A DNA stretch of 58,235 bases. Source: Thermomicrobiales bacterium. GTDB taxonomy: Bacteria; Chloroflexota; Chloroflexia; Thermomicrobiales; CFX8. Under the pieces are notes generated by a model, which was not told the origin of the DNA, searched no databases, and saw only the letters and a program-made list of their open reading frames with translations. Positions 1 through 58,235 of the stretch are shown here, piece by piece. Numbering within the stretch: the first letter of the stretch is position 1; each line of letters opens with the position of its first letter. The stretch is taken from assembly GCA_023954495.1 (NCBI GenBank), contig JAMLIA010000012.1:1-58235 (forward strand). Direction: 5' to 3'. Both the position numbers and the translations under genes were made by a program.

Positions 1-263
1 GGCACCCTGCGATAGCGGATGATGGTGTAAACCAACAATCCCTCAACCAAAAAGAAAACAACTGCTGCGCCGATCCAGAGAAAGCCATAGACATCCCAGA
101 TCCTGGCTGCCGCATCACCCTTGCGGATAAGCGTCGACTGTGGTGCATCCCCACAAGCCGTAAGAAGCAGCGTCATCATCGTCATTGTGACGAAGAACAG
201 CACCCGGGACAGATTGTTACGCTGGCCACTACCGGACCGTCGGCCTGAAAGGCGACGAACCAT
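1..263 (-). CDS. coxB: Cytochrome c oxidase subunit II, N-terminal part (gene runs off the window)
   Basis: Read on the minus strand from an ATG at 263, this open frame encodes a lipoprotein-type signal (hydrophobic stretch ending LLLTAC-G, Cys about residue 38). A linker follows, then a membrane segment around FLWIGAAVVFFLVEGLLVY ending in TIIRYRR. That lipobox plus the 'VEGLLVYTIIRYR' helix is the usual start of COX subunit II, the Cu-A subunit that passes electrons from cytochrome c to subunit I of the terminal oxidase. The Cu-A domain lies outside the window, so copper ligands cannot be checked. A purine-rich GGAAAGG/GTGGGGA stretch precedes the start. The call rests on the N-terminus only. 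Confidence 0.72.
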   Translation of the reverse strand, partial: MVRRLSGRRSGSGQRNNLSRVLFFVTMTMMTLLLTACGDAPQSTLIRKGDAAARIWDVYGFLWIGAAVVFFLVEGLLVYTIIRYRRV

Positions 264-361
264 TCCCCACTAACCTTTCCCCGCGACGACTAACCACCAA
301 GGAAATGTGAAGCAGAACGGTGAATCAGATGGCCCAGTCTAGCACACGCGACACGTTCATC

Positions 362-390
362 CAGCCGAGACCCAACCCAGTACTCGGCTG
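362..390. terminator. Hairpin between coxB and the LLM oxidoreductase gene
   Basis: Arms CAGCCGAG (362-369) and CTCGGCTG (383-390) pair perfectly over a 13-base loop. There is no clear T-run, so it is a possible intrinsic terminator for the leftward LLM gene ending at 476, or merely a spacer hairpin. The rest of 264-475 shows no gene. Confidence 0.35.
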
Positions 391-475
391 AGGTTGACGG
401 ACCTGCCGCTCAGGACAGACTGAGAACTCCTCCGGTCACTAGCATAGCCGACAAACGCCGCATGCTCAACATCAC

Positions 476-1471
476 TCACCGAAATGCATCACGCATTGCC
501 GGAATGATGATACGCCCAATTGCCTCCACTGCGGCAAGGGGACTCGGGCCCAATGGCGGACCGAAGCTGATATGGCGCGCACCCATGTCTACGAGCGACT
601 CCAGTTGCGGCAGCAGTTCGCCCGCTGTGCCAACAATGCCGATCCGTAGCATCCGTTCATCAACCAGCGCACGAGCACGCTCAGGATCGCGCTCGGTCAT
701 CAGCGCGTGCTCAAGCGGACGAAAGTCTTCCTGCAGGACACCGAGTCGATCCCAGATGAGCGGACTCAAGGCGTGGCCGTAGTAAGCGATCTTGTCGCGC
801 AAAACGCGTTCTGCGTCGGCGTGACTCTCAGCAATCGAGCACCAGATGCAGGCCGCCAGATCGATCTCGTCCATGCCTCGTCCGACTGACGCAGCGCCCT
901 CCGCGATATACGGCGCGACGGTAGCGTAATGCTGCGGAGGGAACAGCAACGGCAGCGCGCCATCGGCCAGCTCGCCAGACAGGCGCAGCATCCGAGGGCT
1001 CATCGCCGCCAGATAGATCGGGATACGGCGATTGCCGGGCCGCTTGCCGAAGCGCAAATACGCCTCCGGCTCCCAGCTCGGCGCGGCCTCGCCGTCCAGC
1101 ACCGAGCGGATCTGCAGTATCGCGGCACGCGTGGCGGCCAGCGGGCGATCGCGCTCGATGTGGACCCACTTGAGAAACTCGGCAGCCCCGGCACCCAGCC
1201 CGAGATTGAAGCGACCGCCGCTTAGCTCATCAAGCGTCGCGGCAGCCATCGCGATTTCAGATGGGTGCATCGAGTAGGGGTTCAGGATGCAGGAGCCGAT
1301 TTCGATCCGGCTCGTCGCCTGCGCAACCGCCGCCAGGATCACCGGTGCCGAGCGCAGAAACAGATCGTGGCTCACCCAGAACTGGTCAAAGCCCGCCGCT
1401 TCAGCAGCGCGCGCCAGGGTGACGTAGTCGGCGATCGGCAGATCGTTGTTCAGCCGCAGCGAGAAGCGCAT
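476..1471 (-). CDS. LLM-class (luciferase-like) flavin/F420-dependent oxidoreductase
   Basis: A 331-residue single-domain protein of the luciferase-like monooxygenase TIM-barrel family. The N-terminus (RFSLRLNNDLPIADYVTLAR...AAGFDQFWVSHD) and the later SRIEIGSCILNPYSMHP and LDELSGGRFNLGLGAGA segments are typical of the branch containing methylene-H4MPT reductase and F420-dependent dehydrogenases. Known members use FMN or F420 to oxidise or reduce small organic substrates; the substrate here cannot be told. Its ATG overlaps the stop of the upstream RidA-like gene by one base (TGATG), so the two are almost certainly co-transcribed and translationally coupled. Confidence 0.85.
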   Translation of the reverse strand: MRFSLRLNNDLPIADYVTLARAAEAAGFDQFWVSHDLFLRSAPVILAAVAQATSRIEIGSCILNPYSMHPSEIAMAAATLDELSGGRFNLGLGAGAAEFLKWVHIERDRPLAATRAAILQIRSVLDGEAAPSWEPEAYLRFGKRPGNRRIPIYLAAMSPRMLRLSGELADGALPLLFPPQHYATVAPYIAEGAASVGRGMDEIDLAACIWCSIAESHADAERVLRDKIAYYGHALSPLIWDRLGVLQEDFRPLEHALMTERDPERARALVDERMLRIGIVGTAGELLPQLESLVDMGARHISFGPPLGPSPLAAVEAIGRIIIPAMRDAFR

Positions 1472-1878
1472 CAGCGTTCAGCATCCGCAGGGATAATGGC
1501 TTCCGCCTCGATCTCGACCAGGTACTCATCGCCGACGAGTCGGCTGACCTCAACGAGCGTATTCGCGGGACGAATCGCACTGAAGAAGCGCCCGTGGACA
1601 CGGCCAATCGTCTCCCAGTCGTCGGCGTTAACGACGTAGATGCGCGTACGCACGACGTCAGCCAGCGCGGCACCGGCGTCGACGAGTGCGCGCTCGATCT
1701 TGCGGATGATGTAGTCCGTCTGCGCAGCCGGATCGCCAGCGCCAACGACCTCGCCGGCCTCATCAGTTGCGGTTGTGCCGGAGACGTGAACAACCTGCCC
1801 AACGCGCACTGCCCGCGAGAACCCGACAATCTCTTCCCAGATCGTCCCCGACGACACAATCCGGCGATCTGAGTCCAT
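1471..1878 (-). CDS. RidA/YjgF-family protein lacking the canonical arginine
   Basis: A 135-residue RidA/YjgF/UK114-like protein starting at the ATG reading MDSDRRIVSSG. The frame extends 27 codons further upstream, but that part is unlike the family. Segments VGQVVHVSGTTATD, ALADVVRTRIYV and the C-terminal VEIEAEAII fit the trimeric fold. Classical RidA hydrolyses reactive enamines/imines using an Arg in a PARxxVEV motif. Here the matching stretch reads PANTLVEV, with Asn at the Arg position, so it probably belongs to one of the Rid subfamilies without the standard deaminase activity. It shares an operon with the LLM oxidoreductase, which suggests a role in the same catabolic step. Confidence 0.85.
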   Translation of the reverse strand: MDSDRRIVSSGTIWEEIVGFSRAVRVGQVVHVSGTTATDEAGEVVGAGDPAAQTDYIIRKIERALVDAGAALADVVRTRIYVVNADDWETIGRVHGRFFSAIRPANTLVEVSRLVGDEYLVEIEAEAIIPADAER

Positions 1879-2024
1879 ATCTCGCTCCCGTCCGATCAGC
1901 CGTATCCCAAAGCGCGAGTATCCCACGACTGCCGCATATTGCAGCTTGCACGCGCTCAACGCAGTGCTATGATCGGGCTATGGCACCCACGCTCGTACCG
2001 CAATGACGACGGAGGGAGCAGCAG

Positions 2025-2153
2025 ATGAAGGGCCGCAACCGCCAGGGCCGCGAAACGCGCAAGGCGAAGAAGCCCAAACCCGCAGCCAAACCCAATGCCC
2101 GCGCCGAGAATATCCCCGGCAGGTCCATCACGCAGGCGCAGCCACGGCACTGA
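2025..2153 (+). CDS. Small basic protein, 42 residues
   Basis: An ATG at 2025 follows a strong GGAGGGAG ribosome-binding site and opens a 42-codon frame ending TGA at 2151. The peptide begins MKGRNRQGRETRKAKKPK and is rich in Lys, Arg and Pro. From memory, short proteins with a similar basic start occur as conserved hypotheticals in many bacteria; that resemblance is not verified. The gene is divergent from the RidA-LLM operon. No function is proposed beyond possible nucleic-acid binding from its charge. The main support is the ribosome-binding site and composition. Confidence 0.55.
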   Translation: MKGRNRQGRETRKAKKPKPAAKPNARAENIPGRSITQAQPRH

Positions 2154-2336
2154 GTCGCATTGACCAGCGCACTCTGTCCGGCAGGGACAATAGCCAACCT
2201 GACCAGGAGGCACGCACCGACGTGGCCGGGGATTCGGCCGGGCGTATGCGATACGCTTCTACATTGTGGCAGGCTGCCGGTCGGACAGGCAGGCGCTGGC
2301 TGGTCATGTCCTCGTGTGCGACAGCCACTATCTCCT

Positions 2337-2425
2337 CTGTCATTCTGAACTCAGTGAAGAATCCGTTCCCCCATTCGATTGCCTCAAACGCAGGAGAGAT
2401 TTCTCACTGCGGTTCGAAATGACAG
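2337..2425. repeat. Dispersed palindromic repeat, copy 1
   Basis: The ends form an inverted repeat (CTGTCATTCTGAAC at 2337-2350, GTTCGAAATGACAG at 2412-2425). Read on the minus strand, the interior has GAGAAATCTCTCCTGCGTTTG, matching the + strand of copy 2 (GAGAAATCTCTCCTGCGTTGG), so copies 1 and 2 lie head to head. A short GTTGTCAA-type tail (TTGACAAC, 2461-2468) follows. It looks like a small non-autonomous palindromic element. No gene is seen in 2154-2852. Confidence 0.75.
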
Positions 2426-2531
2426 GGACGATGGGTTGCTGCCGACTAGTCAGTTTGGCGTTGACAACCTACTGAGTGAGCTGTCAGCGTCAAGGTGTCG
2501 AATAGCTGCCCACGGCAGCATCCTCATTAGC

Positions 2532-2769
2532 CTGTCATTTCGAGGCCGCAGCCGAGAAATCTCTCCTGCGTTGGACTGCGTCGAACGGGTGGGAGATCTT
2601 TCGGTTGCGACCTCAAGATGACAGGTGATGGTGATGGCTGTCGGATCGGGCGACTTGGCATTGACAACGCGTTGGGTCGTTGGGCGCAGTGGTCTTGTCA
2701 GGCGAGCGAGCCGCCGCCGATACCTTCATAGGGCAGCGCTGGCGCTGTCATCGCCGTGAGGCGACACTC
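2532..2769. repeat. Composite dispersed repeat, copy 2 (three modules)
   Basis: Module 3 is palindromic: CTGTCATTTCGAGG starts at 2532 and CCTCAAGATGACAG ends at 2624. Module 2 is CATTGACAACGCGTTGGG around 2659-2685. Module 1, from CTTGTCAGGCGAGC (2694) to GTGAGGCGACACTC (2769), contains CAGCGCTGGCGCTG. The same three modules recur in inverse orientation at 16244-16458. In both places module 1 lies nearest the 3' end of a gene (FhuF-like here, gatD there) and points away from it. Module 1 can fold into hairpins, so a 3'-end RNA role is possible. Confidence 0.75.
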
Positions 2770-2852
2770 CCCCGCGGACGTGCAGCGGCTCATTCTGCGA
2801 CCCACGGTCAGTCTGCCGGAGGGCGGATCGCGTGGGAAAGGTTGGCTGGTGC

Positions 2853-3704
2853 CTAGTCGGCGGCGGAGGCTTCCTGCACGAGCGATGCGCGGAAGCGGTC
2901 GATGCGCTCGTCCATAGGGAGCAGGCTGCACGTCTCGCACTTCTCGCGGCCCGGCAGCCGGTAGTTCAGGCAGCAGCCTGAGCGCACCTGCAGCATCTTG
3001 AGCTTGCCGTCGTGTGCGATCGGCACGACGGCGGCGCGGCGCTTGTCGGTCATGCGGTTGACGAACGCCGGGACCTCAGTTTCGACAACTGCGGGATCGC
3101 CGATAACGTCGCCCATCCAGATCAGTGCCGATACCATGCGATCGACGTAATTCGCACGCATGCCGTTGACGCCATATGGTGCGACCGTGCGCAACGTCGC
3201 GAACATCGGCTCGGCGTGCTCGTCCGTGAATGAAGATGCGATGTAATCGCGCAGGGCGTCAACATCGGGCAGGATCGTCGCGTCGGGGTGGGCTGCGTCG
3301 GGGTCATCCGGGAGCGCATAGAAGCGGCGGGATGAGAAGCGCACGCCGTAGCCTTTGATGTTGAGCCAGGTGTGGGCGGTACTGAGGTCAGGCACGCGTC
3401 GTTCGAGCAACATGCAGGCAGCCGCGCCGAGCATCGGCGGCCAGAAATAGCCGAGCACAAGGAAGCTCGCCGCGATCTGGCGAAATCCTGCGCTCATCTC
3501 GTAGACGTCCTCGACATAATCGAGATAGGACGTGACCATCGCAGGGTCGTGGATCACGTCGCGCGCGCAGATCATGCCTTCGTCGGGCTTACCGAAGCTC
3601 GCCGAGAAGTAGGGCACCTTCTCTGCTGCCCTGGCCATTGTCTCCTCGATCGGCGAACGGGTTGCCTCGTTGCTGGTAGTCTGCACGACTGAGCCTTTCC
3701 TCAT
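2853..3704 (-). CDS. FhuF-like siderophore-iron reductase, (2Fe-2S)-binding
   Basis: A 283-residue soluble protein. The C-terminus carries GCCLNYRLPGREKCETC, i.e. Cys-Cys-x10-Cys-x2-Cys, the 2Fe-2S ligand signature of FhuF ferric-siderophore reductases. The middle part (FLVLGYFWPPMLGAAACMLLERR) fits the FhuF/IucA-IucC C-terminal-like fold. The likely role is reduction of imported ferric siderophore in the cytoplasm so that iron is released. It is the last gene of the leftward iron-uptake operon, 15 bases after the ATPase gene. The ATG at 3704 has a weak ribosome-binding site; a GTG at 3686 is preceded by AGGAAAGG and may be the true start. Confidence 0.85.
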   Translation of the reverse strand: MRKGSVVQTTSNEATRSPIEETMARAAEKVPYFSASFGKPDEGMICARDVIHDPAMVTSYLDYVEDVYEMSAGFRQIAASFLVLGYFWPPMLGAAACMLLERRVPDLSTAHTWLNIKGYGVRFSSRRFYALPDDPDAAHPDATILPDVDALRDYIASSFTDEHAEPMFATLRTVAPYGVNGMRANYVDRMVSALIWMGDVIGDPAVVETEVPAFVNRMTDKRRAAVVPIAHDGKLKMLQVRSGCCLNYRLPGREKCETCSLLPMDERIDRFRASLVQEASAAD

Positions 3705-3719
3705 GGGTCCGGGTTCCGA

Positions 3720-5363
3720 CTATCCGACGAGCAATTCGTCGGCGACCTGCGTGTCCGATCCGGCGACTGAGTAGGGCATGACTAGCGGTCGACCGGTCAG
3801 TGGGTCGGTCATGATCGTCGACTCGATGCCAAACACTTCGCGGACAGTGTCAGTTGTCATGACATCCTCCGGCGCGCCGCTGGAGACGACTCGACCGTCC
3901 TTCAGCGCGACGACGAGGTCGGCGTAGCGCGCGGCCATATTGAGATCGTGGAGGATGACGACGATCGTGCGGCCTTCCTGGCGATTCAGCGCCCAGGCGA
4001 GGTCCAGCAGCTCGATCTGCGCGGCGATGTCGAGGAAGGTTGTTGGCTCGTCGAGTAGCATCACCGGCGTGTCCTGCGCCAGGGCCAGCGCCATCCAGGC
4101 GCGTTGCCGCTGGCCGCCGGACAGTGTGTCGATGTCGCGATCCCGCAACGCACCGATCGCACAGCGCTCCAGCGCAGCCTCCACGGCGACCTCGTCATCC
4201 GAGCGCCACTGATGGAAGATCGACTGATACGGCGCGCGACCGGCTGAGACGAGGTCCTCGACGAGGAATCCGGCCGGAGGCGTTGGTCCCTGGGTGAGCA
4301 GGGCGCACTTGCGGGCGAACTTGCGGTGTGAGCCGCGACAGATGTCGCAGCCATCGAGATGCACCTCGCCCTTGCTCGCCTTGAGCAGGCGGCTGCAGGT
4401 GCGTAGCAGTGTTGACTTGCCGCAGGCGTTCGGCCCGATGATCGCGGTGAACTTACCCGGCGGGAGCGTGAGCGAGATCTGATCCAGAACAATGCGCTTG
4501 CCGTAGCCTGTGCAGATCGAGCGGATATCGAAGCCGGTCGCATCGGTGTGCAGAGCGGCAGGCGCGGAGTTATCCACAACGGCGCTCTGCGGGATGCAGA
4601 AGGGTGCGTCCGTCAGCGGGTGCATGAAAACATCGCAGTTGACGCCGTACAGATCGGACAGCATCTGCGCGTCGAGAACGTCGGCGGGAGCACCGTCGCA
4701 TAGAATGCGGCCGTCCCGCAGCGCGATGATGCGGTCGCTGATCCGGGCTGCTTCATTCACGTCGTGCAGCACCATGACGATGGTCCGGTCGGCCTCGCGA
4801 TTCAGCCGCTGGACCAGCTCGAGGATCTCCATCTGGTGGCGAATGTCGAGGTAGGTGGTCGGCTCGTCGAGCAGCAGCAGCGGCGTGTCCTGCGCGATCG
4901 CCATCGCCATCCAGGCGCGCTGGCGCTGGCCGCCGGAGAGTTGGTCGATCGGTCGGTCTTTGATGTCCTCAATGCCGGTCAGGCTCAGCGCGTTGGCTAC
5001 CGCGTCATTGTCCTGCTGTGAAGGTGGCTGCAGGAACCCCTGGTGCGGGTACCGACCGCGGCGAACGAGGTTCTCAACCGTGATGCCATCTGGCGGAATC
5101 GGTTGCTGCTGCATCAGACCCATGCGCTTGGCGACTTCGCGGGTTGGCAGGCGATGGATCTCCTGCCCATCGAGCAGGATCGAGCCGCCGTCCGGTCGCA
5201 TCAGGCGGGCGAGTGCGCGGAGCAATGTCGACTTGCCGCACCCGTTCGGCCCGAGAATCGTTGTAATCTCGCCCTTGCGAATGCTGGTCGAGAGATCGAT
5301 CACGATCGGATCGGCTCCGTATGACAGCGTCAGATTTGTCGATTGCAGAGTATCCATGTCCAC
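3720..5363 (-). CDS. Siderophore/iron ABC transporter ATPase with two fused ATP-binding domains
   Basis: This 547-residue protein holds two complete FecE/FepC-type ABC domains in tandem. Domain 1 has Walker A GPNGCGKST (38-46), signature LSGGQ (142-146) and Walker B LLLLDEP (to 168). Domain 2 has GPNACGKST (310-318), LSGGQ (414-418) and VMLLDEP (to 440). Each ends with an LHD switch and a similar tail (MHPLTDAPF..P / TDPLTGRPL..P). Normal family members are about 260 residues and act as homodimers, so this is a covalent pair serving one transporter. It follows the two permease genes on the minus strand. Both sites look catalytically intact. Confidence 0.93.
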   Translation of the reverse strand: MDMDTLQSTNLTLSYGADPIVIDLSTSIRKGEITTILGPNGCGKSTLLRALARLMRPDGGSILLDGQEIHRLPTREVAKRMGLMQQQPIPPDGITVENLVRRGRYPHQGFLQPPSQQDNDAVANALSLTGIEDIKDRPIDQLSGGQRQRAWMAMAIAQDTPLLLLDEPTTYLDIRHQMEILELVQRLNREADRTIVMVLHDVNEAARISDRIIALRDGRILCDGAPADVLDAQMLSDLYGVNCDVFMHPLTDAPFCIPQSAVVDNSAPAALHTDATGFDIRSICTGYGKRIVLDQISLTLPPGKFTAIIGPNACGKSTLLRTCSRLLKASKGEVHLDGCDICRGSHRKFARKCALLTQGPTPPAGFLVEDLVSAGRAPYQSIFHQWRSDDEVAVEAALERCAIGALRDRDIDTLSGGQRQRAWMALALAQDTPVMLLDEPTTFLDIAAQIELLDLAWALNRQEGRTIVVILHDLNMAARYADLVVALKDGRVVSSGAPEDVMTTDTVREVFGIESTIMTDPLTGRPLVMPYSVAGSDTQVADELLVG

Positions 5364-6431
5364 CTAAATCCGTGTGTTGTAGCGGTACAGCAACAGCAGG
5401 AAATACGGCGCGCCGACGGCGGCAGTGACAACCCCGGTCGGCAGAGAAACTGGCAGGAAGTGCTGCGCGATTACGTCGGCGACCAGCAGGAAGCAGGCGC
5501 CAAGCACAGCCGAGAACACCATGACACTACCCGACAGTGGGCCGGCAATCATGCGGGCCATGTGCGGGACCATCAGGGCGACGAAACCGATCGGGCCAGC
5601 GAGTGCCGTCGCGATGGCACACAGGCCGCAGCCGACGGCGATGAGGCCGAGGCGCGTGCGCTCCAGCGGCATGCCGAGTCCGCGTGTCACATCGTCGCCG
5701 AGCTGCATCGTGCGCAGTGGCCAGGTCAGCACAATCGCCACTGGCGTCAGGATCGCGAAGCCGATCGCCAGCATGCGGACATCGCCCCAGGTACTGCCGT
5801 AGAGCGAGCCCATTTGCCAGACGACGGCTGGACGCACGATCTCAATTGGGAAGCGGACGATCATCATTGTGATCGCTGCGTTGAGCGTGGCACCGATGCC
5901 GATGCCGACCAGGATCAGGCGAGATGGCGAAATGCCGCCCTTCCACGAGAGCACGTAGATGAGCGTCGCGGTGGCTATTGCGCCGATGAATGCCGCCACC
6001 GGCAGGAGTGCCTGTACCTGGCTGGTGACGATCCAGAAAACGGCAGCCAATGCTGCGCCGGTCTCGATGCCGATGATGTCGGGAGAAACGAGCGCGTTGC
6101 GAACCAGCCCCTGGAAGATCGCGCCGGACATGGCCAGACTGGCACCGATAAACATGGCTGACATCACTCGTGGGAGGCGCAGGTTGCGGACGATCAGCTC
6201 CTGATCAGGAGTACCGTCGCCGATTGCTGCCTTCACAACATCGAGGAACGCGATGTGATAGCTGCCGAGTGTCATCGCCCATGTCCCGACTGCCGCGAGC
6301 AGCATGAGCGTGAGTCCGGCCATCAGCAGCACACGGCCATTGAAGCGCGCTGAGAAGTAGCGGGTGCGGACGACCCGGTGTCGCGCGCGCTGCGACGGGC
6401 CGACGGGCTGGCTGAGATTCATGCCGTCCAT
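5364..6431 (-). CDS. FecCD-family siderophore ABC permease (second subunit)
   Basis: A 355-residue polytopic membrane protein of the BtuC/FecCD family. Family stretches include RNLRLPRVMSAMFIGASLAMSGAIFQGLVRNALVSPDIIGIETGAA and GPIGFVALMVPHMARMIAGP. It forms half of the membrane channel for ferric siderophore or a related chelate. Its ATG overlaps the upstream permease stop (TGATGG), and its stop touches the ATPase start region, so the genes form a tight operon. A nearby ATG at 6422 (MNLSQPV) is an alternative start. Because the partner permease is distinct, the channel is probably a heterodimer. Confidence 0.92.
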   Translation of the reverse strand: MDGMNLSQPVGPSQRARHRVVRTRYFSARFNGRVLLMAGLTLMLLAAVGTWAMTLGSYHIAFLDVVKAAIGDGTPDQELIVRNLRLPRVMSAMFIGASLAMSGAIFQGLVRNALVSPDIIGIETGAALAAVFWIVTSQVQALLPVAAFIGAIATATLIYVLSWKGGISPSRLILVGIGIGATLNAAITMMIVRFPIEIVRPAVVWQMGSLYGSTWGDVRMLAIGFAILTPVAIVLTWPLRTMQLGDDVTRGLGMPLERTRLGLIAVGCGLCAIATALAGPIGFVALMVPHMARMIAGPLSGSVMVFSAVLGACFLLVADVIAQHFLPVSLPTGVVTAAVGAPYFLLLLYRYNTRI

Positions 6432-7477
6432 CAGCCGCGCTCCATAACCGTACGACGCGCCAGATAGATCAGGAATGGTGCGCCAACTAGTGCCGTCATG
6501 ATGCCGACCTGGATCTCTGACGGCCGGAGCAGGATGCGTCCGCTGATGTCCGCGACGGTCAGCAGCAGGGCACCGGCGAGCGCTGAGTACGGCAGAACCC
6601 AGCGGTAGTCCGGTCCGACAATCGAGCGCACGATGTGCGGTGTTGCCAGCCCAACGAACGCAATCGGGCCTGCGATCGAGACGGCTGCGCCGACCACGAT
6701 CACGACCAGCACCGAGCAGATCAGGCGGATGCGACCGGTCTGCATGCCGAGCGCCCGGGCCGAGTCATCGCCGAGGTCCAGCACATTCAGCTGGTGACCG
6801 AGGAACAGCAGAACCAGACTGCCGCCGATCAGGAACGGTGCGAGCGACCAGAACGTGGCGAGATCGCGCCCGACGACGGAGCCGGCCAGCCAGAATCTGA
6901 CAGTGTCCAGCGTGTTCTCATCAAGCAGGAGCAATGCACTCGTCCACGAGCCGAGGAATGCCGACAGGACGACGCCGGCCAGCGCCAGCTTGATCGGTGA
7001 TGCGCCATCCTGGCCCGTCGACCCGATTGCGAACACGAGCAGCGACGCCGCAAGTGCGCCGATAAACGCGAACCAGACGTACTGCGATGGTGTGCTGAGG
7101 TGCAGGTAGTAGGTCACGGTGACGACTGCAAAGGTCGCGCCGCTGCTGACACCGAGGATAGACGGATCGGCGAGGGGGTTGCGCGTGACACCTTGCATCG
7201 TCGTGCCGGCAATGGCCAGCGCGGCACCGACAGCGATGGCGATGACTGTTCGCGGCAGCCGGAGCGTCCGAACGACGGTCTCGTTATAGACGTCGCTGTT
7301 GTAATTGAAGAGCGCGTTCCACGCATCGCGGGTGCTGATGTCGATTGAGCCAATGCGCAGGCTCAGCAGGCCAACAATAATAACTGCTGCAAGGCCGATC
7401 ACCAGGCCGAGACTACGCCAGGCAATGCCAGCGCCATTGACGCGCGCCAGCGGCTGAGCTGGTTGTACTCCCTGCAT
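6431..7477 (-). CDS. FecCD-family siderophore ABC permease (first subunit)
   Basis: A BtuC/FecCD permease of 348 residues when started at the ATG at 7477 (MQGVQPAQPLARV), which is preceded by a GGGAAG-type ribosome-binding site. The frame continues open to 7642 but that extension is not family-like. Conserved stretches include VRTLRLPRTVIAIAVGAALAIAGTTMQGVTRNPLADPSILGVSSGA and GPIAFVGLATPHIVRSIVGP. It is the first gene of the leftward operon and is divergent from the duplicated binding-protein gene, so the 200-base intergenic region should hold both promoters. Confidence 0.92.
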   Translation of the reverse strand: MQGVQPAQPLARVNGAGIAWRSLGLVIGLAAVIIVGLLSLRIGSIDISTRDAWNALFNYNSDVYNETVVRTLRLPRTVIAIAVGAALAIAGTTMQGVTRNPLADPSILGVSSGATFAVVTVTYYLHLSTPSQYVWFAFIGALAASLLVFAIGSTGQDGASPIKLALAGVVLSAFLGSWTSALLLLDENTLDTVRFWLAGSVVGRDLATFWSLAPFLIGGSLVLLFLGHQLNVLDLGDDSARALGMQTGRIRLICSVLVVIVVGAAVSIAGPIAFVGLATPHIVRSIVGPDYRWVLPYSALAGALLLTVADISGRILLRPSEIQVGIMTALVGAPFLIYLARRTVMERG

Positions 7478-7626
7478 TCGCTTCCCGGTCCCCCGTAAGC
7501 TACTCTGCGATCGTCTCCCCAGTTCGACGACCAATCCCGAGCACGCTACTCGGCTATGATATGCCGAACCGATGACCCGGCGCAACGTGTATTGCCATCT
7601 TGGCGACGGGCGTGGCTGGGTTTCCT

Positions 7627-7655
7627 TTGTAAATCCCGACAAATCAGACTATATT
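7627..7655 (+). promoter_or_regulatory. Predicted sigma-70 promoter for the duplicated binding protein
   Basis: TTGTAA (7627-7632) and TATATT (7650-7655) are separated by exactly 17 bases and lie just before the + strand binding-protein gene. The region is AT-rich against its surroundings. A partial dyad CGGCTATGATATGCCG lies near 7552 and could be an iron-regulator site, but it matches no Fur or DtxR consensus I can recognise. Confidence 0.5.
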
Positions 7656-7728
7656 ACTCGGGTATTTAACGTAGGCGGCCATGACCGTGGCCATCATGCG
7701 TGCCAGTGAGAGGGATTCAGAGAACCTG

Positions 7729-9834
7729 ATGAGTGAGAGGGAAAGATCCGTGTTCGTAGGAGGACGGAGATTCAGTCGGCGGAAGCTGCTGGCTGCGATC
7801 CCGGGTGGCTTGCTGCTGGCTGCCGGTCTGGCGGCATGCGGTGGCGATGACGACGAGTCCGGCTCATCGGCGACAGCGACCACAGCCCCTGCCGAGCCAA
7901 CAACCGCTGCCGACACAGCGTCACCAACGACTGCTACATCGCCAACGAGCGAGGCAGTGGCGACAACGTTCCGGCTCATCCCGCTTCCGCCTGAAGAGCT
8001 TGGCGCTCCGCCGGTGCCGGAGGCGGCGGTCTCGACTGCCGAAGGTGCCGTGCCTCACGCTGCTGCGGTTGCCGCGTACGACGACTTCGGCACTGATGCT
8101 GCTCCAGGTGTCTTCCCGCGCATCGTGCGCCACGCCAATGGCGAAACGGAGATCTCGACCAAGCCAGAGCGGGTTGTCGTGCTGGACAGCGGTGAGTTCG
8201 ATTCCGTTGTGAATCTGGGGATTAATCCGGTTGGGACGCTCACCTACGACGTGGAGTTCCTGCCCGAGCATCTCAAGGCACCCTTTAACAATGCAACGCA
8301 TCTGGGCCAGCTGAGCGAGCCCGACATTGAGGCGATTGCCGCACTCAAGCCGGACCTGATCCTCTCCACCAATGTGCGCCACGAAGCGATCTATGAGACG
8401 CTGGCCGCGATTGCGCCGACCGTGTTCGGCATTAGTACCGGTGTCGTCTGGAAGCAGAACTTCGCGTTGCATGCCGCTGCGCTCGGCCTCGAAGAAAAGG
8501 GCGCAACGGTGATCGAAGCGTACGAGGAGCGCGTCCGCGACCTCAACGCCAAGCTGCCAAACCCGCGTCCGACTGTCTCCATCGTTCGGGTGCTCACAGA
8601 CAACCTGCGCTACTACCAGCGGGCGAACTATAGCGGCACACTGCTGACCGACCTGGGTTTGCCACGTCCCGAATCGCAGAACGTCGATGACTTCGCTCTG
8701 TTGAACCAGAGCCTCGAGACGATCGGTGCATCGGCACCGGCTGACTTCATTTATGTCAGCCCGTATGCTGGCGAGCAGGACGATTTCGCCCAGCAGATGC
8801 TGTCGAGTCCGCTCTGGACCGGGCTCGAAGCGGTCAAGGCCGGCAACTTCATGGTTGTCAGCGACGATGTCTGGATGGCCGGCATCGGCTATCGTGCCGC
8901 CGAGCTGATCATGGATGACATTGAGGCGACGCTCGTCGGCCTTGAGGTTGGCTCTGGAGCGACTGATTCGCCATCCGGCGGCTGGACGTTCACCGACGAT
9001 CGCGGCGTCACCGTGTCACTGGCCGAAGCACCGAAGCGGATCGTCGCTCAGACGACATCGGCCGCCGTGCTATGGGATTTCGGTCTCAAGCCGGTCGGCG
9101 TCTACGGCCCGACGGATTTCCAGGCCGGTGACATCAACTTCGACGAGGTCGAGTACGTTGGCGACTACGGCGCGCTTGACATGGAGAAGCTGATCGCCCT
9201 GAAGGCCGACATTTACGTTGACCTGACGCCAGATGGCACCGCCCTCTGGTATCTCTCCGCTGACGAGCAGAAGCGGGTTGAGGCGATCATGCCGACGCTC
9301 GGATTCACCATGCAGGGTGTCTCCGTTCTGACTCAGATCCAGCGCTTCGAGAGTTTTGTTGAAGCGCTCGGCGTTGATCTGAGTTCCCCGGAGCAAGCCG
9401 CCATAAAGTCAGACTTCGACGACGCCGAGGCAGAACTGAAGGACGCCATCGCATCGAACCCGGGCCTGAAGGCCATTGTCATATCGCCGACTCCGGAAGA
9501 GATCTACGTAGCCTCACCCGACTTCATGATCGACATGTGGTATTGGCGTGATCTTGGTCTCGACCTGGTCGAGCCAGAGACTGACGATTACTGGGAGATC
9601 CTCAGCTGGGAGCAGGCGAACAAGTATCCCGCAGATCTGATCCTCGTTGATGCGCGTTCCATCGATCAGCTTGGTGAGCTGGATTCGATCGGGACGTGGA
9701 CCTCGTTGCCGGCTGTGGCGGCGGGGCAGATCGGACCGTGGTACGCCGGTGCACCGTATAGCTACGTGCAGTTGGCACCGACCATGAGGGAACTCGCCGG
9801 CATCATCCGCGATGCCGACGCAAACCTCGTCTGA
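7729..9834 (+). CDS. Lipoprotein with two tandem FecB-like siderophore-binding domains
   Basis: The frame is open from 7681. I prefer the ATG at 7729 (MSERERSVFVGG), which leads into RRFSRRKLL, a twin-arginine-like signal ending in lipobox LAAC-GGDDD. A Ser/Thr/Pro/Ala linker follows. Domain 1 (about 144-430 of the longest frame) begins FPRIVRHANGETEI..KPERVVVL and has IAALKPDLILST. Domain 2 (about 434-717) begins WTFTDDRGVTVSLAEAPKRIVA and has LIALKADIYVD. Each is a full class-III (TroA/FecB) binding fold, whereas normal binding proteins have one. It should be anchored outside the membrane and feed the divergently encoded permeases. Confidence 0.9.
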   Translation: MSERERSVFVGGRRFSRRKLLAAIPGGLLLAAGLAACGGDDDESGSSATATTAPAEPTTAADTASPTTATSPTSEAVATTFRLIPLPPEELGAPPVPEAAVSTAEGAVPHAAAVAAYDDFGTDAAPGVFPRIVRHANGETEISTKPERVVVLDSGEFDSVVNLGINPVGTLTYDVEFLPEHLKAPFNNATHLGQLSEPDIEAIAALKPDLILSTNVRHEAIYETLAAIAPTVFGISTGVVWKQNFALHAAALGLEEKGATVIEAYEERVRDLNAKLPNPRPTVSIVRVLTDNLRYYQRANYSGTLLTDLGLPRPESQNVDDFALLNQSLETIGASAPADFIYVSPYAGEQDDFAQQMLSSPLWTGLEAVKAGNFMVVSDDVWMAGIGYRAAELIMDDIEATLVGLEVGSGATDSPSGGWTFTDDRGVTVSLAEAPKRIVAQTTSAAVLWDFGLKPVGVYGPTDFQAGDINFDEVEYVGDYGALDMEKLIALKADIYVDLTPDGTALWYLSADEQKRVEAIMPTLGFTMQGVSVLTQIQRFESFVEALGVDLSSPEQAAIKSDFDDAEAELKDAIASNPGLKAIVISPTPEEIYVASPDFMIDMWYWRDLGLDLVEPETDDYWEILSWEQANKYPADLILVDARSIDQLGELDSIGTWTSLPAVAAGQIGPWYAGAPYSYVQLAPTMRELAGIIRDADANLV

Positions 9835-9872
9835 CTCTCACGAGGCAGGCAAGGTTCACCTATCGGAATCCC

Positions 9873-9904
9873 GCAAGCGGCGTGCTGACCGGCACGCCGC
9901 TTGC
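9873..9904 (+). terminator. Perfect hairpin after the binding-protein gene
   Basis: GCAAGCGGCGTGC (9873-9885) pairs perfectly with GCACGCCGCTTGC (9892-9904) around a 6-base loop, 39 bases after the stop. It lacks a strong T-run (CATTTCC follows) but is the obvious end of the transcript. The rest of 9905-10084 shows no gene. Confidence 0.7.
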
Positions 9905-10084
9905 CATTTCCACAGCAATGACGCCGAAAGCGTTGACAGCCACCGTATTATCAGCGGAACACGGTATCCGTCGGGACGCCTGTGACACGTAGTCGGTGAT
10001 GAACGGCGTGTCAACGACGCGAGACCCGTCTGCATCGGCTTTTCATCAGTGCTACGCATCCCGATCTGTGACATCGTGGAAAAA

Positions 10085-10113
10085 TTGACCATGCGCATGC
10101 GTGGTGTTATCCT
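10085..10113 (+). promoter_or_regulatory. Predicted promoter of the LysM-M23 gene
   Basis: TTGACC (10085-10090) and TATCCT (10108-10113) are 17 bases apart. Transcription would begin near 10120, which supports the ATG at 10137 rather than the GTG at 10101 as translation start. A short dyad (ACCA..GC / GC..TGGT, 10089-10106) overlaps the spacer and might be an operator. Confidence 0.45.
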
Positions 10114-10136
10114 CGTGGTGGGTGTCCGTACACCCT

Positions 10137-11903
10137 ATGGAGCGTGAAGACGACGCCGATTCTGATGCATATTCCGTGCGGAGACGTCGCCCCGAACGAC
10201 ATCGTGTGGGGTTGATGCTCTGGGGATGGAGTGGTCGAGTGGACCTACGAGACTGGGGATCGCGAGATCCGGATAGCGGGACCGGCCGATCGCGTTCGGG
10301 CGGCTTGGCCGGAGCGACGACATTGACGCCGTTCATCCCGCAGTTCGAGTGGTCGCCGGAGTCGCCGGATTTCCCGCTGCCATTCCCGGGCGGCGCTGAA
10401 CGCGCGGCAGTTGCTGCACACGCGGCTGGTGATGTGCGACCTGGCGCTTCGTTGGAGGAAGTCTTTTCAACAACGCCGAGCTGGATGAAGCTAGCCCCGG
10501 TGGCTCTGCTGCTCTTCGCGGTGACAGCGTTCGCCGCCTGGCAGCTCCTTGGCACTGATGACAACAGCCCGCCAGCGACCAGCACCGTTGGCACATCCGC
10601 CCTGTCGACAACCGAGACCAACGGCTCAGCCACACAGCGCCCAGGTGCAGGCGGCGCTGAGGCCAGCCCGACTGGCGGATCTGCGGTGGCGGGCTCGACC
10701 AGCCAGGCAACGGCAGACTCAACGGCCACCAATGGCGAAGGCGAAGTCGGTGAGGGCGAGACCGGGACCGGATCATCTGCACCCGGCACCGATGGGACGC
10801 AGGCACCGATCGTCGCGCAGACCGTTGACGACGGTGAGTCGCTGGCGGATGTCGCACGGACGTGGGGACTGAACGTCTCGACCCTCGTTTGGGCGAATCC
10901 GGACATCGACGATCCGACGGCCCCGCTCGAAGGTGGTACGTCCATTTCGGTCCCAGTCGTCGATGGTGTGACCTACACCGTCCAGGACGGCGACACGCTG
11001 GAATCTATCGCGGCGCAGTTTGATGTCGACACATCGGCAATCACGGGTGTCATTCAGAACGGCGTGGCGTCGAGTGCCGATCTGCAACCCGGCTCGACTA
11101 TCACGATCTACAATGCCCGGCCAGTGAGTCGTCCGACAGTTGCGCACTATACCGTGGCCAAGGGTGATGATCTGTGGAAGATCGCCAGCTTCTACGGCCT
11201 GAATCCGGTCACAATCGCCGTGGCGAACGACTTGCCGGACGACTACCTCATCTACCCGGATCAGGTGCTGGTCATCCCGCCGGCAGACGGTATTCTCTAC
11301 ACCGTACAGGCGGGCGAAAGCGTCGAGACGATCGCCGCAGCCTACAACGTCGCAGCAGACGTCATCATCAACTTCCCGTTCAACAATCTGTCCGCCGGAC
11401 AGACGCTGCAGGTCGGACAGCAGATCCTGATTCCGACGGTCGACCTCTCCAACGCTGCCGGTGGCAAGGGCGGTGTCGATGTTGGACCGGCCCAGGACCC
11501 ATTCGCGGAGACGGCTCAGGCGACGGGTGCGGCTGAAGCAACGGGAACATTCATGTGGCCGGTCACCGGAACCGTTACGACTGAGTTCGGCGGTGGCCAC
11601 AACGGCCTCGATATCGCCAACGTCGCCTGGACGCCGATCGTTGCTGCAGATGGTGGCGTCGTGACCTTCTCCGGCTGGAACGAGTTCGGCCTGGGCTACG
11701 CCGTAGCGATTGACCACGAGAACGGCTACGTCACGTGGTACGGCCACATGGTCGAGCCTCCGGCAGTGAAGGCAGGCGATCGCGTCAGCCAGGGACAGTG
11801 GCTCGGAAGCATGGGCTCGACGGGCAAGTCGACCGGCCCGCACCTTCACTTCGTGGTGCTGCACAACAGCATCTACGAGAACCCACTTCAATACCTGCCA
11901 TAA
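10137..11903 (+). CDS. Membrane-anchored LysM-repeat M23 peptidoglycan endopeptidase
   Basis: A 588-residue protein from ATG 10137. It has a charged cytoplasmic N-terminus, one membrane helix (LAPVALLLFAVTAFAAWQLL), and a long Ser/Thr/Gly/Ala linker. Four LysM-like repeats follow; each starts near YTVxxGDxLxxIA (first copy QTVDDGESLADVA; then YTVQDGDTLESIA, YTVAKGDDLWKIA, YTVQAGESVETIA). The C-terminal M23 domain has metal ligands GGGHNGLDIA and HLHF. Such enzymes cut peptide cross-links in the wall, or activate amidases if inactive; here the HxxxD and HxH ligands are present. It precedes mreBC, in keeping with a wall-growth role. Confidence 0.9.
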   Translation: MEREDDADSDAYSVRRRRPERHRVGLMLWGWSGRVDLRDWGSRDPDSGTGRSRSGGLAGATTLTPFIPQFEWSPESPDFPLPFPGGAERAAVAAHAAGDVRPGASLEEVFSTTPSWMKLAPVALLLFAVTAFAAWQLLGTDDNSPPATSTVGTSALSTTETNGSATQRPGAGGAEASPTGGSAVAGSTSQATADSTATNGEGEVGEGETGTGSSAPGTDGTQAPIVAQTVDDGESLADVARTWGLNVSTLVWANPDIDDPTAPLEGGTSISVPVVDGVTYTVQDGDTLESIAAQFDVDTSAITGVIQNGVASSADLQPGSTITIYNARPVSRPTVAHYTVAKGDDLWKIASFYGLNPVTIAVANDLPDDYLIYPDQVLVIPPADGILYTVQAGESVETIAAAYNVAADVIINFPFNNLSAGQTLQVGQQILIPTVDLSNAAGGKGGVDVGPAQDPFAETAQATGAAEATGTFMWPVTGTVTTEFGGGHNGLDIANVAWTPIVAADGGVVTFSGWNEFGLGYAVAIDHENGYVTWYGHMVEPPAVKAGDRVSQGQWLGSMGSTGKSTGPHLHFVVLHNSIYENPLQYLP

Positions 11904-11924
11904 CGCTGGGGTACCAGGGAGGTG

Positions 11925-11963
11925 GGCACGAGCGAGACCGGCAGCAGCCGTCTCGCTTGTGCC
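11925..11963 (+). terminator. Hairpin terminator after the M23 gene
   Basis: GGCACGAGCGAGAC (11925-11938) pairs with GTCTCGCTTGTGCC (11950-11963) with one G-U pair over an 11-base loop, 22 bases after the stop codon. A GATTTCTG tail follows. It separates the M23 gene from the mreB leader. Confidence 0.65.
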
Positions 11964-12035
11964 GATTTCTGCGTGCTGCCCGAATACGCCGTGATAGACT
12001 TCTGCGGTGCCCTCCACGTGGACGGTACCTGTTTT

Positions 12036-12058
12036 CCGCGATCTGACGCGGATTTTTT
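12036..12058 (+). terminator. Short intrinsic terminator/attenuator in the mreB leader
   Basis: CCGCG, loop ATCTGA, CGCGG, then ATTTTTT form a compact textbook intrinsic terminator only 49 bases before the mreB ATG. A second small hairpin (TCGCC..GGCGA near 12070-12086) lies between it and the gene. Placed after the M23 terminator, it may attenuate mreB rather than end the previous gene. Confidence 0.6.
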
Positions 12059-12106
12059 GATGCTGACCTCGCCTTCATGAGGCGATCATTCTGAGGTTTC
12101 CGCACG

Positions 12107-13165
12107 ATGATCCGGCCCCTGAACTACTTCTTTGGCCTCTTCAGTCGGGATCTGGGGATCGACCTCGGGACCGCAAATACGCTTGTCTACGTCCGAGGCA
12201 AAGGGATCGTGATCTCTGAGCCTTCCGTCGTCGCGATCGATACCAAGTCCAAGCGCGCGTTGGCCGTTGGTGTTGAGGCGAAGGCGATGGTCGGGAAGAC
12301 GCCCGAAGCGATCGTCGCGGTGCGACCGTTGAAGGATGGCGTCATCGCCGACTTCGACACGGTCGAGCTAATGCTGCACTACTTCATCGAGAAGGTTCAC
12401 GTTCAGCGCATCATGGCCCCGCACCCGCGTGTCGTCATCGGCATTCCGTCTGGCGTAACCGAAGTTGAGAAGCGCGCAGCCAAGGACGCGGCGCTCTCTG
12501 CCGGCGCTCGCGAGGCGTACACGATCGAGGAGCCGATGGCGGCGGCGATCGGCGCAGGGTTGCCGATCAATGAGCCGGTCGGCAGCATGATCGTCGACAT
12601 CGGCGGCGGCACAACTGAGGTGGCGGTCGTTTCACTGGGTGGCATCGTCGTCAATCATTCGCTGCGCGTCGCCGGTGACGAGATCGACGAAGCGATCATC
12701 CAGTACGCTCGCCGCGACCACAATCTCGTAATCGGGGAGCGGACAGCGGAGAACGCCAAGATCGCCGCCGGATCAGCCTATCCGCTGGAAGAAGAGCGCC
12801 GCGTGACATTGCGCGGCCGCGACCTGTTGACCGGTCTGCCCAAGTCAGTCGAAGTCTCTAGCGTCGAGATCCGCGACGCGATCAGTGGGCCAGTGAACAT
12901 GATCGTCGATACCGTGAAGACCTGTGTCGAAGAGACGCCGCCCGAGCTCGTCGCCGACATCATGGAGCAGGGCATCATCCTCGGCGGCGGTGGCGCACTG
13001 CTGTTGGGGCTGGATCGCCGCTTGCAGTCCGAGCTGCGCATGCCGGTGCGTCGAGCTGAGGATCCGCTGACGTGCGTGGCGCGCGGAACCGGGCGGGTCG
13101 CCGAGGCGTTGCATCTGTATTCCAGGGCGCTGGCCAGCGGCCAGGAACTCCGGCGAGGGGTTTGA
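12107..13165 (+). CDS. mreB: MreB rod-shape actin homologue
   Basis: A 352-residue protein with the MreB/Mbl signature throughout. Phosphate-binding motifs are DLGIDLGTANTLVY near residue 15 and VDIGGGTTEVAVVSLGG near 165, with GIILGGGGALLLGLD near the end as the adenosine site. MreB assembles into membrane-bound filaments that guide the elongation synthesis complex. Its usual length is 330-350, so it is complete. mreC follows 6 bases after the stop, then murT and gatD, forming one operon. No mreD or rodA/pbp2 gene is adjacent. Confidence 0.97.
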   Translation: MIRPLNYFFGLFSRDLGIDLGTANTLVYVRGKGIVISEPSVVAIDTKSKRALAVGVEAKAMVGKTPEAIVAVRPLKDGVIADFDTVELMLHYFIEKVHVQRIMAPHPRVVIGIPSGVTEVEKRAAKDAALSAGAREAYTIEEPMAAAIGAGLPINEPVGSMIVDIGGGTTEVAVVSLGGIVVNHSLRVAGDEIDEAIIQYARRDHNLVIGERTAENAKIAAGSAYPLEEERRVTLRGRDLLTGLPKSVEVSSVEIRDAISGPVNMIVDTVKTCVEETPPELVADIMEQGIILGGGGALLLGLDRRLQSELRMPVRRAEDPLTCVARGTGRVAEALHLYSRALASGQELRRGV

Positions 13166-13171
13166 GTCCGG

Positions 13172-14026
13172 GTGTTTTCCCTGTCAGCTACGGCACGACG
13201 CAACCTTGCGGTCATCGCAGCGGTTGTCGTCGCAGCGCTGTTGTTGATGTTCGCCGACACGCGCGGCTTGCTTGATGCTCCGAAGCGCCTGGCCGACAAC
13301 GTCGTTTCGCCGGTGAGCAGCGCGCTGACTTCGCTTGGCATGGGGATCGGCAAGGACAATCCGGGCGGCGACCCGACGCTGCGCCAGCAGCTCGATGAGG
13401 TAACCGCCGAGCGCGACGCGTTGCTGGCGGAGAACGCAAAGCTGAAGGAGCTTTCCAGCGAAGTCGAGAACCTTCGTCAGCAGCTCAACTTCCAGGAATC
13501 CCGGCCCGACCTCACCTACGTCACCGCCGAGGTCATCAGCCGCGACCCGGAGAGCCGCGAGAAGTTCGTCATCATCAACCGCGGATCGAACGATGGGTTG
13601 CAGATCGGCATGGCCGTCGTCAGCCCCAACTTCCTGGTCGGCCAGATCACTGAGGTTGAAGCGAACCGCGCCAAGGTACTGTTGATTATCGACTCCGGCT
13701 TCCAGACGGGCGGGCGGCTGCAGATGGCGCGTGCCGAAGGCATCGTCTACGGGCTCTGGCAGGAGGGCGGGCGCGTCGAGATGCGTCACATTCCGTATGA
13801 TGTCAACATCGACGATCGCGAGGTTGTCGTCACCTCCGGCAAGTCGGCCGGTATCCCCGAAGGTCTCGTTGTCGGCAAGGTGATGGAAATCAAGAAAAAT
13901 CAGGCACAGAACGAGACGGTCGTCGAGATCCTGCCGCTGGTCAACTTCGAGAATCTGGAATCGGTGACGGTCATTACCGGCACGACTCCTGCTCAACCAC
14001 AAGAACAGGCGACACCCGGCACATGA
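13172..14026 (+). CDS. mreC: MreC rod-shape-determining protein
   Basis: A 284-residue protein starting with GTG at 13172. It has a short N-terminus, a single membrane helix (NLAVIAAVVVAALLLMF), a coiled coil (about residues 70-110, LRQQLDEVTAERDALLAENAKL), then the two beta-barrels of MreC (VINRGSNDGL-type turn IINRGSNDGLQIGM, LLIIDSGFQTGGRL). In known systems it connects MreB with PBP2 on the outer face of the membrane. The stop overlaps the murT ATG (ATGA), so translation is coupled. Confidence 0.95.
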   Translation: MFSLSATARRNLAVIAAVVVAALLLMFADTRGLLDAPKRLADNVVSPVSSALTSLGMGIGKDNPGGDPTLRQQLDEVTAERDALLAENAKLKELSSEVENLRQQLNFQESRPDLTYVTAEVISRDPESREKFVIINRGSNDGLQIGMAVVSPNFLVGQITEVEANRAKVLLIIDSGFQTGGRLQMARAEGIVYGLWQEGGRVEMRHIPYDVNIDDREVVVTSGKSAGIPEGLVVGKVMEIKKNQAQNETVVEILPLVNFENLESVTVITGTTPAQPQEQATPGT

Positions 14027-15456
14027 CACGCACGATCGATCCACGTTTGCTGCTGGCGACAACGACGAGCAAGGCGCTCACCGTCGGTATCCGGCGGCTT
14101 GGTCGTGGTGGCGGCACGGCGCTGCCGGGACTCGTCGCCGGGTATCTCGACCCACGAATGCTCGACAAGCTGGCGCAGCGTCTGCCACTTGGCACGGTGG
14201 TCGTTGCGGGCACCAACGGCAAGACGACGACCAGCAGGATGCTCGCGGGCATGCTCGCTGAATCCGGCCATCGCGTGGCCCACAATCGCTCCGGCTCGAA
14301 CCTGGTGCGAGGCATTTCCGCCGCACTCGCCGAGCAGATGCGCGCGTTTGGCAGCGGCGGACCCGAAATCGGCGTGATCGAGAGCGATGAGAACGCCCTG
14401 CCGGAGATCCTGCGTCGAACCAGTCCGCGCGTCGTCGTGCTGCTGAATCTGTTCCGCGATCAGCTCGACCGCTACGGAGAGCTGGAGACCATCGCGTCGC
14501 GCTGGCGTGAGGCGCTGCGTACGCTCGATTCGTCGACGACGCTCGTTGTCAACGCCGACGATCCGACACTCGCCGCGCTGGCTGCTGATTCGCCGGCAAC
14601 GGTCGTGGCGTTCGGCCTGACCGAGGCGACAGCAACGCTCGCAGCACTGCCGCATGCCTCCGACGCCGCTGCCTGCCGCATCTGCGAGTCGCCGTTGCAG
14701 TATCATGCACTCTTTCTATCGCATCTCGGCCATTGGCACTGCCCCTCATGCGGCGCCGAGCGCCCGGAGTTGCTGCTCGCCGCGTCATCGATCCGGCTGA
14801 ATGGCATGCGTGGTCTGACGATGGATATCGAGGATCGACGCGGTCCGGAGGCAACGGTTGCAGGCGATCTGGAGGTCGCGTTGCCGGGTCTGTACAACGC
14901 GTACAACGCGCTGGCCGCGACGGCGGCAGCGCGTGTGCTCGGGCTTGAGTTCGAGCCGATCAGCCGCGCGCTGTCCTCGTTCGAAGCCGCATTCGGTCGG
15001 CTGGAGCGGGTGACCTATCGCGGCAGGACGTTGACCCTGGCACTGTCGAAAAACCCGGTTGGCTTCAATGAGATCCTGCGCATGATTACTGGCGAGCCAT
15101 TGCAGATGCCGCTGGTCATTGCAATCAACGACCTTGACGCCGATGGCCGCGATGTCTCCTGGCTATGGGATGTTGACTTCGAAGTGCTGGCCGAGCCACA
15201 GCATGAGGCAGCGTGGTTCATCGCAGCCGGTCTGCGTGGACACGATCTGGCAGTGCGGCTGAAGTACGGCGGTATCGCCAGTGAACGCATCAACGACGCG
15301 TCCTGCGGTCGCCCGCTCGGCGAGGTGCTTGACGAGGTCATCGACGCTACCCCCAAAGGTAGCGACGTCTTCATGCTGCTGACTTATACCGCCCTGCTGC
15401 AACTGAGGCAGGCGCTGGCAGATCGCGGCGTCGTCGAGGAATTCTGGGCGCAGTAG
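14023..15456 (+). CDS. murT: MurT, lipid II isoglutaminyl synthase ligase subunit
   Basis: A 477-residue Mur-ligase-family protein. The P-loop AGTNGKTTT lies at 62-70, followed by the central domain (ESDENALPEIL, VLLNLFRDQLDRYGE). A zinc ribbon with C218, C221, C240 and C243 is inserted in this domain, as in Gram-positive MurT. A C-terminal DUF1727 domain follows (LSKNPVGFNEILRMI, INDLDADGRDVSWLWDVDFE). With GatD it amidates the D-glutamate of lipid II to D-isoglutamine using ATP and ammonia. It overlaps mreC by four bases and precedes gatD by 22. Confidence 0.95.
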   Translation: MTRTIDPRLLLATTTSKALTVGIRRLGRGGGTALPGLVAGYLDPRMLDKLAQRLPLGTVVVAGTNGKTTTSRMLAGMLAESGHRVAHNRSGSNLVRGISAALAEQMRAFGSGGPEIGVIESDENALPEILRRTSPRVVVLLNLFRDQLDRYGELETIASRWREALRTLDSSTTLVVNADDPTLAALAADSPATVVAFGLTEATATLAALPHASDAAACRICESPLQYHALFLSHLGHWHCPSCGAERPELLLAASSIRLNGMRGLTMDIEDRRGPEATVAGDLEVALPGLYNAYNALAATAAARVLGLEFEPISRALSSFEAAFGRLERVTYRGRTLTLALSKNPVGFNEILRMITGEPLQMPLVIAINDLDADGRDVSWLWDVDFEVLAEPQHEAAWFIAAGLRGHDLAVRLKYGGIASERINDASCGRPLGEVLDEVIDATPKGSDVFMLLTYTALLQLRQALADRGVVEEFWAQ

Positions 15457-15478
15457 CCTCGGAAGTGGAGCAACATCA

Positions 15479-16210
15479 ATGCAGTTACGAATCGGCTGGC
15501 TCTACGGGCACGAGATGAACATCTATGGTGATCGTGGCAACGTCATGGCGCTAGCGCGTCGTGGCGAGTGGCGCGGCCTGGAAACGACCGTCGTCACGAT
15601 CGGCCTCGGCGATCCGATTGACGTTGATGAAATCGACCTCTACTTCTGGGGCGGCGGGCAGGATCGTGAGCAAATCGCCGTTTCCCGAGATCTGCAGGGC
15701 GAAAAGGGCGCAGCACTGCGCGTCGCCGTTGAGGATGGCGCGCCCGTCCTGGCTGTCTGCGGCGGTTATCAGTTGTTGGGGCATTCGTATCACCCACACG
15801 AGGGCGACGACCTGCCCGGCATCAGCGCGATCGACGTCACCAGCGAAGCCGGGCACGAGCGCTTCATCGGCAACGTGGTTGTTGATACAGACGAGTTCGA
15901 TACCCTGGTTGGCTTCGAGAATCACTCCGGGAAGACGCACCTCGGATCCGGCGTCACACCGCTCGGGCGCGTGCGCGTCGGTCGCGGAAACAACGGCACC
16001 GACGGCACCGAAGGCGCGCGCTATCGCAATGTTGTCGGCTGCTACCTGCATGGTGCGCTGCTGCCGAAAAACCCGCACCTTGCAGACTGGCTGATCGAGC
16101 GCGCGTTAGAGCGGCGCTATGGCGACGTCACGCTCGCCTCCCTCGACAGTACCCTGGAACGACGCGCCCACGACGGCGTCGTCGCCCGCGCCGCTGCGCT
16201 GCAGAGGTGA
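15479..16210 (+). CDS. gatD: GatD, glutamine amidotransferase subunit of lipid II isoglutaminyl synthase
   Basis: A 243-residue CobB/CobQ-like class-I glutamine amidotransferase. The nucleophile is C94 in LAVCGGYQLLG and the catalytic His is H191 in GCYLHGALLPKNP, at nearly the same spacing as in characterised GatD. It produces ammonia from glutamine for MurT. The start ATG follows GTGGAGC. It ends the mreB-mreC-murT-gatD operon; the composite repeat starts 34 bases later. Confidence 0.95.
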   Translation: MQLRIGWLYGHEMNIYGDRGNVMALARRGEWRGLETTVVTIGLGDPIDVDEIDLYFWGGGQDREQIAVSRDLQGEKGAALRVAVEDGAPVLAVCGGYQLLGHSYHPHEGDDLPGISAIDVTSEAGHERFIGNVVVDTDEFDTLVGFENHSGKTHLGSGVTPLGRVRVGRGNNGTDGTEGARYRNVVGCYLHGALLPKNPHLADWLIERALERRYGDVTLASLDSTLERRAHDGVVARAAALQR

Positions 16211-16243
16211 GAGCAGTGTTCCAACCAGTGCTCCGCAACGGTG

Positions 16244-16458
16244 GAGTGTCGCCTCACAGCGATTACAGCGCCAGCGCTGTCCCTGCTTCAGGGTTTAGCG
16301 GCGGCTCTTTCGCCTGACAAGTTCGGTGAGCCCAACCGCTCAATGCGTTGTCAATGTTGAGTTTTCAGATCGGCAGCCTCCCATTTCTTCTGTCATTTCA
16401 AGTTCACGCGAGAAATCACGCCTGCGTTGGACTGTGTCAAACGGGCGGGAGGTACGCC
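16244..16458. repeat. Composite dispersed repeat, copy 3 (inverse of copy 2)
   Basis: Module 1 starts GAGTGTCGCCTCAC at 16244 and contains the exact CAGCGCCAGCGCTG dyad and GCCTGACAAG. Module 2 is GCCCAACCGCTCAATGCG then TTGTCAATG (16330-16357). Module 3 begins CTGTCATTTCAAG (16390) with CCTGCGTTGGACTG, and its right end is degenerate or missing. Order and orientation relative to the preceding gene (gatD) match copy 2 relative to the FhuF-like gene. No gene is seen in 16211-16645. Confidence 0.72.
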
Positions 16459-16577
16459 CGTTTAGCGACATGGCAACTCTGCAACAGCGATGATTGCCGA
16501 TCCAACAAACTTCTCGCCGCCAGTCTGCGCTACCCAACTCGCTACATCATCATGACTTGCGTGATGTGATTCACGAT

Positions 16578-16596
16578 GTTGCCATAATACGGCAAC
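16578..16596 (+). promoter_or_regulatory. Inverted repeat upstream of the zinc-ribbon gene
   Basis: GTTGCC and GGCAAC flank ATAATAC, giving a 19-base dyad 50 bases before the start codon. The core contains a CATAAT -10-like hexamer, so a repressor binding here would cover the promoter. The regulator is unknown. Confidence 0.35.
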
Positions 16597-16645
16597 GTAT
16601 TTACACTCGAACGACGCATTTGCGCGACAGTAGAGGGGGTAGCAG

Positions 16646-16861
16646 ATGTCGATTGCGTCAAGTGTCGATCGTGTACGAGATCATCTCTGCTCGAAGGGGA
16701 TCTACGGCGATGCTGCTGAGCTCTGCGAGATGCGGGGTGATTGCACCTGGGTCGTGACGTGCCCGGACTGCGGGACGAAGTTCACCCTGGATGAGGATGA
16801 GCACGAGGAGCTGCTGCGCTGGAGCCAGTCTTCGGGCCAGAGCTGCGGGATTACGGCCTAG
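16646..16861 (+). CDS. Small zinc-ribbon-like protein, 71 residues
   Basis: The frame starts ATG after AGAGGGGGTAGCAG, a good ribosome-binding site. The peptide has a helix-like N-terminus and a CPDCGTKF knuckle, with further cysteines at CSKG, CEMRGDC and SCGITA, so a metal-binding fold is likely. No family is recognised. The 3' end overlaps that of the convergent SnoaL-like gene by 11 bases. Confidence 0.65.
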   Translation: MSIASSVDRVRDHLCSKGIYGDAAELCEMRGDCTWVVTCPDCGTKFTLDEDEHEELLRWSQSSGQSCGITA

Positions 16862-17297
16862 CATCATCCGGATTGCCCCATGAGCGCTGGGGGGTGCCGG
16901 GCACGAGTGAGAAGTGCGTGTGAATGGCGCGCCATTCGGCGTTCGGTTGGTTGCGTGTGAAAATGACGGTTGCACGTCCGGGCCGGTCGAACGGAGTGCC
17001 GTCCTCGGCGTAGCCGGTAGATGTCCACGGCACGATCGCCCATGCCTGTAATCCATCTGGCGAAACACCGCCTTCCAGCGTTTCGGTCAGGAAGGTAAAG
17101 TCGGAGATCTTCGGCCAGACGTTGCGCCACTGGTCACGCTCCAGCGCGTCGAGCCCGTGGACGAGCCGCATATGTGTGCCGAATCCGACGACGTCAGGCG
17201 AGAACATGGGGCGCGCCGACGCAAAGTCACGTGCGGCGACATAGCTGCCCCAGGTGTCGAACCACGCGCGCAGGGCTGTGAGCGAGTCGTTTGCCAT
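16851..17297 (-). CDS. SnoaL-like / NTF2-fold protein
   Basis: A 148-residue cone-fold protein: LTALRAWFDTWGSYVAARDFASARPMFSPDVVGFGT, then RNVWPKISDF..., GRATVIFTR and EWRAIHTHFSLVPG. This matches nuclear-transport-factor-2-like proteins of the SnoaL/DUF4440 type. Family members range from isomerases to binding proteins, so substrate and activity are unknown. It lies 3 bases after the terC-type gene on the minus strand and is likely co-transcribed. The HTHFS motif is typical of small NTF2-like proteins with an active-site pocket. Confidence 0.75.
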   Translation of the reverse strand: MANDSLTALRAWFDTWGSYVAARDFASARPMFSPDVVGFGTHMRLVHGLDALERDQWRNVWPKISDFTFLTETLEGGVSPDGLQAWAIVPWTSTGYAEDGTPFDRPGRATVIFTRNQPNAEWRAIHTHFSLVPGTPQRSWGNPDDARP

Positions 17298-17300
17298 CGG

Positions 17301-18026
17301 TTAGCTGCCTGATTCCGTTGCGTCAGCTGAGTGATGATGCGGGGTCGAATGCGTCGAGTGTGACGCCTCTTCGGCGCGCTTGTTCCAATGCCAGCCGAGG
17401 GCGACGACCGCCAGCACGATGAGCAAGATGACGCCAAGTTCCAGTGGCCGCTCCATGTGGATGATGTCGCGGACGTACTTGTCCTTGAAGAACATCTCCA
17501 TCGCGGTGTGGACGAGGATCGCTGCGCCGACCAGGTTCAGCCACGGATATCGATCGATCATGCGGGCGATGAAGCTGCTGCCAAACAGCAGGATCGGAAT
17601 CGACAGCATCAGGCCGAAGATCAACAGGCCGATGTGCCCGTGCGCCGCACCACCGACGGCGAGCATGTTGTCGAGGCTCATCACGACATCAGCCAGGATG
17701 ATGGTGCGGACGGCTGCACCGAGCGAGTCGGACGCGCGAATATCGCTGTGTTCCGCACCGCTCGGCTTGACGAGCTTGATGGCGATGTAGACGAGCAGCA
17801 GCCCCCCGATTGCCTGGAGCAGCGGAACGCCGAGCAGCAGCGCCGCGCCGATGGTGAAGAGAATGCGGAGCACAACCGCCCCGCCACCACCGAGGATGAT
17901 CGCCTTCTTGCGTTGCTCAGCCGGAAGTCGACGCGACGCCATTGCGATAACGACCGCATTGTCGCCGCTCAGGACGAGGTCGATCGCGATGATCGACAGG
18001 ACCTTCGTAATGAAGTCAAGCTCCAC
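17301..18026 (-). CDS. TerC-family integral membrane protein
   Basis: A 241-residue protein with GTG start and about seven membrane helices. The two conserved acidic motifs of the TerC family are present: DLVLSGDNAVVIAMAS near residue 20 and DVVMSLDNMLAVGGAAHG near 115. Length and motifs fit the YjbE/YceF-like branch; several TerC proteins export manganese or help metalate secreted proteins. The C-terminus is His-rich (HSTHSTPHHHSAD), in keeping with metal handling. A hairpin (CAGGTG/CACCTG, 18062-18079) lies in the leader, but I see no Mn riboswitch (yybP-ykoY) consensus. Confidence 0.88.
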   Translation of the reverse strand: MELDFITKVLSIIAIDLVLSGDNAVVIAMASRRLPAEQRKKAIILGGGGAVVLRILFTIGAALLLGVPLLQAIGGLLLVYIAIKLVKPSGAEHSDIRASDSLGAAVRTIILADVVMSLDNMLAVGGAAHGHIGLLIFGLMLSIPILLFGSSFIARMIDRYPWLNLVGAAILVHTAMEMFFKDKYVRDIIHMERPLELGVILLIVLAVVALGWHWNKRAEEASHSTHSTPHHHSADATESGS

Positions 18027-18141
18027 GAACTCATTGGCCTAACGTGAGTAATGCGAATGGACAGGTGACAGGACACCTGCATCTATCATACGCAAATGGT
18101 TCATCGCATCGCGATGGAGTATGTCATGTGATGTAGGAGAG

Positions 18142-18756
18142 CTACCGACCACGATCGTATGGATCGTCCTCGTACTCAGACTCGCGGCGGCGATAATCTG
18201 CCGCCATTGCGGCCTCTGTCTCACGGCTCGACGATCCCAGATAGTGCATCGACGCAGCGCCGAGCGTGATCAGATCGCCGTCGCGCAGAGGGCGGTTCGT
18301 CACGATGTCGCCATTCACGCGCGTGCCGTTGCGGCTGCCATTGTCGTGGATTTCGTGGCGACCGTCGGGCCGCTCAACGATGTCGGCGTGGTAGGCGGAG
18401 ACAGTCGGATGATCGAGCACAATCTCGTTGTTCGGGTAGCGCCCGATCCGCATGCGTTGCTGATCGAGCGGGATTTGCTCGCCGTTGATGAGCAGGCGCG
18501 CCGGAACGCGCGGGGATTCGACTGACTGCGGGCGGCTGCCGAAGAGGCGGTCCCAGAAGTCCGCTACGCGTTCGACGATGTGGGGGCTGTTCATGGCCAC
18601 TGGTGCAGCTGCGACGAAGAAGATCGCCGCGCCAGAAACGATTCTGAATGGATCTGCTCGGTGCTGCTCGGCGAACCGGAAGAGCCAGACAAGTTGGGCA
18701 AGCCAGATGAGGACAGCCACAACAAGTATCACCGTCAGGAGCGTCAGTCCGCTCAT
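18142..18756 (-). CDS. FHA-domain membrane protein
   Basis: A 204-residue protein started at ATG 18756, which follows GGGGAGGCAGCGG. The N-terminus has two hydrophobic segments (LTLLTVILVVAVLIWLAQLVWLF and IVSGAAIFFVAAAPVA), then a linker. The C-terminal FHA domain has the phosphothreonine-binding residues in MRIGRYPNNEIVLDHPTVSAYHADI and DNGSRNGTRVNG. FHA domains bind phosphothreonine, so this protein probably reads Ser/Thr-kinase signals at the membrane. No kinase lies nearby. The frame extends to 18843 but without a better ribosome-binding site. Confidence 0.88.
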   Translation of the reverse strand: MSGLTLLTVILVVAVLIWLAQLVWLFRFAEQHRADPFRIVSGAAIFFVAAAPVAMNSPHIVERVADFWDRLFGSRPQSVESPRVPARLLINGEQIPLDQQRMRIGRYPNNEIVLDHPTVSAYHADIVERPDGRHEIHDNGSRNGTRVNGDIVTNRPLRDGDLITLGAASMHYLGSSSRETEAAMAADYRRRESEYEDDPYDRGR

Positions 18757-18946
18757 CCGCCGCTGCCTCCCCAACCGTCGTTGCATTTCAAACGAATGTC
18801 GCGCGTCAAACCTCAGCGGCATCGGACGGGCACAATGTGCCATCCCCTACATGTCCGAGCCTGACGACGCGCTGCCGTGTGGCTAGTATAACCGCTGATG
18901 GCCGAGATGTGTCGGAGTGTCACGCCGAATTTCGATGCTTCGCAGA

Positions 18947-20797
18947 TCAGGCTCCGACAAGCACGAGGTTCTGGGCCGGCGTGTAGGTCGTCGAGAAGTC
19001 CTCCGATATGACGTTGTCGCCCTGAATGACGCGGCGCGTGACGGTCACATCAAAGCCGTCCTGCGCTGATTCGACCGCGCGCTGGTTGCCGACCGGCAGG
19101 GTGTCGGTCTCCTGATAATGAATGGTCGGGTCAGCTTCAACGACGTTCGTCACTACTGGTGGATCGACCTCAACGCTCCACGGTAGCGGTGCGCCATAGA
19201 TATTGACCGTCAGGTCCTGCCCGTCGGCGTACACCTCCAGCAGTACCGGTGTCGGTCCGTCGTTCGTCCAGCGCATGTCCAGCCCGACCGTCGACTCGAC
19301 TGCCGCGTCGATACCGACATTGCCCTGATAGGCATAGCGCGGGATCCAGTACGAGTGACTTGCGCGCTGGTCGATGCGGAAGCCACTGTAGAAGACGGGC
19401 TGGAAGACGGTCGTCGCGACCTGACAGATGCCGCCCGCCTCGGCCGGAACCGTAGTGACCTGGCCGTCCGTCTCGGCGATGCCATAGGCGATCTGCCAAC
19501 CTGCTTCGAGCGTCGTCGGGCCGACCTCCGAGTTGAACGAGAACGTCTCGCCCGGGAAGACGAGCGCACCATTGAGCAGACTTGCGGCCAGCTCGATGTT
19601 GTGGGCGCGTTCGGCAAGGCCGCCGCCGTAGGTCGTGCTGGAGCTGGCCAGCAGTGTCGATACGTCGATTGATGCGAAGTCGGCTGGTTGCTCGGGTGGA
19701 TCGATCAGCGCAACTGGCAGATCGACCCGATTCGCATCGGAGTTGCCGGTGAACGCGTCCTTGATCAGCGTGTAGGCGGCATCCTCGTCGAGGTCTTTGC
19801 CAGCCTGAGCGTCGCGGGTTTTGACCAACGTCCCGCCGTCACCCCACCAGGCGCGGGCGCTCTTGGGCGTCGAATCGGTGCCAATCGAGATTTCGCGGAC
19901 GACGTCGTTGAGCCACTGTTCGTCGAGATTGAGGACTGCCGGGTTGCCGTCAGCGGGCTGCGTCAGCGACAGATGGATGGCGATCAGGTCGGGCGTGAGT
20001 GTCCAGGTTTGATCGGCTGCGACGATCTCAATTGGTGCGTCCCAGATGCGGGTCAACTGGTCGCGTGCGTCGACGTACTGGGCAAGGATGGCCGGCGGAG
20101 CGTCTTCTGTAATGACGAGGGCCGCTGTGTCCGCCCCGCTCGCCAGGGCGTTCATGATCGCAGCGTCGGACGCTGCAATGTCGAGCGACCGGCCGACGAC
20201 CGGAGCGACCCAGGTCACGCCGGATGGAGCGACTTCGAGCTGCCCGTCAACGCGCGATTGCTGGATTGCTCCTGCGAGCGACTGCAATTGCTGATCGAGA
20301 AGTGCTCGATCAACGCCGATGCGGTTCTGTCCCACGACATACGGGTCGTCGCGGAAGCGCCAGAGGATGCCGAGTCGCGATGGGCCGACGCCCTCATGCC
20401 CGACCTCGAGCGCGTCGTCAACGATGGTGTTCGCGTCGACGGTCAGTCCGAGATCGGCGGCGGATACGGTCCACGAATTGTCGCCATCAGTCAGGGTGAG
20501 CGGCTCCGACATCTGAGCATTTGCGGCAGTCGAAACGGCGGCGAACGCCTCATCGCGAGTCATACCACTCAGATCTACGCCGAGCGCCTCCACGCCAGTG
20601 CGCACTTTGCCCTGCCCCGCCAGTTGCACGCCGACGATACCGGCGATGAACAGCAGGAGGATGCCGATCGCGGCGAGCCAGGCGATACGCTCAAGGCGGA
20701 GGAGATTTGGATCGTGGCCCTCGCGCTGGTTTCCGCCGGGGCGAACCCGTTCGGCGGTATTCAGGAGCTTGCGGAACGGGGATGGAGCAGTTGACAT
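18947..20797 (-). CDS. VanW-family cell-wall protein with peptidoglycan-binding repeats
   Basis: A 616-residue membrane-anchored protein. A single helix (IAWLAAIGILLLFIAGIVGV) follows a charged N-terminus. Two YoaR-like putative peptidoglycan-binding regions cover about 65-340. A VanW domain follows with AHNIELAASLLNGALVFPGETFSFN and GGICQVATTVFQPVFYSG. VanW accompanies glycopeptide-resistance clusters, but its biochemical role is not settled; this YoaR/VanW type is common in non-resistant Gram-positives and Chloroflexota, so resistance should not be inferred. It is a single-gene unit here. Confidence 0.88.
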   Translation of the reverse strand: MSTAPSPFRKLLNTAERVRPGGNQREGHDPNLLRLERIAWLAAIGILLLFIAGIVGVQLAGQGKVRTGVEALGVDLSGMTRDEAFAAVSTAANAQMSEPLTLTDGDNSWTVSAADLGLTVDANTIVDDALEVGHEGVGPSRLGILWRFRDDPYVVGQNRIGVDRALLDQQLQSLAGAIQQSRVDGQLEVAPSGVTWVAPVVGRSLDIAASDAAIMNALASGADTAALVITEDAPPAILAQYVDARDQLTRIWDAPIEIVAADQTWTLTPDLIAIHLSLTQPADGNPAVLNLDEQWLNDVVREISIGTDSTPKSARAWWGDGGTLVKTRDAQAGKDLDEDAAYTLIKDAFTGNSDANRVDLPVALIDPPEQPADFASIDVSTLLASSSTTYGGGLAERAHNIELAASLLNGALVFPGETFSFNSEVGPTTLEAGWQIAYGIAETDGQVTTVPAEAGGICQVATTVFQPVFYSGFRIDQRASHSYWIPRYAYQGNVGIDAAVESTVGLDMRWTNDGPTPVLLEVYADGQDLTVNIYGAPLPWSVEVDPPVVTNVVEADPTIHYQETDTLPVGNQRAVESAQDGFDVTVTRRVIQGDNVISEDFSTTYTPAQNLVLVGA

Positions 20798-20927
20798 AGG
20801 AGATGGGCATCCAATGTTGGTGCGATGCGGAACGAATCTGCGATCTCAAAAGTCGGCGGCTGCGGCGAGGTATTGCCGCAACGCCGCCGAAGTGTACCGC
20901 AATGGGTCGCGCGCAAGGTTTTTGCGC

Positions 20928-21803
20928 TTAGCCTTCGCGTCGCAGGATCGGGCGCGTCAGGCAGGTCGGCCCGCCGGTGCGATTGTGCGAGATCTCGTCA
21001 CCTGCGTAGGTGATGACCGTACAGCCCGCCGCGCGCATCCGTTCAGCGCTGACTGTGTTCTCACGCAACACGACGCAGTGGCGGGGACCGAGCGCCAGAA
21101 CGTTGCAGCCTTGCGTCTCGAACTCTTCGTCAGGGATCTCGACCATCTCGATGCCACGTTCTTCGAGAAGCTGAACGAGCGCAACTGCCATGAGCGGGCG
21201 ATACACGACCGCCAGGTCGTCGTCGAGCATGCTGATCATTGAAAGCAGGTGCAGGCATTCGGCTGGACCATGCCAGTAGGGCAGGTCGAATGCGATGACT
21301 TCGACGCCGGATGGCGCGAGGATGTCCCGCATCTGCTGGATGCCGGACTCGTTGGTGCGGTAGCCTCGTCCGATCGCCAGCGTCTGCGCATCGATCCAGA
21401 GGCAATCGCCGCCCTCCAGCGTGCCCGGCGCTTCGATGCGTCCGGCGATTGGTACGCCGATGTCGGCCATCGTGCGCTCGGCAAGGTCGACTTCCGCCTC
21501 ACGGAGCGGCTTGCCCATTCGCGACAGCACTGCGCCGGCGTTTGTCGTGAACACGGGGTCAAAGCCGAAGATGCCGTCCTGCAACCGGGCGTCATCGATC
21601 TCGCCAGTGATGACTTCAACTCCAGCGTCGGTGAGGATGCGTCGGAACGCGGCGTGCTCCTCGACGGCCAGGGCGTGATTCATCGGGTGAAGATAGCTGA
21701 ACTCCTCCCAGGAGACCGATGGATCAGGCGGGACCGGTGGATAGACGAGCACCCGCTCCAGCTTGCCCGACATCGTGTTTCCGCCCCAAACCCGATCTGT
21801 CAT
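20928..21803 (-). CDS. Amidinotransferase-fold hydrolase (DDAH/arginine-deiminase-like)
   Basis: A 291-residue protein starting at ATG 21803 after AAAGGGGGAATTCG. Pentein-fold motifs are visible: the acidic GTLEGGDCLWID, GPAECLHLLSMI with the catalytic His, and TGGPTCLTRPILR with the catalytic Cys near the C-terminus. The family includes dimethylargininase, arginine deiminase and glycine amidinotransferase, all acting on guanidino groups. This one most resembles dimethylarginine dimethylaminohydrolase-like members in length and spacing, but the exact substrate is uncertain. It is notable beside the ureohydrolase pair further along. Confidence 0.85.
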   Translation of the reverse strand: MTDRVWGGNTMSGKLERVLVYPPVPPDPSVSWEEFSYLHPMNHALAVEEHAAFRRILTDAGVEVITGEIDDARLQDGIFGFDPVFTTNAGAVLSRMGKPLREAEVDLAERTMADIGVPIAGRIEAPGTLEGGDCLWIDAQTLAIGRGYRTNESGIQQMRDILAPSGVEVIAFDLPYWHGPAECLHLLSMISMLDDDLAVVYRPLMAVALVQLLEERGIEMVEIPDEEFETQGCNVLALGPRHCVVLRENTVSAERMRAAGCTVITYAGDEISHNRTGGPTCLTRPILRREG

Positions 21804-21893
21804 CGAATTCCCCCTTTGACCAGTCATCATGCCCACATCGTTGCAACGGTATCAGGCGATTCCGTGTTTTTGCGAATCGTCGCTCACGGCGTC

Positions 21894-22892
21894 TCAGTTC
21901 CACTTCAGCCCGCTGCGATTGCTCCAGTATGTAGCCGGGCTTTCGGCCAACCTTGCCAACGCGACTCGTGCGTCGTCATCGAGCCGAATCATGCATGCGC
22001 CGACGTTCGATTCGAGCTGTGCGGTCGTCGCTGCGCCAGAGAGGACGCAGTCGATCCAGTCGTTGTCCAGTACGGCAGCCAGCGCCAATTGATCGATTGT
22101 GCAGCCAAGGCGCTCGGCTTGCTCGTTGAGAACTTCTCGCGAAGCGGCGAATTCGGGGTAGTCGTTGCGGTTGGTCAGACGTCCGTTGCCCAACGTCTCC
22201 TTGGCGATCACGGCCAGGCCCGCTCGATGTGCGTCCGCCAGGATGTCGGAGAGTGACGGTTCGAGGATATTCCAGGTCGCTTGGACAGCGGAGAAAAGCC
22301 GCGTGCTGTCGCGCTGAATGTCCAGCGCGCGTTCGAGCGTTTCGCGCGAGCTCGCGCCGCTCAGCGACAGGCCGATGGCCCAGCCACGCTCGGCGCGCAG
22401 GGCGGCCAGCGCGTCGAGAACGTCGCTACGGTCGAGGACGCCGGAATCGATGGTCGCTGAGTGGATCTGATACAGATCGATCCAGTCGCCGAGTGTTGCG
22501 GCAGACTCGCCAATCTGGCGTTGCAGCGTCGGTAGCGTGTGGTCCTTGACCTCGTGGATGTCGGCATCGATGCGCCAGTCCGCTGTGTAGGTGTAGCCCC
22601 ATTTCGAGCCGATCGTGATCTGGTCGGGCCGAATCTCGCGGGTCGTGAGCCAGTGAGCGAGGAACTCTTCGGCGCGACCGTATGAGCGCGCGGCGTCGAA
22701 GTAGCGGATGCCGGCATTCCAGGCAGCGTCGAGGACGGTAGCGGCGTGATCGCGCATTGCTGCCACATCGTAGTTGCGGTCGAGGTCGCTCGCGTGGCCG
22801 AGGTTGACATAGCCCGGCCTGCCCAGCGCCGCCAGACCCAGCCCAATCCGCGTCAGGCGTAGCTCACTCAAACCGGCAGTGCGCGTCTCCAC
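21894..22892 (-). CDS. Aldo/keto reductase
   Basis: A 332-residue AKR started at GTG 22892, which has AGGAG six bases upstream. The catalytic tetrad is visible: Asp in GIRYFDAARSYG, Tyr in the same motif, Lys in IGSKWGY and His in LYQIHSA. The family reduces carbonyls with NADPH; the substrate is unknown. The gene begins one base after the stop of the site-2 protease gene, so they form a two-gene operon. The cofactor-binding C-terminus (LSLSGASSRETLERAL ... VIAKETLGNGRL) is present. Confidence 0.92.
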   Translation of the reverse strand: METRTAGLSELRLTRIGLGLAALGRPGYVNLGHASDLDRNYDVAAMRDHAATVLDAAWNAGIRYFDAARSYGRAEEFLAHWLTTREIRPDQITIGSKWGYTYTADWRIDADIHEVKDHTLPTLQRQIGESAATLGDWIDLYQIHSATIDSGVLDRSDVLDALAALRAERGWAIGLSLSGASSRETLERALDIQRDSTRLFSAVQATWNILEPSLSDILADAHRAGLAVIAKETLGNGRLTNRNDYPEFAASREVLNEQAERLGCTIDQLALAAVLDNDWIDCVLSGAATTAQLESNVGACMIRLDDDARVALARLAESPATYWSNRSGLKWN

Positions 22893-22893
22893 G

Positions 22894-24048
22894 TCAATCT
22901 CCTGTAGCAGCTGGAACGCGCCGAGCGTCCTGCGCGCCGAGCTCTTGCTGCAGATGGACGAAGCGCACCAGCGTTGAGCGTCGCAGCAGGCCGACCAGCT
23001 CACCGTCGGCGAGCACCGGTAGTTGGTCGATGTCGTGCTCCGACAGCAGACGGAGTGCCGTCTCGACGCTGTCCGTTGGCGCGACCGAGTGGACGCGTTC
23101 GCGCGGCGTCATGATCGCCCGCACGACCGTCTGGTCCCACTGCTCGCGCGGGATGGAGCGCACATCGGAAATCGTTACGATGCCCTCGAACCAATCGTTG
23201 GTCACCACCGGCGCACCGCGGACGTTGCGCGCCAGAAACCAGTCGTCAACCAGCTCATTCACACTCAAACCGCTGCGAACGACGACCGGCGCGGTATCCA
23301 TGACGTCGGACACGACGTGCCCGGCCAGCAGCTCGCGAAGCTCGACGTCACGATAGCCGCCCTGCGCGGCGTTCTGCATGAACCAGCCGAGAGCGATGTA
23401 CCAGAGGCCGTTGATCAGGTTGCCGCTGAGGGCCGAGATGATGCCGAGCATAAAGAAGAGCGTGCCGACCAGCGTGCCGATGACGGCGACGATGCGGGTG
23501 GCGCGACGAACGTTCCCGGTGATCTTCCAGAGGATTGCCCGCAGAACACGACCGCCGTCGAGTGGGAATCCCGGGATGAGGTTGAAGACCGCCAGGATCG
23601 CGTTGACGACCGCGAGGTAACCCAGCAGCGCTCCGAGCTGTTCATTCGCGTCGCGCAGCAAGTACCAGAGCCCGCCAAAGAGTCCGGCCAGGCCGAGCGA
23701 CGCGAGCGGCCCGGCGATGGCAATGGCGAACTCTTCGCCCGGCTCATCGGAGTCTTCCGAAAGCTGGGCAACGCCGCCGAAGATGAACAGGGTGATGCTG
23801 ACGACCTCGATGCCGCGTGCCTGCGCAACGAACGAGTGGGCCAGCTCGTGAACCATGACCGACGCGAACAGCAGGATGACTGTTGCGACACCGACGACCC
23901 AGTATTGCGTGCGCGACCAGCCCTCGAACTGTTCCGGGAACTGTCCCTCGGCCAGCAGATACGAGAAGATGACCAGCACAATAAACCAGCTGTAATGGAT
24001 GCCAAGACGTATGCCACGTATCGAACCTATGCCGATTGACGCATCCAT
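22894..24048 (-). CDS. Site-2 protease (M50) with two CBS domains
   Basis: A 384-residue intramembrane metalloprotease. HELAH in VMVHELAHSFVAQARG gives two zinc ligands and NLIPGFPLDGGRVLRA gives the third. Several helices are followed by two CBS domains (HVVSDVMDTAPVVV..., IMTPRERVHSVAP...DQLPVLADGELVGLLRR). This is the Rv2869/FtsH-independent 'CBS-containing S2P' type. Members cut transmembrane regulators such as anti-sigma factors. CBS pairs typically bind adenosine nucleotides, suggesting energy-dependent control. Its substrate is not in the window. Confidence 0.93.
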   Translation of the reverse strand: MDASIGIGSIRGIRLGIHYSWFIVLVIFSYLLAEGQFPEQFEGWSRTQYWVVGVATVILLFASVMVHELAHSFVAQARGIEVVSITLFIFGGVAQLSEDSDEPGEEFAIAIAGPLASLGLAGLFGGLWYLLRDANEQLGALLGYLAVVNAILAVFNLIPGFPLDGGRVLRAILWKITGNVRRATRIVAVIGTLVGTLFFMLGIISALSGNLINGLWYIALGWFMQNAAQGGYRDVELRELLAGHVVSDVMDTAPVVVRSGLSVNELVDDWFLARNVRGAPVVTNDWFEGIVTISDVRSIPREQWDQTVVRAIMTPRERVHSVAPTDSVETALRLLSEHDIDQLPVLADGELVGLLRRSTLVRFVHLQQELGAQDARRVPAATGD

Positions 24049-24202
24049 CTGGACTCATCCCTTCGCGTCAGCAGGTACGAATGTGTCGTCGGGATACGTA
24101 CGATCGCAGCATACACGCCACACGTCAATGGTGAAGCGCAGACCATCTACGGTACTATAGTGAGGACTAATCACGATGTGACTAGCGAATGGATGGTGCC
24201 CG

Positions 24203-24718
24203 ATGGCCGTCGAAATGGTCTTGCTCGGATTGCTGCGCCAGGGGCCGCGGCATGGGTACGACCTGACGCGTGAGTTCTCTCCGGACACCGTCCTCGGCGA
24301 CATCGTCCACCTCGAGCCAAGCCTGCTGTATGCCAACATCAAGAAGCTTGAGCGCGAAGGGCTTGTCCAGTCCAACGTCCAACCCCAGGGGACGCGACCT
24401 CCGCGCCGCATGCTCGAGCTTTCTCCGCAAGGCGAGGAGGCGCTCGACAAATGGCTCGCTGCGCCGGTTGAGCGCACGCGGGACCTCCGGCTGGAGTTCC
24501 TGATGAAGCTCTACATCGTCCGCTTGATTGGCCAGGGAGACGCAGCAAAGCTCATCGAAGATCAGCGCGAGGTGTGCAAAGGCTTTGTGTCGTCGCTGCG
24601 CGGGCAGCTTGAAGGGGAGCGTGACGAGTTTCGGCGTCTGGTACTCGAGATGCGGCTGGCGCAGAACACAGCTCTGTTGCAATGGCTCGATCAAGCGTCC
24701 CAGCACGTGGTGGCGTGA
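24203..24718 (+). CDS. PadR-family transcriptional regulator
   Basis: A 171-residue protein with an N-terminal winged helix (VLLGLLRQGPRHGYDLTREFS, LEPSLLYANIKKLEREGLV, LSPQGEEALDKWL) and a helical C-terminal dimer domain typical of the PadR Vir-like subfamily. It is transcribed with, and 15 bases before, the molybdate-type permease gene, so it probably regulates that operon in place of the usual ModE. An ACTATAGT palindrome sits about 50 bases upstream and is a possible operator; it does not match the ATGT-N8-ACAT PadR consensus. Confidence 0.88.
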   Translation: MAVEMVLLGLLRQGPRHGYDLTREFSPDTVLGDIVHLEPSLLYANIKKLEREGLVQSNVQPQGTRPPRRMLELSPQGEEALDKWLAAPVERTRDLRLEFLMKLYIVRLIGQGDAAKLIEDQREVCKGFVSSLRGQLEGERDEFRRLVLEMRLAQNTALLQWLDQASQHVVA

Positions 24719-24733
24719 TGCGCGGGGCCACCA

Positions 24734-25615
24734 ATGAGTGAGGTAGCACCAGCATCAAGCACGACCGGACAGTCAAACGGCTGGCGTCGATTGACGGTTG
24801 CGTCGCCAACATGGGTGCTGCTGGCGCTCGCCAGCGTGGCGCTCATCGTATTTCTGGCGCTGCCGCTGGTCGCGATCTTTATTCGCGGGATTCCAGCCGG
24901 AGCCCTGACCGCCGCGCTCGACAACGAGGTTGTCCGGCAGGCGCTGACGCTCTCGGTCGTAACCACCTGCATTTCCCTGGCGCTGGTGCTGGTGCTCGGT
25001 ACACCAGTTGCCTATCTTCTGGCGCGCTACCGTTTTCGCGGTCATCAGCTGCTGGATACGCTGGTAGATCTGCCGATGGTGCTGCCACCGGCTGTTGCTG
25101 GCGTCGCGCTGCTGATGGCATTCGGTCGGCGCGGCGTTCTGGGTCCGTTTCTCTCGGACATCGGCATTGAAATCCCGTTCACGACGCTGGCGGTCGTGAT
25201 CGCTCAGACGTTTGTCGCGGTCCCGTTCTACGTGCGGTCGGCGCGGGCCGGGTTCGAGTCGATCGATCCGGGTCTGGAGGAAGTTGCCGGGACGCTCGGC
25301 GCGAGCCGGATGACGATCTTCCGCACCGTGACGATCCCGTTGGCGCTTCCGGCGCTGCTGGGCGGAGCCGTGATGGCGTGGGCGCGCGCGCTCGGCGAGT
25401 TTGGCGCGACGCTCATGTTCGCCGGTAACTTCGCCGGTCGGACGCAGACGATGCCGCTGGCTATTTACCAAACGCTTGAGTCGGGCAAGCTCGACTCAGC
25501 GCTGGCGCTCTCGATCATCCTCGTCGTCGTGTCGTTCACGGTTCTGTTTGTATTCAAGTACCTCGTTCGGCGCAGCGCCGGACATGTCCCACCGGAAGTG
25601 ACGCCACGTGCTTAA
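24734..25615 (+). CDS. modB: Molybdate-type ABC transporter permease
   Basis: A 293-residue permease with six helices, the EAA loop (EEVAGTLGASRMTIFRTVTIPLALPALLGG) and GEFGATLMFAGNFAGRTQTMPLAIYQTLE, a sequence typical of ModB/WtpB molybdate or tungstate permeases. Sulfate permeases differ at this point. It overlaps the ATPase gene by 8 bases. No ModA-type binding protein lies in the window, so the binding component must be elsewhere. A tungstate preference is possible and cannot be told from sequence. Confidence 0.88.
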   Translation: MSEVAPASSTTGQSNGWRRLTVASPTWVLLALASVALIVFLALPLVAIFIRGIPAGALTAALDNEVVRQALTLSVVTTCISLALVLVLGTPVAYLLARYRFRGHQLLDTLVDLPMVLPPAVAGVALLMAFGRRGVLGPFLSDIGIEIPFTTLAVVIAQTFVAVPFYVRSARAGFESIDPGLEEVAGTLGASRMTIFRTVTIPLALPALLGGAVMAWARALGEFGATLMFAGNFAGRTQTMPLAIYQTLESGKLDSALALSIILVVVSFTVLFVFKYLVRRSAGHVPPEVTPRA

Positions 25616-26683
25616 GGTCAACATGCGGAGACAGCTCGCGCTGTTTGCGTTGGAAGTCTCGCTCACCGTCGACAACGGCATCCTTGTGCTCTTTGGTCCG
25701 TCCGGCGCGGGCAAGTCGATGCTGCTCCGCACGATCGCTGGTATCGAGCGCGCCGATGCCGGGATCATTGAGCTGGGTGGCCGCGTGCTGCTCGACACCA
25801 GCCGTGGGATCAATCTCGATTCGCGTCAGCGCCGGGTCGGCTATGTGCCGCAGCAATATGGGCTGTTTCCTCATTTGAGTGCGGTCGATAACGTCGCCTA
25901 TCCGATGGTCGCCGGTCGCGGTGCGCGGCGAGCTGAGGCGCGTGCGCGAGCTCGCGAGCTGCTCGATATGGTGGGAGTCGCCAACCGCGCCGACGCGCCG
26001 CCGTCGCGACTGTCCGGCGGGCAGCAGCAGCGCGTCGCGATCGCCCGCGCGGTCGGCGCTGATTCCGAGGTGCTGCTGCTCGACGAGCCGCTTGCCGCAC
26101 TGGATGCACCCACGCGGCACGAGCTCCGCGAACTCCTGCGGCGACTGCAGCGCGAGCTCGCAGTGCCGGTCATCTTCGTAACACGATCTCGAGGAGGCTG
26201 TGTCAGTCGGAACGGCGATGGCGGTGATGGCGGAAGGTCGGGTGCGCCAGATCGACACCGTCGCTCGTGTCCTGGATGCGCCCGTTGATCGGCTGGTCGC
26301 TGATCTTGTGCAAGCACGGAACGTATTGCCGGGTGACCTGGAGCGCGACGAGGGCACTGCATTCGTCGCTACGGACATTGGTCGTCTGCGCGCAGCAACC
26401 CCGCACGACGCCGGATTGGTCGACGTCATCATCCGGCCCGACCTGCTGCGGCTCTCAACAGACGCTCAGGCGAACGGGCACGACACACTGCTGGACGGCA
26501 CGGTCGTCGATCTGGTCGACTACGGAACGCGGGCGACGGTGACGCTCGCTATCGGGGACGGCCGGCTCGAGGCAGGTGTAACTCGCGGCGATATGCGCCG
26601 ACTGGCTATCGGACGGGGTGATCGCTTGCGGTGCATCATTCCAGCAGATGCTGTCCACGTTGTTGATCGGCTGGAAGGCGCGG

Positions 26684-26700
<17 letters not shown>
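25608..26700 (+). pseudogene. modC: Molybdate-type ABC ATPase, frameshifted
   Basis: Two frames together form one ABC ATPase with a C-terminal TOBE domain. Frame A (from GTG 25608) has Walker A FGPSGAGKS, signature LSGGQQQR and Walker B VLLLDEP, but after VIFVT it turns into nonsense and stops at 26288. Frame B resumes with LEEAVSVGTAMAVMAEGRVRQ and continues to TOBE, ending 26700. The break is at about 26180-26184: the expected VIFVTHDLEEA needs two more bases, so the H-D switch codons are damaged. Either a 2-base loss, a 1-base gain or an assembly error explains it. If real, the H-loop is lost and the transporter would be inactive. Confidence 0.9.
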
Positions 26701-28813
<2,113 letters not shown>

Positions 28814-28892
28814 TCAGCACTCCTCACGATCCATCAATCCTGATGAGATTGAATCACTGACCGGCAGGCGCGCAAGATCGGGACACACGAAA

Positions 28893-28920
28893 ACGGGACG
28901 AGCGTCTGCGCCCGTCCCGT
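28893..28920 (-). terminator. Hairpin terminator downstream of the small ORF
   Basis: ACGGGACG (28893-28900) pairs with CGTCCCGT (28913-28920). Read on the minus strand, the right arm runs straight into TTTTCG, so it is an intrinsic terminator for the small leftward gene ending at 28945. Confidence 0.65.
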
Positions 28921-28944
28921 CATCCTGCTGTCGCTTGCATCGGT

Positions 28945-29043
28945 CTACCTCTGGAAGAGCGTGGTCCACTTCCGGTTGCCGCGCAGCCTTGCGAGCTCCT
29001 GGCGGTTGTAGTCGAGCAGCTTATCTGCGGTATACGGATCCAT
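28945..29043 (-). CDS. Small hypothetical protein, 32 residues
   Basis: From ATG 29043 the frame reads MDPYTADKLLDYNRQELA and ends WTTLFQR, with GAAGGGAACACTC just upstream and an intrinsic terminator just downstream. The frame continues open to 29163, but that part looks unstructured. It is a plausible short amphipathic helical protein. No family or function is recognised. Support is the ribosome-binding site, stop and terminator arrangement. Confidence 0.45.
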   Translation of the reverse strand: MDPYTADKLLDYNRQELARLRGNRKWTTLFQR

Positions 29044-29322
29044 GAGTGTTCCCTTCACCTCATCAACGAGACGCCTGTTGACGTTCCGCGTCCTTGCGGA
29101 TCGGGCGGCGACGTTGCCGCTCACCGTCTGATACAGAGGATAGGGTTCGGCTCGCATCCGCACGCCGTCAGTCCGGATGGCTTTCTACCTGTCCTGGGGA
29201 ACAGCAATGAGCCTGTCACTCCGGCTCGTTGCGAGCGAGCGAGCGCTGATCTGTCTTGTTTGGAGACAATGGCGTATTCTAGCCCGCGAACCTGTGACTC
29301 CACACGAGGGATGTGTCTGCCC

Positions 29323-32300
29323 ATGACCGAACCTTGCCTCCCACCGCTCGATGACGGCTCACCGCGCACCATTGCGCCGACCGATATTGCGCGATTCGCA
29401 CGACTGAACCAATGCGAGCGCTACCTGCGCTTTCGCCTCCATGAGCGCGAGCATGGTTCAGGGTTCCTCAATGACTACGGTGTGCGGGCGCAAACGATTC
29501 CGTTGCTGTTCCCGCGCTCGGGGCAGGAGTTCGAGGATCGGATCGAGCGTGAAGCTGCCGCTGTTCTGCCGACTCATAACTTCCGCCCACCACAAACACG
29601 CGGCCTGGCCTGGACTGACAACAACGCCGAGGTCGTCGAGCTGGCTCGGACGCTGCCGGCAGGTGAGACACTGTTGCTCTTCCAGCCGCGGCTGCAGGCG
29701 GATGTCAAAGGCTGGCGTATGCGGGGCGCGGCTGATCTGCTGCGCATGACGCGGGACGAACGCGGCAGGCTGTCGGTCATCATCGCCGACATGAAGTCGA
29801 CCCGCGCCACGAAGATCGACCACCGGCTGCAGGTCGCCTTCTATCACGAGATGCTGTCAGCGATCTTCCGTGATGCTGGTGTCGATCTGGCCGGGATCGA
29901 GTTGGCGATCCTCTACCGTGGCCCGTCCAGCCCCGACCCGGCCTTGACTGAGGCCGAGCTTGATGCGCTTGACCAGCAACGACACGAAGCGAACGAGCTG
30001 TTTGGCACCAGCGACGGGTTTCTGGAGATCGTTCTTGATCCGCAGCACTATATCGGTGCGGTCGAAGATCTCGTCACCAGCGAACATTCGGTGGCGCGCA
30101 GGGTCGCGGCGCTCCCGTTCGAGGATGTTCCGTTTCACATTGGTCGGCAATGCGATAGCTGCATCTTCAATGAGTACTGCATGAAGTGGTCGCACGAGCA
30201 CAGCGATCTGTCCGGCATCCCACATCTCACGATGAACGACAAGAAGGCGCTGCAGCAGATCGGGATTCGGTCGGTCGATGATCTGGCGGCGCTGAAGGTG
30301 CCGCTAGACGGCGATTCTCGGACGCTGGTACCCGCACCGGGCAGCGAACGCCTCGCCGAGCTGGCATCGACGACCTGGCCAGTCGGACCGCGACTCGACG
30401 AGATGATTCTCCGAGCCCGTAATTACCGTTCGCGCTGGAGCAAGGACATCGACCGGCCACCGTCTTTCATCCCCAACAAGGGCTATGGATCGCTGCCAGC
30501 CAGCAGTCCCGAGCAGCATGCGAATCTCGTCCGCATCTACGTCGACGCGCAGGGCGACTACCTGCATGACCGCGTCTACATGCTGGGCGCGCTGGTAGTC
30601 GGCGCGGAGGACGGTGAGGAGCAGGAGGAGCGGCGACGGGTGATCGTTCGCATCACCGATGGCCCGCCGGACACCGAGGCTGCCGAGCAGCGTCTGCTGG
30701 TGGACTGGATCAGTGCCGTTCTCCGCGCGGTCGTAGAGGTGGCAGCGCCGGATGCCAACGGCGAGCTGCGTGCGCCAATCCACCTGATCTTCTGGGATAG
30801 CCTCTCGCAGACGCTATTGCTGGACGGGTTGGCGCGGCACTTCCGCTCGGTTATCGATGCAACGGCGCTCTACGATTTCATGACGCAGATGGCCGGTTAC
30901 GACTCGGCGATCAGCAGCTTCCTCTCCGACGAAATTCGCCAGCATCGCAACTACCCGTTTGTCTGCCAGTCGCTGCAGTCGGTCGCCGCCTGGCTTGGCT
31001 TCAACTGGAACGAACCGGAGCCATATCGATCGATCTTCCGGAACCGTCTGTTCGATTACTGGGGTCGTTTCAATCAGGAGGACGACACCTCGTGGTACAT
31101 GAATCGTGCTCGGTTCAACAGCCAGATCCCGCTGGAATATGCGTACGGCGCCTGGGATGATCTGCCGACTGACAGCGCTGGCTGGGAGGCGAAGCGCTAT
31201 CGCGCGGTTGTACCCGCGCAAGTCATTGGCTTCGAGCAGCGGCGGCTGGAGGCACTTGAGCACATCGCTCACGATCTGCCGGCCAACCGCGATACAACCA
31301 AGTCATCGTTCCTGCTGCCGGAACTGCACACCATCGAGGGCAAGGCGCACACGCTGGCCGCTGCGTTGAAGGAATTCGTTTCGATTGAGCGTTTCGTAGA
31401 GCTGGCGAACTGGCGTGCTGAGCGCGCGCCGGCTCCGGAGAAGCGTGTGTTGTCGGGCGTGACACTGGTCGTGCGCTACGTTGCAGCCGATCAGGAGCCC
31501 GAAGTGCGCATCACGATCGCCGAGAACAACCGTCGCGCAGTGTTGCGCGACAAGCTCTACAGCGAAGCGCAGGCGCTTGCCGAACCGGGTGAGGCGGTCA
31601 AGCTGACCAGCGAGCAGAACAAGGCAACCAAGCTGACGCTCGAAGGTGTCCGTGTGCGCTTCCGTGTTGAGGTCGAGGACACCGACTGCGGGCTGGACGA
31701 GGCGCTGACGCTGGCCGGCTTGCGGACCGGCGCGACCGTGCTGATCAATGCGCGGACTGAGATCGACAGTCGTCCGGAATCGAACAACCGCGAATACACT
31801 CCGACCGCGAAAACGATGCTCTACGCGATGCGCGGACGATTGGCCGGGATCAGCGTCCAACGCAACGCAGACGATCGCGCTGTCGCCGCATGGGCGCTCG
31901 TCGATCTGGAAGAAGGTAATCGCCGCGGTACCGATGGGTTCATCTTTACGACGATGCTTGCCCGGAAGCGCGGCTTCGACGACGGTCGCCTCTACACGCT
32001 CGACGGAGACCCGAACGACTGGTCCGGCTCGCACTCAATGGGCTTGATCGGCGCGATCGAAGACGGCGGGCACAACACGCTCTACACATGGCTGGATGGT
32101 GACCTACCGGAAGCTGCCAACTGGCCCGCAACAGCGCAGGCCGGCCAGCGGCGCTTCGTGGATGGCCTCATCGCATTGCATGACGCCGGGTTGCTCGCCG
32201 ACTTCGAACCGAGCAAGTTGGAGTACATGCGCGATCACGGCTGCGATCCGGTGCTGATCGTGCAGGGGCCGCCGGGCACCGGCAAGAGCTACTCGACCGC

Positions 32301-33684
32301 GTTTGCCGTGCTGGCACGCATGCAGGGCGCGATGGAAGCGGGCATGACGTACAGGGTTGCCGTCTCATGCCACACCCACGCAGCGGTTGATGTCCTGCTC
32401 GGCAAGCTGGCCGAAGTTCAGCAGCAGCTCGACGAGATCATCGCCGGTCATCCCGGCATCGCGTCGGAGTATTTTCATCCCGACATCACCAGCGTGCCGC
32501 TCTTGCGCTTTGCCGGAAACGACGAGCCTCCCGCGTCGGTCCGGCAGATTCCGCCCGCCGACAATCGAAACTATCGCGGCCCAAAGAACTGGAATCAGGT
32601 CGCGGACAACGGCTACTGCGTCGTCGGCGCGACTCCGGTTGGATTCCGGCGGCTGGTGGTCGAGAAGTTCCAGACCAAAAATTTGTGTGGGCAGACGCTG
32701 TATCAATGCCTGATCATCGACGAAGCGTCGCAGATGAACTTGCCGCTGGCGATGATCGCGGCGCTGGCGCTGGCCCCGGATGGACAGCTGATCGCGGTTG
32801 GCGATCACCGGCAAATGCCGCCGATCGTCAAGCACGACTGGTCGCGCGAGCGTCGCCGCACCTTCCAGGAGTACCGGACCTACGCGTCGCTGTTCGAGAC
32901 GCTGCAGGAGCTCGATGTCCCGACCATCCGCTTCAGCCGCAGTTTCCGACTGCCTCGTGACGTTGCCGAGTTCCTGCGTCGTGAGATCTACTCACGCGAC
33001 AACATTGACTTCCACTCGAACGAGACCGCGACCCTGCCGGAGATGGACGGGCTGGAGGGTCTGGCCGCGGCGGTGCTGCATCCCGACTACCCGATCATCG
33101 TCGTTGTCCACGGAGAGGACCGCAGCCAGCTGCGCAACGAGTTTGAGCAGACGCTAATCACGCCGCTGTTGGAGACACTGGCGGACAGATACAACCTCGA
33201 CTGCCGGACCGGGCTGGGCGTCGTCGTGCCGCACCGCGCCCAGCGTGCGGGGTTGCAGGAGGCGTTGCCGGTTCTTTCCGAGCGCGACGACGACGGCATC
33301 ATCACGCGCTCAGCAGTCGACACCGTCGAGCGCTTCCAGGGCGACGAGCGCAAGGTGATCGTCTACAGCGCGACCGAGAGCGACCCGCAGTACCTTGTCA
33401 CGGCCAGCAAGTTCCTGATGGACCCACGGCGGTTGACGGTCGCACTGAGCCGCGCGCGCCGCAAGGTCATCGTCGTCGCCGCCCGGACAGTTTTCGGCAT
33501 CTTCTCCTCCGACGAAGAGACGTTCGACAACGCCCAGCTCTGGAAGAACCTGCTGCGCCGCGAGTGCACCGAGCTTATCTGGAGTGGCGCGGTTGATGGC
33601 ACCGACGTGCAGGTGTGGGGTAGTGGTCGCCCTGAGGACGAGATCAACAGGAACGATAACCGGGCAGCCGCGAACCAGTCTTGA
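29323..33684 (+). CDS. Fe-S PD-(D/E)XK nuclease fused to an SF1 helicase (Dna2/Cas4-like)
   Basis: A 1453-residue two-part enzyme. The N-terminal nuclease has D156-x-K158 in IIADMKST, an upstream GAAD, and QVAFY. Four cysteines, C31 and C277-xx-C280-x5-C286, are spaced as in the 4Fe-4S cluster of Dna2, Cas4 and AddB. A RecB-like RNase-H-type middle region follows. The C-terminal SF1B (Upf1/Dna2-like) helicase has Walker A GPPGTGKS (982-989), Walker B DEAS (1133-1136) and RFQGDERKVIVYS...TVALSRARRKVIVV. The likely job is ATP-driven DNA unwinding with cleavage, in repair or defence. The frame opens at 29260; the ATG at 29323 (MTEPCLPP) is the likely start. Confidence 0.9.
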   Translation: MTEPCLPPLDDGSPRTIAPTDIARFARLNQCERYLRFRLHEREHGSGFLNDYGVRAQTIPLLFPRSGQEFEDRIEREAAAVLPTHNFRPPQTRGLAWTDNNAEVVELARTLPAGETLLLFQPRLQADVKGWRMRGAADLLRMTRDERGRLSVIIADMKSTRATKIDHRLQVAFYHEMLSAIFRDAGVDLAGIELAILYRGPSSPDPALTEAELDALDQQRHEANELFGTSDGFLEIVLDPQHYIGAVEDLVTSEHSVARRVAALPFEDVPFHIGRQCDSCIFNEYCMKWSHEHSDLSGIPHLTMNDKKALQQIGIRSVDDLAALKVPLDGDSRTLVPAPGSERLAELASTTWPVGPRLDEMILRARNYRSRWSKDIDRPPSFIPNKGYGSLPASSPEQHANLVRIYVDAQGDYLHDRVYMLGALVVGAEDGEEQEERRRVIVRITDGPPDTEAAEQRLLVDWISAVLRAVVEVAAPDANGELRAPIHLIFWDSLSQTLLLDGLARHFRSVIDATALYDFMTQMAGYDSAISSFLSDEIRQHRNYPFVCQSLQSVAAWLGFNWNEPEPYRSIFRNRLFDYWGRFNQEDDTSWYMNRARFNSQIPLEYAYGAWDDLPTDSAGWEAKRYRAVVPAQVIGFEQRRLEALEHIAHDLPANRDTTKSSFLLPELHTIEGKAHTLAAALKEFVSIERFVELANWRAERAPAPEKRVLSGVTLVVRYVAADQEPEVRITIAENNRRAVLRDKLYSEAQALAEPGEAVKLTSEQNKATKLTLEGVRVRFRVEVEDTDCGLDEALTLAGLRTGATVLINARTEIDSRPESNNREYTPTAKTMLYAMRGRLAGISVQRNADDRAVAAWALVDLEEGNRRGTDGFIFTTMLARKRGFDDGRLYTLDGDPNDWSGSHSMGLIGAIEDGGHNTLYTWLDGDLPEAANWPATAQAGQRRFVDGLIALHDAGLLADFEPSKLEYMRDHGCDPVLIVQGPPGTGKSYSTAFAVLARMQGAMEAGMTYRVAVSCHTHAAVDVLLGKLAEVQQQLDEIIAGHPGIASEYFHPDITSVPLLRFAGNDEPPASVRQIPPADNRNYRGPKNWNQVADNGYCVVGATPVGFRRLVVEKFQTKNLCGQTLYQCLIIDEASQMNLPLAMIAALALAPDGQLIAVGDHRQMPPIVKHDWSRERRRTFQEYRTYASLFETLQELDVPTIRFSRSFRLPRDVAEFLRREIYSRDNIDFHSNETATLPEMDGLEGLAAAVLHPDYPIIVVVHGEDRSQLRNEFEQTLITPLLETLADRYNLDCRTGLGVVVPHRAQRAGLQEALPVLSERDDDGIITRSAVDTVERFQGDERKVIVYSATESDPQYLVTASKFLMDPRRLTVALSRARRKVIVVAARTVFGIFSSDEETFDNAQLWKNLLRRECTELIWSGAVDGTDVQVWGSGRPEDEINRNDNRAAANQS

Positions 33685-33803
33685 CAACGCATGATTGTCG
33701 ATCACGCCAAGCGGATCAATTCAGGCGCTGTTGACCTCATCAACGATGAACCAGCAGGTGCCAACTGCAATCGCAGGTCAGGTTCGAACCGAAGGGGGTT
33801 GGT

Positions 33804-34533
33804 GTGCGGAAAGTCATGTTCCTTGATGAGTCCGGTGATCACAGCTTGAGCATCATCGATCCTCAGTATCCGCTTTTTGTGCTCGGTGGGGTCATTGTTG
33901 ATCAGGACTATGCAACGGGTGAGATGGAGGAGCGCGTACGGCAATTCAAGCTTGATCTGTTCGGGCGTGACGACATCATCTTGCACACAGCCGACATCAC
34001 GCGAAGCAAAGGGGCGTTTTCGAAGATGCGCCATACTGTGTTTCGCGAACAGTTCTATTCGAATCTCAACGAATTGATTCGTTCACTCGACTTTCAGGTA
34101 ATCGCGTGCGTCATTCGCAAAAATGAGCATTACGAGCGCTATGGGCTTGATGCGATCGACCCGTACATGTTGAGTCTGAATGTCCTTGTGGAGCGTTTCT
34201 GTTTTGAGATTGGTGAAACGCCGAGTGGTGGCCTGATCGTTGCCGAAAAGCGCAACCCCACACTTGACCACCAGCTTGAGATAGGATGGCTGAACCTGCG
34301 AGTCCAAGTACGCGCTATATGAAGAAAACGATCAGTGAACAATCGTTGCACTGAATACGCGCTCAAAAAAGGACAATATTGCTGCGCTACAAATCGCTGA
34401 TCTCGTCGTTTCGCCAGTTGGCCGATATGTCCTTGGGAAAAGCCCGCAAGAGGATTGGAATATCATTGAGTCGAAATTGCGACACCGCAATGGATCGTAT
34501 TCCGAGCAGGACTGTTATTCTTCCGCAGGATAA
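33804..34533 (+). pseudogene. DUF3800 protein gene broken by two one-base losses
   Basis: The N-terminal frame (GTG 33804, RKVMFLDESGDHSL) is a DUF3800 start with the DESG motif and runs to WLNLRVQ before stopping at 34322. Restoring one base near 34308 gives GTRYMKKTISEQ; restoring another near 34341 gives IVALNTRSKKDNIAALQIADLVVSPVGRYVLGK and IIESKLRHRNGSYS to a TAA at 34531. The rebuilt protein is a full DUF3800, a family often found near mobile or defence genes. GC is lower here than in the flanks, suggesting transfer. It may be true decay or an assembly error in short base runs. Confidence 0.85.
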
Positions 34534-34691
34534 ATGATAAGGCCAGGACCCGCAATGGCAGTTCCCAGCCTCTATACTGAATGATAACACACGGGTCAAC
34601 GCGTCGGCAGATCGTTTGTGTGTTGTGCAATGGTGAAATTGCTGGTGGCAAGATCGGCCCAACCGCCACCAGCATCCCTAGCTGCACCAAT

Positions 34692-35653
34692 CTAATCCAG
34701 CGCAGCCATCCGCGTTCGCTCCTCGTACTCATCCATCTCGATCGTCTGCACGACGTATCCGGCACCTTCGCCGGTCGATGCGGCGTTGACGTTGCCGAGC
34801 GCGTCCATGGCGACGATGTTCATGGCATTGGATCGTTCGGAGTATTTGTCGACCAGGTGGCTGAGGTCCTTCATCGCGGTTGTAAGTGCTTCCTCCAGTG
34901 ACATGCCGAAGCGCAGGTACGTCACGACGCTGTGCGCTGTTGCGCAGCGAATGCCATTTCGCCGCGTCCGGTGCAGGCAGCCGAGCCGTAGCGATTATCG
35001 GCGTAGTTGCCGGCCCCGATGACCGGCGAGTCGCCGAGGCGGCCCGGCCACTTGAAGCCCCAGCCGGATGTCGACACGGCGCAGGCGATGTTGCCCTCAA
35101 GGTCGCGTGCGATGACGTTCGTCGTGCCGAAGATCTTGTCGTGCAGGAGCTCTTTCCAGTTGCGGACAGTTGACATGTAGGTCGAATACTGATCTTCGTA
35201 GGCGTTGCTGGTCGTCTCGATGTCGCCGATGATCCGTGCCCGCCAAAGCTCGTGGGCCTCCGGTGTAAGCAGCTCGGCTTTCTCGAAGCCATGCGCTTCG
35301 GCGAACAGCTCTGCGCCGGTACCGGCGAGCATGACGTGCGGTGTTTCCTCCATGACCTTGCGGGCGATGTCGATCGGATGTGGATAGCCCTTGATCGCGC
35401 CGACTGCACCGGCGGCCAGCGTCTTGCCATCCATGACCGTCGCGTCAAGCTCGACCTCGCCGAGCAGGTTGGGGATGCCGCCGGTGCCGACGCCGTAGTC
35501 CTCGAGGTTGTCCTCGACACAGCGCACGGCGGCCATCGCAGCATCGAGTGCGCTCCCGCCATCCTTCAGCACGTCAATTGCGGCCTGCATGCCGACGCGC
35601 GCGTTGGCGCTGCCGACGACAATGCCTACTGTTCCTTCTGGTGATGTCGCCAT
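34692..35653 (-). pseudogene. Asparaginase-2/isoaspartyl peptidase family, frameshifted
   Basis: The first frame (MATSPEGTVGIVVGSANARVG) is an Ntn-hydrolase of the glycosylasparaginase/isoaspartyl-peptidase family. GTTNVIARD supplies the candidate catalytic Thr and GRLGDSPVIGAGNYAD is the family motif. It runs into CTGRGEMAF and stops near 34922. The second frame continues as TAHSVVTYLRFGMSLEEAL...STGEGAGYV to 34692. Adding one base at about 34952 (GCATTC to GCAATTC) restores GEMAIRCATAHSVV. Such enzymes self-cleave at Thr, then hydrolyse asparagine-linked or isoaspartyl bonds. It sits in a peptide-degradation region. The break may be an assembly error. Confidence 0.88.
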
Positions 35654-35686
35654 GTTGATAGACTCCTCTATTTCAAATCCGCGAAA

Positions 35687-36535
35687 TTACGCGAGCCACG
35701 AAGCTGGCTCGTACAGCGACGAGCGCAACCCGGCCCACAGGTTCCGGTACTGCTCCCAGGCACCATCTCCCTGCACAGCGACCGTGATCGGACTGACACG
35801 CTCGATCCCGGCCGTTCGTGCGGCGCGGTCGCACTGCTGCATCGTCAGGAAATCGACCTCGATCCGCAGCGGCTCGCCGGGTGCGTACACCTTCGCGTCG
35901 TCGAGTCGCGCCAGTGCCCGCTCCGCAGCGGCGGTGATGTCGTCCTGCGCGGCCTTCAGCGGCCGACAGATCGCAGCATTACGCCCGCAGGCTTCCTTGA
36001 CTGCCACCGTCTCGATCTGATCGCCGAGGAACGCACGCGCTTCGCCGGTTGTTGTCAGGTCGCCGGTGACGAGGACGACCGGGATGCCGAGCGCGCCGAG
36101 GATCGCTGCGTTGAGACCCGTCTCGCCGTGCGCCTTGCCATTGACCCGCAATTCGTGGACAGCTACGCCGGCGATAGTGTGCGGATGGACGGCATCGTAG
36201 GTCTGCGCCATCGCGTGGTAGCCGACGAACAGCGCCGCGTCGAACGTGCGGCTGTCGGCTCCCTGCAGCTGGCAGTAGTCGCGTGCGTTGGCGCTGCCGG
36301 TCATCAGGTGTGCGGCGGGATGCAGCTCTTCGAAGAAGATGTTCCGCATCGGACCGTGTCCGTCGGCGACGAGGATGTAGTCGGCTCCCGCCCGCACCGC
36401 ACCCTCGACGGCGGCGCTGGCGTCGCCGGTCATGAGCCTGCGGCCACGGTCGTATTCGCGACCTTCGGCACCCATCATGTCGCCGTGGACGATTCCGGTA
36501 ATGCCTTCCATATCCACCGAGATGTAGACGTTCAT
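35687..36535 (-). CDS. dppA: D-aminopeptidase DppA (M55)
   Basis: A zinc peptidase of the M55 family. Motifs are SVDMEGITGIV at the N-terminus, DGHG (ILVADGHGPMRN), GYHAMA and NGKAHGETGLNA. Known M55 enzymes release D-amino acids from short D-peptides such as wall fragments. The second of two adjacent ATGs (36535) fits the GAGGAG spacing best. It is encoded upstream of, and in the same direction as, the asparaginase-like gene, and divergent from the amidohydrolase. Confidence 0.93.
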   Translation of the reverse strand: MNVYISVDMEGITGIVHGDMMGAEGREYDRGRRLMTGDASAAVEGAVRAGADYILVADGHGPMRNIFFEELHPAAHLMTGSANARDYCQLQGADSRTFDAALFVGYHAMAQTYDAVHPHTIAGVAVHELRVNGKAHGETGLNAAILGALGIPVVLVTGDLTTTGEARAFLGDQIETVAVKEACGRNAAICRPLKAAQDDITAAAERALARLDDAKVYAPGEPLRIEVDFLTMQQCDRAARTAGIERVSPITVAVQGDGAWEQYRNLWAGLRSSLYEPASWLA

Positions 36536-36699
36536 CATGCTCCTCGTCAGTTCCCACCCAATGGCTCAACCGCTGGGAATAGTAGATGAAGCGCGCGTTT
36601 CGCGCGATAGCCGAGGCAGGGCATTGACGCGGCGCGGCGACCCCGGTAGGTTGTCGAGGCCATTCGGCGATAAGCGACTGGGAGGGGAGCGCTGAAGAT

Positions 36700-37911
36700 A
36701 TGGAAGCAACTGGATTCGACACACTGATCCGTGGTGGGCGAGTCATCGACCCCGCGTCGGGCGTGGACGGGATGCTGGATGTCGCGATCAGTGACGGCAA
36801 GATTGCCGAAGTCGCGGCGGGGATTGATCCGTCGACGGCCAACGAGGTCATCGACGCGACCGACCAGATCGTCACACCTGGCCTGATCGATCTGCACACG
36901 CACATCTATTGGGGTGTGACCTACTGGGGGATTGAGCCGGACCCAGTCGCCGCCGTCAGCGGCGTTACCACCTGGCTCGATGTCGGCAGCGCCGGCTCAT
37001 ACACATTCCCCGGTTTCCGACGCTACGTCGTCGAGCCGAGCCGGGTTCGTATCTTTGCGCTCTTGAACCTGTCGGCGATTGGCCTCGTCGCGCCGTCATG
37101 GGAGCTATCGAATCCGGACTACCTGAACGTCGATCTGGCTGCGTCGATTGTCGAAGAGAATCGCGATCTGATTCTCGGCATCAAGGCGCGGATCGATGGG
37201 CGGACGACACGTGGCGTCGGCATCATGGCCGTCGAGCGCGCCCGTGAGCTGGCCGACAAGGTCAGCCTGCCACTGATGGTGCACATCGGCTCCGGCCCGC
37301 CGACGATTCAAGAGGTCGCGGCACTGCTGCGTCCCGGCGATATCCTGACCCACTGCTTCAGCGGCGGCGATATGCGCATCATGGACGAGAACGGCAAGGT
37401 GCTACCGGAGATCGCCGAGCTGCAACGGCAGGGGCTGGTGCTGGACATCGGTCATGGCACCGGTTCGTTCTCCTACGAAGTCACCGAAGCGATGCTCGAT
37501 CAGGGCGTGTTGCCGGATGTGATCTCCAGCGACATCCACCAGACTGCCCGGCAGGGACCGATGTTCGACCTGCCGACGACGCTCTCGAAGTTCCTCAATC
37601 TGGGCATGAGCCTGCCGGACGTGATCGCCCGCGCGACGACGAACGCCGCCAGTGCGATGCGCCGTCCGGATATGGGTACGCTCGCCGTAGGAACTCCGGC
37701 CGACGTGGCGGTGTTCCGTCTCGACGACGGGGACTATAGCTTCTTCGATTCCGACATGGCTCGCCGCGAGGGCGGCAAGCTGCTGACCGCGACAGCGACG
37801 CTCGTTGATGGTGTGAAGCTGCCGCGCATTCCAGAGCGACCGATGCACTCCTGGGCGAAGCTCCCGGAGCGTCAGGTTGGTGTTCAGCCGCCAGTGGCGA
37901 ACGCAAAATAA
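36700..37911 (+). CDS. Amidohydrolase/deacetylase-family metallohydrolase
   Basis: A 403-residue amidohydrolase. The metal ligands are HTH in GLIDLHTHIYWG, a candidate carbamylated Lys in GIKARIDG, His in MVHIGSGPP, His in LTHCFSGG and Asp in SSDIHQ. It follows the dihydroorotase/adenine-deaminase-like 'amidohydrolase/deacetylase' branch, some of which deacetylate N-acetyl amino acids. The start has GGGAGGGGAG upstream. The S9 peptidase gene begins 10 bases after the stop, so the pair is an operon for peptide or amide breakdown. Confidence 0.88.
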   Translation: MEATGFDTLIRGGRVIDPASGVDGMLDVAISDGKIAEVAAGIDPSTANEVIDATDQIVTPGLIDLHTHIYWGVTYWGIEPDPVAAVSGVTTWLDVGSAGSYTFPGFRRYVVEPSRVRIFALLNLSAIGLVAPSWELSNPDYLNVDLAASIVEENRDLILGIKARIDGRTTRGVGIMAVERARELADKVSLPLMVHIGSGPPTIQEVAALLRPGDILTHCFSGGDMRIMDENGKVLPEIAELQRQGLVLDIGHGTGSFSYEVTEAMLDQGVLPDVISSDIHQTARQGPMFDLPTTLSKFLNLGMSLPDVIARATTNAASAMRRPDMGTLAVGTPADVAVFRLDDGDYSFFDSDMARREGGKLLTATATLVDGVKLPRIPERPMHSWAKLPERQVGVQPPVANAK

Positions 37912-37921
37912 AGGAGCAACC

Positions 37922-39877
37922 GTGGCCGATATTCGTATGCTGCCATTTGAAGTAGCCGTATCCGCAACCGTGCTTGCCGACATCCAGATCTCGCCGGATG
38001 GCAGCCAGATCGCGTACGTCACGGCCGCCGCGTCGGTCGAGGGCGAATTCAGGACCAGTGTAATCTGGATCGTCGCCTCTGAGGGTGGCACCCCGCGACG
38101 CTTGACGACCTCCGAGTCCGGCGATGGTGCGCCGCGCTGGTCGCCGGACGGCTCGTCCGTCGCGTTCCTCTCAGATCGCCTCAAGAAGGGCTCGCCGCAG
38201 GCCTATGTCATCGCTGTCGATGGCGGCGAGGCTGTGCGGCTGACCAACCAGGAAGGCCCGGTTACTGACCTCGACTGGTCGCCGGACGGCAAGCAGATAG
38301 CGTTCACGTCGTTCGACGGCGAGTCACCGGACGCGAAGCGACGCGCCGAGGAGCGCGAAGACTGGCTGGTCGTTGATGCCGACATCAAGCGCGCGACGCT
38401 CTGGGTGATCGACGTCCCCGACGACCCTCGTGCGTCGACGTCCTTCCCTGAGCCGCGCCGAATCTCGCCGGAGGGGTTGCACGTCGGCGCGCTGTCGGGC
38501 CGCTCGTTCTCCTGGGCGCCGGACTCGAAGGGGCTCGCGGCGATCGTCGCGCCGGGGCCGAAAGCAGATTTCCTGTTCTCTCCCGACATGGCGACGTTCG
38601 ACCTCGACGGCAACATGAACAACCTCGGCAACTTCCCCGGTCTCGGCGACCGCCCGCTCTACAGTCCGGACGGGTCGACGCTGGGGTTTATCGGCTGCGA
38701 GCGAGAGATGCCGTCGCTGTTCGCGCTGCGCACGATCCCGGCTGTTGGCGGCGAATCAACCGTCGTCCTGCCCGACTACAAGGGCTCGTTCACCAGCGTC
38801 GCCTGGCTGCCCGAGGGCGACAGGATGTTGGCGATGATTGAGGAAGGCCAGCAGCACGCCATCCGCTTTGTCGATGTTGAAGCGAAGTCGGCCGAGGCGG
38901 CGTTCTCGCTGCCGGCCGGATCAGTGGGGCGCTGCCCGAATCCGCTGAGCGTCTCCAGCGATGGCTCGCGGGTTGCCTTCGCGCGATCAGGCATGCAGTC
39001 GCTCTCCGACCTCTACGTCGCAGACGTGGGTGGCACGCCGCAGAAGGTCACCGACCTCAATCCGTGGCAGAGCGACTACGACTTCGGCGAGATGCGCGAA
39101 GTCTCGTGGACGTCCACCGATGGCATGGAGATCGAGGGGCTGCTCATTCTGCCGGTTGGGTATGAGGAGGGCCAGCGTTATCCGCTGCTGCTGCACATCC
39201 ACGGCGGGCCGTGCGGCGCATGGACCAGCCAACTCTACGCGAACTGGCACGACTGGGGCCAGTTCCTGGCGCAGCGCGGCTATGCCGTGTTGATGCCGAA
39301 TCCGCGCGGCTCGTCCGGCCAGGGCTCGGACTTCCTCTGCGCCATCGTCGGTTGCTACGGCGAGCCGGACTGGGATGATCTCATCACCGGCGTCGATGCG
39401 ATGATCGAGCAGGGCATTGCCGACCCGGAGCGCCTCGTCGTTGGTGGCTGGAGCGGTGGCGGCTTCCTGACTAACTGGACGATCACGCATAGCAATCGCT
39501 TCAAGGCTGCCGTGTCCGGCGCGGGTATCTCCAACTGGGTGAGCTTCCAGGGGACAGCTGACGTGCGCGGTGTCTTCGACGCCTACCTCGGCTCCGTCAT
39601 CGACGATGTCGAGGTGCACTGGCGACTGTCACCAATTCGTGTCATCGGCAATGCCAAGACGCCGACGCTGATCCTCTACGGGGCTGCAGACGCGCGCGTT
39701 CCACCGACGCAGGGCTACGAGCTCTACGAAGGGCTCAAGGCGCTCGGCGTCGAGACTCAGCTCGTTACCTATCCGCGTGAACCGCACACGATCGGCGAGC
39801 GCAAGCACCAGCTCGATCTGATCCAGCGTGTCGTCGATTGGTACGACCGCCACCTCGGCATCGACCGCGGCGAATAG
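37922..39877 (+). CDS. S9 prolyl-oligopeptidase-family serine peptidase (first)
   Basis: A 651-residue protein from GTG 37922, which has AAGGAG six bases upstream. The N-terminal part is a beta-propeller with repeated SPDG blades (ISPDGSQIAYV, RWSPDGSSVAFL, WSPDGKQIAF). The C-terminal alpha/beta-hydrolase carries Ser in GGWSGGGFL, Asp in YGAADARVPP and His in PREPHTIGE. It has no signal peptide, so it acts in the cytoplasm on short peptides, like acylaminoacyl-peptidases. Confidence 0.94.
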   Translation: MADIRMLPFEVAVSATVLADIQISPDGSQIAYVTAAASVEGEFRTSVIWIVASEGGTPRRLTTSESGDGAPRWSPDGSSVAFLSDRLKKGSPQAYVIAVDGGEAVRLTNQEGPVTDLDWSPDGKQIAFTSFDGESPDAKRRAEEREDWLVVDADIKRATLWVIDVPDDPRASTSFPEPRRISPEGLHVGALSGRSFSWAPDSKGLAAIVAPGPKADFLFSPDMATFDLDGNMNNLGNFPGLGDRPLYSPDGSTLGFIGCEREMPSLFALRTIPAVGGESTVVLPDYKGSFTSVAWLPEGDRMLAMIEEGQQHAIRFVDVEAKSAEAAFSLPAGSVGRCPNPLSVSSDGSRVAFARSGMQSLSDLYVADVGGTPQKVTDLNPWQSDYDFGEMREVSWTSTDGMEIEGLLILPVGYEEGQRYPLLLHIHGGPCGAWTSQLYANWHDWGQFLAQRGYAVLMPNPRGSSGQGSDFLCAIVGCYGEPDWDDLITGVDAMIEQGIADPERLVVGGWSGGGFLTNWTITHSNRFKAAVSGAGISNWVSFQGTADVRGVFDAYLGSVIDDVEVHWRLSPIRVIGNAKTPTLILYGAADARVPPTQGYELYEGLKALGVETQLVTYPREPHTIGERKHQLDLIQRVVDWYDRHLGIDRGE

Positions 39878-39881
39878 TCGC

Positions 39882-39929
39882 CAAACAGACAAACGCGCCC
39901 CCGGAAGCGGGGGCGCGTTTGTCTGTTTG
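39882..39929. terminator. Bidirectional intrinsic terminator, 21-bp perfect stem
   Basis: The left arm 39882-39902 and right arm 39909-39929 are exact reverse complements around loop GGAAGC. Each arm ends in the T/A-rich GTTTGTCTGTTTG or its complement, so it can stop both the + strand S9 gene and the leftward small membrane-protein gene. Confidence 0.85.
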
Positions 39930-39945
39930 TGGGTAAGCGCGCAGG

Positions 39946-40176
39946 TCAGTAGTGCAGCATCGTTGGTGGTGCTTCCCGGAGCATCGCAGTCGGCACCACG
40001 CTGTCGCGCAACGTTTCCGGCGTTGGCGTCGGGATTTCCAGGTAGCCCTGCCGGAAGATCAGGACGATGAAGATCGCCATCACAATCAGGAACGCCGCCA
40101 ACGTCACAACCATGGCGATGCGTGAATCACGTGTCTGTGGGAATCGGTATCGATCTCGGCGCGGCTTCTCCGTCAT
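39946..40176 (-). CDS. Small single-pass membrane protein, 76 residues
   Basis: The peptide has a basic N-terminus (MTEKPRRDRYRFPQTRDSR), one membrane helix (IAMVVTLAAFLIVMAIFIVLIF) and a short outside tail rich in Pro/Thr. The ATG overlaps the stop of the M24 peptidase gene (ATGA), giving translational coupling. No family is recognised. Positive charges before the helix place the N-terminus inside the cell. Confidence 0.75.
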   Translation of the reverse strand: MTEKPRRDRYRFPQTRDSRIAMVVTLAAFLIVMAIFIVLIFRQGYLEIPTPTPETLRDSVVPTAMLREAPPTMLHY

Positions 40177-41324
40177 GCGATGACAATTGGATCATAGGGG
40201 AAACGCGTAAGTGGTCTGGCGTGATCGGCCTTGACGACGACAACGTCCTCGCAGCGAACGTAGAACTGGCCGGGGATGCCGATCTTCGGCTCCAGCGCGA
40301 AGCACATACCGGCCCTGATCGGCTCAGTGAACTGCGGCGTCATCCAAGGGTCCTGATGGACATCAAGCCCGATTGAGTGACCCAGCGCGTACCACGAGAA
40401 CTGATCCCGGAAGCCGTCTTTGGTGACCTCTTCGACGACGAAGTCATGGATTCCCGCTGGCGTTATCTGACCGTCGCCCATGACATTCATCGCCGCCTGA
40501 ATGACGCGGGTGATTGAGTGCCAGGCGGCCAGCGCGGTTGGATCCGGCTCGCCAATGAACGCCGAGCGTCCGAAGTCGGAGCAATAGCCGCGATAGCGCA
40601 CGCCGAGATCAAACGCCAGCGACGCGCCGCGACGCAACGGCTTCGGATCGTCGCGGTCGATCCAGGTCCGTGCGTAGCGCGCGCCGTGACCGTCGACAAC
40701 GATGGCCGGCATGAAAGAGAACCCGTCTCCGCCGTGGCGCTTCAGCTGGTAGTCGACCTCAATCGCCAGTTCGCGGTCGAGCATACCGGGCCTGATCTGG
40801 GCGATGACATCAGCAAACGCGGCGTCGGTGATCTGCGCAGCCCGCTCAAGGGCGGCGATCTCTTCGGCGTCTTTGATGGCGCACACCTGATCGAACCAGC
40901 CGTCCGACATCGGCAGGTACTTCGCCGTCGGCAGTGCGCGTTGCAGGCTCAGCAGCGTCTGGCTCCAGAGCATCTTCGGGATGCCGATCGTCTGGCTATC
41001 AAGCCCGAGTGAGTGGACTGAATCGGCGAGGAACTGGTCGGGATCGGCGCCGTCCGGCATCACCAGCACATCGAACGGCAGCCCATCGACGTACTCGCCA
41101 ACCCAGCTTGGGCGGAGGATGAGTACCGGGTCTGTGTCCAGCCGGAACACCAGACCAGTGATCCAGTCGCCGAACTGCCGCCCGATCTCCCAGGTGATCG
41201 GGGTCTCCAGTCCGGTCGCATATTGCAGGACTGAGCCATACGGCAGGAACGCAGCGTCCATACCGGACGCGCGCATGCCGGCGCGTAGGCGCTCGACTCG
41301 CTGCTGAAGCAGCGCTGATTCCAT
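40173..41324 (-). CDS. M24-family Xaa-Pro aminopeptidase-like protein
   Basis: A 383-residue protein from ATG 41324 (MESALLQQRVERL). An N-terminal creatinase-like domain is followed by the pita-bread domain with the five metal ligands: the two Asp of AFDLGVRYRGYCSDFGRS, His of LGHSIGLDVHQ, Glu of FALEPKIG and Glu of RCEDVVVV. Family members cut Xaa-Pro bonds or creatine-like C-N bonds; the former is more likely in this peptidase-rich region. The longer frame to 41387 lacks family similarity. Confidence 0.9.
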   Translation of the reverse strand: MESALLQQRVERLRAGMRASGMDAAFLPYGSVLQYATGLETPITWEIGRQFGDWITGLVFRLDTDPVLILRPSWVGEYVDGLPFDVLVMPDGADPDQFLADSVHSLGLDSQTIGIPKMLWSQTLLSLQRALPTAKYLPMSDGWFDQVCAIKDAEEIAALERAAQITDAAFADVIAQIRPGMLDRELAIEVDYQLKRHGGDGFSFMPAIVVDGHGARYARTWIDRDDPKPLRRGASLAFDLGVRYRGYCSDFGRSAFIGEPDPTALAAWHSITRVIQAAMNVMGDGQITPAGIHDFVVEEVTKDGFRDQFSWYALGHSIGLDVHQDPWMTPQFTEPIRAGMCFALEPKIGIPGQFYVRCEDVVVVKADHARPLTRFPYDPIVIA

Positions 41325-41577
41325 CTTCGCAGACCCTCGCTCTCCGAATAGTGATGCTCGAGCGGAGCAACGAACAGAGTACCGCATTGCGTCGCACGAT
41401 TACTCAGCAATCATACCCGCGAATTCCCTCGCTCAGAGCGTACGTACAACGTGACCGCACGACTGGTCAGATTCCGCAAATACAGTGTTCGTATTGCGTC
41501 CGTACGCCTGAATCGAGACATGATGTGACTCCTTTGTGATGCGATTCACATTGCGGGTTGTGGTGAGGGTCCGTACA

Positions 41578-42630
41578 ATGCCCGACCGGCGGGATCTTTT
41601 CGTGAGGTCACTGCACGGGCTGGGGGGCCTGTGCCGCCGCGTATGCCGCACTGTCGATGTATTGAGTCATCAGCAGGTTGTGGCATCGGTACAGTGGAGG
41701 GGATGCCGTATCAAGCGGGGAAAAGCGCTTGGCATTCTGCTGCTGAGCGGGGCACTGTTTGTCTCGCCAATCGCTCCGGATCTGATTCCGGGCGGCGCAG
41801 CGGAAGTCCAGGCTAAGGAACCCACGCACTCGCTGACGCAGTCAACGAGGCCGTGGATCGCGCTGATCGCGCGCGTGTCACAGGAAGCCGGGGTTCCGGC
41901 AGGCGTGATGCGAGCGTTGATCGCTGTCGAATCGGACGGCAACGTGGCCATTCCGAACGGCTCCAATGGCCAACAGGGGTTAGCCCAGATCACGCCCGAG
42001 ATGGCCGGCCTCGTGCAGGTCGGCGGCGATCTCCAACAACCGGACACCAACCTCACCGCCGCGTCACGTTACCTGAATGCGGCGTTCGCGCGCTGGGGTA
42101 CCTGGGACCTCGCGGTCGCCTCATACCTCGGTATGATCGATGACACCGGTCGCTATCCAGCCGAGCGCCACAATCGCTATTCCGATGCCTTCGGGACGCT
42201 CGCTCGCTATCAACAATCGCTGCACAGCGTCATGTTCGACGACGCCACGCCGCTCAAGCAGGCGACAGCGCTGTCCTACGGCCTGGAAGCGATTGGTATG
42301 CCGTATCTAGCCGGTGGCGACGACATCGCCGACGGCGGATTCGACTGCTCGGGCCTGGTCTACTGGTCGTTTCACATGGCCGGTGTCGAGCTACCGCATG
42401 GCTCGGGCGCGCAGTGGAACGCGACGCAACGTATCGACCAGTCGCAATTGCAGCCGGGTGATCTCGTCTTCTTCGGCGGGACCTGGGGTGCCGGTATCTC
42501 GCACGCCGGCATCTACGCCGGTAACGGCTACTTCCTTCACTCCGTTGACTGGGGCGAGCCTGTCCAGCTGACAGCGCTCAGCGATTCCTACTGGAGCAGG
42601 CACCTTGTCGGCTTCGGTCGCATTCCGTAG
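41578..42630 (+). CDS. Secreted transglycosylase (SLT)-NlpC/P60 wall hydrolase
   Basis: A 350-residue protein from ATG 41578, which follows GTGAGGGTCCGTACA; GTG/ATG codons at 41536/41539 lie in the same frame. A signal peptide (ALGILLLSGALFVSPIA) is followed by a lytic-transglycosylase domain with catalytic Glu in LIAVESDGN and QQGLAQITPEM. Then an NlpC/P60 peptidase domain has Cys in GGFDCSGLVYW and His in GISHAGIYAGNGYFLH. It would cut both glycan and peptide in peptidoglycan. The n-region before the signal is unusually long (about 60 residues), so the start remains uncertain. Confidence 0.9.
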   Translation: MPDRRDLFVRSLHGLGGLCRRVCRTVDVLSHQQVVASVQWRGCRIKRGKALGILLLSGALFVSPIAPDLIPGGAAEVQAKEPTHSLTQSTRPWIALIARVSQEAGVPAGVMRALIAVESDGNVAIPNGSNGQQGLAQITPEMAGLVQVGGDLQQPDTNLTAASRYLNAAFARWGTWDLAVASYLGMIDDTGRYPAERHNRYSDAFGTLARYQQSLHSVMFDDATPLKQATALSYGLEAIGMPYLAGGDDIADGGFDCSGLVYWSFHMAGVELPHGSGAQWNATQRIDQSQLQPGDLVFFGGTWGAGISHAGIYAGNGYFLHSVDWGEPVQLTALSDSYWSRHLVGFGRIP

Positions 42631-42684
42631 GGCTCAGGTGGCAGCGGCGGGCGCTCTCGATCCGGAGCGGCCCGCCTCTGTCAG

Positions 42685-43224
42685 TCATTCCGCTGCAGGC
42701 TGCTCCAGCGTGATCCCGGCTGTCCTGGCGACGAGGCGACCGCGGTCGAGAACACGATCACCGAACTGGTCTTCAACGGTGTGCAAGTACAGGATCTTGC
42801 CGGTCTTGTAGCCGAGCCAGAGACTGTCGAATGGCTCCACCGGGATGTAGCCGGCGTAAAACTCACTCGCTCCGGTATAGGCTATGACCGCGACGAATCC
42901 GATCTGCCAGTGGTCGTTGTCTCCGTTTGATTCAAATCGAACGTAGACCGGAAACTCGTCGAGAAATTGCGACTGGACGATGTAGCCTTTTGTCGGATGG
43001 TTGAGATCGGGGTCCTTGACCCTGATCTGGGGCGGCGGCAGGTTTGGCTCCAGTGGAGCGCGCCCGAGAATGTACTCGCGCCACGAGTTGCGCTCGAAAT
43101 CATCCGCAGTCGAATCAAGATGAAACTCGCGTCCCCCGATTCCGAGATAGATGTCCCCGTCAGTTCCAGCGCCGTCGCCGGACCCAGTGATGACCTGGCA
43201 GAGAATGCCGGTGATGTTAGCCAT
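42685..43224 (-). CDS. PLAT/LH2-domain-like protein
   Basis: A 179-residue protein from ATG 43224, preceded by GAGAAACGAGAAC. The N-terminal CQVITGSGDGAGTDGDIYLGIGGREFHLD ... DDFERNSWREYILG follows the PLAT/LH2 beta-sandwich pattern (x-GTDxDVYL-x-G, then DFERG). PLAT domains bind lipids or proteins in lipoxygenases and toxins and are uncommon as free proteins in bacteria. No signal peptide is seen. The rest of the protein is beta-rich and unassigned. Confidence 0.6.
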   Translation of the reverse strand: MANITGILCQVITGSGDGAGTDGDIYLGIGGREFHLDSTADDFERNSWREYILGRAPLEPNLPPPQIRVKDPDLNHPTKGYIVQSQFLDEFPVYVRFESNGDNDHWQIGFVAVIAYTGASEFYAGYIPVEPFDSLWLGYKTGKILYLHTVEDQFGDRVLDRGRLVARTAGITLEQPAAE

Positions 43225-43689
43225 GATGTTCTCGTTTCTCTGAACCTCGCGGTTGTTGATTGTGTGGGCAGGCAACGCGCCGCGTGCGCGCGCCGAAGCA
43301 GCTCGCCAACGGCGAGCTTGTCGCTGACGGTGCGGGTGTCTTGCTGTCGCGTGGAGAAAAGCGGCGCGCAGGCACCTCACGACCCGAGGGGCCCCGGGTG
43401 TTGACGCTAAAGAATCTGACAATCGGCGGACTGAACTCAACCGCCATTCAAGTGCCTCCGTCAAGAACGCATTGTGTGGTGGGACACTTGGCACCGAGCG
43501 AATGACCTGCTGCGGCGTCGGGAGTGGTCGTTGCGGGGATGCGCCACATATGGCACGGCAATCATCAGGGATTCAGGCCGTTACACCTCCATATCTATAC
43601 GCAATCACCACATCGATTCACGATGTATTGCGCATATTGCGTATTCTGATCCTCGCTTCATGCGTTGTCAATGTGGCTGCCAGCCCATG
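43225..43689. other. Non-coding gap between the PLAT gene and the S9 gene
   Basis: 465 bases with no supported gene. It holds an inverted pair ATACGCAAT / ATTGCGTAT (43598-43606 and 43636-43644), a direct pair of ATTGCG, a 12-mer GATTCACGATGT (43615-43626) also found at 16568, and ATGCGTTGTCAATG (43659-43672), which matches module 2 of the composite repeat. The last may be a worn repeat remnant. Confidence 0.45.
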
Positions 43690-45621
43690 TCAGACCCGTT
43701 CGCGGAACCAGCTCACGGCTCGTTCCAGGACATCGCGCGCGTGCTCACGCTCGATCGGCCCGTGCCCTTCGCGGGGGTAGACGACGAGCTGAGTCTCGAC
43801 ATCGCACTCGCGAAGCGCCCGCCACATCTCGTGCGCCTGGCCGACCGGGCAGACCGGATCCTTCTCACCGTGCAGGAAGAGCGTCGGTGTTGAAACCCGG
43901 CGCACATGGGCCATCGGCGAGAACTGCCCGTAGCGACCGTCCCAGCCGAACGGGTCGTCCTGATAGAACACCGTGTCAAAGTCCTGGATCGTGCTGCAGC
44001 CGTGGAATGAGATCCAGTTAGTGATCGACGCGCCGGCGACTGCGGCCCTGAAGCGGTTCGTCTGGGTGATTGCCCAGGCGGTGATATAGCCGCCATAGCT
44101 CCAGCCACCGATGCCGAGCCGGTCTGGATCGGCGATGCCGCGTTCGACCAGCGCATCGACGCCGCTGAGGACATCCTGCAGATCGCTGCCGCCCATGTCG
44201 CCGACGTTGGCTTCCGCGAAGGCACGCCCCCAGCCCATGCTGCCGCGCGGATTCGGCAGCAGGATTGCGTATCCCTGTGCCGCCAGCATCTGACCCCAGC
44301 CCATCGATCGCGATCCCATGAAGTCGTAACCCCACAGCGCCGTTGGTCCGCCGTGAACCAGCACGATCGTCGGCAACGGCCCGCTCGCTCTGGCTTCCGG
44401 ACGGAGCAGCAACCCCTGAATCGGTGTGCCATCTGACGACGTCCAGCGGATCGTCTCCGGCGCAACGAGCGACCGATCTGCGATCGTCGGGTTCGTGGTG
44501 GTAAGCATCGTCCTGTGCAGGCCGTCGGCCGTGACGTCCGCGACATGGACCTCGGCCGGGTGCTGCGGCGTGCTGAGGACCGCTGCGACCCGCAACCCCT
44601 GCGCAGTATCCACCGCCGACAGGACCGTGCTGCCGTAGCGATTGATCCCGACCTGGCAGCGCCAGATCTCGTCGTAGTCGCCGGAGAGCGAGAGTCGTCC
44701 AACGGTCAGCTCGCCGTCTTCGATCGCCGCGCAGAGGAGCTGGTCCGGCTGATGCCAGAGTACCTGCAGATACGAGCGCGGATGTCCGGTAGTGATGACC
44801 TCCAGATCGCCGTTGATTCCGCTGATCTGGACGTCGCCGCCGGTCATACCCTGATCGCTGAATGCCGACACAATCGACGCAACCTGTCTGCTGTCAGGCG
44901 ACCAGGTTGGTCGCGTTGTCTGCCCGGCATCGACCGCGAGCGACGTGACCTCGCCGCTCTCCAGATCGATCCGCACCAGGCGCCCGCGATACCAATCCCA
45001 GTTGAACGACGTATCTGAAACCATTGCGACGGCGGATTTGCCGTCTGGCGCGATGGCAAGCTCCCAGACATGCAGATCACCGTGCGGAACAGGTGTGCAG
45101 TTTCCGGATGCGATGTCGAGCCGCCAGAGCCGCGTCAGGCGAGGAGCATCTTCGTACACTGTCCAGTCGCGTCCGGCGTCGTGCTCGGACTTTTCATCAT
45201 CTGGCGCGGCGTCGGCGATGGCGACGATGAGCGCATCGCTGGTTGGCAGCCAGGCGAGATCGGCCACGCTGGCCGAGCCGGATGTCAGGGCACGTGCCTC
45301 GCCGATCAGCTGGCCGAGGATATGGACCTGATCGGGAACCGACCTGTCGCGCGAACCGAGGAACGCCAGATGTCCGCCATTCGGCGACCAGCGTGGTGAG
45401 TGCGCCCGCATGCCCTCGGCAGTGATCGGGCGAGCTGAATCGCCATCGCAATCAACGAGCCAGATGCGCGAGGCTGCCTTGCGTACGCGCGCCGGAGTCA
45501 CACTGTCGGCAACGACGTAGGCCACGACGTCGCCTTGCGGCCGGAGGTTGGCGTCGCTCACCTGCAGCAAATCCAGGAAATCGTCGACGGTCATCGTTGT
45601 CGTATTCACGGAACTCGTCAT
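43690..45621 (-). CDS. S9 prolyl-oligopeptidase-family serine peptidase (second)
   Basis: A protein of 643 residues from ATG 45621, with AGAAGG just upstream. Beta-propeller blades (PRWSPNGGHLAFLGSRD, PTWSPDSRQVASI) are followed by the hydrolase domain with Ser in GIGGWSYGGYIT, Asp in GEKDPVCPVG and His in PREGHGPIE. It is a paralogue of the S9 enzyme at 37922-39877 rather than a recent duplicate, since the propeller sequences differ greatly. It follows the DUF1177 gene by 35 bases and is likely co-transcribed. Confidence 0.93.
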   Translation of the reverse strand: MTSSVNTTTMTVDDFLDLLQVSDANLRPQGDVVAYVVADSVTPARVRKAASRIWLVDCDGDSARPITAEGMRAHSPRWSPNGGHLAFLGSRDRSVPDQVHILGQLIGEARALTSGSASVADLAWLPTSDALIVAIADAAPDDEKSEHDAGRDWTVYEDAPRLTRLWRLDIASGNCTPVPHGDLHVWELAIAPDGKSAVAMVSDTSFNWDWYRGRLVRIDLESGEVTSLAVDAGQTTRPTWSPDSRQVASIVSAFSDQGMTGGDVQISGINGDLEVITTGHPRSYLQVLWHQPDQLLCAAIEDGELTVGRLSLSGDYDEIWRCQVGINRYGSTVLSAVDTAQGLRVAAVLSTPQHPAEVHVADVTADGLHRTMLTTTNPTIADRSLVAPETIRWTSSDGTPIQGLLLRPEARASGPLPTIVLVHGGPTALWGYDFMGSRSMGWGQMLAAQGYAILLPNPRGSMGWGRAFAEANVGDMGGSDLQDVLSGVDALVERGIADPDRLGIGGWSYGGYITAWAITQTNRFRAAVAGASITNWISFHGCSTIQDFDTVFYQDDPFGWDGRYGQFSPMAHVRRVSTPTLFLHGEKDPVCPVGQAHEMWRALRECDVETQLVVYPREGHGPIEREHARDVLERAVSWFRERV

Positions 45622-45656
45622 CACATGCCTTCTCGTCTATGAGTCGTTTGTTCGCA

Positions 45657-46580
45657 CTACCTTTGAAGGTGGGTCATCTCGCCGTACAAATCGACAATGA
45701 GCTGGAACTCGTCTGCATCATGGAAACTGCATTGCCCTGCGCCGAATGACTTGGCGACCTCGATGCAGAAGCGTGCCACCTGTTCTACATCGGTCAGGTG
45801 TGTTGCCCCAGTGCCCGACCCGGGTACCGGAACCTCAGTCGTGATCGCCACGCCGACAACTGGCGCAGCAGTAGCAGTCGCCGGTTGGAGGATGCTGTTC
45901 AGATGGAAGATGTCGTTGCCATACGGCGTGATGTCCTGTGTCGTCAGCGCGAACACAGCCGGCAAGCGGCCCGTCGTCCACTGCATGATGTCGAGCAGAT
46001 CCTCGCTGACCCGCAGAATGTAGCCCTGCTTCACGGTCGGGGAGATGGCAAAGCCACGTGTGTTGATGATGCGGTTGCCCTTGGTCGTGTCGACCGAGAG
46101 GATCGCATCCATCCGTTCATCGACCTCAAACTGGTTCATCTGTGACGTGGCGACCGGGGAAGCCATGAACGGCACCGGGTCGTGGGGACGCACCGGCGCG
46201 TCAGGACAGATGTGGGTGGCGACGATCACATCGCCGGGGAGCGTGTCGCCGTTTCGCTGCATATGGCCCAGCTTCATCGCTGCTGCGATTGTGGCCAGCG
46301 CGCCGTCGCCGTCCGACACGAAGCCAATCCGTTCCGGCCGCGCGCCAAGTCCACCGAGACGGCCAATGATGCCGAGCGTCGGCGCACTTCCGCCCGAGGC
46401 GCGCCCGTCGCTCCCCGGGATTATTACCTTTATGAAATCGGTGGAGCCGTTCGGACCTGTCACGCGCTCGACCTGCACGTCGTTGACGCCGCTGTCGGAC
46501 AGCAGCACCGCGACCCGCTGGCCATCGACTGCCGCACTATCCAGAACATCGAACGCATCCAGTACCTGCCGCAGAACCAT
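45657..46580 (-). CDS. DUF1177-family protein
   Basis: A 307-residue protein from ATG 46580, preceded by GGGGAGGGGTAGTC. Segments LRQVLDAFDVLDSAAVDGQ, DFIKVIIPGSDG, PTLGIIGRLGGLGARPERIGFVSDGDGALA and HICPDAPVRPHDPVPFM match DUF1177. From memory, this family is often encoded with DppA, AroM-like proteins and oligopeptide transporters, so a role in peptide uptake or breakdown is inferred. No activity is known to me. The frame extends to 46664 without a good start. Confidence 0.85.
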   Translation of the reverse strand: MVLRQVLDAFDVLDSAAVDGQRVAVLLSDSGVNDVQVERVTGPNGSTDFIKVIIPGSDGRASGGSAPTLGIIGRLGGLGARPERIGFVSDGDGALATIAAAMKLGHMQRNGDTLPGDVIVATHICPDAPVRPHDPVPFMASPVATSQMNQFEVDERMDAILSVDTTKGNRIINTRGFAISPTVKQGYILRVSEDLLDIMQWTTGRLPAVFALTTQDITPYGNDIFHLNSILQPATATAAPVVGVAITTEVPVPGSGTGATHLTDVEQVARFCIEVAKSFGAGQCSFHDADEFQLIVDLYGEMTHLQR

Positions 46581-46699
46581 GACTACCCCTCCCCGCCACA
46601 TGTTCGATTGCGCCTCTCCACAGGCAGCATTCCGGGCATTATCGCCGAGCAGCCTGAACAGCACGCGAACTGTATGTCGCCATCACCGATCGCTCGATG

Positions 46700-47136
46700 C
46701 GTTCTCTGATCACGATCATCTGCCACGGATTACTACCGGCGGACTCAGCCTGGCCGCAGAGCAGTGTCGCATCGACTCCGCGACTCTCTGGCAGACAAAT
46801 GCCTCGCTGCTCGTCAAGCTCTGCGCGCTCGAACGCCTGCGTGATCGGGTCGGACTCCCGCGCTGGGTCGTTATCTCGAACGGTCTCAGCAAGCCGGTGC
46901 CATTCGATCTGGAGAGCGTTTGCGCGATCCGCACCATCGAACAGGTTGCTCGAACCACCGCTCACACGGTGTTCATCGAGACGGTGCCGGCACCGCCTGA
47001 CTTCTGGATTTCTGACGCGGACGGCGAGGCATTCTGCTCGTCGATCACGCTGCGGCTGCCGGTCGATGAGTCGTCAGAAATGCTGGCCGCGCGCACCGCT
47101 AGGCAGTTCGTGTCAAAGCGCGCTACACCCAAATGA
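46700..47136 (+). pseudogene. Remnant resembling a lantibiotic-dehydratase C-terminus
   Basis: The open frame ending TGA at 47134 contains DHLPRITTGGLSLAAEQCRID, LRDRVGLPRWVVISNG...KPVPFDLES and VFIETVPAPPDFWISDADGEAF. This pattern (LPRI..G.L....W, GLPR.V......KP...DL, E.LP.P...W..D..G) is what I know from the C-terminal end of LanB-type lantibiotic dehydratases. The N-terminal two-thirds is absent, there is no start codon or ribosome-binding site in frame near its beginning, and the upstream DNA belongs to the divergent DUF1177 gene. It is therefore a headless relic. Homology is judged by eye and should be checked. Confidence 0.5.
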
Positions 47137-47240
47137 CTCCCATCCATCAAGCACGAAAGCGCGGCAAGACCCCGTATCATGCCCGAGGAGCACGATCAGA
47201 GCGTGACCGTGCTGCACAGAATCGAAGGGAACATGACCTG

Positions 47241-48089
47241 ATGCCGTTGACCAGACCGACGTGGCCCGGTGGCGCGAACTGCGCAGTGACGTTGACGTTC
47301 GACAACTTCGGCGAGTCGTTCGACTTGCTGCGCTACGGGCACGCTGGCGGTGCGAATGCCGATGGCATCTACGCAGCCCGTCGTGGTGTCGAGCGCGTGC
47401 TCGACCTGCTTGCGCGTCGCGGCGTACCCGGCACATTCTTCGTCGAAGGCTGGAACGCACGCAAATACGCAGCCCTGGCGCGCGACGTGGTTGACGCCGG
47501 GCAGGAGATTGCGGCGCACGGCTGGATGCACGAGACCTGGAGTCAGCTCCAGCCCGACAACGAGCGCGATCTGATTCATCGCGCAGTGGACGCGATTACC
47601 GACGCCACCGGCATCCAACCGCTCGGCTGGCGCTCGCCCTCCGGACTGGCGACCGCCTCGACGCTGCGCTTCATCGCCGAAGCCGGATTCCAGTACGACA
47701 GCTCGATGGCGGACGACGACATCCCGTACCTCTTGCAGGCCGATGCTTCATCCAAAGACGAGATCGTCGAGCTGCCGTGGACGTGGACTCTGGACGATGC
47801 CGTCTACTTCGCGCACCCCGGCGCAATCCGCGACCCGCGCAGTGTCGTTGACCAGTGGATCGCCGAGTTCGATGCAGCCTATCTGCACACAGGCTGTTTC
47901 ATGCTCGTGTGCCACCCGCGCTACATCGGTCGCCCGGCCCGCATCGGTGAGCTGGAACGCCTCATCACTCACATCCAGCAGCACGACGACGTCTGGTTCG
48001 CCCGCTGCGACCAACTCGCCGCCGCGACTACTGGACAACCGTGGGCTCCGCACTACCCGGCACCGGCGGTGATGGGGGATGGGGAGTAG
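47241..48089 (+). CDS. Polysaccharide deacetylase (NodB-type), PuuE-like
   Basis: A 282-residue NodB-homology protein from ATG 47241. LTFDNFGES gives the first Asp, EIAAHGWMHETW the two metal His, and PLGWRSPSG the conserved Arg. The fold class includes chitin/peptidoglycan deacetylases and allantoinase-like PuuE; the lack of signal peptide and the HGWMHE form fit the cytoplasmic PuuE branch better. A wall role is possible but not supported by any export signal. The frame extends upstream to 47133 with no better start. Confidence 0.85.
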   Translation: MPLTRPTWPGGANCAVTLTFDNFGESFDLLRYGHAGGANADGIYAARRGVERVLDLLARRGVPGTFFVEGWNARKYAALARDVVDAGQEIAAHGWMHETWSQLQPDNERDLIHRAVDAITDATGIQPLGWRSPSGLATASTLRFIAEAGFQYDSSMADDDIPYLLQADASSKDEIVELPWTWTLDDAVYFAHPGAIRDPRSVVDQWIAEFDAAYLHTGCFMLVCHPRYIGRPARIGELERLITHIQQHDDVWFARCDQLAAATTGQPWAPHYPAPAVMGDGE

Positions 48090-48994
48090 CACACACCTGG
48101 CATAGACCGGTTCACGATGATTCACGATGCCGTGCGGTACAGACTTGCAGCAGCGGAGTGCCGAGCGGACCGCCCCTCACTTATGAGTTCATAGACGGAG
48201 CTGTAGGGGGTGTTTCAGCCTGTCCTTGACAATGTCACGCTGCACATGTGACTGCGCTTGACCGGGGGCCCATGTAGCAACGTAGCTGCCCAGCGGGCTT
48301 CGTGGACCGTGTGTGACGAGCGAACCAGGTTACTGGTCCAGGTGAGCATCCGCAGCGCTCGCAGCTCGTTCGGCTACCTTGAGTGACGGAAGCCACGGAC
48401 TGCGCGTCTCCCGAGCATCGGTTGGCAGACGAATGCTCTGATCACACCTGAAGTCCTCGAAACAGCGCTCTTGAAAGCCAGCTCGACTCATGGCTGATGA
48501 GCGGATTTCTGTGCATCTCATTGATAGACATACATAAATACCAAGTTAAAGAGCCAAAATCTGTGCCGCCCGATGTCGCCGCTGCGCGCCACGCCGAAAT
48601 GCAAGCGGGTACATTACCGAAGAGTGAATCCGAAATCGATTGCACGATTCTGTTTTTCCTGCTACGGTGTGACCTGACACGTGTCACCAATAGATATTGC
48701 CAGCTAATACTTCCATGATGCCTCTCGGTTGAGCACAAACATGCTGGTCAATGAACCTCAGAAACATTGTGTCCAGTATCCGAGGCATCCAACCATCCAT
48801 CTCTAGCAATCCAATCGGCCCGAGGTTTGCATCTTCTTATGCCAAACAGTATTTATTGAACGCAATTCGCCTGTGTGTTGGTGAGTTCTGGAGCGAAGCA
48901 TAGAGCAATCACTCCACAAGAAGAAAGGAAGATGGATACACAACAATAGGCGTGTCCTGTTGAAAGTTTGTTCGTTATGAGGGGAGACACGAAC
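48090..48994. other. Long non-coding stretch before the ureohydrolase island
   Basis: About 900 bases without a convincing gene. Open frames at 48497-48718 (+) and 48442-48738 (-) lack ribosome-binding sites and recognisable domains. From about 48480 the DNA becomes more AT-rich. It contains the TGACACGTGTCA palindrome and an 8-base inverted pair GATGCCTC (48717-48724) / GAGGCATC (48780-48787). I read it as a junction of a transferred segment plus the regulatory region of the next operon. Confidence 0.5.
48675..48686. promoter_or_regulatory. Perfect 12-bp palindrome, probable operator
   Basis: TGACACGTGTCA is an exact palindrome within an AT-rich region. A possible promoter lies just before it (TTGCAC at 48640-48645, 17-base spacer, TACGGT at 48663-48668). 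GntR/TetR-type regulators bind sites of this form. It lies about 310 bases before the ureohydrolase-1 start, so the leader would be long. No regulator gene is adjacent. Confidence 0.4.
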
Positions 48995-49948
48995 TTGTCG
49001 TCAATTATTCCAGTGCCGTCAGGGCATCCGACGTTCATGGATGTGCCACGATGTGTAGATCTCAGCACACTCGAGGCTGACATCGCCATCATTGGCGTTC
49101 CGTACGGTGTGCCGTATCACATGTCAGGAGCTACTCAGGTATCGAGCACGTCTCCAGGCACCGTGCGTGAGCAGTCGATGCGCTTTCCACGCTTTCTGAC
49201 GCATTACGACTACGACTTCGGCGGCGACATCTTCAATGGTCGAGATGTCAAGATCGTTGACTGCGGCGATGTTGAGATGACACCTGGCGCGTACGAGGAG
49301 AATAGCCGGGCGACGACGGATGTCATTCGGGCGATTCTGGACCGCGGCGCGGTGCCAATCGTGCTCGGCGGCGACCATGCAATCCCCATTCCCGTCATGC
49401 GTGCGTATGAGGACCATGGCCCGATCTTCGTTGTTCAGCTCGACGAACATCTCGATTGGCGGGAAGAAGTGAACGGCGTCCGTGAAGGGCTATCGAGTCC
49501 GATGCGACGCGCTTCCGAGATGAGCTGGGTCAGTGGAATGGCACAGATTGGGCTGCGCGCTGTTGGTAGTGCTCGCCAGGGAGAAGTGGACGACGCAATT
49601 GCCTACGGCAGCATTCTGGTAGGTGCTGAGGAGCTGCACAGGGTTGGCGTCGAGGCAGTGCTGGAGCGGATTCCTGCGGGGCAACGCTACTACATCACCT
49701 TCGACGCTGACGGGCTCGATCCCACAATCGCTCCGGGAGTGCTCACGCCGGGGTTCGGCGGCATCGACTATTACGAAGCGTCGAACCTCCTCCGTGGTCT
49801 GGCCCGGCGGGGCACAATCGTCGGTTTGGACTTCGTCGAAATCGTGCCTCATCTGGATGTCAACAACACGACAAGCCTTGTGGCTGCGCGATTGATCCTC
49901 AACCTGATTGGGCAAATGGCCTGGTCGGGTCAGATTGGTCGAACCTGA
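48995..49948 (+). CDS. Ureohydrolase (agmatinase/arginase family), copy 1
   Basis: A 317-residue protein. I place the start at TTG 48995, which follows AGGGGAGACACGAAC and aligns with the start of copy 2 (MSLIEPVPVG); the in-frame ATG at 48977 overlaps that ribosome-binding site. Mn-ligand motifs are LGGDHAIPIP, the variant LDEHLDW (usually DAHxD) and TFDADGLDPTIAP. The family hydrolyses guanidino compounds to urea and an amine. The substrate cannot be told; the insertion HYDYDFGGDIFNG fits neither classical agmatinase nor arginase that I know. It is followed 32 bases later by the M20 gene. Confidence 0.88.
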   Translation: MSSIIPVPSGHPTFMDVPRCVDLSTLEADIAIIGVPYGVPYHMSGATQVSSTSPGTVREQSMRFPRFLTHYDYDFGGDIFNGRDVKIVDCGDVEMTPGAYEENSRATTDVIRAILDRGAVPIVLGGDHAIPIPVMRAYEDHGPIFVVQLDEHLDWREEVNGVREGLSSPMRRASEMSWVSGMAQIGLRAVGSARQGEVDDAIAYGSILVGAEELHRVGVEAVLERIPAGQRYYITFDADGLDPTIAPGVLTPGFGGIDYYEASNLLRGLARRGTIVGLDFVEIVPHLDVNNTTSLVAARLILNLIGQMAWSGQIGRT

Positions 49949-49980
49949 GGAGTGCGCTGCGTTGATAGGAGAGTGATGAG

Positions 49981-51246
49981 ATGGCCCTCGACAAGTCGCT
50001 CATCCTGAACAGCATCGAGCAACGACAAGCCGAGTTCATTGACCTGTGTAGCAAGATCGTTCAAATCCCGAGCGAGAACCCGCCTGGGGACACGACCGAG
50101 CTAACGAGCTTCATCTCCGGGATCCTCTCACAATGGGGGATCGAACATACGGTACTGGAGCCACGCCCAGGCAATCCAATGATCCTTGCATCAGCCGGCA
50201 GCGATGCTGGTCGACATCTTGTCCTGAACGGGCATCTCGACGTATTCCCGGCCGATGATCCTGCGTTGTGGTCGACACCCCCGTTCTCCGGGCTGGTTGA
50301 GGACGGCAAGATCATGGGACGTGGTGCGGCTGATATGAAGGGTGGAACGACCGCCTCGTTGATTGCGTTCCTCTTGCTCCATCAGCATGCAGACCAGCTC
50401 AACGATCGCGTGAGTCTGACTCTCGTCTCGGACGAAGAGAGTGGCGGTGCCTGGGGCGCGGCATGGCTTCTGGACAACCATCCGGAATATGTCGGTGATG
50501 CACTGCTCAACGCCGAACCTACCGGGCTCGATACCGTTTGGATCGGCGAGAAGGGCATCAGCTGGCTGAAGCTCGTCGCTGAAGGTGAAGCTGGTCACGG
50601 TTCGACCGGACGTGGCGAAAACGCGATCACCCGTCTGTCAGAAGCGGTTCTCGTTGCACGGACAATCTCAGATCTGGAGGGCGAGGCACCACATGATCTC
50701 GTCCCGGTTCTGGAAGAACAGGCGAAACGGCCGATCTTTGGTGGGGGACAACTGCACGGAGACCTGCTAACCCGCTGCTCGGTGAACGTCGGCATGATCC
50801 AGGGCGGGATTAAGACGAACGTTGTCCCACGTCGGGCCGAAGCCGAAGTGGATATTCGCGTCCCGCTTGGTGTCCTTCCGAGCGATGCCCGCGACGAGGT
50901 CACTCAAAGGCTCCGGGCAGCGGGACTGGCCGACATTCGCGTCGAGCCTGTCGAGCACCAGACGTGCCCCGCGACAGTGATCTCGCCAAACGACCTGCTC
51001 TTGAAGATCTTGAAGTCCAACGCCAAAGAATTGATTGGGTCGGAGCCGGCACCTGGTCTGTGCCCTGGTGCTACCGATGGACGGTTTTGGCGAGCGAGAG
51101 GAGTGTCGACAGTCATATACGGGCCGACCAGCTATCACATGGCCGAACCAGACGAATACATCTTCATTGACGACTTCCTGAACACCCTTCGAGTTCACTC
51201 CGCGACTGCCGTCGACTACTTGAACCTGTCGGCAACTGGCAAATGA
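49981..51246 (+). CDS. M20-family amidohydrolase (ArgE/DapE-like), copy 1
   Basis: A 421-residue zinc amidohydrolase. Motifs are NGHLDVFP, GRGAADMKGG, SDEESGG, NAEPTG and, in the lid/dimer domain, GEAGHGSTGRGENA. The C-terminal GPTSYHMAEPDEYI holds a His, though not exactly in the canonical position. Family members remove acyl groups from N-acyl amino acids or diamines (acetylornithine, succinyl-DAP) or cleave dipeptides. Paired with the ureohydrolase before it, it may deacylate a guanidino-amine conjugate. The start has GGAGAGTGATGAG. Confidence 0.9.
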   Translation: MALDKSLILNSIEQRQAEFIDLCSKIVQIPSENPPGDTTELTSFISGILSQWGIEHTVLEPRPGNPMILASAGSDAGRHLVLNGHLDVFPADDPALWSTPPFSGLVEDGKIMGRGAADMKGGTTASLIAFLLLHQHADQLNDRVSLTLVSDEESGGAWGAAWLLDNHPEYVGDALLNAEPTGLDTVWIGEKGISWLKLVAEGEAGHGSTGRGENAITRLSEAVLVARTISDLEGEAPHDLVPVLEEQAKRPIFGGGQLHGDLLTRCSVNVGMIQGGIKTNVVPRRAEAEVDIRVPLGVLPSDARDEVTQRLRAAGLADIRVEPVEHQTCPATVISPNDLLLKILKSNAKELIGSEPAPGLCPGATDGRFWRARGVSTVIYGPTSYHMAEPDEYIFIDDFLNTLRVHSATAVDYLNLSATGK

Positions 51247-51327
51247 TCCGTTGATTGATCCGCTGCACGTTGATCGAACTGACGACGGATTGCTACGCAC
51301 GAACGGCCTGAAAATGAGAGGTGTCAC

Positions 51328-53247
51328 ATGAACGAGCAGACAATCTTGGAACAACTGCGACGCGACGCGGCGCATGGCCTGATCGGACGACGATCGCTCC
51401 TGAAGCGGGCGATGGCCCTGGGGTTGGGTGCCCCTGTCATTGCTGGCTTGCTCGCCGCCTGCGGCGGTGATGACAGCGACGCAACTTCGACTACTGCATC
51501 ATCAGACAGCACCAGCCCAACCGCAGAGTCTGGCGACGAGCCGTCTCCAACTGAAGCAAGCGAATCGCCGACGGAAGCCGGCGAGTCCCCAACAGAAGGC
51601 TCGACAGGCACAGCAGGTCGGGGTGAAGGCGACACGCTCCGCATTCTGAACTGGCAAGCCCCGACGAATCTCAATCCGCACTTCTCGCAGGGCTATCACA
51701 ACTCTGCACCGGCGCAGATGGTCCTCGAGCCTCTTCTGATTGTCGACGCGGCGGGCGACATGGTGCCGATTCTGATCGAGGAGGTGCCTACGCTCGAAAA
51801 TGGTGGCATCGCTGCCGATGGCAAGACCATCACGTTTACCCTGATTGAGGGGCTTGTCTGGTCGGACAACACGCCATTTACGTCCGACGACGCCCGCTTC
51901 ACCTGGGAATGGGTGTTGGCACCCGGGTCGCAGGCAACATCGACTGAGACATTCGAAACCATCTCCGATGTCGAAGTCGTTGATGAGCGGACCTTCATCG
52001 TGCATTACGAGGAGCCCGATCCGGCCTGGTACAACGCATTCTCGCGTGGCCCAGGTCTTGGTGGCCAGATCCTGCCAAAGCACCTCCTGAGCGAATCAAT
52101 GGGTGAGGAGTCTGTCAACGATCCCTTTAACCTCAACCCGATCGGTACCGGTCCATACAAGATCACGGAGTTTCGTCCGGGCGACGTCGTTCTCTACGAG
52201 ATCAACGATCTTTACCGCGAGCCGGACAAGCCCTTCTTCAAGCAGGTTGAGTTCAAGGGCGGTGGCGATGCCCCGGCTGCCGCGCGAGCTGTGCTCTCGA
52301 CGGGCGAGGTCGATTACGCCCCAAATCTGCAGGTAGAAACGCAGCTCCTGGAGCAGATGGAAGGCGAAGGCATCGGGAAGCTGGTTTCCACGTTCGCTGG
52401 GACCGTCGAGCAGATTCTCATCAACTTCGCCGATCCAAACACCGAGATAGACGGCGCGCGGTCTGAGCCATCAACTCAGCACCCGTTCCTGTCTGACATC
52501 GCCGTTCGGCAGGCTCTGGTTCTTGGTTGTGATCGGGAGACTGTCACAACCCAACTCTACGGCGCAACCGGCGAGGCCACAGCCAACGTCATTGCTGCAC
52601 CGGCAAACTTCGTGTCGCCAAACACATCGATCACGTTCGATCCGGATGCAGGCGCTGCACTGCTGGAGGAGGCAGGCTGGACAGGTACTCCTCGCGCGAA
52701 GGACGGCGTTGAAATCAACATCCTGTACCAGACGTCGATCAATCAATTGCGCCAGAAGACGCAGGAGATCATCAAGCAGTCGTGGGAAGGGATGGGACTG
52801 ACCGTACAGCTGAAGTCGATCGATGCAGCCGTCTACTTCTCGGCTGACGCGGGCAATCCGGACACATGGTCGCACTTTTACGCGGACGTGGAGATGGCGG
52901 CAATCACTACCAACCCGTTCCCTCAGCCGCTGATGCGGTACTGGCTCTCAGCCGATCCTGACGTCGATCTTCCACAGAAGAGCAATGGCTGGAGCGGCCG
53001 GAACTTGACGCGGTGGCAGAACCAGGAATTCAACGAACTCTACGATCAAGTCCGAACTGAGCTGGATCCGGCGAAGCAAGCCGAACTCTTCATCGGGATG
53101 AACGATCTGATTGTGGACGATGTCGCAACGATCCCACTCGTCCACCGTGCCACTCCCGCTGGGCAAACCATCAAGCTGGTTGGCAACAACCCCAGCCCGT
53201 GGACTGAGTTCACCTGGGACATCGCCAACTGGAAGATGGATGGCTAA
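51328..53247 (+). CDS. Oligopeptide-type ABC transporter substrate-binding lipoprotein
   Basis: A 639-residue SBP_bac_5 (DppA/OppA-type) binding protein. The N-terminus has GRRSLLKRAMALGLGAPVIAGLLAAC with lipobox Cys45, a twin-arginine-like motif, then a Ser/Thr/Glu/Pro linker. Family stretches are LRILNWQAPTNLNPHF, ITFTLIEGLVWSDNTPFTSDDA and GTGPYKITEFRPGD. It should catch peptides or similar ligands outside the cell. No permease or ATPase gene is next to it, so it must share a transporter encoded elsewhere. Confidence 0.92.
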   Translation: MNEQTILEQLRRDAAHGLIGRRSLLKRAMALGLGAPVIAGLLAACGGDDSDATSTTASSDSTSPTAESGDEPSPTEASESPTEAGESPTEGSTGTAGRGEGDTLRILNWQAPTNLNPHFSQGYHNSAPAQMVLEPLLIVDAAGDMVPILIEEVPTLENGGIAADGKTITFTLIEGLVWSDNTPFTSDDARFTWEWVLAPGSQATSTETFETISDVEVVDERTFIVHYEEPDPAWYNAFSRGPGLGGQILPKHLLSESMGEESVNDPFNLNPIGTGPYKITEFRPGDVVLYEINDLYREPDKPFFKQVEFKGGGDAPAAARAVLSTGEVDYAPNLQVETQLLEQMEGEGIGKLVSTFAGTVEQILINFADPNTEIDGARSEPSTQHPFLSDIAVRQALVLGCDRETVTTQLYGATGEATANVIAAPANFVSPNTSITFDPDAGAALLEEAGWTGTPRAKDGVEINILYQTSINQLRQKTQEIIKQSWEGMGLTVQLKSIDAAVYFSADAGNPDTWSHFYADVEMAAITTNPFPQPLMRYWLSADPDVDLPQKSNGWSGRNLTRWQNQEFNELYDQVRTELDPAKQAELFIGMNDLIVDDVATIPLVHRATPAGQTIKLVGNNPSPWTEFTWDIANWKMDG

Positions 53248-53253
53248 GTCCTG

Positions 53254-53285
53254 CGGCGATGGCTGGTCCACACCAGCCATCGCCG
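53254..53285 (+). terminator. Perfect hairpin after the peptide-binding-protein gene
   Basis: CGGCGATGGCTGG (53254-53266) pairs perfectly with CCAGCCATCGCCG (53273-53285) around TCCACA, 6 bases after the stop. It has no T-run but probably limits read-through into ureohydrolase-2. Confidence 0.65.
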
Positions 53286-53378
53286 TTCAGCGCTGCTCAA
53301 TGGCGATCGTGTTCAGACTTGGTGTTTGAACGCGTGACCTTCGCGGAAGAGCTGTTACAGAATGTGAGTGAATGAGAG

Positions 53379-54335
53379 ATGAGCTTGATAGAACCAGTTC
53401 CCGTTGGAGACCCATCGTTCCTGAATGCGCCTCGACTGGATGACCTCGGATCGCTTGATGCCGACATCGCGGTGTTCGGTGTTGTCGGTGGTCCGCCATA
53501 CGATATGGAAGGCGCGAAGTACCCGGCCGGTGGTGCAACGCAATCGGTTCGCGCACAATCACAGATGTATGCGAACTTGACGACGCATTATGACTTCGAC
53601 TTCGGCGGGTCGATGTTCGCTGACCGGGATGTGCGCATCGTCGATTGTGGCGACGTAGCAATGGAGCCGGGTGACTTTCAGAACAATACTGAGGTCACCA
53701 GGCATGTTACCGAATCGATCCTGGCACGTGGTGCGGTGCCGTTTGCAATCGGCGGCAGCCATGAGATTTCGATTCCAATTTTTCAGGCTTTCGCTGACCA
53801 GGAGCCGTTCTACCTTGTGCAGATTGACGCGCATTACGATTGGCGTGACGACGTGAACGGCGTCCGCGAGGGGTTGTCGAGTGTTATGCGGCGCGCGTCC
53901 GAGATGCCGCATGTTCTCGGCATGGCTCAAATCGGCTTGCGGGGTGTGGGAAGTGCGCGCCAGGAAGAAGCTGACGCCGCGCTGGCCTATGGGAAGAGTC
54001 TCATTATCGGTGCTGAGGAAGTCCATTCTGCCAGCATTGACAATGTCATTGACCGGCTTCCTGACCACGATCGCTATTACGTGACGTTCGATATTGACGG
54101 GATGGATCCGACCATTGCTCCCGCAGTTGGCACGGCTGCGTTTGGTGGACTGGGCTACTACGAGGCATTTCATGTGCTCCGAAGTGTGGCTCAGAAGGGC
54201 AAGGTAGTCGGGTTTGACCTTCCCGTCGTGCGCCCACACCTGGATGTCAGCAACCGCACCAGCTTGCTCGCTGCTCGCATGATGCTCAGCATGATCGGCT
54301 GGATGGCACACACAGGGCAGATCGGACAATCCTGA
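53379..54335 (+). CDS. Ureohydrolase (agmatinase/arginase family), copy 2
   Basis: A 318-residue paralogue of the protein at 48995-49948. It shares the DFDFGGSMFADRDVRIVDCGDV and WRDDVNGVREGLSSVMRRASEM stretches. Motifs are QIDAHYDW and TFDIDGMDPTIAP, both canonical. The first motif reads GGSHE where GGDH is usual, so Ser replaces the Asp next to the metal His; copy 1 keeps GGDH but alters DAHxD. The paralogues may thus prefer different substrates. The M20 gene copy 2 follows 37 bases later. Confidence 0.88.
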   Translation: MSLIEPVPVGDPSFLNAPRLDDLGSLDADIAVFGVVGGPPYDMEGAKYPAGGATQSVRAQSQMYANLTTHYDFDFGGSMFADRDVRIVDCGDVAMEPGDFQNNTEVTRHVTESILARGAVPFAIGGSHEISIPIFQAFADQEPFYLVQIDAHYDWRDDVNGVREGLSSVMRRASEMPHVLGMAQIGLRGVGSARQEEADAALAYGKSLIIGAEEVHSASIDNVIDRLPDHDRYYVTFDIDGMDPTIAPAVGTAAFGGLGYYEAFHVLRSVAQKGKVVGFDLPVVRPHLDVSNRTSLLAARMMLSMIGWMAHTGQIGQS

Positions 54336-54372
54336 CAACAGACGCTGGACTAGTCAGAACAGGAAGAGTGAC

Positions 54373-55617
54373 GTGCGAGACCCACGATCGTATCTGCAGG
54401 ACAGATTGCGCAGCAGTCGTGATGAGATCATTGAGCTTGTGCAGCACATGGTGCAGATCCCCAGCGAAAATCCGCCCGGAGACACAACCGAACTCTATGC
54501 ATACGTAGCGGGCTATCTCGAAGAACGCGGCCTGAGCGTGGAAACCGTGGCGCCGCAGGCGCACCTACCGAACCTCGTAGCGTCATACACCGGTGCAAAT
54601 CCCGGAAAGCATCTGGTGCTCAATGGCCATCTTGATGTTTTTCCGGCAGGCGACCATGCTTCTTGGTCGGACGATCCGTTCTCCGGTCTCGTCCGCGACG
54701 GGAAGATGTTCGGGCGCGGTGTGTCCGATATGAAGGTCGGCACTGCTGCGTCGATTCTGACCTATATCTACCTTGCAGAAGTACGCGACCATCTCAAGGG
54801 CACGCTCACCCTCACCGCCGTATCGGATGAAGAAACTGGTGGTAAGTGGGGATCGCAATACCTCGTTGACAATCGCCCGGATGTGCTCGGGGACTGCCTG
54901 TTGAATGGCGAACCAAGCACGCCAGGAATGGTGCGTTTTGGCGAGAAGGGCCCGCTCTGGTTGGCGATGAGTGTGAGTTCCCACGGGGGACACGGTGCCT
55001 ATACCCACCAGAGCTCCAACGCGATCATTAAGGCTGCTGACATCATTGCTGATCTGAAGCATCTCACCGGACTGCCCATCTCAATTCCGCCCGCCGTAGA
55101 TGCGAAGATCGAGGCTGCCCGCGCAGGCTTCGATGCGCACCTCGGTGAGGGTGCGACAGACACAGTCAAACAGGTGACACTCAACATTGGGATGATTAGC
55201 GGTGGCGTCAAGATGAACGTCATCGCGGCTGACTGCCGGGTTGAGGTTGACCTGCGCTGCCCAGTTGGCCTTTCATCATCAGAGTTGCTTGCGGCGTTCG
55301 AAGATGTCATCCGTAATTATGAAGGCGTGCAATACGAGATAGTCCAGCAAACAGAGCCTTCATGGAGTGATCCGGATCACGAGATGGTCGGAATTCTGCT
55401 CAATAATGCCGAGGCAATCCGCGGTATTCGTCCGAATCCCGGGATAAGTATTGGCGCGACTGATTGTCGGCTGTGGCGTGAGAAAGGGATTCCGGCGTTT
55501 GTTTACGGCCCAACGCCCTACAACATGGGCGCGCCAGACGAGTTTGTCACGCTGGATGACTTGCTGGGAACGGTACATGTTCATATCTTGAGCGCATTCG
55601 ATTATCTGACGTCCTGA
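54373..55617 (+). CDS. M20-family amidohydrolase (ArgE/DapE-like), copy 2
   Basis: A 414-residue protein from GTG 54373 after AGGAAGAGTGAC. It is paralogous to 49981-51246, sharing QIPSENPPGDTTEL and GHLDVFPAGD. Active-site motifs GRGVSDMKVG, SDEETGG and GEPSTP are present, with SSHGGHGAYTHQSS in the lid. The C-terminal GPTPYNMGAPDEFV has Asn where copy 1 has His, so the last zinc ligand is uncertain and activity may differ. It closes the island before the tRNA gene. Confidence 0.9.
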   Translation: MRDPRSYLQDRLRSSRDEIIELVQHMVQIPSENPPGDTTELYAYVAGYLEERGLSVETVAPQAHLPNLVASYTGANPGKHLVLNGHLDVFPAGDHASWSDDPFSGLVRDGKMFGRGVSDMKVGTAASILTYIYLAEVRDHLKGTLTLTAVSDEETGGKWGSQYLVDNRPDVLGDCLLNGEPSTPGMVRFGEKGPLWLAMSVSSHGGHGAYTHQSSNAIIKAADIIADLKHLTGLPISIPPAVDAKIEAARAGFDAHLGEGATDTVKQVTLNIGMISGGVKMNVIAADCRVEVDLRCPVGLSSSELLAAFEDVIRNYEGVQYEIVQQTEPSWSDPDHEMVGILLNNAEAIRGIRPNPGISIGATDCRLWREKGIPAFVYGPTPYNMGAPDEFVTLDDLLGTVHVHILSAFDYLTS

Positions 55618-55666
55618 TTAGAGTCTAATCTCGGTGCTGCTTTGCAGCCTGAACCTTGTCGTGATC

Positions 55667-55690
55667 GGTGTCAGCCGAAGGGCTGACACC
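55667..55690 (+). terminator. Perfect hairpin after M20 copy 2
   Basis: GGTGTCAGCC and GGCTGACACC pair perfectly around the tetraloop GAAG, 50 bases after the stop. No T-run follows. A smaller GCTGC/GCAGC hairpin (55636-55648) precedes it. No gene is supported in the rest of 55618-55948. Confidence 0.6.
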
Positions 55691-55948
55691 TCGTGCTCCG
55701 TGTGTGACCTGACACTCCCCTTAGCGTCAGGTGGCATCAAGTCGCCGGTATCAGCAACGCCTGGCCATACGCCGATCACCATCGCCCTCACGGCCTGCGC
55801 CTGGTGCGCACTGGTGCCACGCAAGATCCCAATGAAGATCATCGATGGGCTCTTTGACGACTGTGTCGCCACATGGTTGCTGTCAGTTTTGCTGTCAACA
55901 CCTGGACAGGCTCAGGGGTTTCCCCGATATAAATGGGAAAAAGTTCGG

Positions 55949-56031
55949 TGCCGAAGGTGGGAGTCGAACCCACACGACCTTGCGGTCAGCGGTTTTTGAG
56001 ACCGCCGCGTCTGCCATTCCGCCACTCCGGC
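55949..56031 (-). tRNA. tRNA-Leu (anticodon CAA)
   Basis: Read on the minus strand, the 83-base gene begins GCCGGAG and ends CTTCGGC-A, giving a 7-bp acceptor stem with one G-U pair. The anticodon arm is GCGGT-CTCAAAA-ACCGC, so the anticodon is CAA (codon TTG). The long variable arm (ACCGCAAGGT) is typical of tRNA-Leu, and the T arm is GTGGG-TTCGACT-CCCAC. CCA is not encoded. Its 3' end faces the ureohydrolase island, the side where integrases usually insert. Confidence 0.95.
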
Positions 56032-56188
56032 ATCGCCTGGTTGCGACCGCGAAGTATACCGCATCGCCGCTGCGGCTCGCTGTTTGCTAGAGTACGGTGC
56101 CGCCCCATTTTGGGGCTGTTCGATGTTCGCCTTCATCTGTGAGGGTTTCCGATTGTCGTCCCAACCACGAACTCGAGCCGAAGCGACG

Positions 56189-56653
56189 ATGCGCTATAGC
56201 GGCGGTGGGGTGAACGACCTGTTCGCCGAGAATCCGCTGCGCCGTTCTGCCTGGGTGGTGGGCGTGTCCTGGGCATTGATTCTGGGTCCCGCCTGGCTGC
56301 TGGATGGCGACACGAGGGCGCTGCTGCTGATCGCCTTTGGCTGGCTGGCGGTGACCGGCATCGTCATGGTCACGCCGATCCTGATCTGGAGCATTGCGGA
56401 AGAGGTCTGGAAGTCCGTGCGGCGGCGCGTAGATCCGCCGGTAACGCTGCTCGACCTCAGTCCGCGGGCCGCGAACCTGCTGCGTCGTCACGGCTTTGAA
56501 TCGATTGCGAGCGTTGAAGCGACGAGCGATGTGTCACTCCTGCTGCTCTCGAATATGGATGCGCGGGCAATTCGCGAGATTCGGCGGGCGATCAGCATCT
56601 GGCGCTATCAGCGCTGGCAGGAGCGCGGCTTTCCCGCTGACGAGCTGCCATAG
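56189..56653 (+). CDS. Small membrane protein with a helix-hairpin-helix-like C-terminal domain
   Basis: From ATG 56189 (MRYSGGGVNDLF) it has two membrane helices (AWVVGVSWALILGPAWLL and LLLIAFGWLAVTGIVMVTPILIWSI). A cytoplasmic tail follows: LDLSPRAANLLRRHGFESIASVEATSDVSLLLLSNMDARAIREIRRAI. The tail resembles the RNA-polymerase alpha C-terminal HhH fold (LxLSxRxxNxLxxxGIxTIxxLxxxSxxDLLxxxN). A TTG at 56153 with GAGGG upstream is another possible start. It is perhaps a membrane-bound DNA- or protein-binding factor; no named family is recognised. Confidence 0.7.
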   Translation: MRYSGGGVNDLFAENPLRRSAWVVGVSWALILGPAWLLDGDTRALLLIAFGWLAVTGIVMVTPILIWSIAEEVWKSVRRRVDPPVTLLDLSPRAANLLRRHGFESIASVEATSDVSLLLLSNMDARAIREIRRAISIWRYQRWQERGFPADELP

Positions 56654-56808
56654 CCTCCGCCTCGCACATGCCGACACATTTCCTCGCTTGCGGGTGAGCG
56701 TGTCGTGCGATGATGGAATCTGCGAAATTGGCAGGCATTGGCGGTTGATATAACCGTGCGCCCAATTTTCTGATCCGACCTGATACTGACGAATACTGGA
56801 GGCAACTA

Positions 56809-58235
56809 GTGGAGAGTCGACTCGTCGTACACGGTCCGTCAGTTGGTGGCGCGGAGGTCGTGCTGACGGCTGAGGCGTTGGCGTTCGTAGAGCAGTTGTG
56901 TCGCGCGTTCGAGCCGCGGCGGGCTGCGCTGCTGGCCGAACGAGCTGCGCGGCAAGAGCGCCTCGACGCCGGTGAGATGCCCGACTTCCTGGCCGAGACG
57001 GCCGACGTGCGGGCAGGAGACTGGCAGGTAGGGCCGGCAGCGCCGGGGTTGAACGACCGACGCGTCGAGATCACTGGCCCGACCGATCGGAAGATGATGA
57101 TCAATGCGCTGAACTCCGGCGCAAAGGTGTTTATGGCCGATCTGGAGGATTCGCTGTCGCCAACCTGGGAGAACGTTGTTTCGGGGCAGTTGAATCTACA
57201 GGACGCGGCGCGCGGGACAATCGAGTTCGCCAACCCGGACGGTCGGCAGTATCGACTCAATGACGAGATCGCGACCCTGGTCGTTCGTCCGCGCGGCTGG
57301 CATCTGGTTGAGCGACACGTCACGCTCGATGGTGATCCTATCTCCGCCAGCCTGTTCGATTTCGGACTGGCGTTCTTCCACAACGCTGCCGTGCAGGTCG
57401 AGCGCGGGCTGGGACCGTACTTCTATCTGCCGAAGCTGCAGGGCCACAAGGAAGCGCGGCTGTGGAATGACGTGTTTGTCGCCGCGCAGGATGCGCTCGG
57501 CATCCCGCAGGGGACGATCCGCGCGACGGTCCTGATTGAGCATCTGCTGGCTGCGTACGAGATGGACGAGATCCTGTATGAGTTGCGCGATCACGCGGCC
57601 GGGCTGAATGCGGGGCGCTGGGACTACATCTTCAGCGCGATCAAGACATTCCGGCAGCGTGGAGAAATGGCACTGCCAGATCGCGCGCAGATCACGATGA
57701 CGGTGCCGTTCATGCGTGCTTACACCAGCCTGCTGGTACGCACCTGCCATCGGCGCGGCGCTCATGCGATCGGCGGTATGGCAGCATTCATCCCGAACCG
57801 GCGCGACCCGGAGGTGACCAGCACAGCGCTGGCGAAGGTGCGTGAGGACAAGGATCGTGAGGCCGGGGACGGCTTCGACGGCACCTGGGTGGCGCATCCC
57901 GATTTGGTGTCGGTAGCGATGGATTCGTTCGACGCGGTACTCGGCGACCGACCGAACCAGAAGGACCGGCTCCGTGACGATGTCAGCGTCTCGGCAGCAC
58001 AGTTGTGCAATCTGGCAATCCCTGACAGTGCCGTGACACTCGCCGGCGTGCGCAATAACATCAGCGTTGCGCTGCAGTACGTCGACAACTGGCTACGCGG
58101 CACCGGCGCGGCGTCCATTTACAACCTCATGGAAGATGCGGCGACGGCGGAGATCTCGCGTGCGCAGCTCTGGCAGTGGCTGCATCACGGCGCGCGTCTC
58201 GACGATGGCGAACCGTTCGACGCTGGCACGTACCA
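56809..58235 (+). CDS. aceB: Malate synthase A, C-terminus outside the window
   Basis: The frame starts GTG 56809 with GGAGG six bases upstream and runs off the end (475 codons visible of about 530 expected). Motifs are [87 protein letters not shown] and GTWVAHPDL. It condenses glyoxylate with acetyl-CoA in the glyoxylate cycle. The catalytic Arg (VVRPRGWH) and metal-binding acidic residues are present. No isocitrate lyase gene is in view; it may lie just downstream. Confidence 0.96.

Follow-up and report, generated by a model that had tools for sequence, protein, structure and literature searches.

A putative siderophore importer with a single-chain ATPase pair and a two-headed receptor in a Thermomicrobiales bacterium

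Gene content of the locus

The window analysed here is the whole 58,235-nucleotide stretch of contig JAMLIA010000012.1 from a Thermomicrobiales bacterium (assembly GCA_023954495.1). Near its left end lies a cluster of genes with the hallmarks of siderophore uptake (Table 1). Read from right to left on the minus strand, the genes of the operon encode FecCD permease 1, FecCD permease 2, a fused ATPase and a FhuF-type reductase. The gene for a two-headed lipoprotein is divergent from this operon. An earlier note on this DNA had the span and the architecture right, including the two permeases as separate genes, the ATPase with two sets of Walker A, LSGGQ and Walker B motifs, and the lipoprotein with two FecB-like domains in about 700 residues, but it did not mention the reductase gene.

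Table 1. Features of the uptake cluster, in positions of the window
Feature	Position	Strand	Evidence
FhuF-type siderophore-iron reductase, 283 aa	2853..3704	-	PF11575, E 2.8e-6, above cut-off
Fused ATPase (NBD-NBD), 547 aa	3720..5363	-	two PF00005 stretches
C-terminal ATPase half, residues 279-533	3765..4529	-	Walker A GPNACGKST
N-terminal ATPase half, residues 1-262	4578..5363	-	Walker A GPNGCGKST, Q-loop, LSGGQ, Walker B, H-loop
FecCD permease 2, 355 aa	5364..6431	-	PF01032, E 1.4e-84
FecCD permease 1	6431..7477	-	PF01032, E 1.8e-100
Divergent intergenic region, ~200 bp	7478..7680	.	between divergent genes
Two-headed siderophore-binding lipoprotein, 717 aa	7681..9834	+	two PF01497 stretches, single open frame
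Tat-like lipoprotein signal and tether	7681..8100	+	sequence
N-head, residues ~145-420, YfiY/FecB-like	8113..8940	+	PDB 3tny (YfiY), E 4.5e-50, residues 149-418
C-head, residues ~428-717, DesE-like	8962..9831	+	PDB 2x4l/6enk (DesE), E 2.2e-45, residues 424-712

The sequence features of a type II (BtuCD/FhuBC-type) siderophore importer are present here: FecCD permeases, an ATPase of the FecE/FepC/FhuC type and a class-III receptor. The open frame of permease 1 extends to position 7642; because the codon-position G+C of 7478-7642 is not coding-like, the gene probably starts at the Met near 7477. The intergenic region that this leaves probably holds the promoters of both transcription units. The one pattern for a DtxR-like iron box that was scanned gave no match in the window. 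Since the receptor is transcribed from the opposite strand, its co-regulation with the operon is only assumed. On the other side of the receptor gene, positions 10101-14026 adjoin the cluster and encode a protein with LysM and M23 peptidase domains, followed by MreB-like and MreC-like frames, the last two recognised by eye.

The reductase carries the C-terminal CC-x10-C-x2-C 2Fe-2S motif (CCLNYRLPGREKCETC, at residue 244). It is filed as FhuF-type only, because the full FhuF equivalog model, TIGR03951, scores 23.3 bits, below its cut-off of 63.85. Orthologues with 47-49% identity adjoin the same operon at three related loci (L093, L095 and L096), and the position of the gene points to a reductive release of iron in the cytoplasm. 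The reductase neighbour varies among the relatives, with FhuF in some and an SIP-type protein in others. At two loci of relatives that have no FhuF neighbour (L067, 6156-7133, and L097, 12757-13578), the gene for a SIP-type FAD siderophore reductase is divergently oriented to the operon, as though one reductase had replaced the other.

The fused ATPase

Both halves of the ATPase have FecE/FepC as their best NCBIfam match. The Walker A motifs are at residues 38 and 310, the LSGGQ signatures at 142 and 414, and the Walker B motifs at 162 and 434, each followed by an H-loop LHD. The ATP-site motifs (Walker A, Q-loop, signature, Walker B and H-loop) are intact in both halves, so that two working ATP sites are to be expected. 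In the bacterial order to which the window belongs, the fourth Walker A position is Ala in every C-half checked and Gly in every N-half; the C-half motif reads GPNACGKST, or GPNASGKST in two proteins. The signature among the fused ATPases is LSGGQ, or ISGGQ in two C-halves. An AlphaFold2 model of the fused ATPase, made from one sequence, had a pLDDT of 38 and was discarded.

A BLAST-type search found double ATPases in 13 of 158 genomes of the class, and all 13 belong to the window's own order, for which 61 genomes were covered; in one of them (G407) the gene is cut by the contig end. Beyond the order, 301 sampled genomes of the phylum yielded no further fused ATPase, and a scan of genome contigs with the fused ATPase returned single-domain or unrelated ATPases only. 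For distant phyla, a profile built from three fused ATPases was used, which had no match in the Pseudomonas phylum (299 genomes) or in an Acidobacteria phylum (199 genomes), with no positive control in either. Fused ATPases were, however, present in 4 of the 73 genomes of one Bacillota class, the fourth case (G988) being a 617-aa frame with both motif sets. The tandem ATPase is thus found in few clades only among the surveyed genomes of several phyla, in keeping with the earlier remark that the arrangement seems unusual. An assembly artefact as the source of the ATPase fusion was rejected, because 17 genomes share this architecture. When the ATPase was compared with plasmids by tblastn, both query halves aligned to one target domain, and the coverage counts were disregarded.

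The position of permease 2 next to and upstream of the fused ATPase is conserved in the relatives, and the same order, permeases and then fused ATPase, is kept in relatives of two phyla wherever the flanks can be read. The other three Bacillota carriers are of one order (L140, L143 and L144, in genomes G938, G979 and G982); the same two permeases precede the gene in L140 and L143, and L144 meets a contig edge.

The two-headed receptor

The receptor begins with a Tat-like signal in which SRRKLL precedes the lipobox LAAC (Cys53), and continues as a low-complexity tether of 87 residues (54-140). The two heads that follow are separated by a linker of ~10 residues. An artefact is unlikely as the source of the fusion, because the frame is continuous and both heads have coding-like composition. 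Each head aligns from end to end with solved class-III receptors, at moderate identity to the structures, which agrees with the class-III fold that had been ascribed to both domains. For the N-head, YfiY comes first among the solved relatives and SirA next (E 1.3e-29). Among the matches listed for the receptor, DesE is the only chain whose best stretch falls in the C-head at an E threshold of 0.01. The two heads are only 24% alike (E 1e-5) and have different best solved relatives, so the earlier view that they differ strongly is upheld.

In importers of the BtuCD/FhuBC type, docking of the receptor on the permease pair relies on a single Glu at the tip of each lobe. Both heads have one Glu per lobe, E217/E346 in the N-head and E502/E644 in the C-head, aligned with Glu in YfiY and DesE; from what is known of the family, we take these positions to be the docking sites on BtuC-type permeases. 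As for ligands, YfiY recognises schizokinen, and DesE is a receptor of desferrioxamine B and E (PMC13293324).

Proposed mode of uptake

The reading that we prefer, with a probability of about 0.72, is that the cluster encodes one obligate-heterodimer importer of the type II BtuCD/FhuBC kind, whose two-headed receptor would bind two ferric siderophores of the hydroxamate type. The two different FecCD permeases would form the obligate heterodimer, and a single-chain pair of FecE-type ATPase domains, with both ATP sites presumably within one molecule, would power the pump. The receptor, predicted to be exported by Tat and anchored by lipid, would carry its two different heads at the end of a long, flexible tether. 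The probable ligands of the N-head are citrate-hydroxamate siderophores of the schizokinen type, and those of the C-head are ferrioxamine-type siderophores. With a linker of some ten residues between the heads and a tether of 87 behind them, the geometry suggests one head at a time on a single docking face; the heads probably dock in turn on one permease, such that one pump serves two ligands. Ferric siderophore uptake by this importer is predicted to be ATP-driven, after which FhuF probably reduces the iron and frees it in the cytoplasm. No NIS synthetase of the IucA/IucC family was found in the genome, which suggests uptake of foreign siderophores. The stoichiometry proposed in the earlier note, a FecCD heterodimer with a covalent ATPase pair and a two-headed receptor, fits the sequence, and its suggestion that one receptor may accept two ligands gains support from the match of the heads to different characterised receptor types.

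A different division of labour, in which only one head delivers to the permease and the other is a store or co-receptor for iron or apo-siderophore, seems unlikely to us. It has a precedent in FpvC and FpvF, two binding proteins that act in complex for one ABC transporter, FpvDE (PMC6954188), and in relatives, too, the operon has multiple receptor genes next to it. However, the two heads resemble siderophore receptors of a single class, and each keeps both lobe-tip Glu residues, and FpvC is reported to chelate ferrous iron, which the best relatives of neither head do.

Origin of the fused parts

The earlier note had described both the ATPase and the receptor as internally duplicated. For the ATPase, the likeness of the halves is real (45.8% identical over 251 aa, E 1e-82), but a duplication is doubtful, since each half has a higher identity to some single-domain ATPases (52.8 and 54.0%) than the two halves have to each other. 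In a tree with single-domain ATPases, the N-halves form one clade (100/98.7) and the C-halves another (100/99.4), each with Chloroflexota and Bacillota together; the tree left out two long-branch rows, and with them in, the C-half clade is less firm. Because these clades are separate and well supported, the fusion appears old. The pattern fits one ancestral fused gene, spread by deep inheritance or by transfer between Chloroflexota and Bacillota, and the Bacillota occurrence likewise suggests that the system is either old and shared or was passed from one phylum to another. A tree constrained to keep all halves in a single clade comes at a cost of 8 lnL units (p-AU 0.057), which is not a firm rejection. 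Together with the closeness of the halves to single ATPases, this cost makes a fusion of two different genes the favoured origin over internal duplication, short of proof.

The heads of the receptor have separate relatives as well. Single DesE-like genes in two genomes (G382 and G380) are 58-59% identical to the C-head and group with it in the receptor tree (100/97). They share a locus with the same permeases, fused ATPase and FhuF, and a different receptor gene stands at the other end of that locus. In G407, two adjacent DesE-like genes lie beside the operon. Single-gene relatives of the N-head occur in G419 (contig C53, 46% identical), with which it groups in the tree (99/98), and in G383 (contig C19); in G372, two N-head-like single genes adjoin a related system whose ATPase is single. 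Since each head is more similar to single-domain proteins encoded by genes of their own than to the other head, a simple duplication of the receptor, as had been claimed, is not supported; as far as its sequence tells, the receptor is a joining of two already different receptor types.

It is therefore improbable that both proteins arose by simple internal duplication and that the second copies are redundant. The 46% identity of the ATPase halves would agree with such an origin, and one relative, G002, does have a recently duplicated receptor: it spans at least 605 aa, its two heads are similar (56% identical), and it lies beside a fused permease-permease protein. In the window, by contrast, the heads belong to different clades, each with single-gene kin, and the relations of the ATPase halves given above also speak against it. 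The G002 locus (L068, 3-3436, contig C382) thus combines a receptor of two similar heads with FhuB-type fused permeases, a different choice of fused parts within the same family.

The pairing of a YfiY-type with a DesE-type head was seen in this genome only, among 61 of the order. In another genome (G004), the same fused-ATPase operon is accompanied by a 658-aa receptor that is built from other heads, and strongly supported branches of the receptor tree force at least 5 changes of label. Two-headed receptors thus arose more than once in the family, and the joining of heads seems to be a recurrent habit there. One plasmid record with at least 80% coverage of the receptor by tblastn was rejected as a further case, as it holds two separate adjacent genes.

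Other DesE-like sequences were noted in passing. The genome of the window has two more, one interrupted by a TAA stop (G000:C1:1533-2357, L072) and one cut at a contig end (G000:C126:6-350, L073). In G001, a relative from the same family (contig C163; L070, 5826-6999), a DesE-like receptor runs over two overlapping frames, which may be a frameshifted gene or an assembly error.

The separate relatives of the heads also bear on a shuttle inside one protein, in which the heads would exchange iron or ligand before delivery, a thought already voiced in the earlier note: the linker would keep the heads close, but there is no sequence evidence of an inter-head interface and the DesE-like head is separate in relatives, so that contact is not needed there, and we consider the idea very improbable. 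Similarly far-fetched is a combined scheme in which the heads swap iron between ferrioxamine-type and citrate-hydroxamate siderophores and each permease has its own motor half, giving an ordered, asymmetric cycle.

Comparison with known importers and implications

The importer with one pump and two ligands, as preferred here, has parts in common with several known systems. FhuBC/FhuD and FecBCDE share with it the FecCD fold, ATPases of the FecE/FepC type, a PF01497 receptor and the FhuF reductase, but their ATPase has a single domain and is present in two copies, and their receptors have one head. In FhuB the fusion joins the permeases, whereas the present cluster keeps these apart and joins the ATPases. 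DesE of Streptomyces coelicolor and YfiY of Bacillus cereus each match one head over its full length; they are separate proteins, while here both types are found in one polypeptide behind one lipid anchor. Importers of the GlnPQ type have tandem binding domains and thus more than one receptor domain per transporter. GlnPQ is, however, an amino-acid transporter of a different fold class, with its binding domains fused to the permease instead of held by a lipid anchor. Two ATPase domains in one importer chain are also seen in mycobacterial DppD (PDB 8wd9) and Rv1281c (PDB 8j5q), which are of the oligopeptide importer class and not FecCD-type. FpvC and FpvF of Pseudomonas aeruginosa likewise provide two binding proteins per ABC transporter (PMC6954188), but as separate, unfused proteins in a system with periplasmic iron release. 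Double ATPases in other importer classes, fused FhuB permeases and two receptors per transporter are therefore already known. In a limited, partial search of the literature, neither a fused FecE-type ATPase nor a two-headed class-III lipoprotein was found to have been described.

A single-chain ATPase pair in a FecCD-type importer fixes the identity of each motor half. This would permit mutation site by site, to ask whether the ATP sites and the permeases differ in their job, which is hard in the homodimeric BtuD and FhuC. The occurrence of the receptor parts as separate genes in relatives is direct evidence of two siderophore receptor types tied to one pump. For the little-studied Chloroflexota, the assignment of the heads offers concrete ligand predictions for iron uptake.
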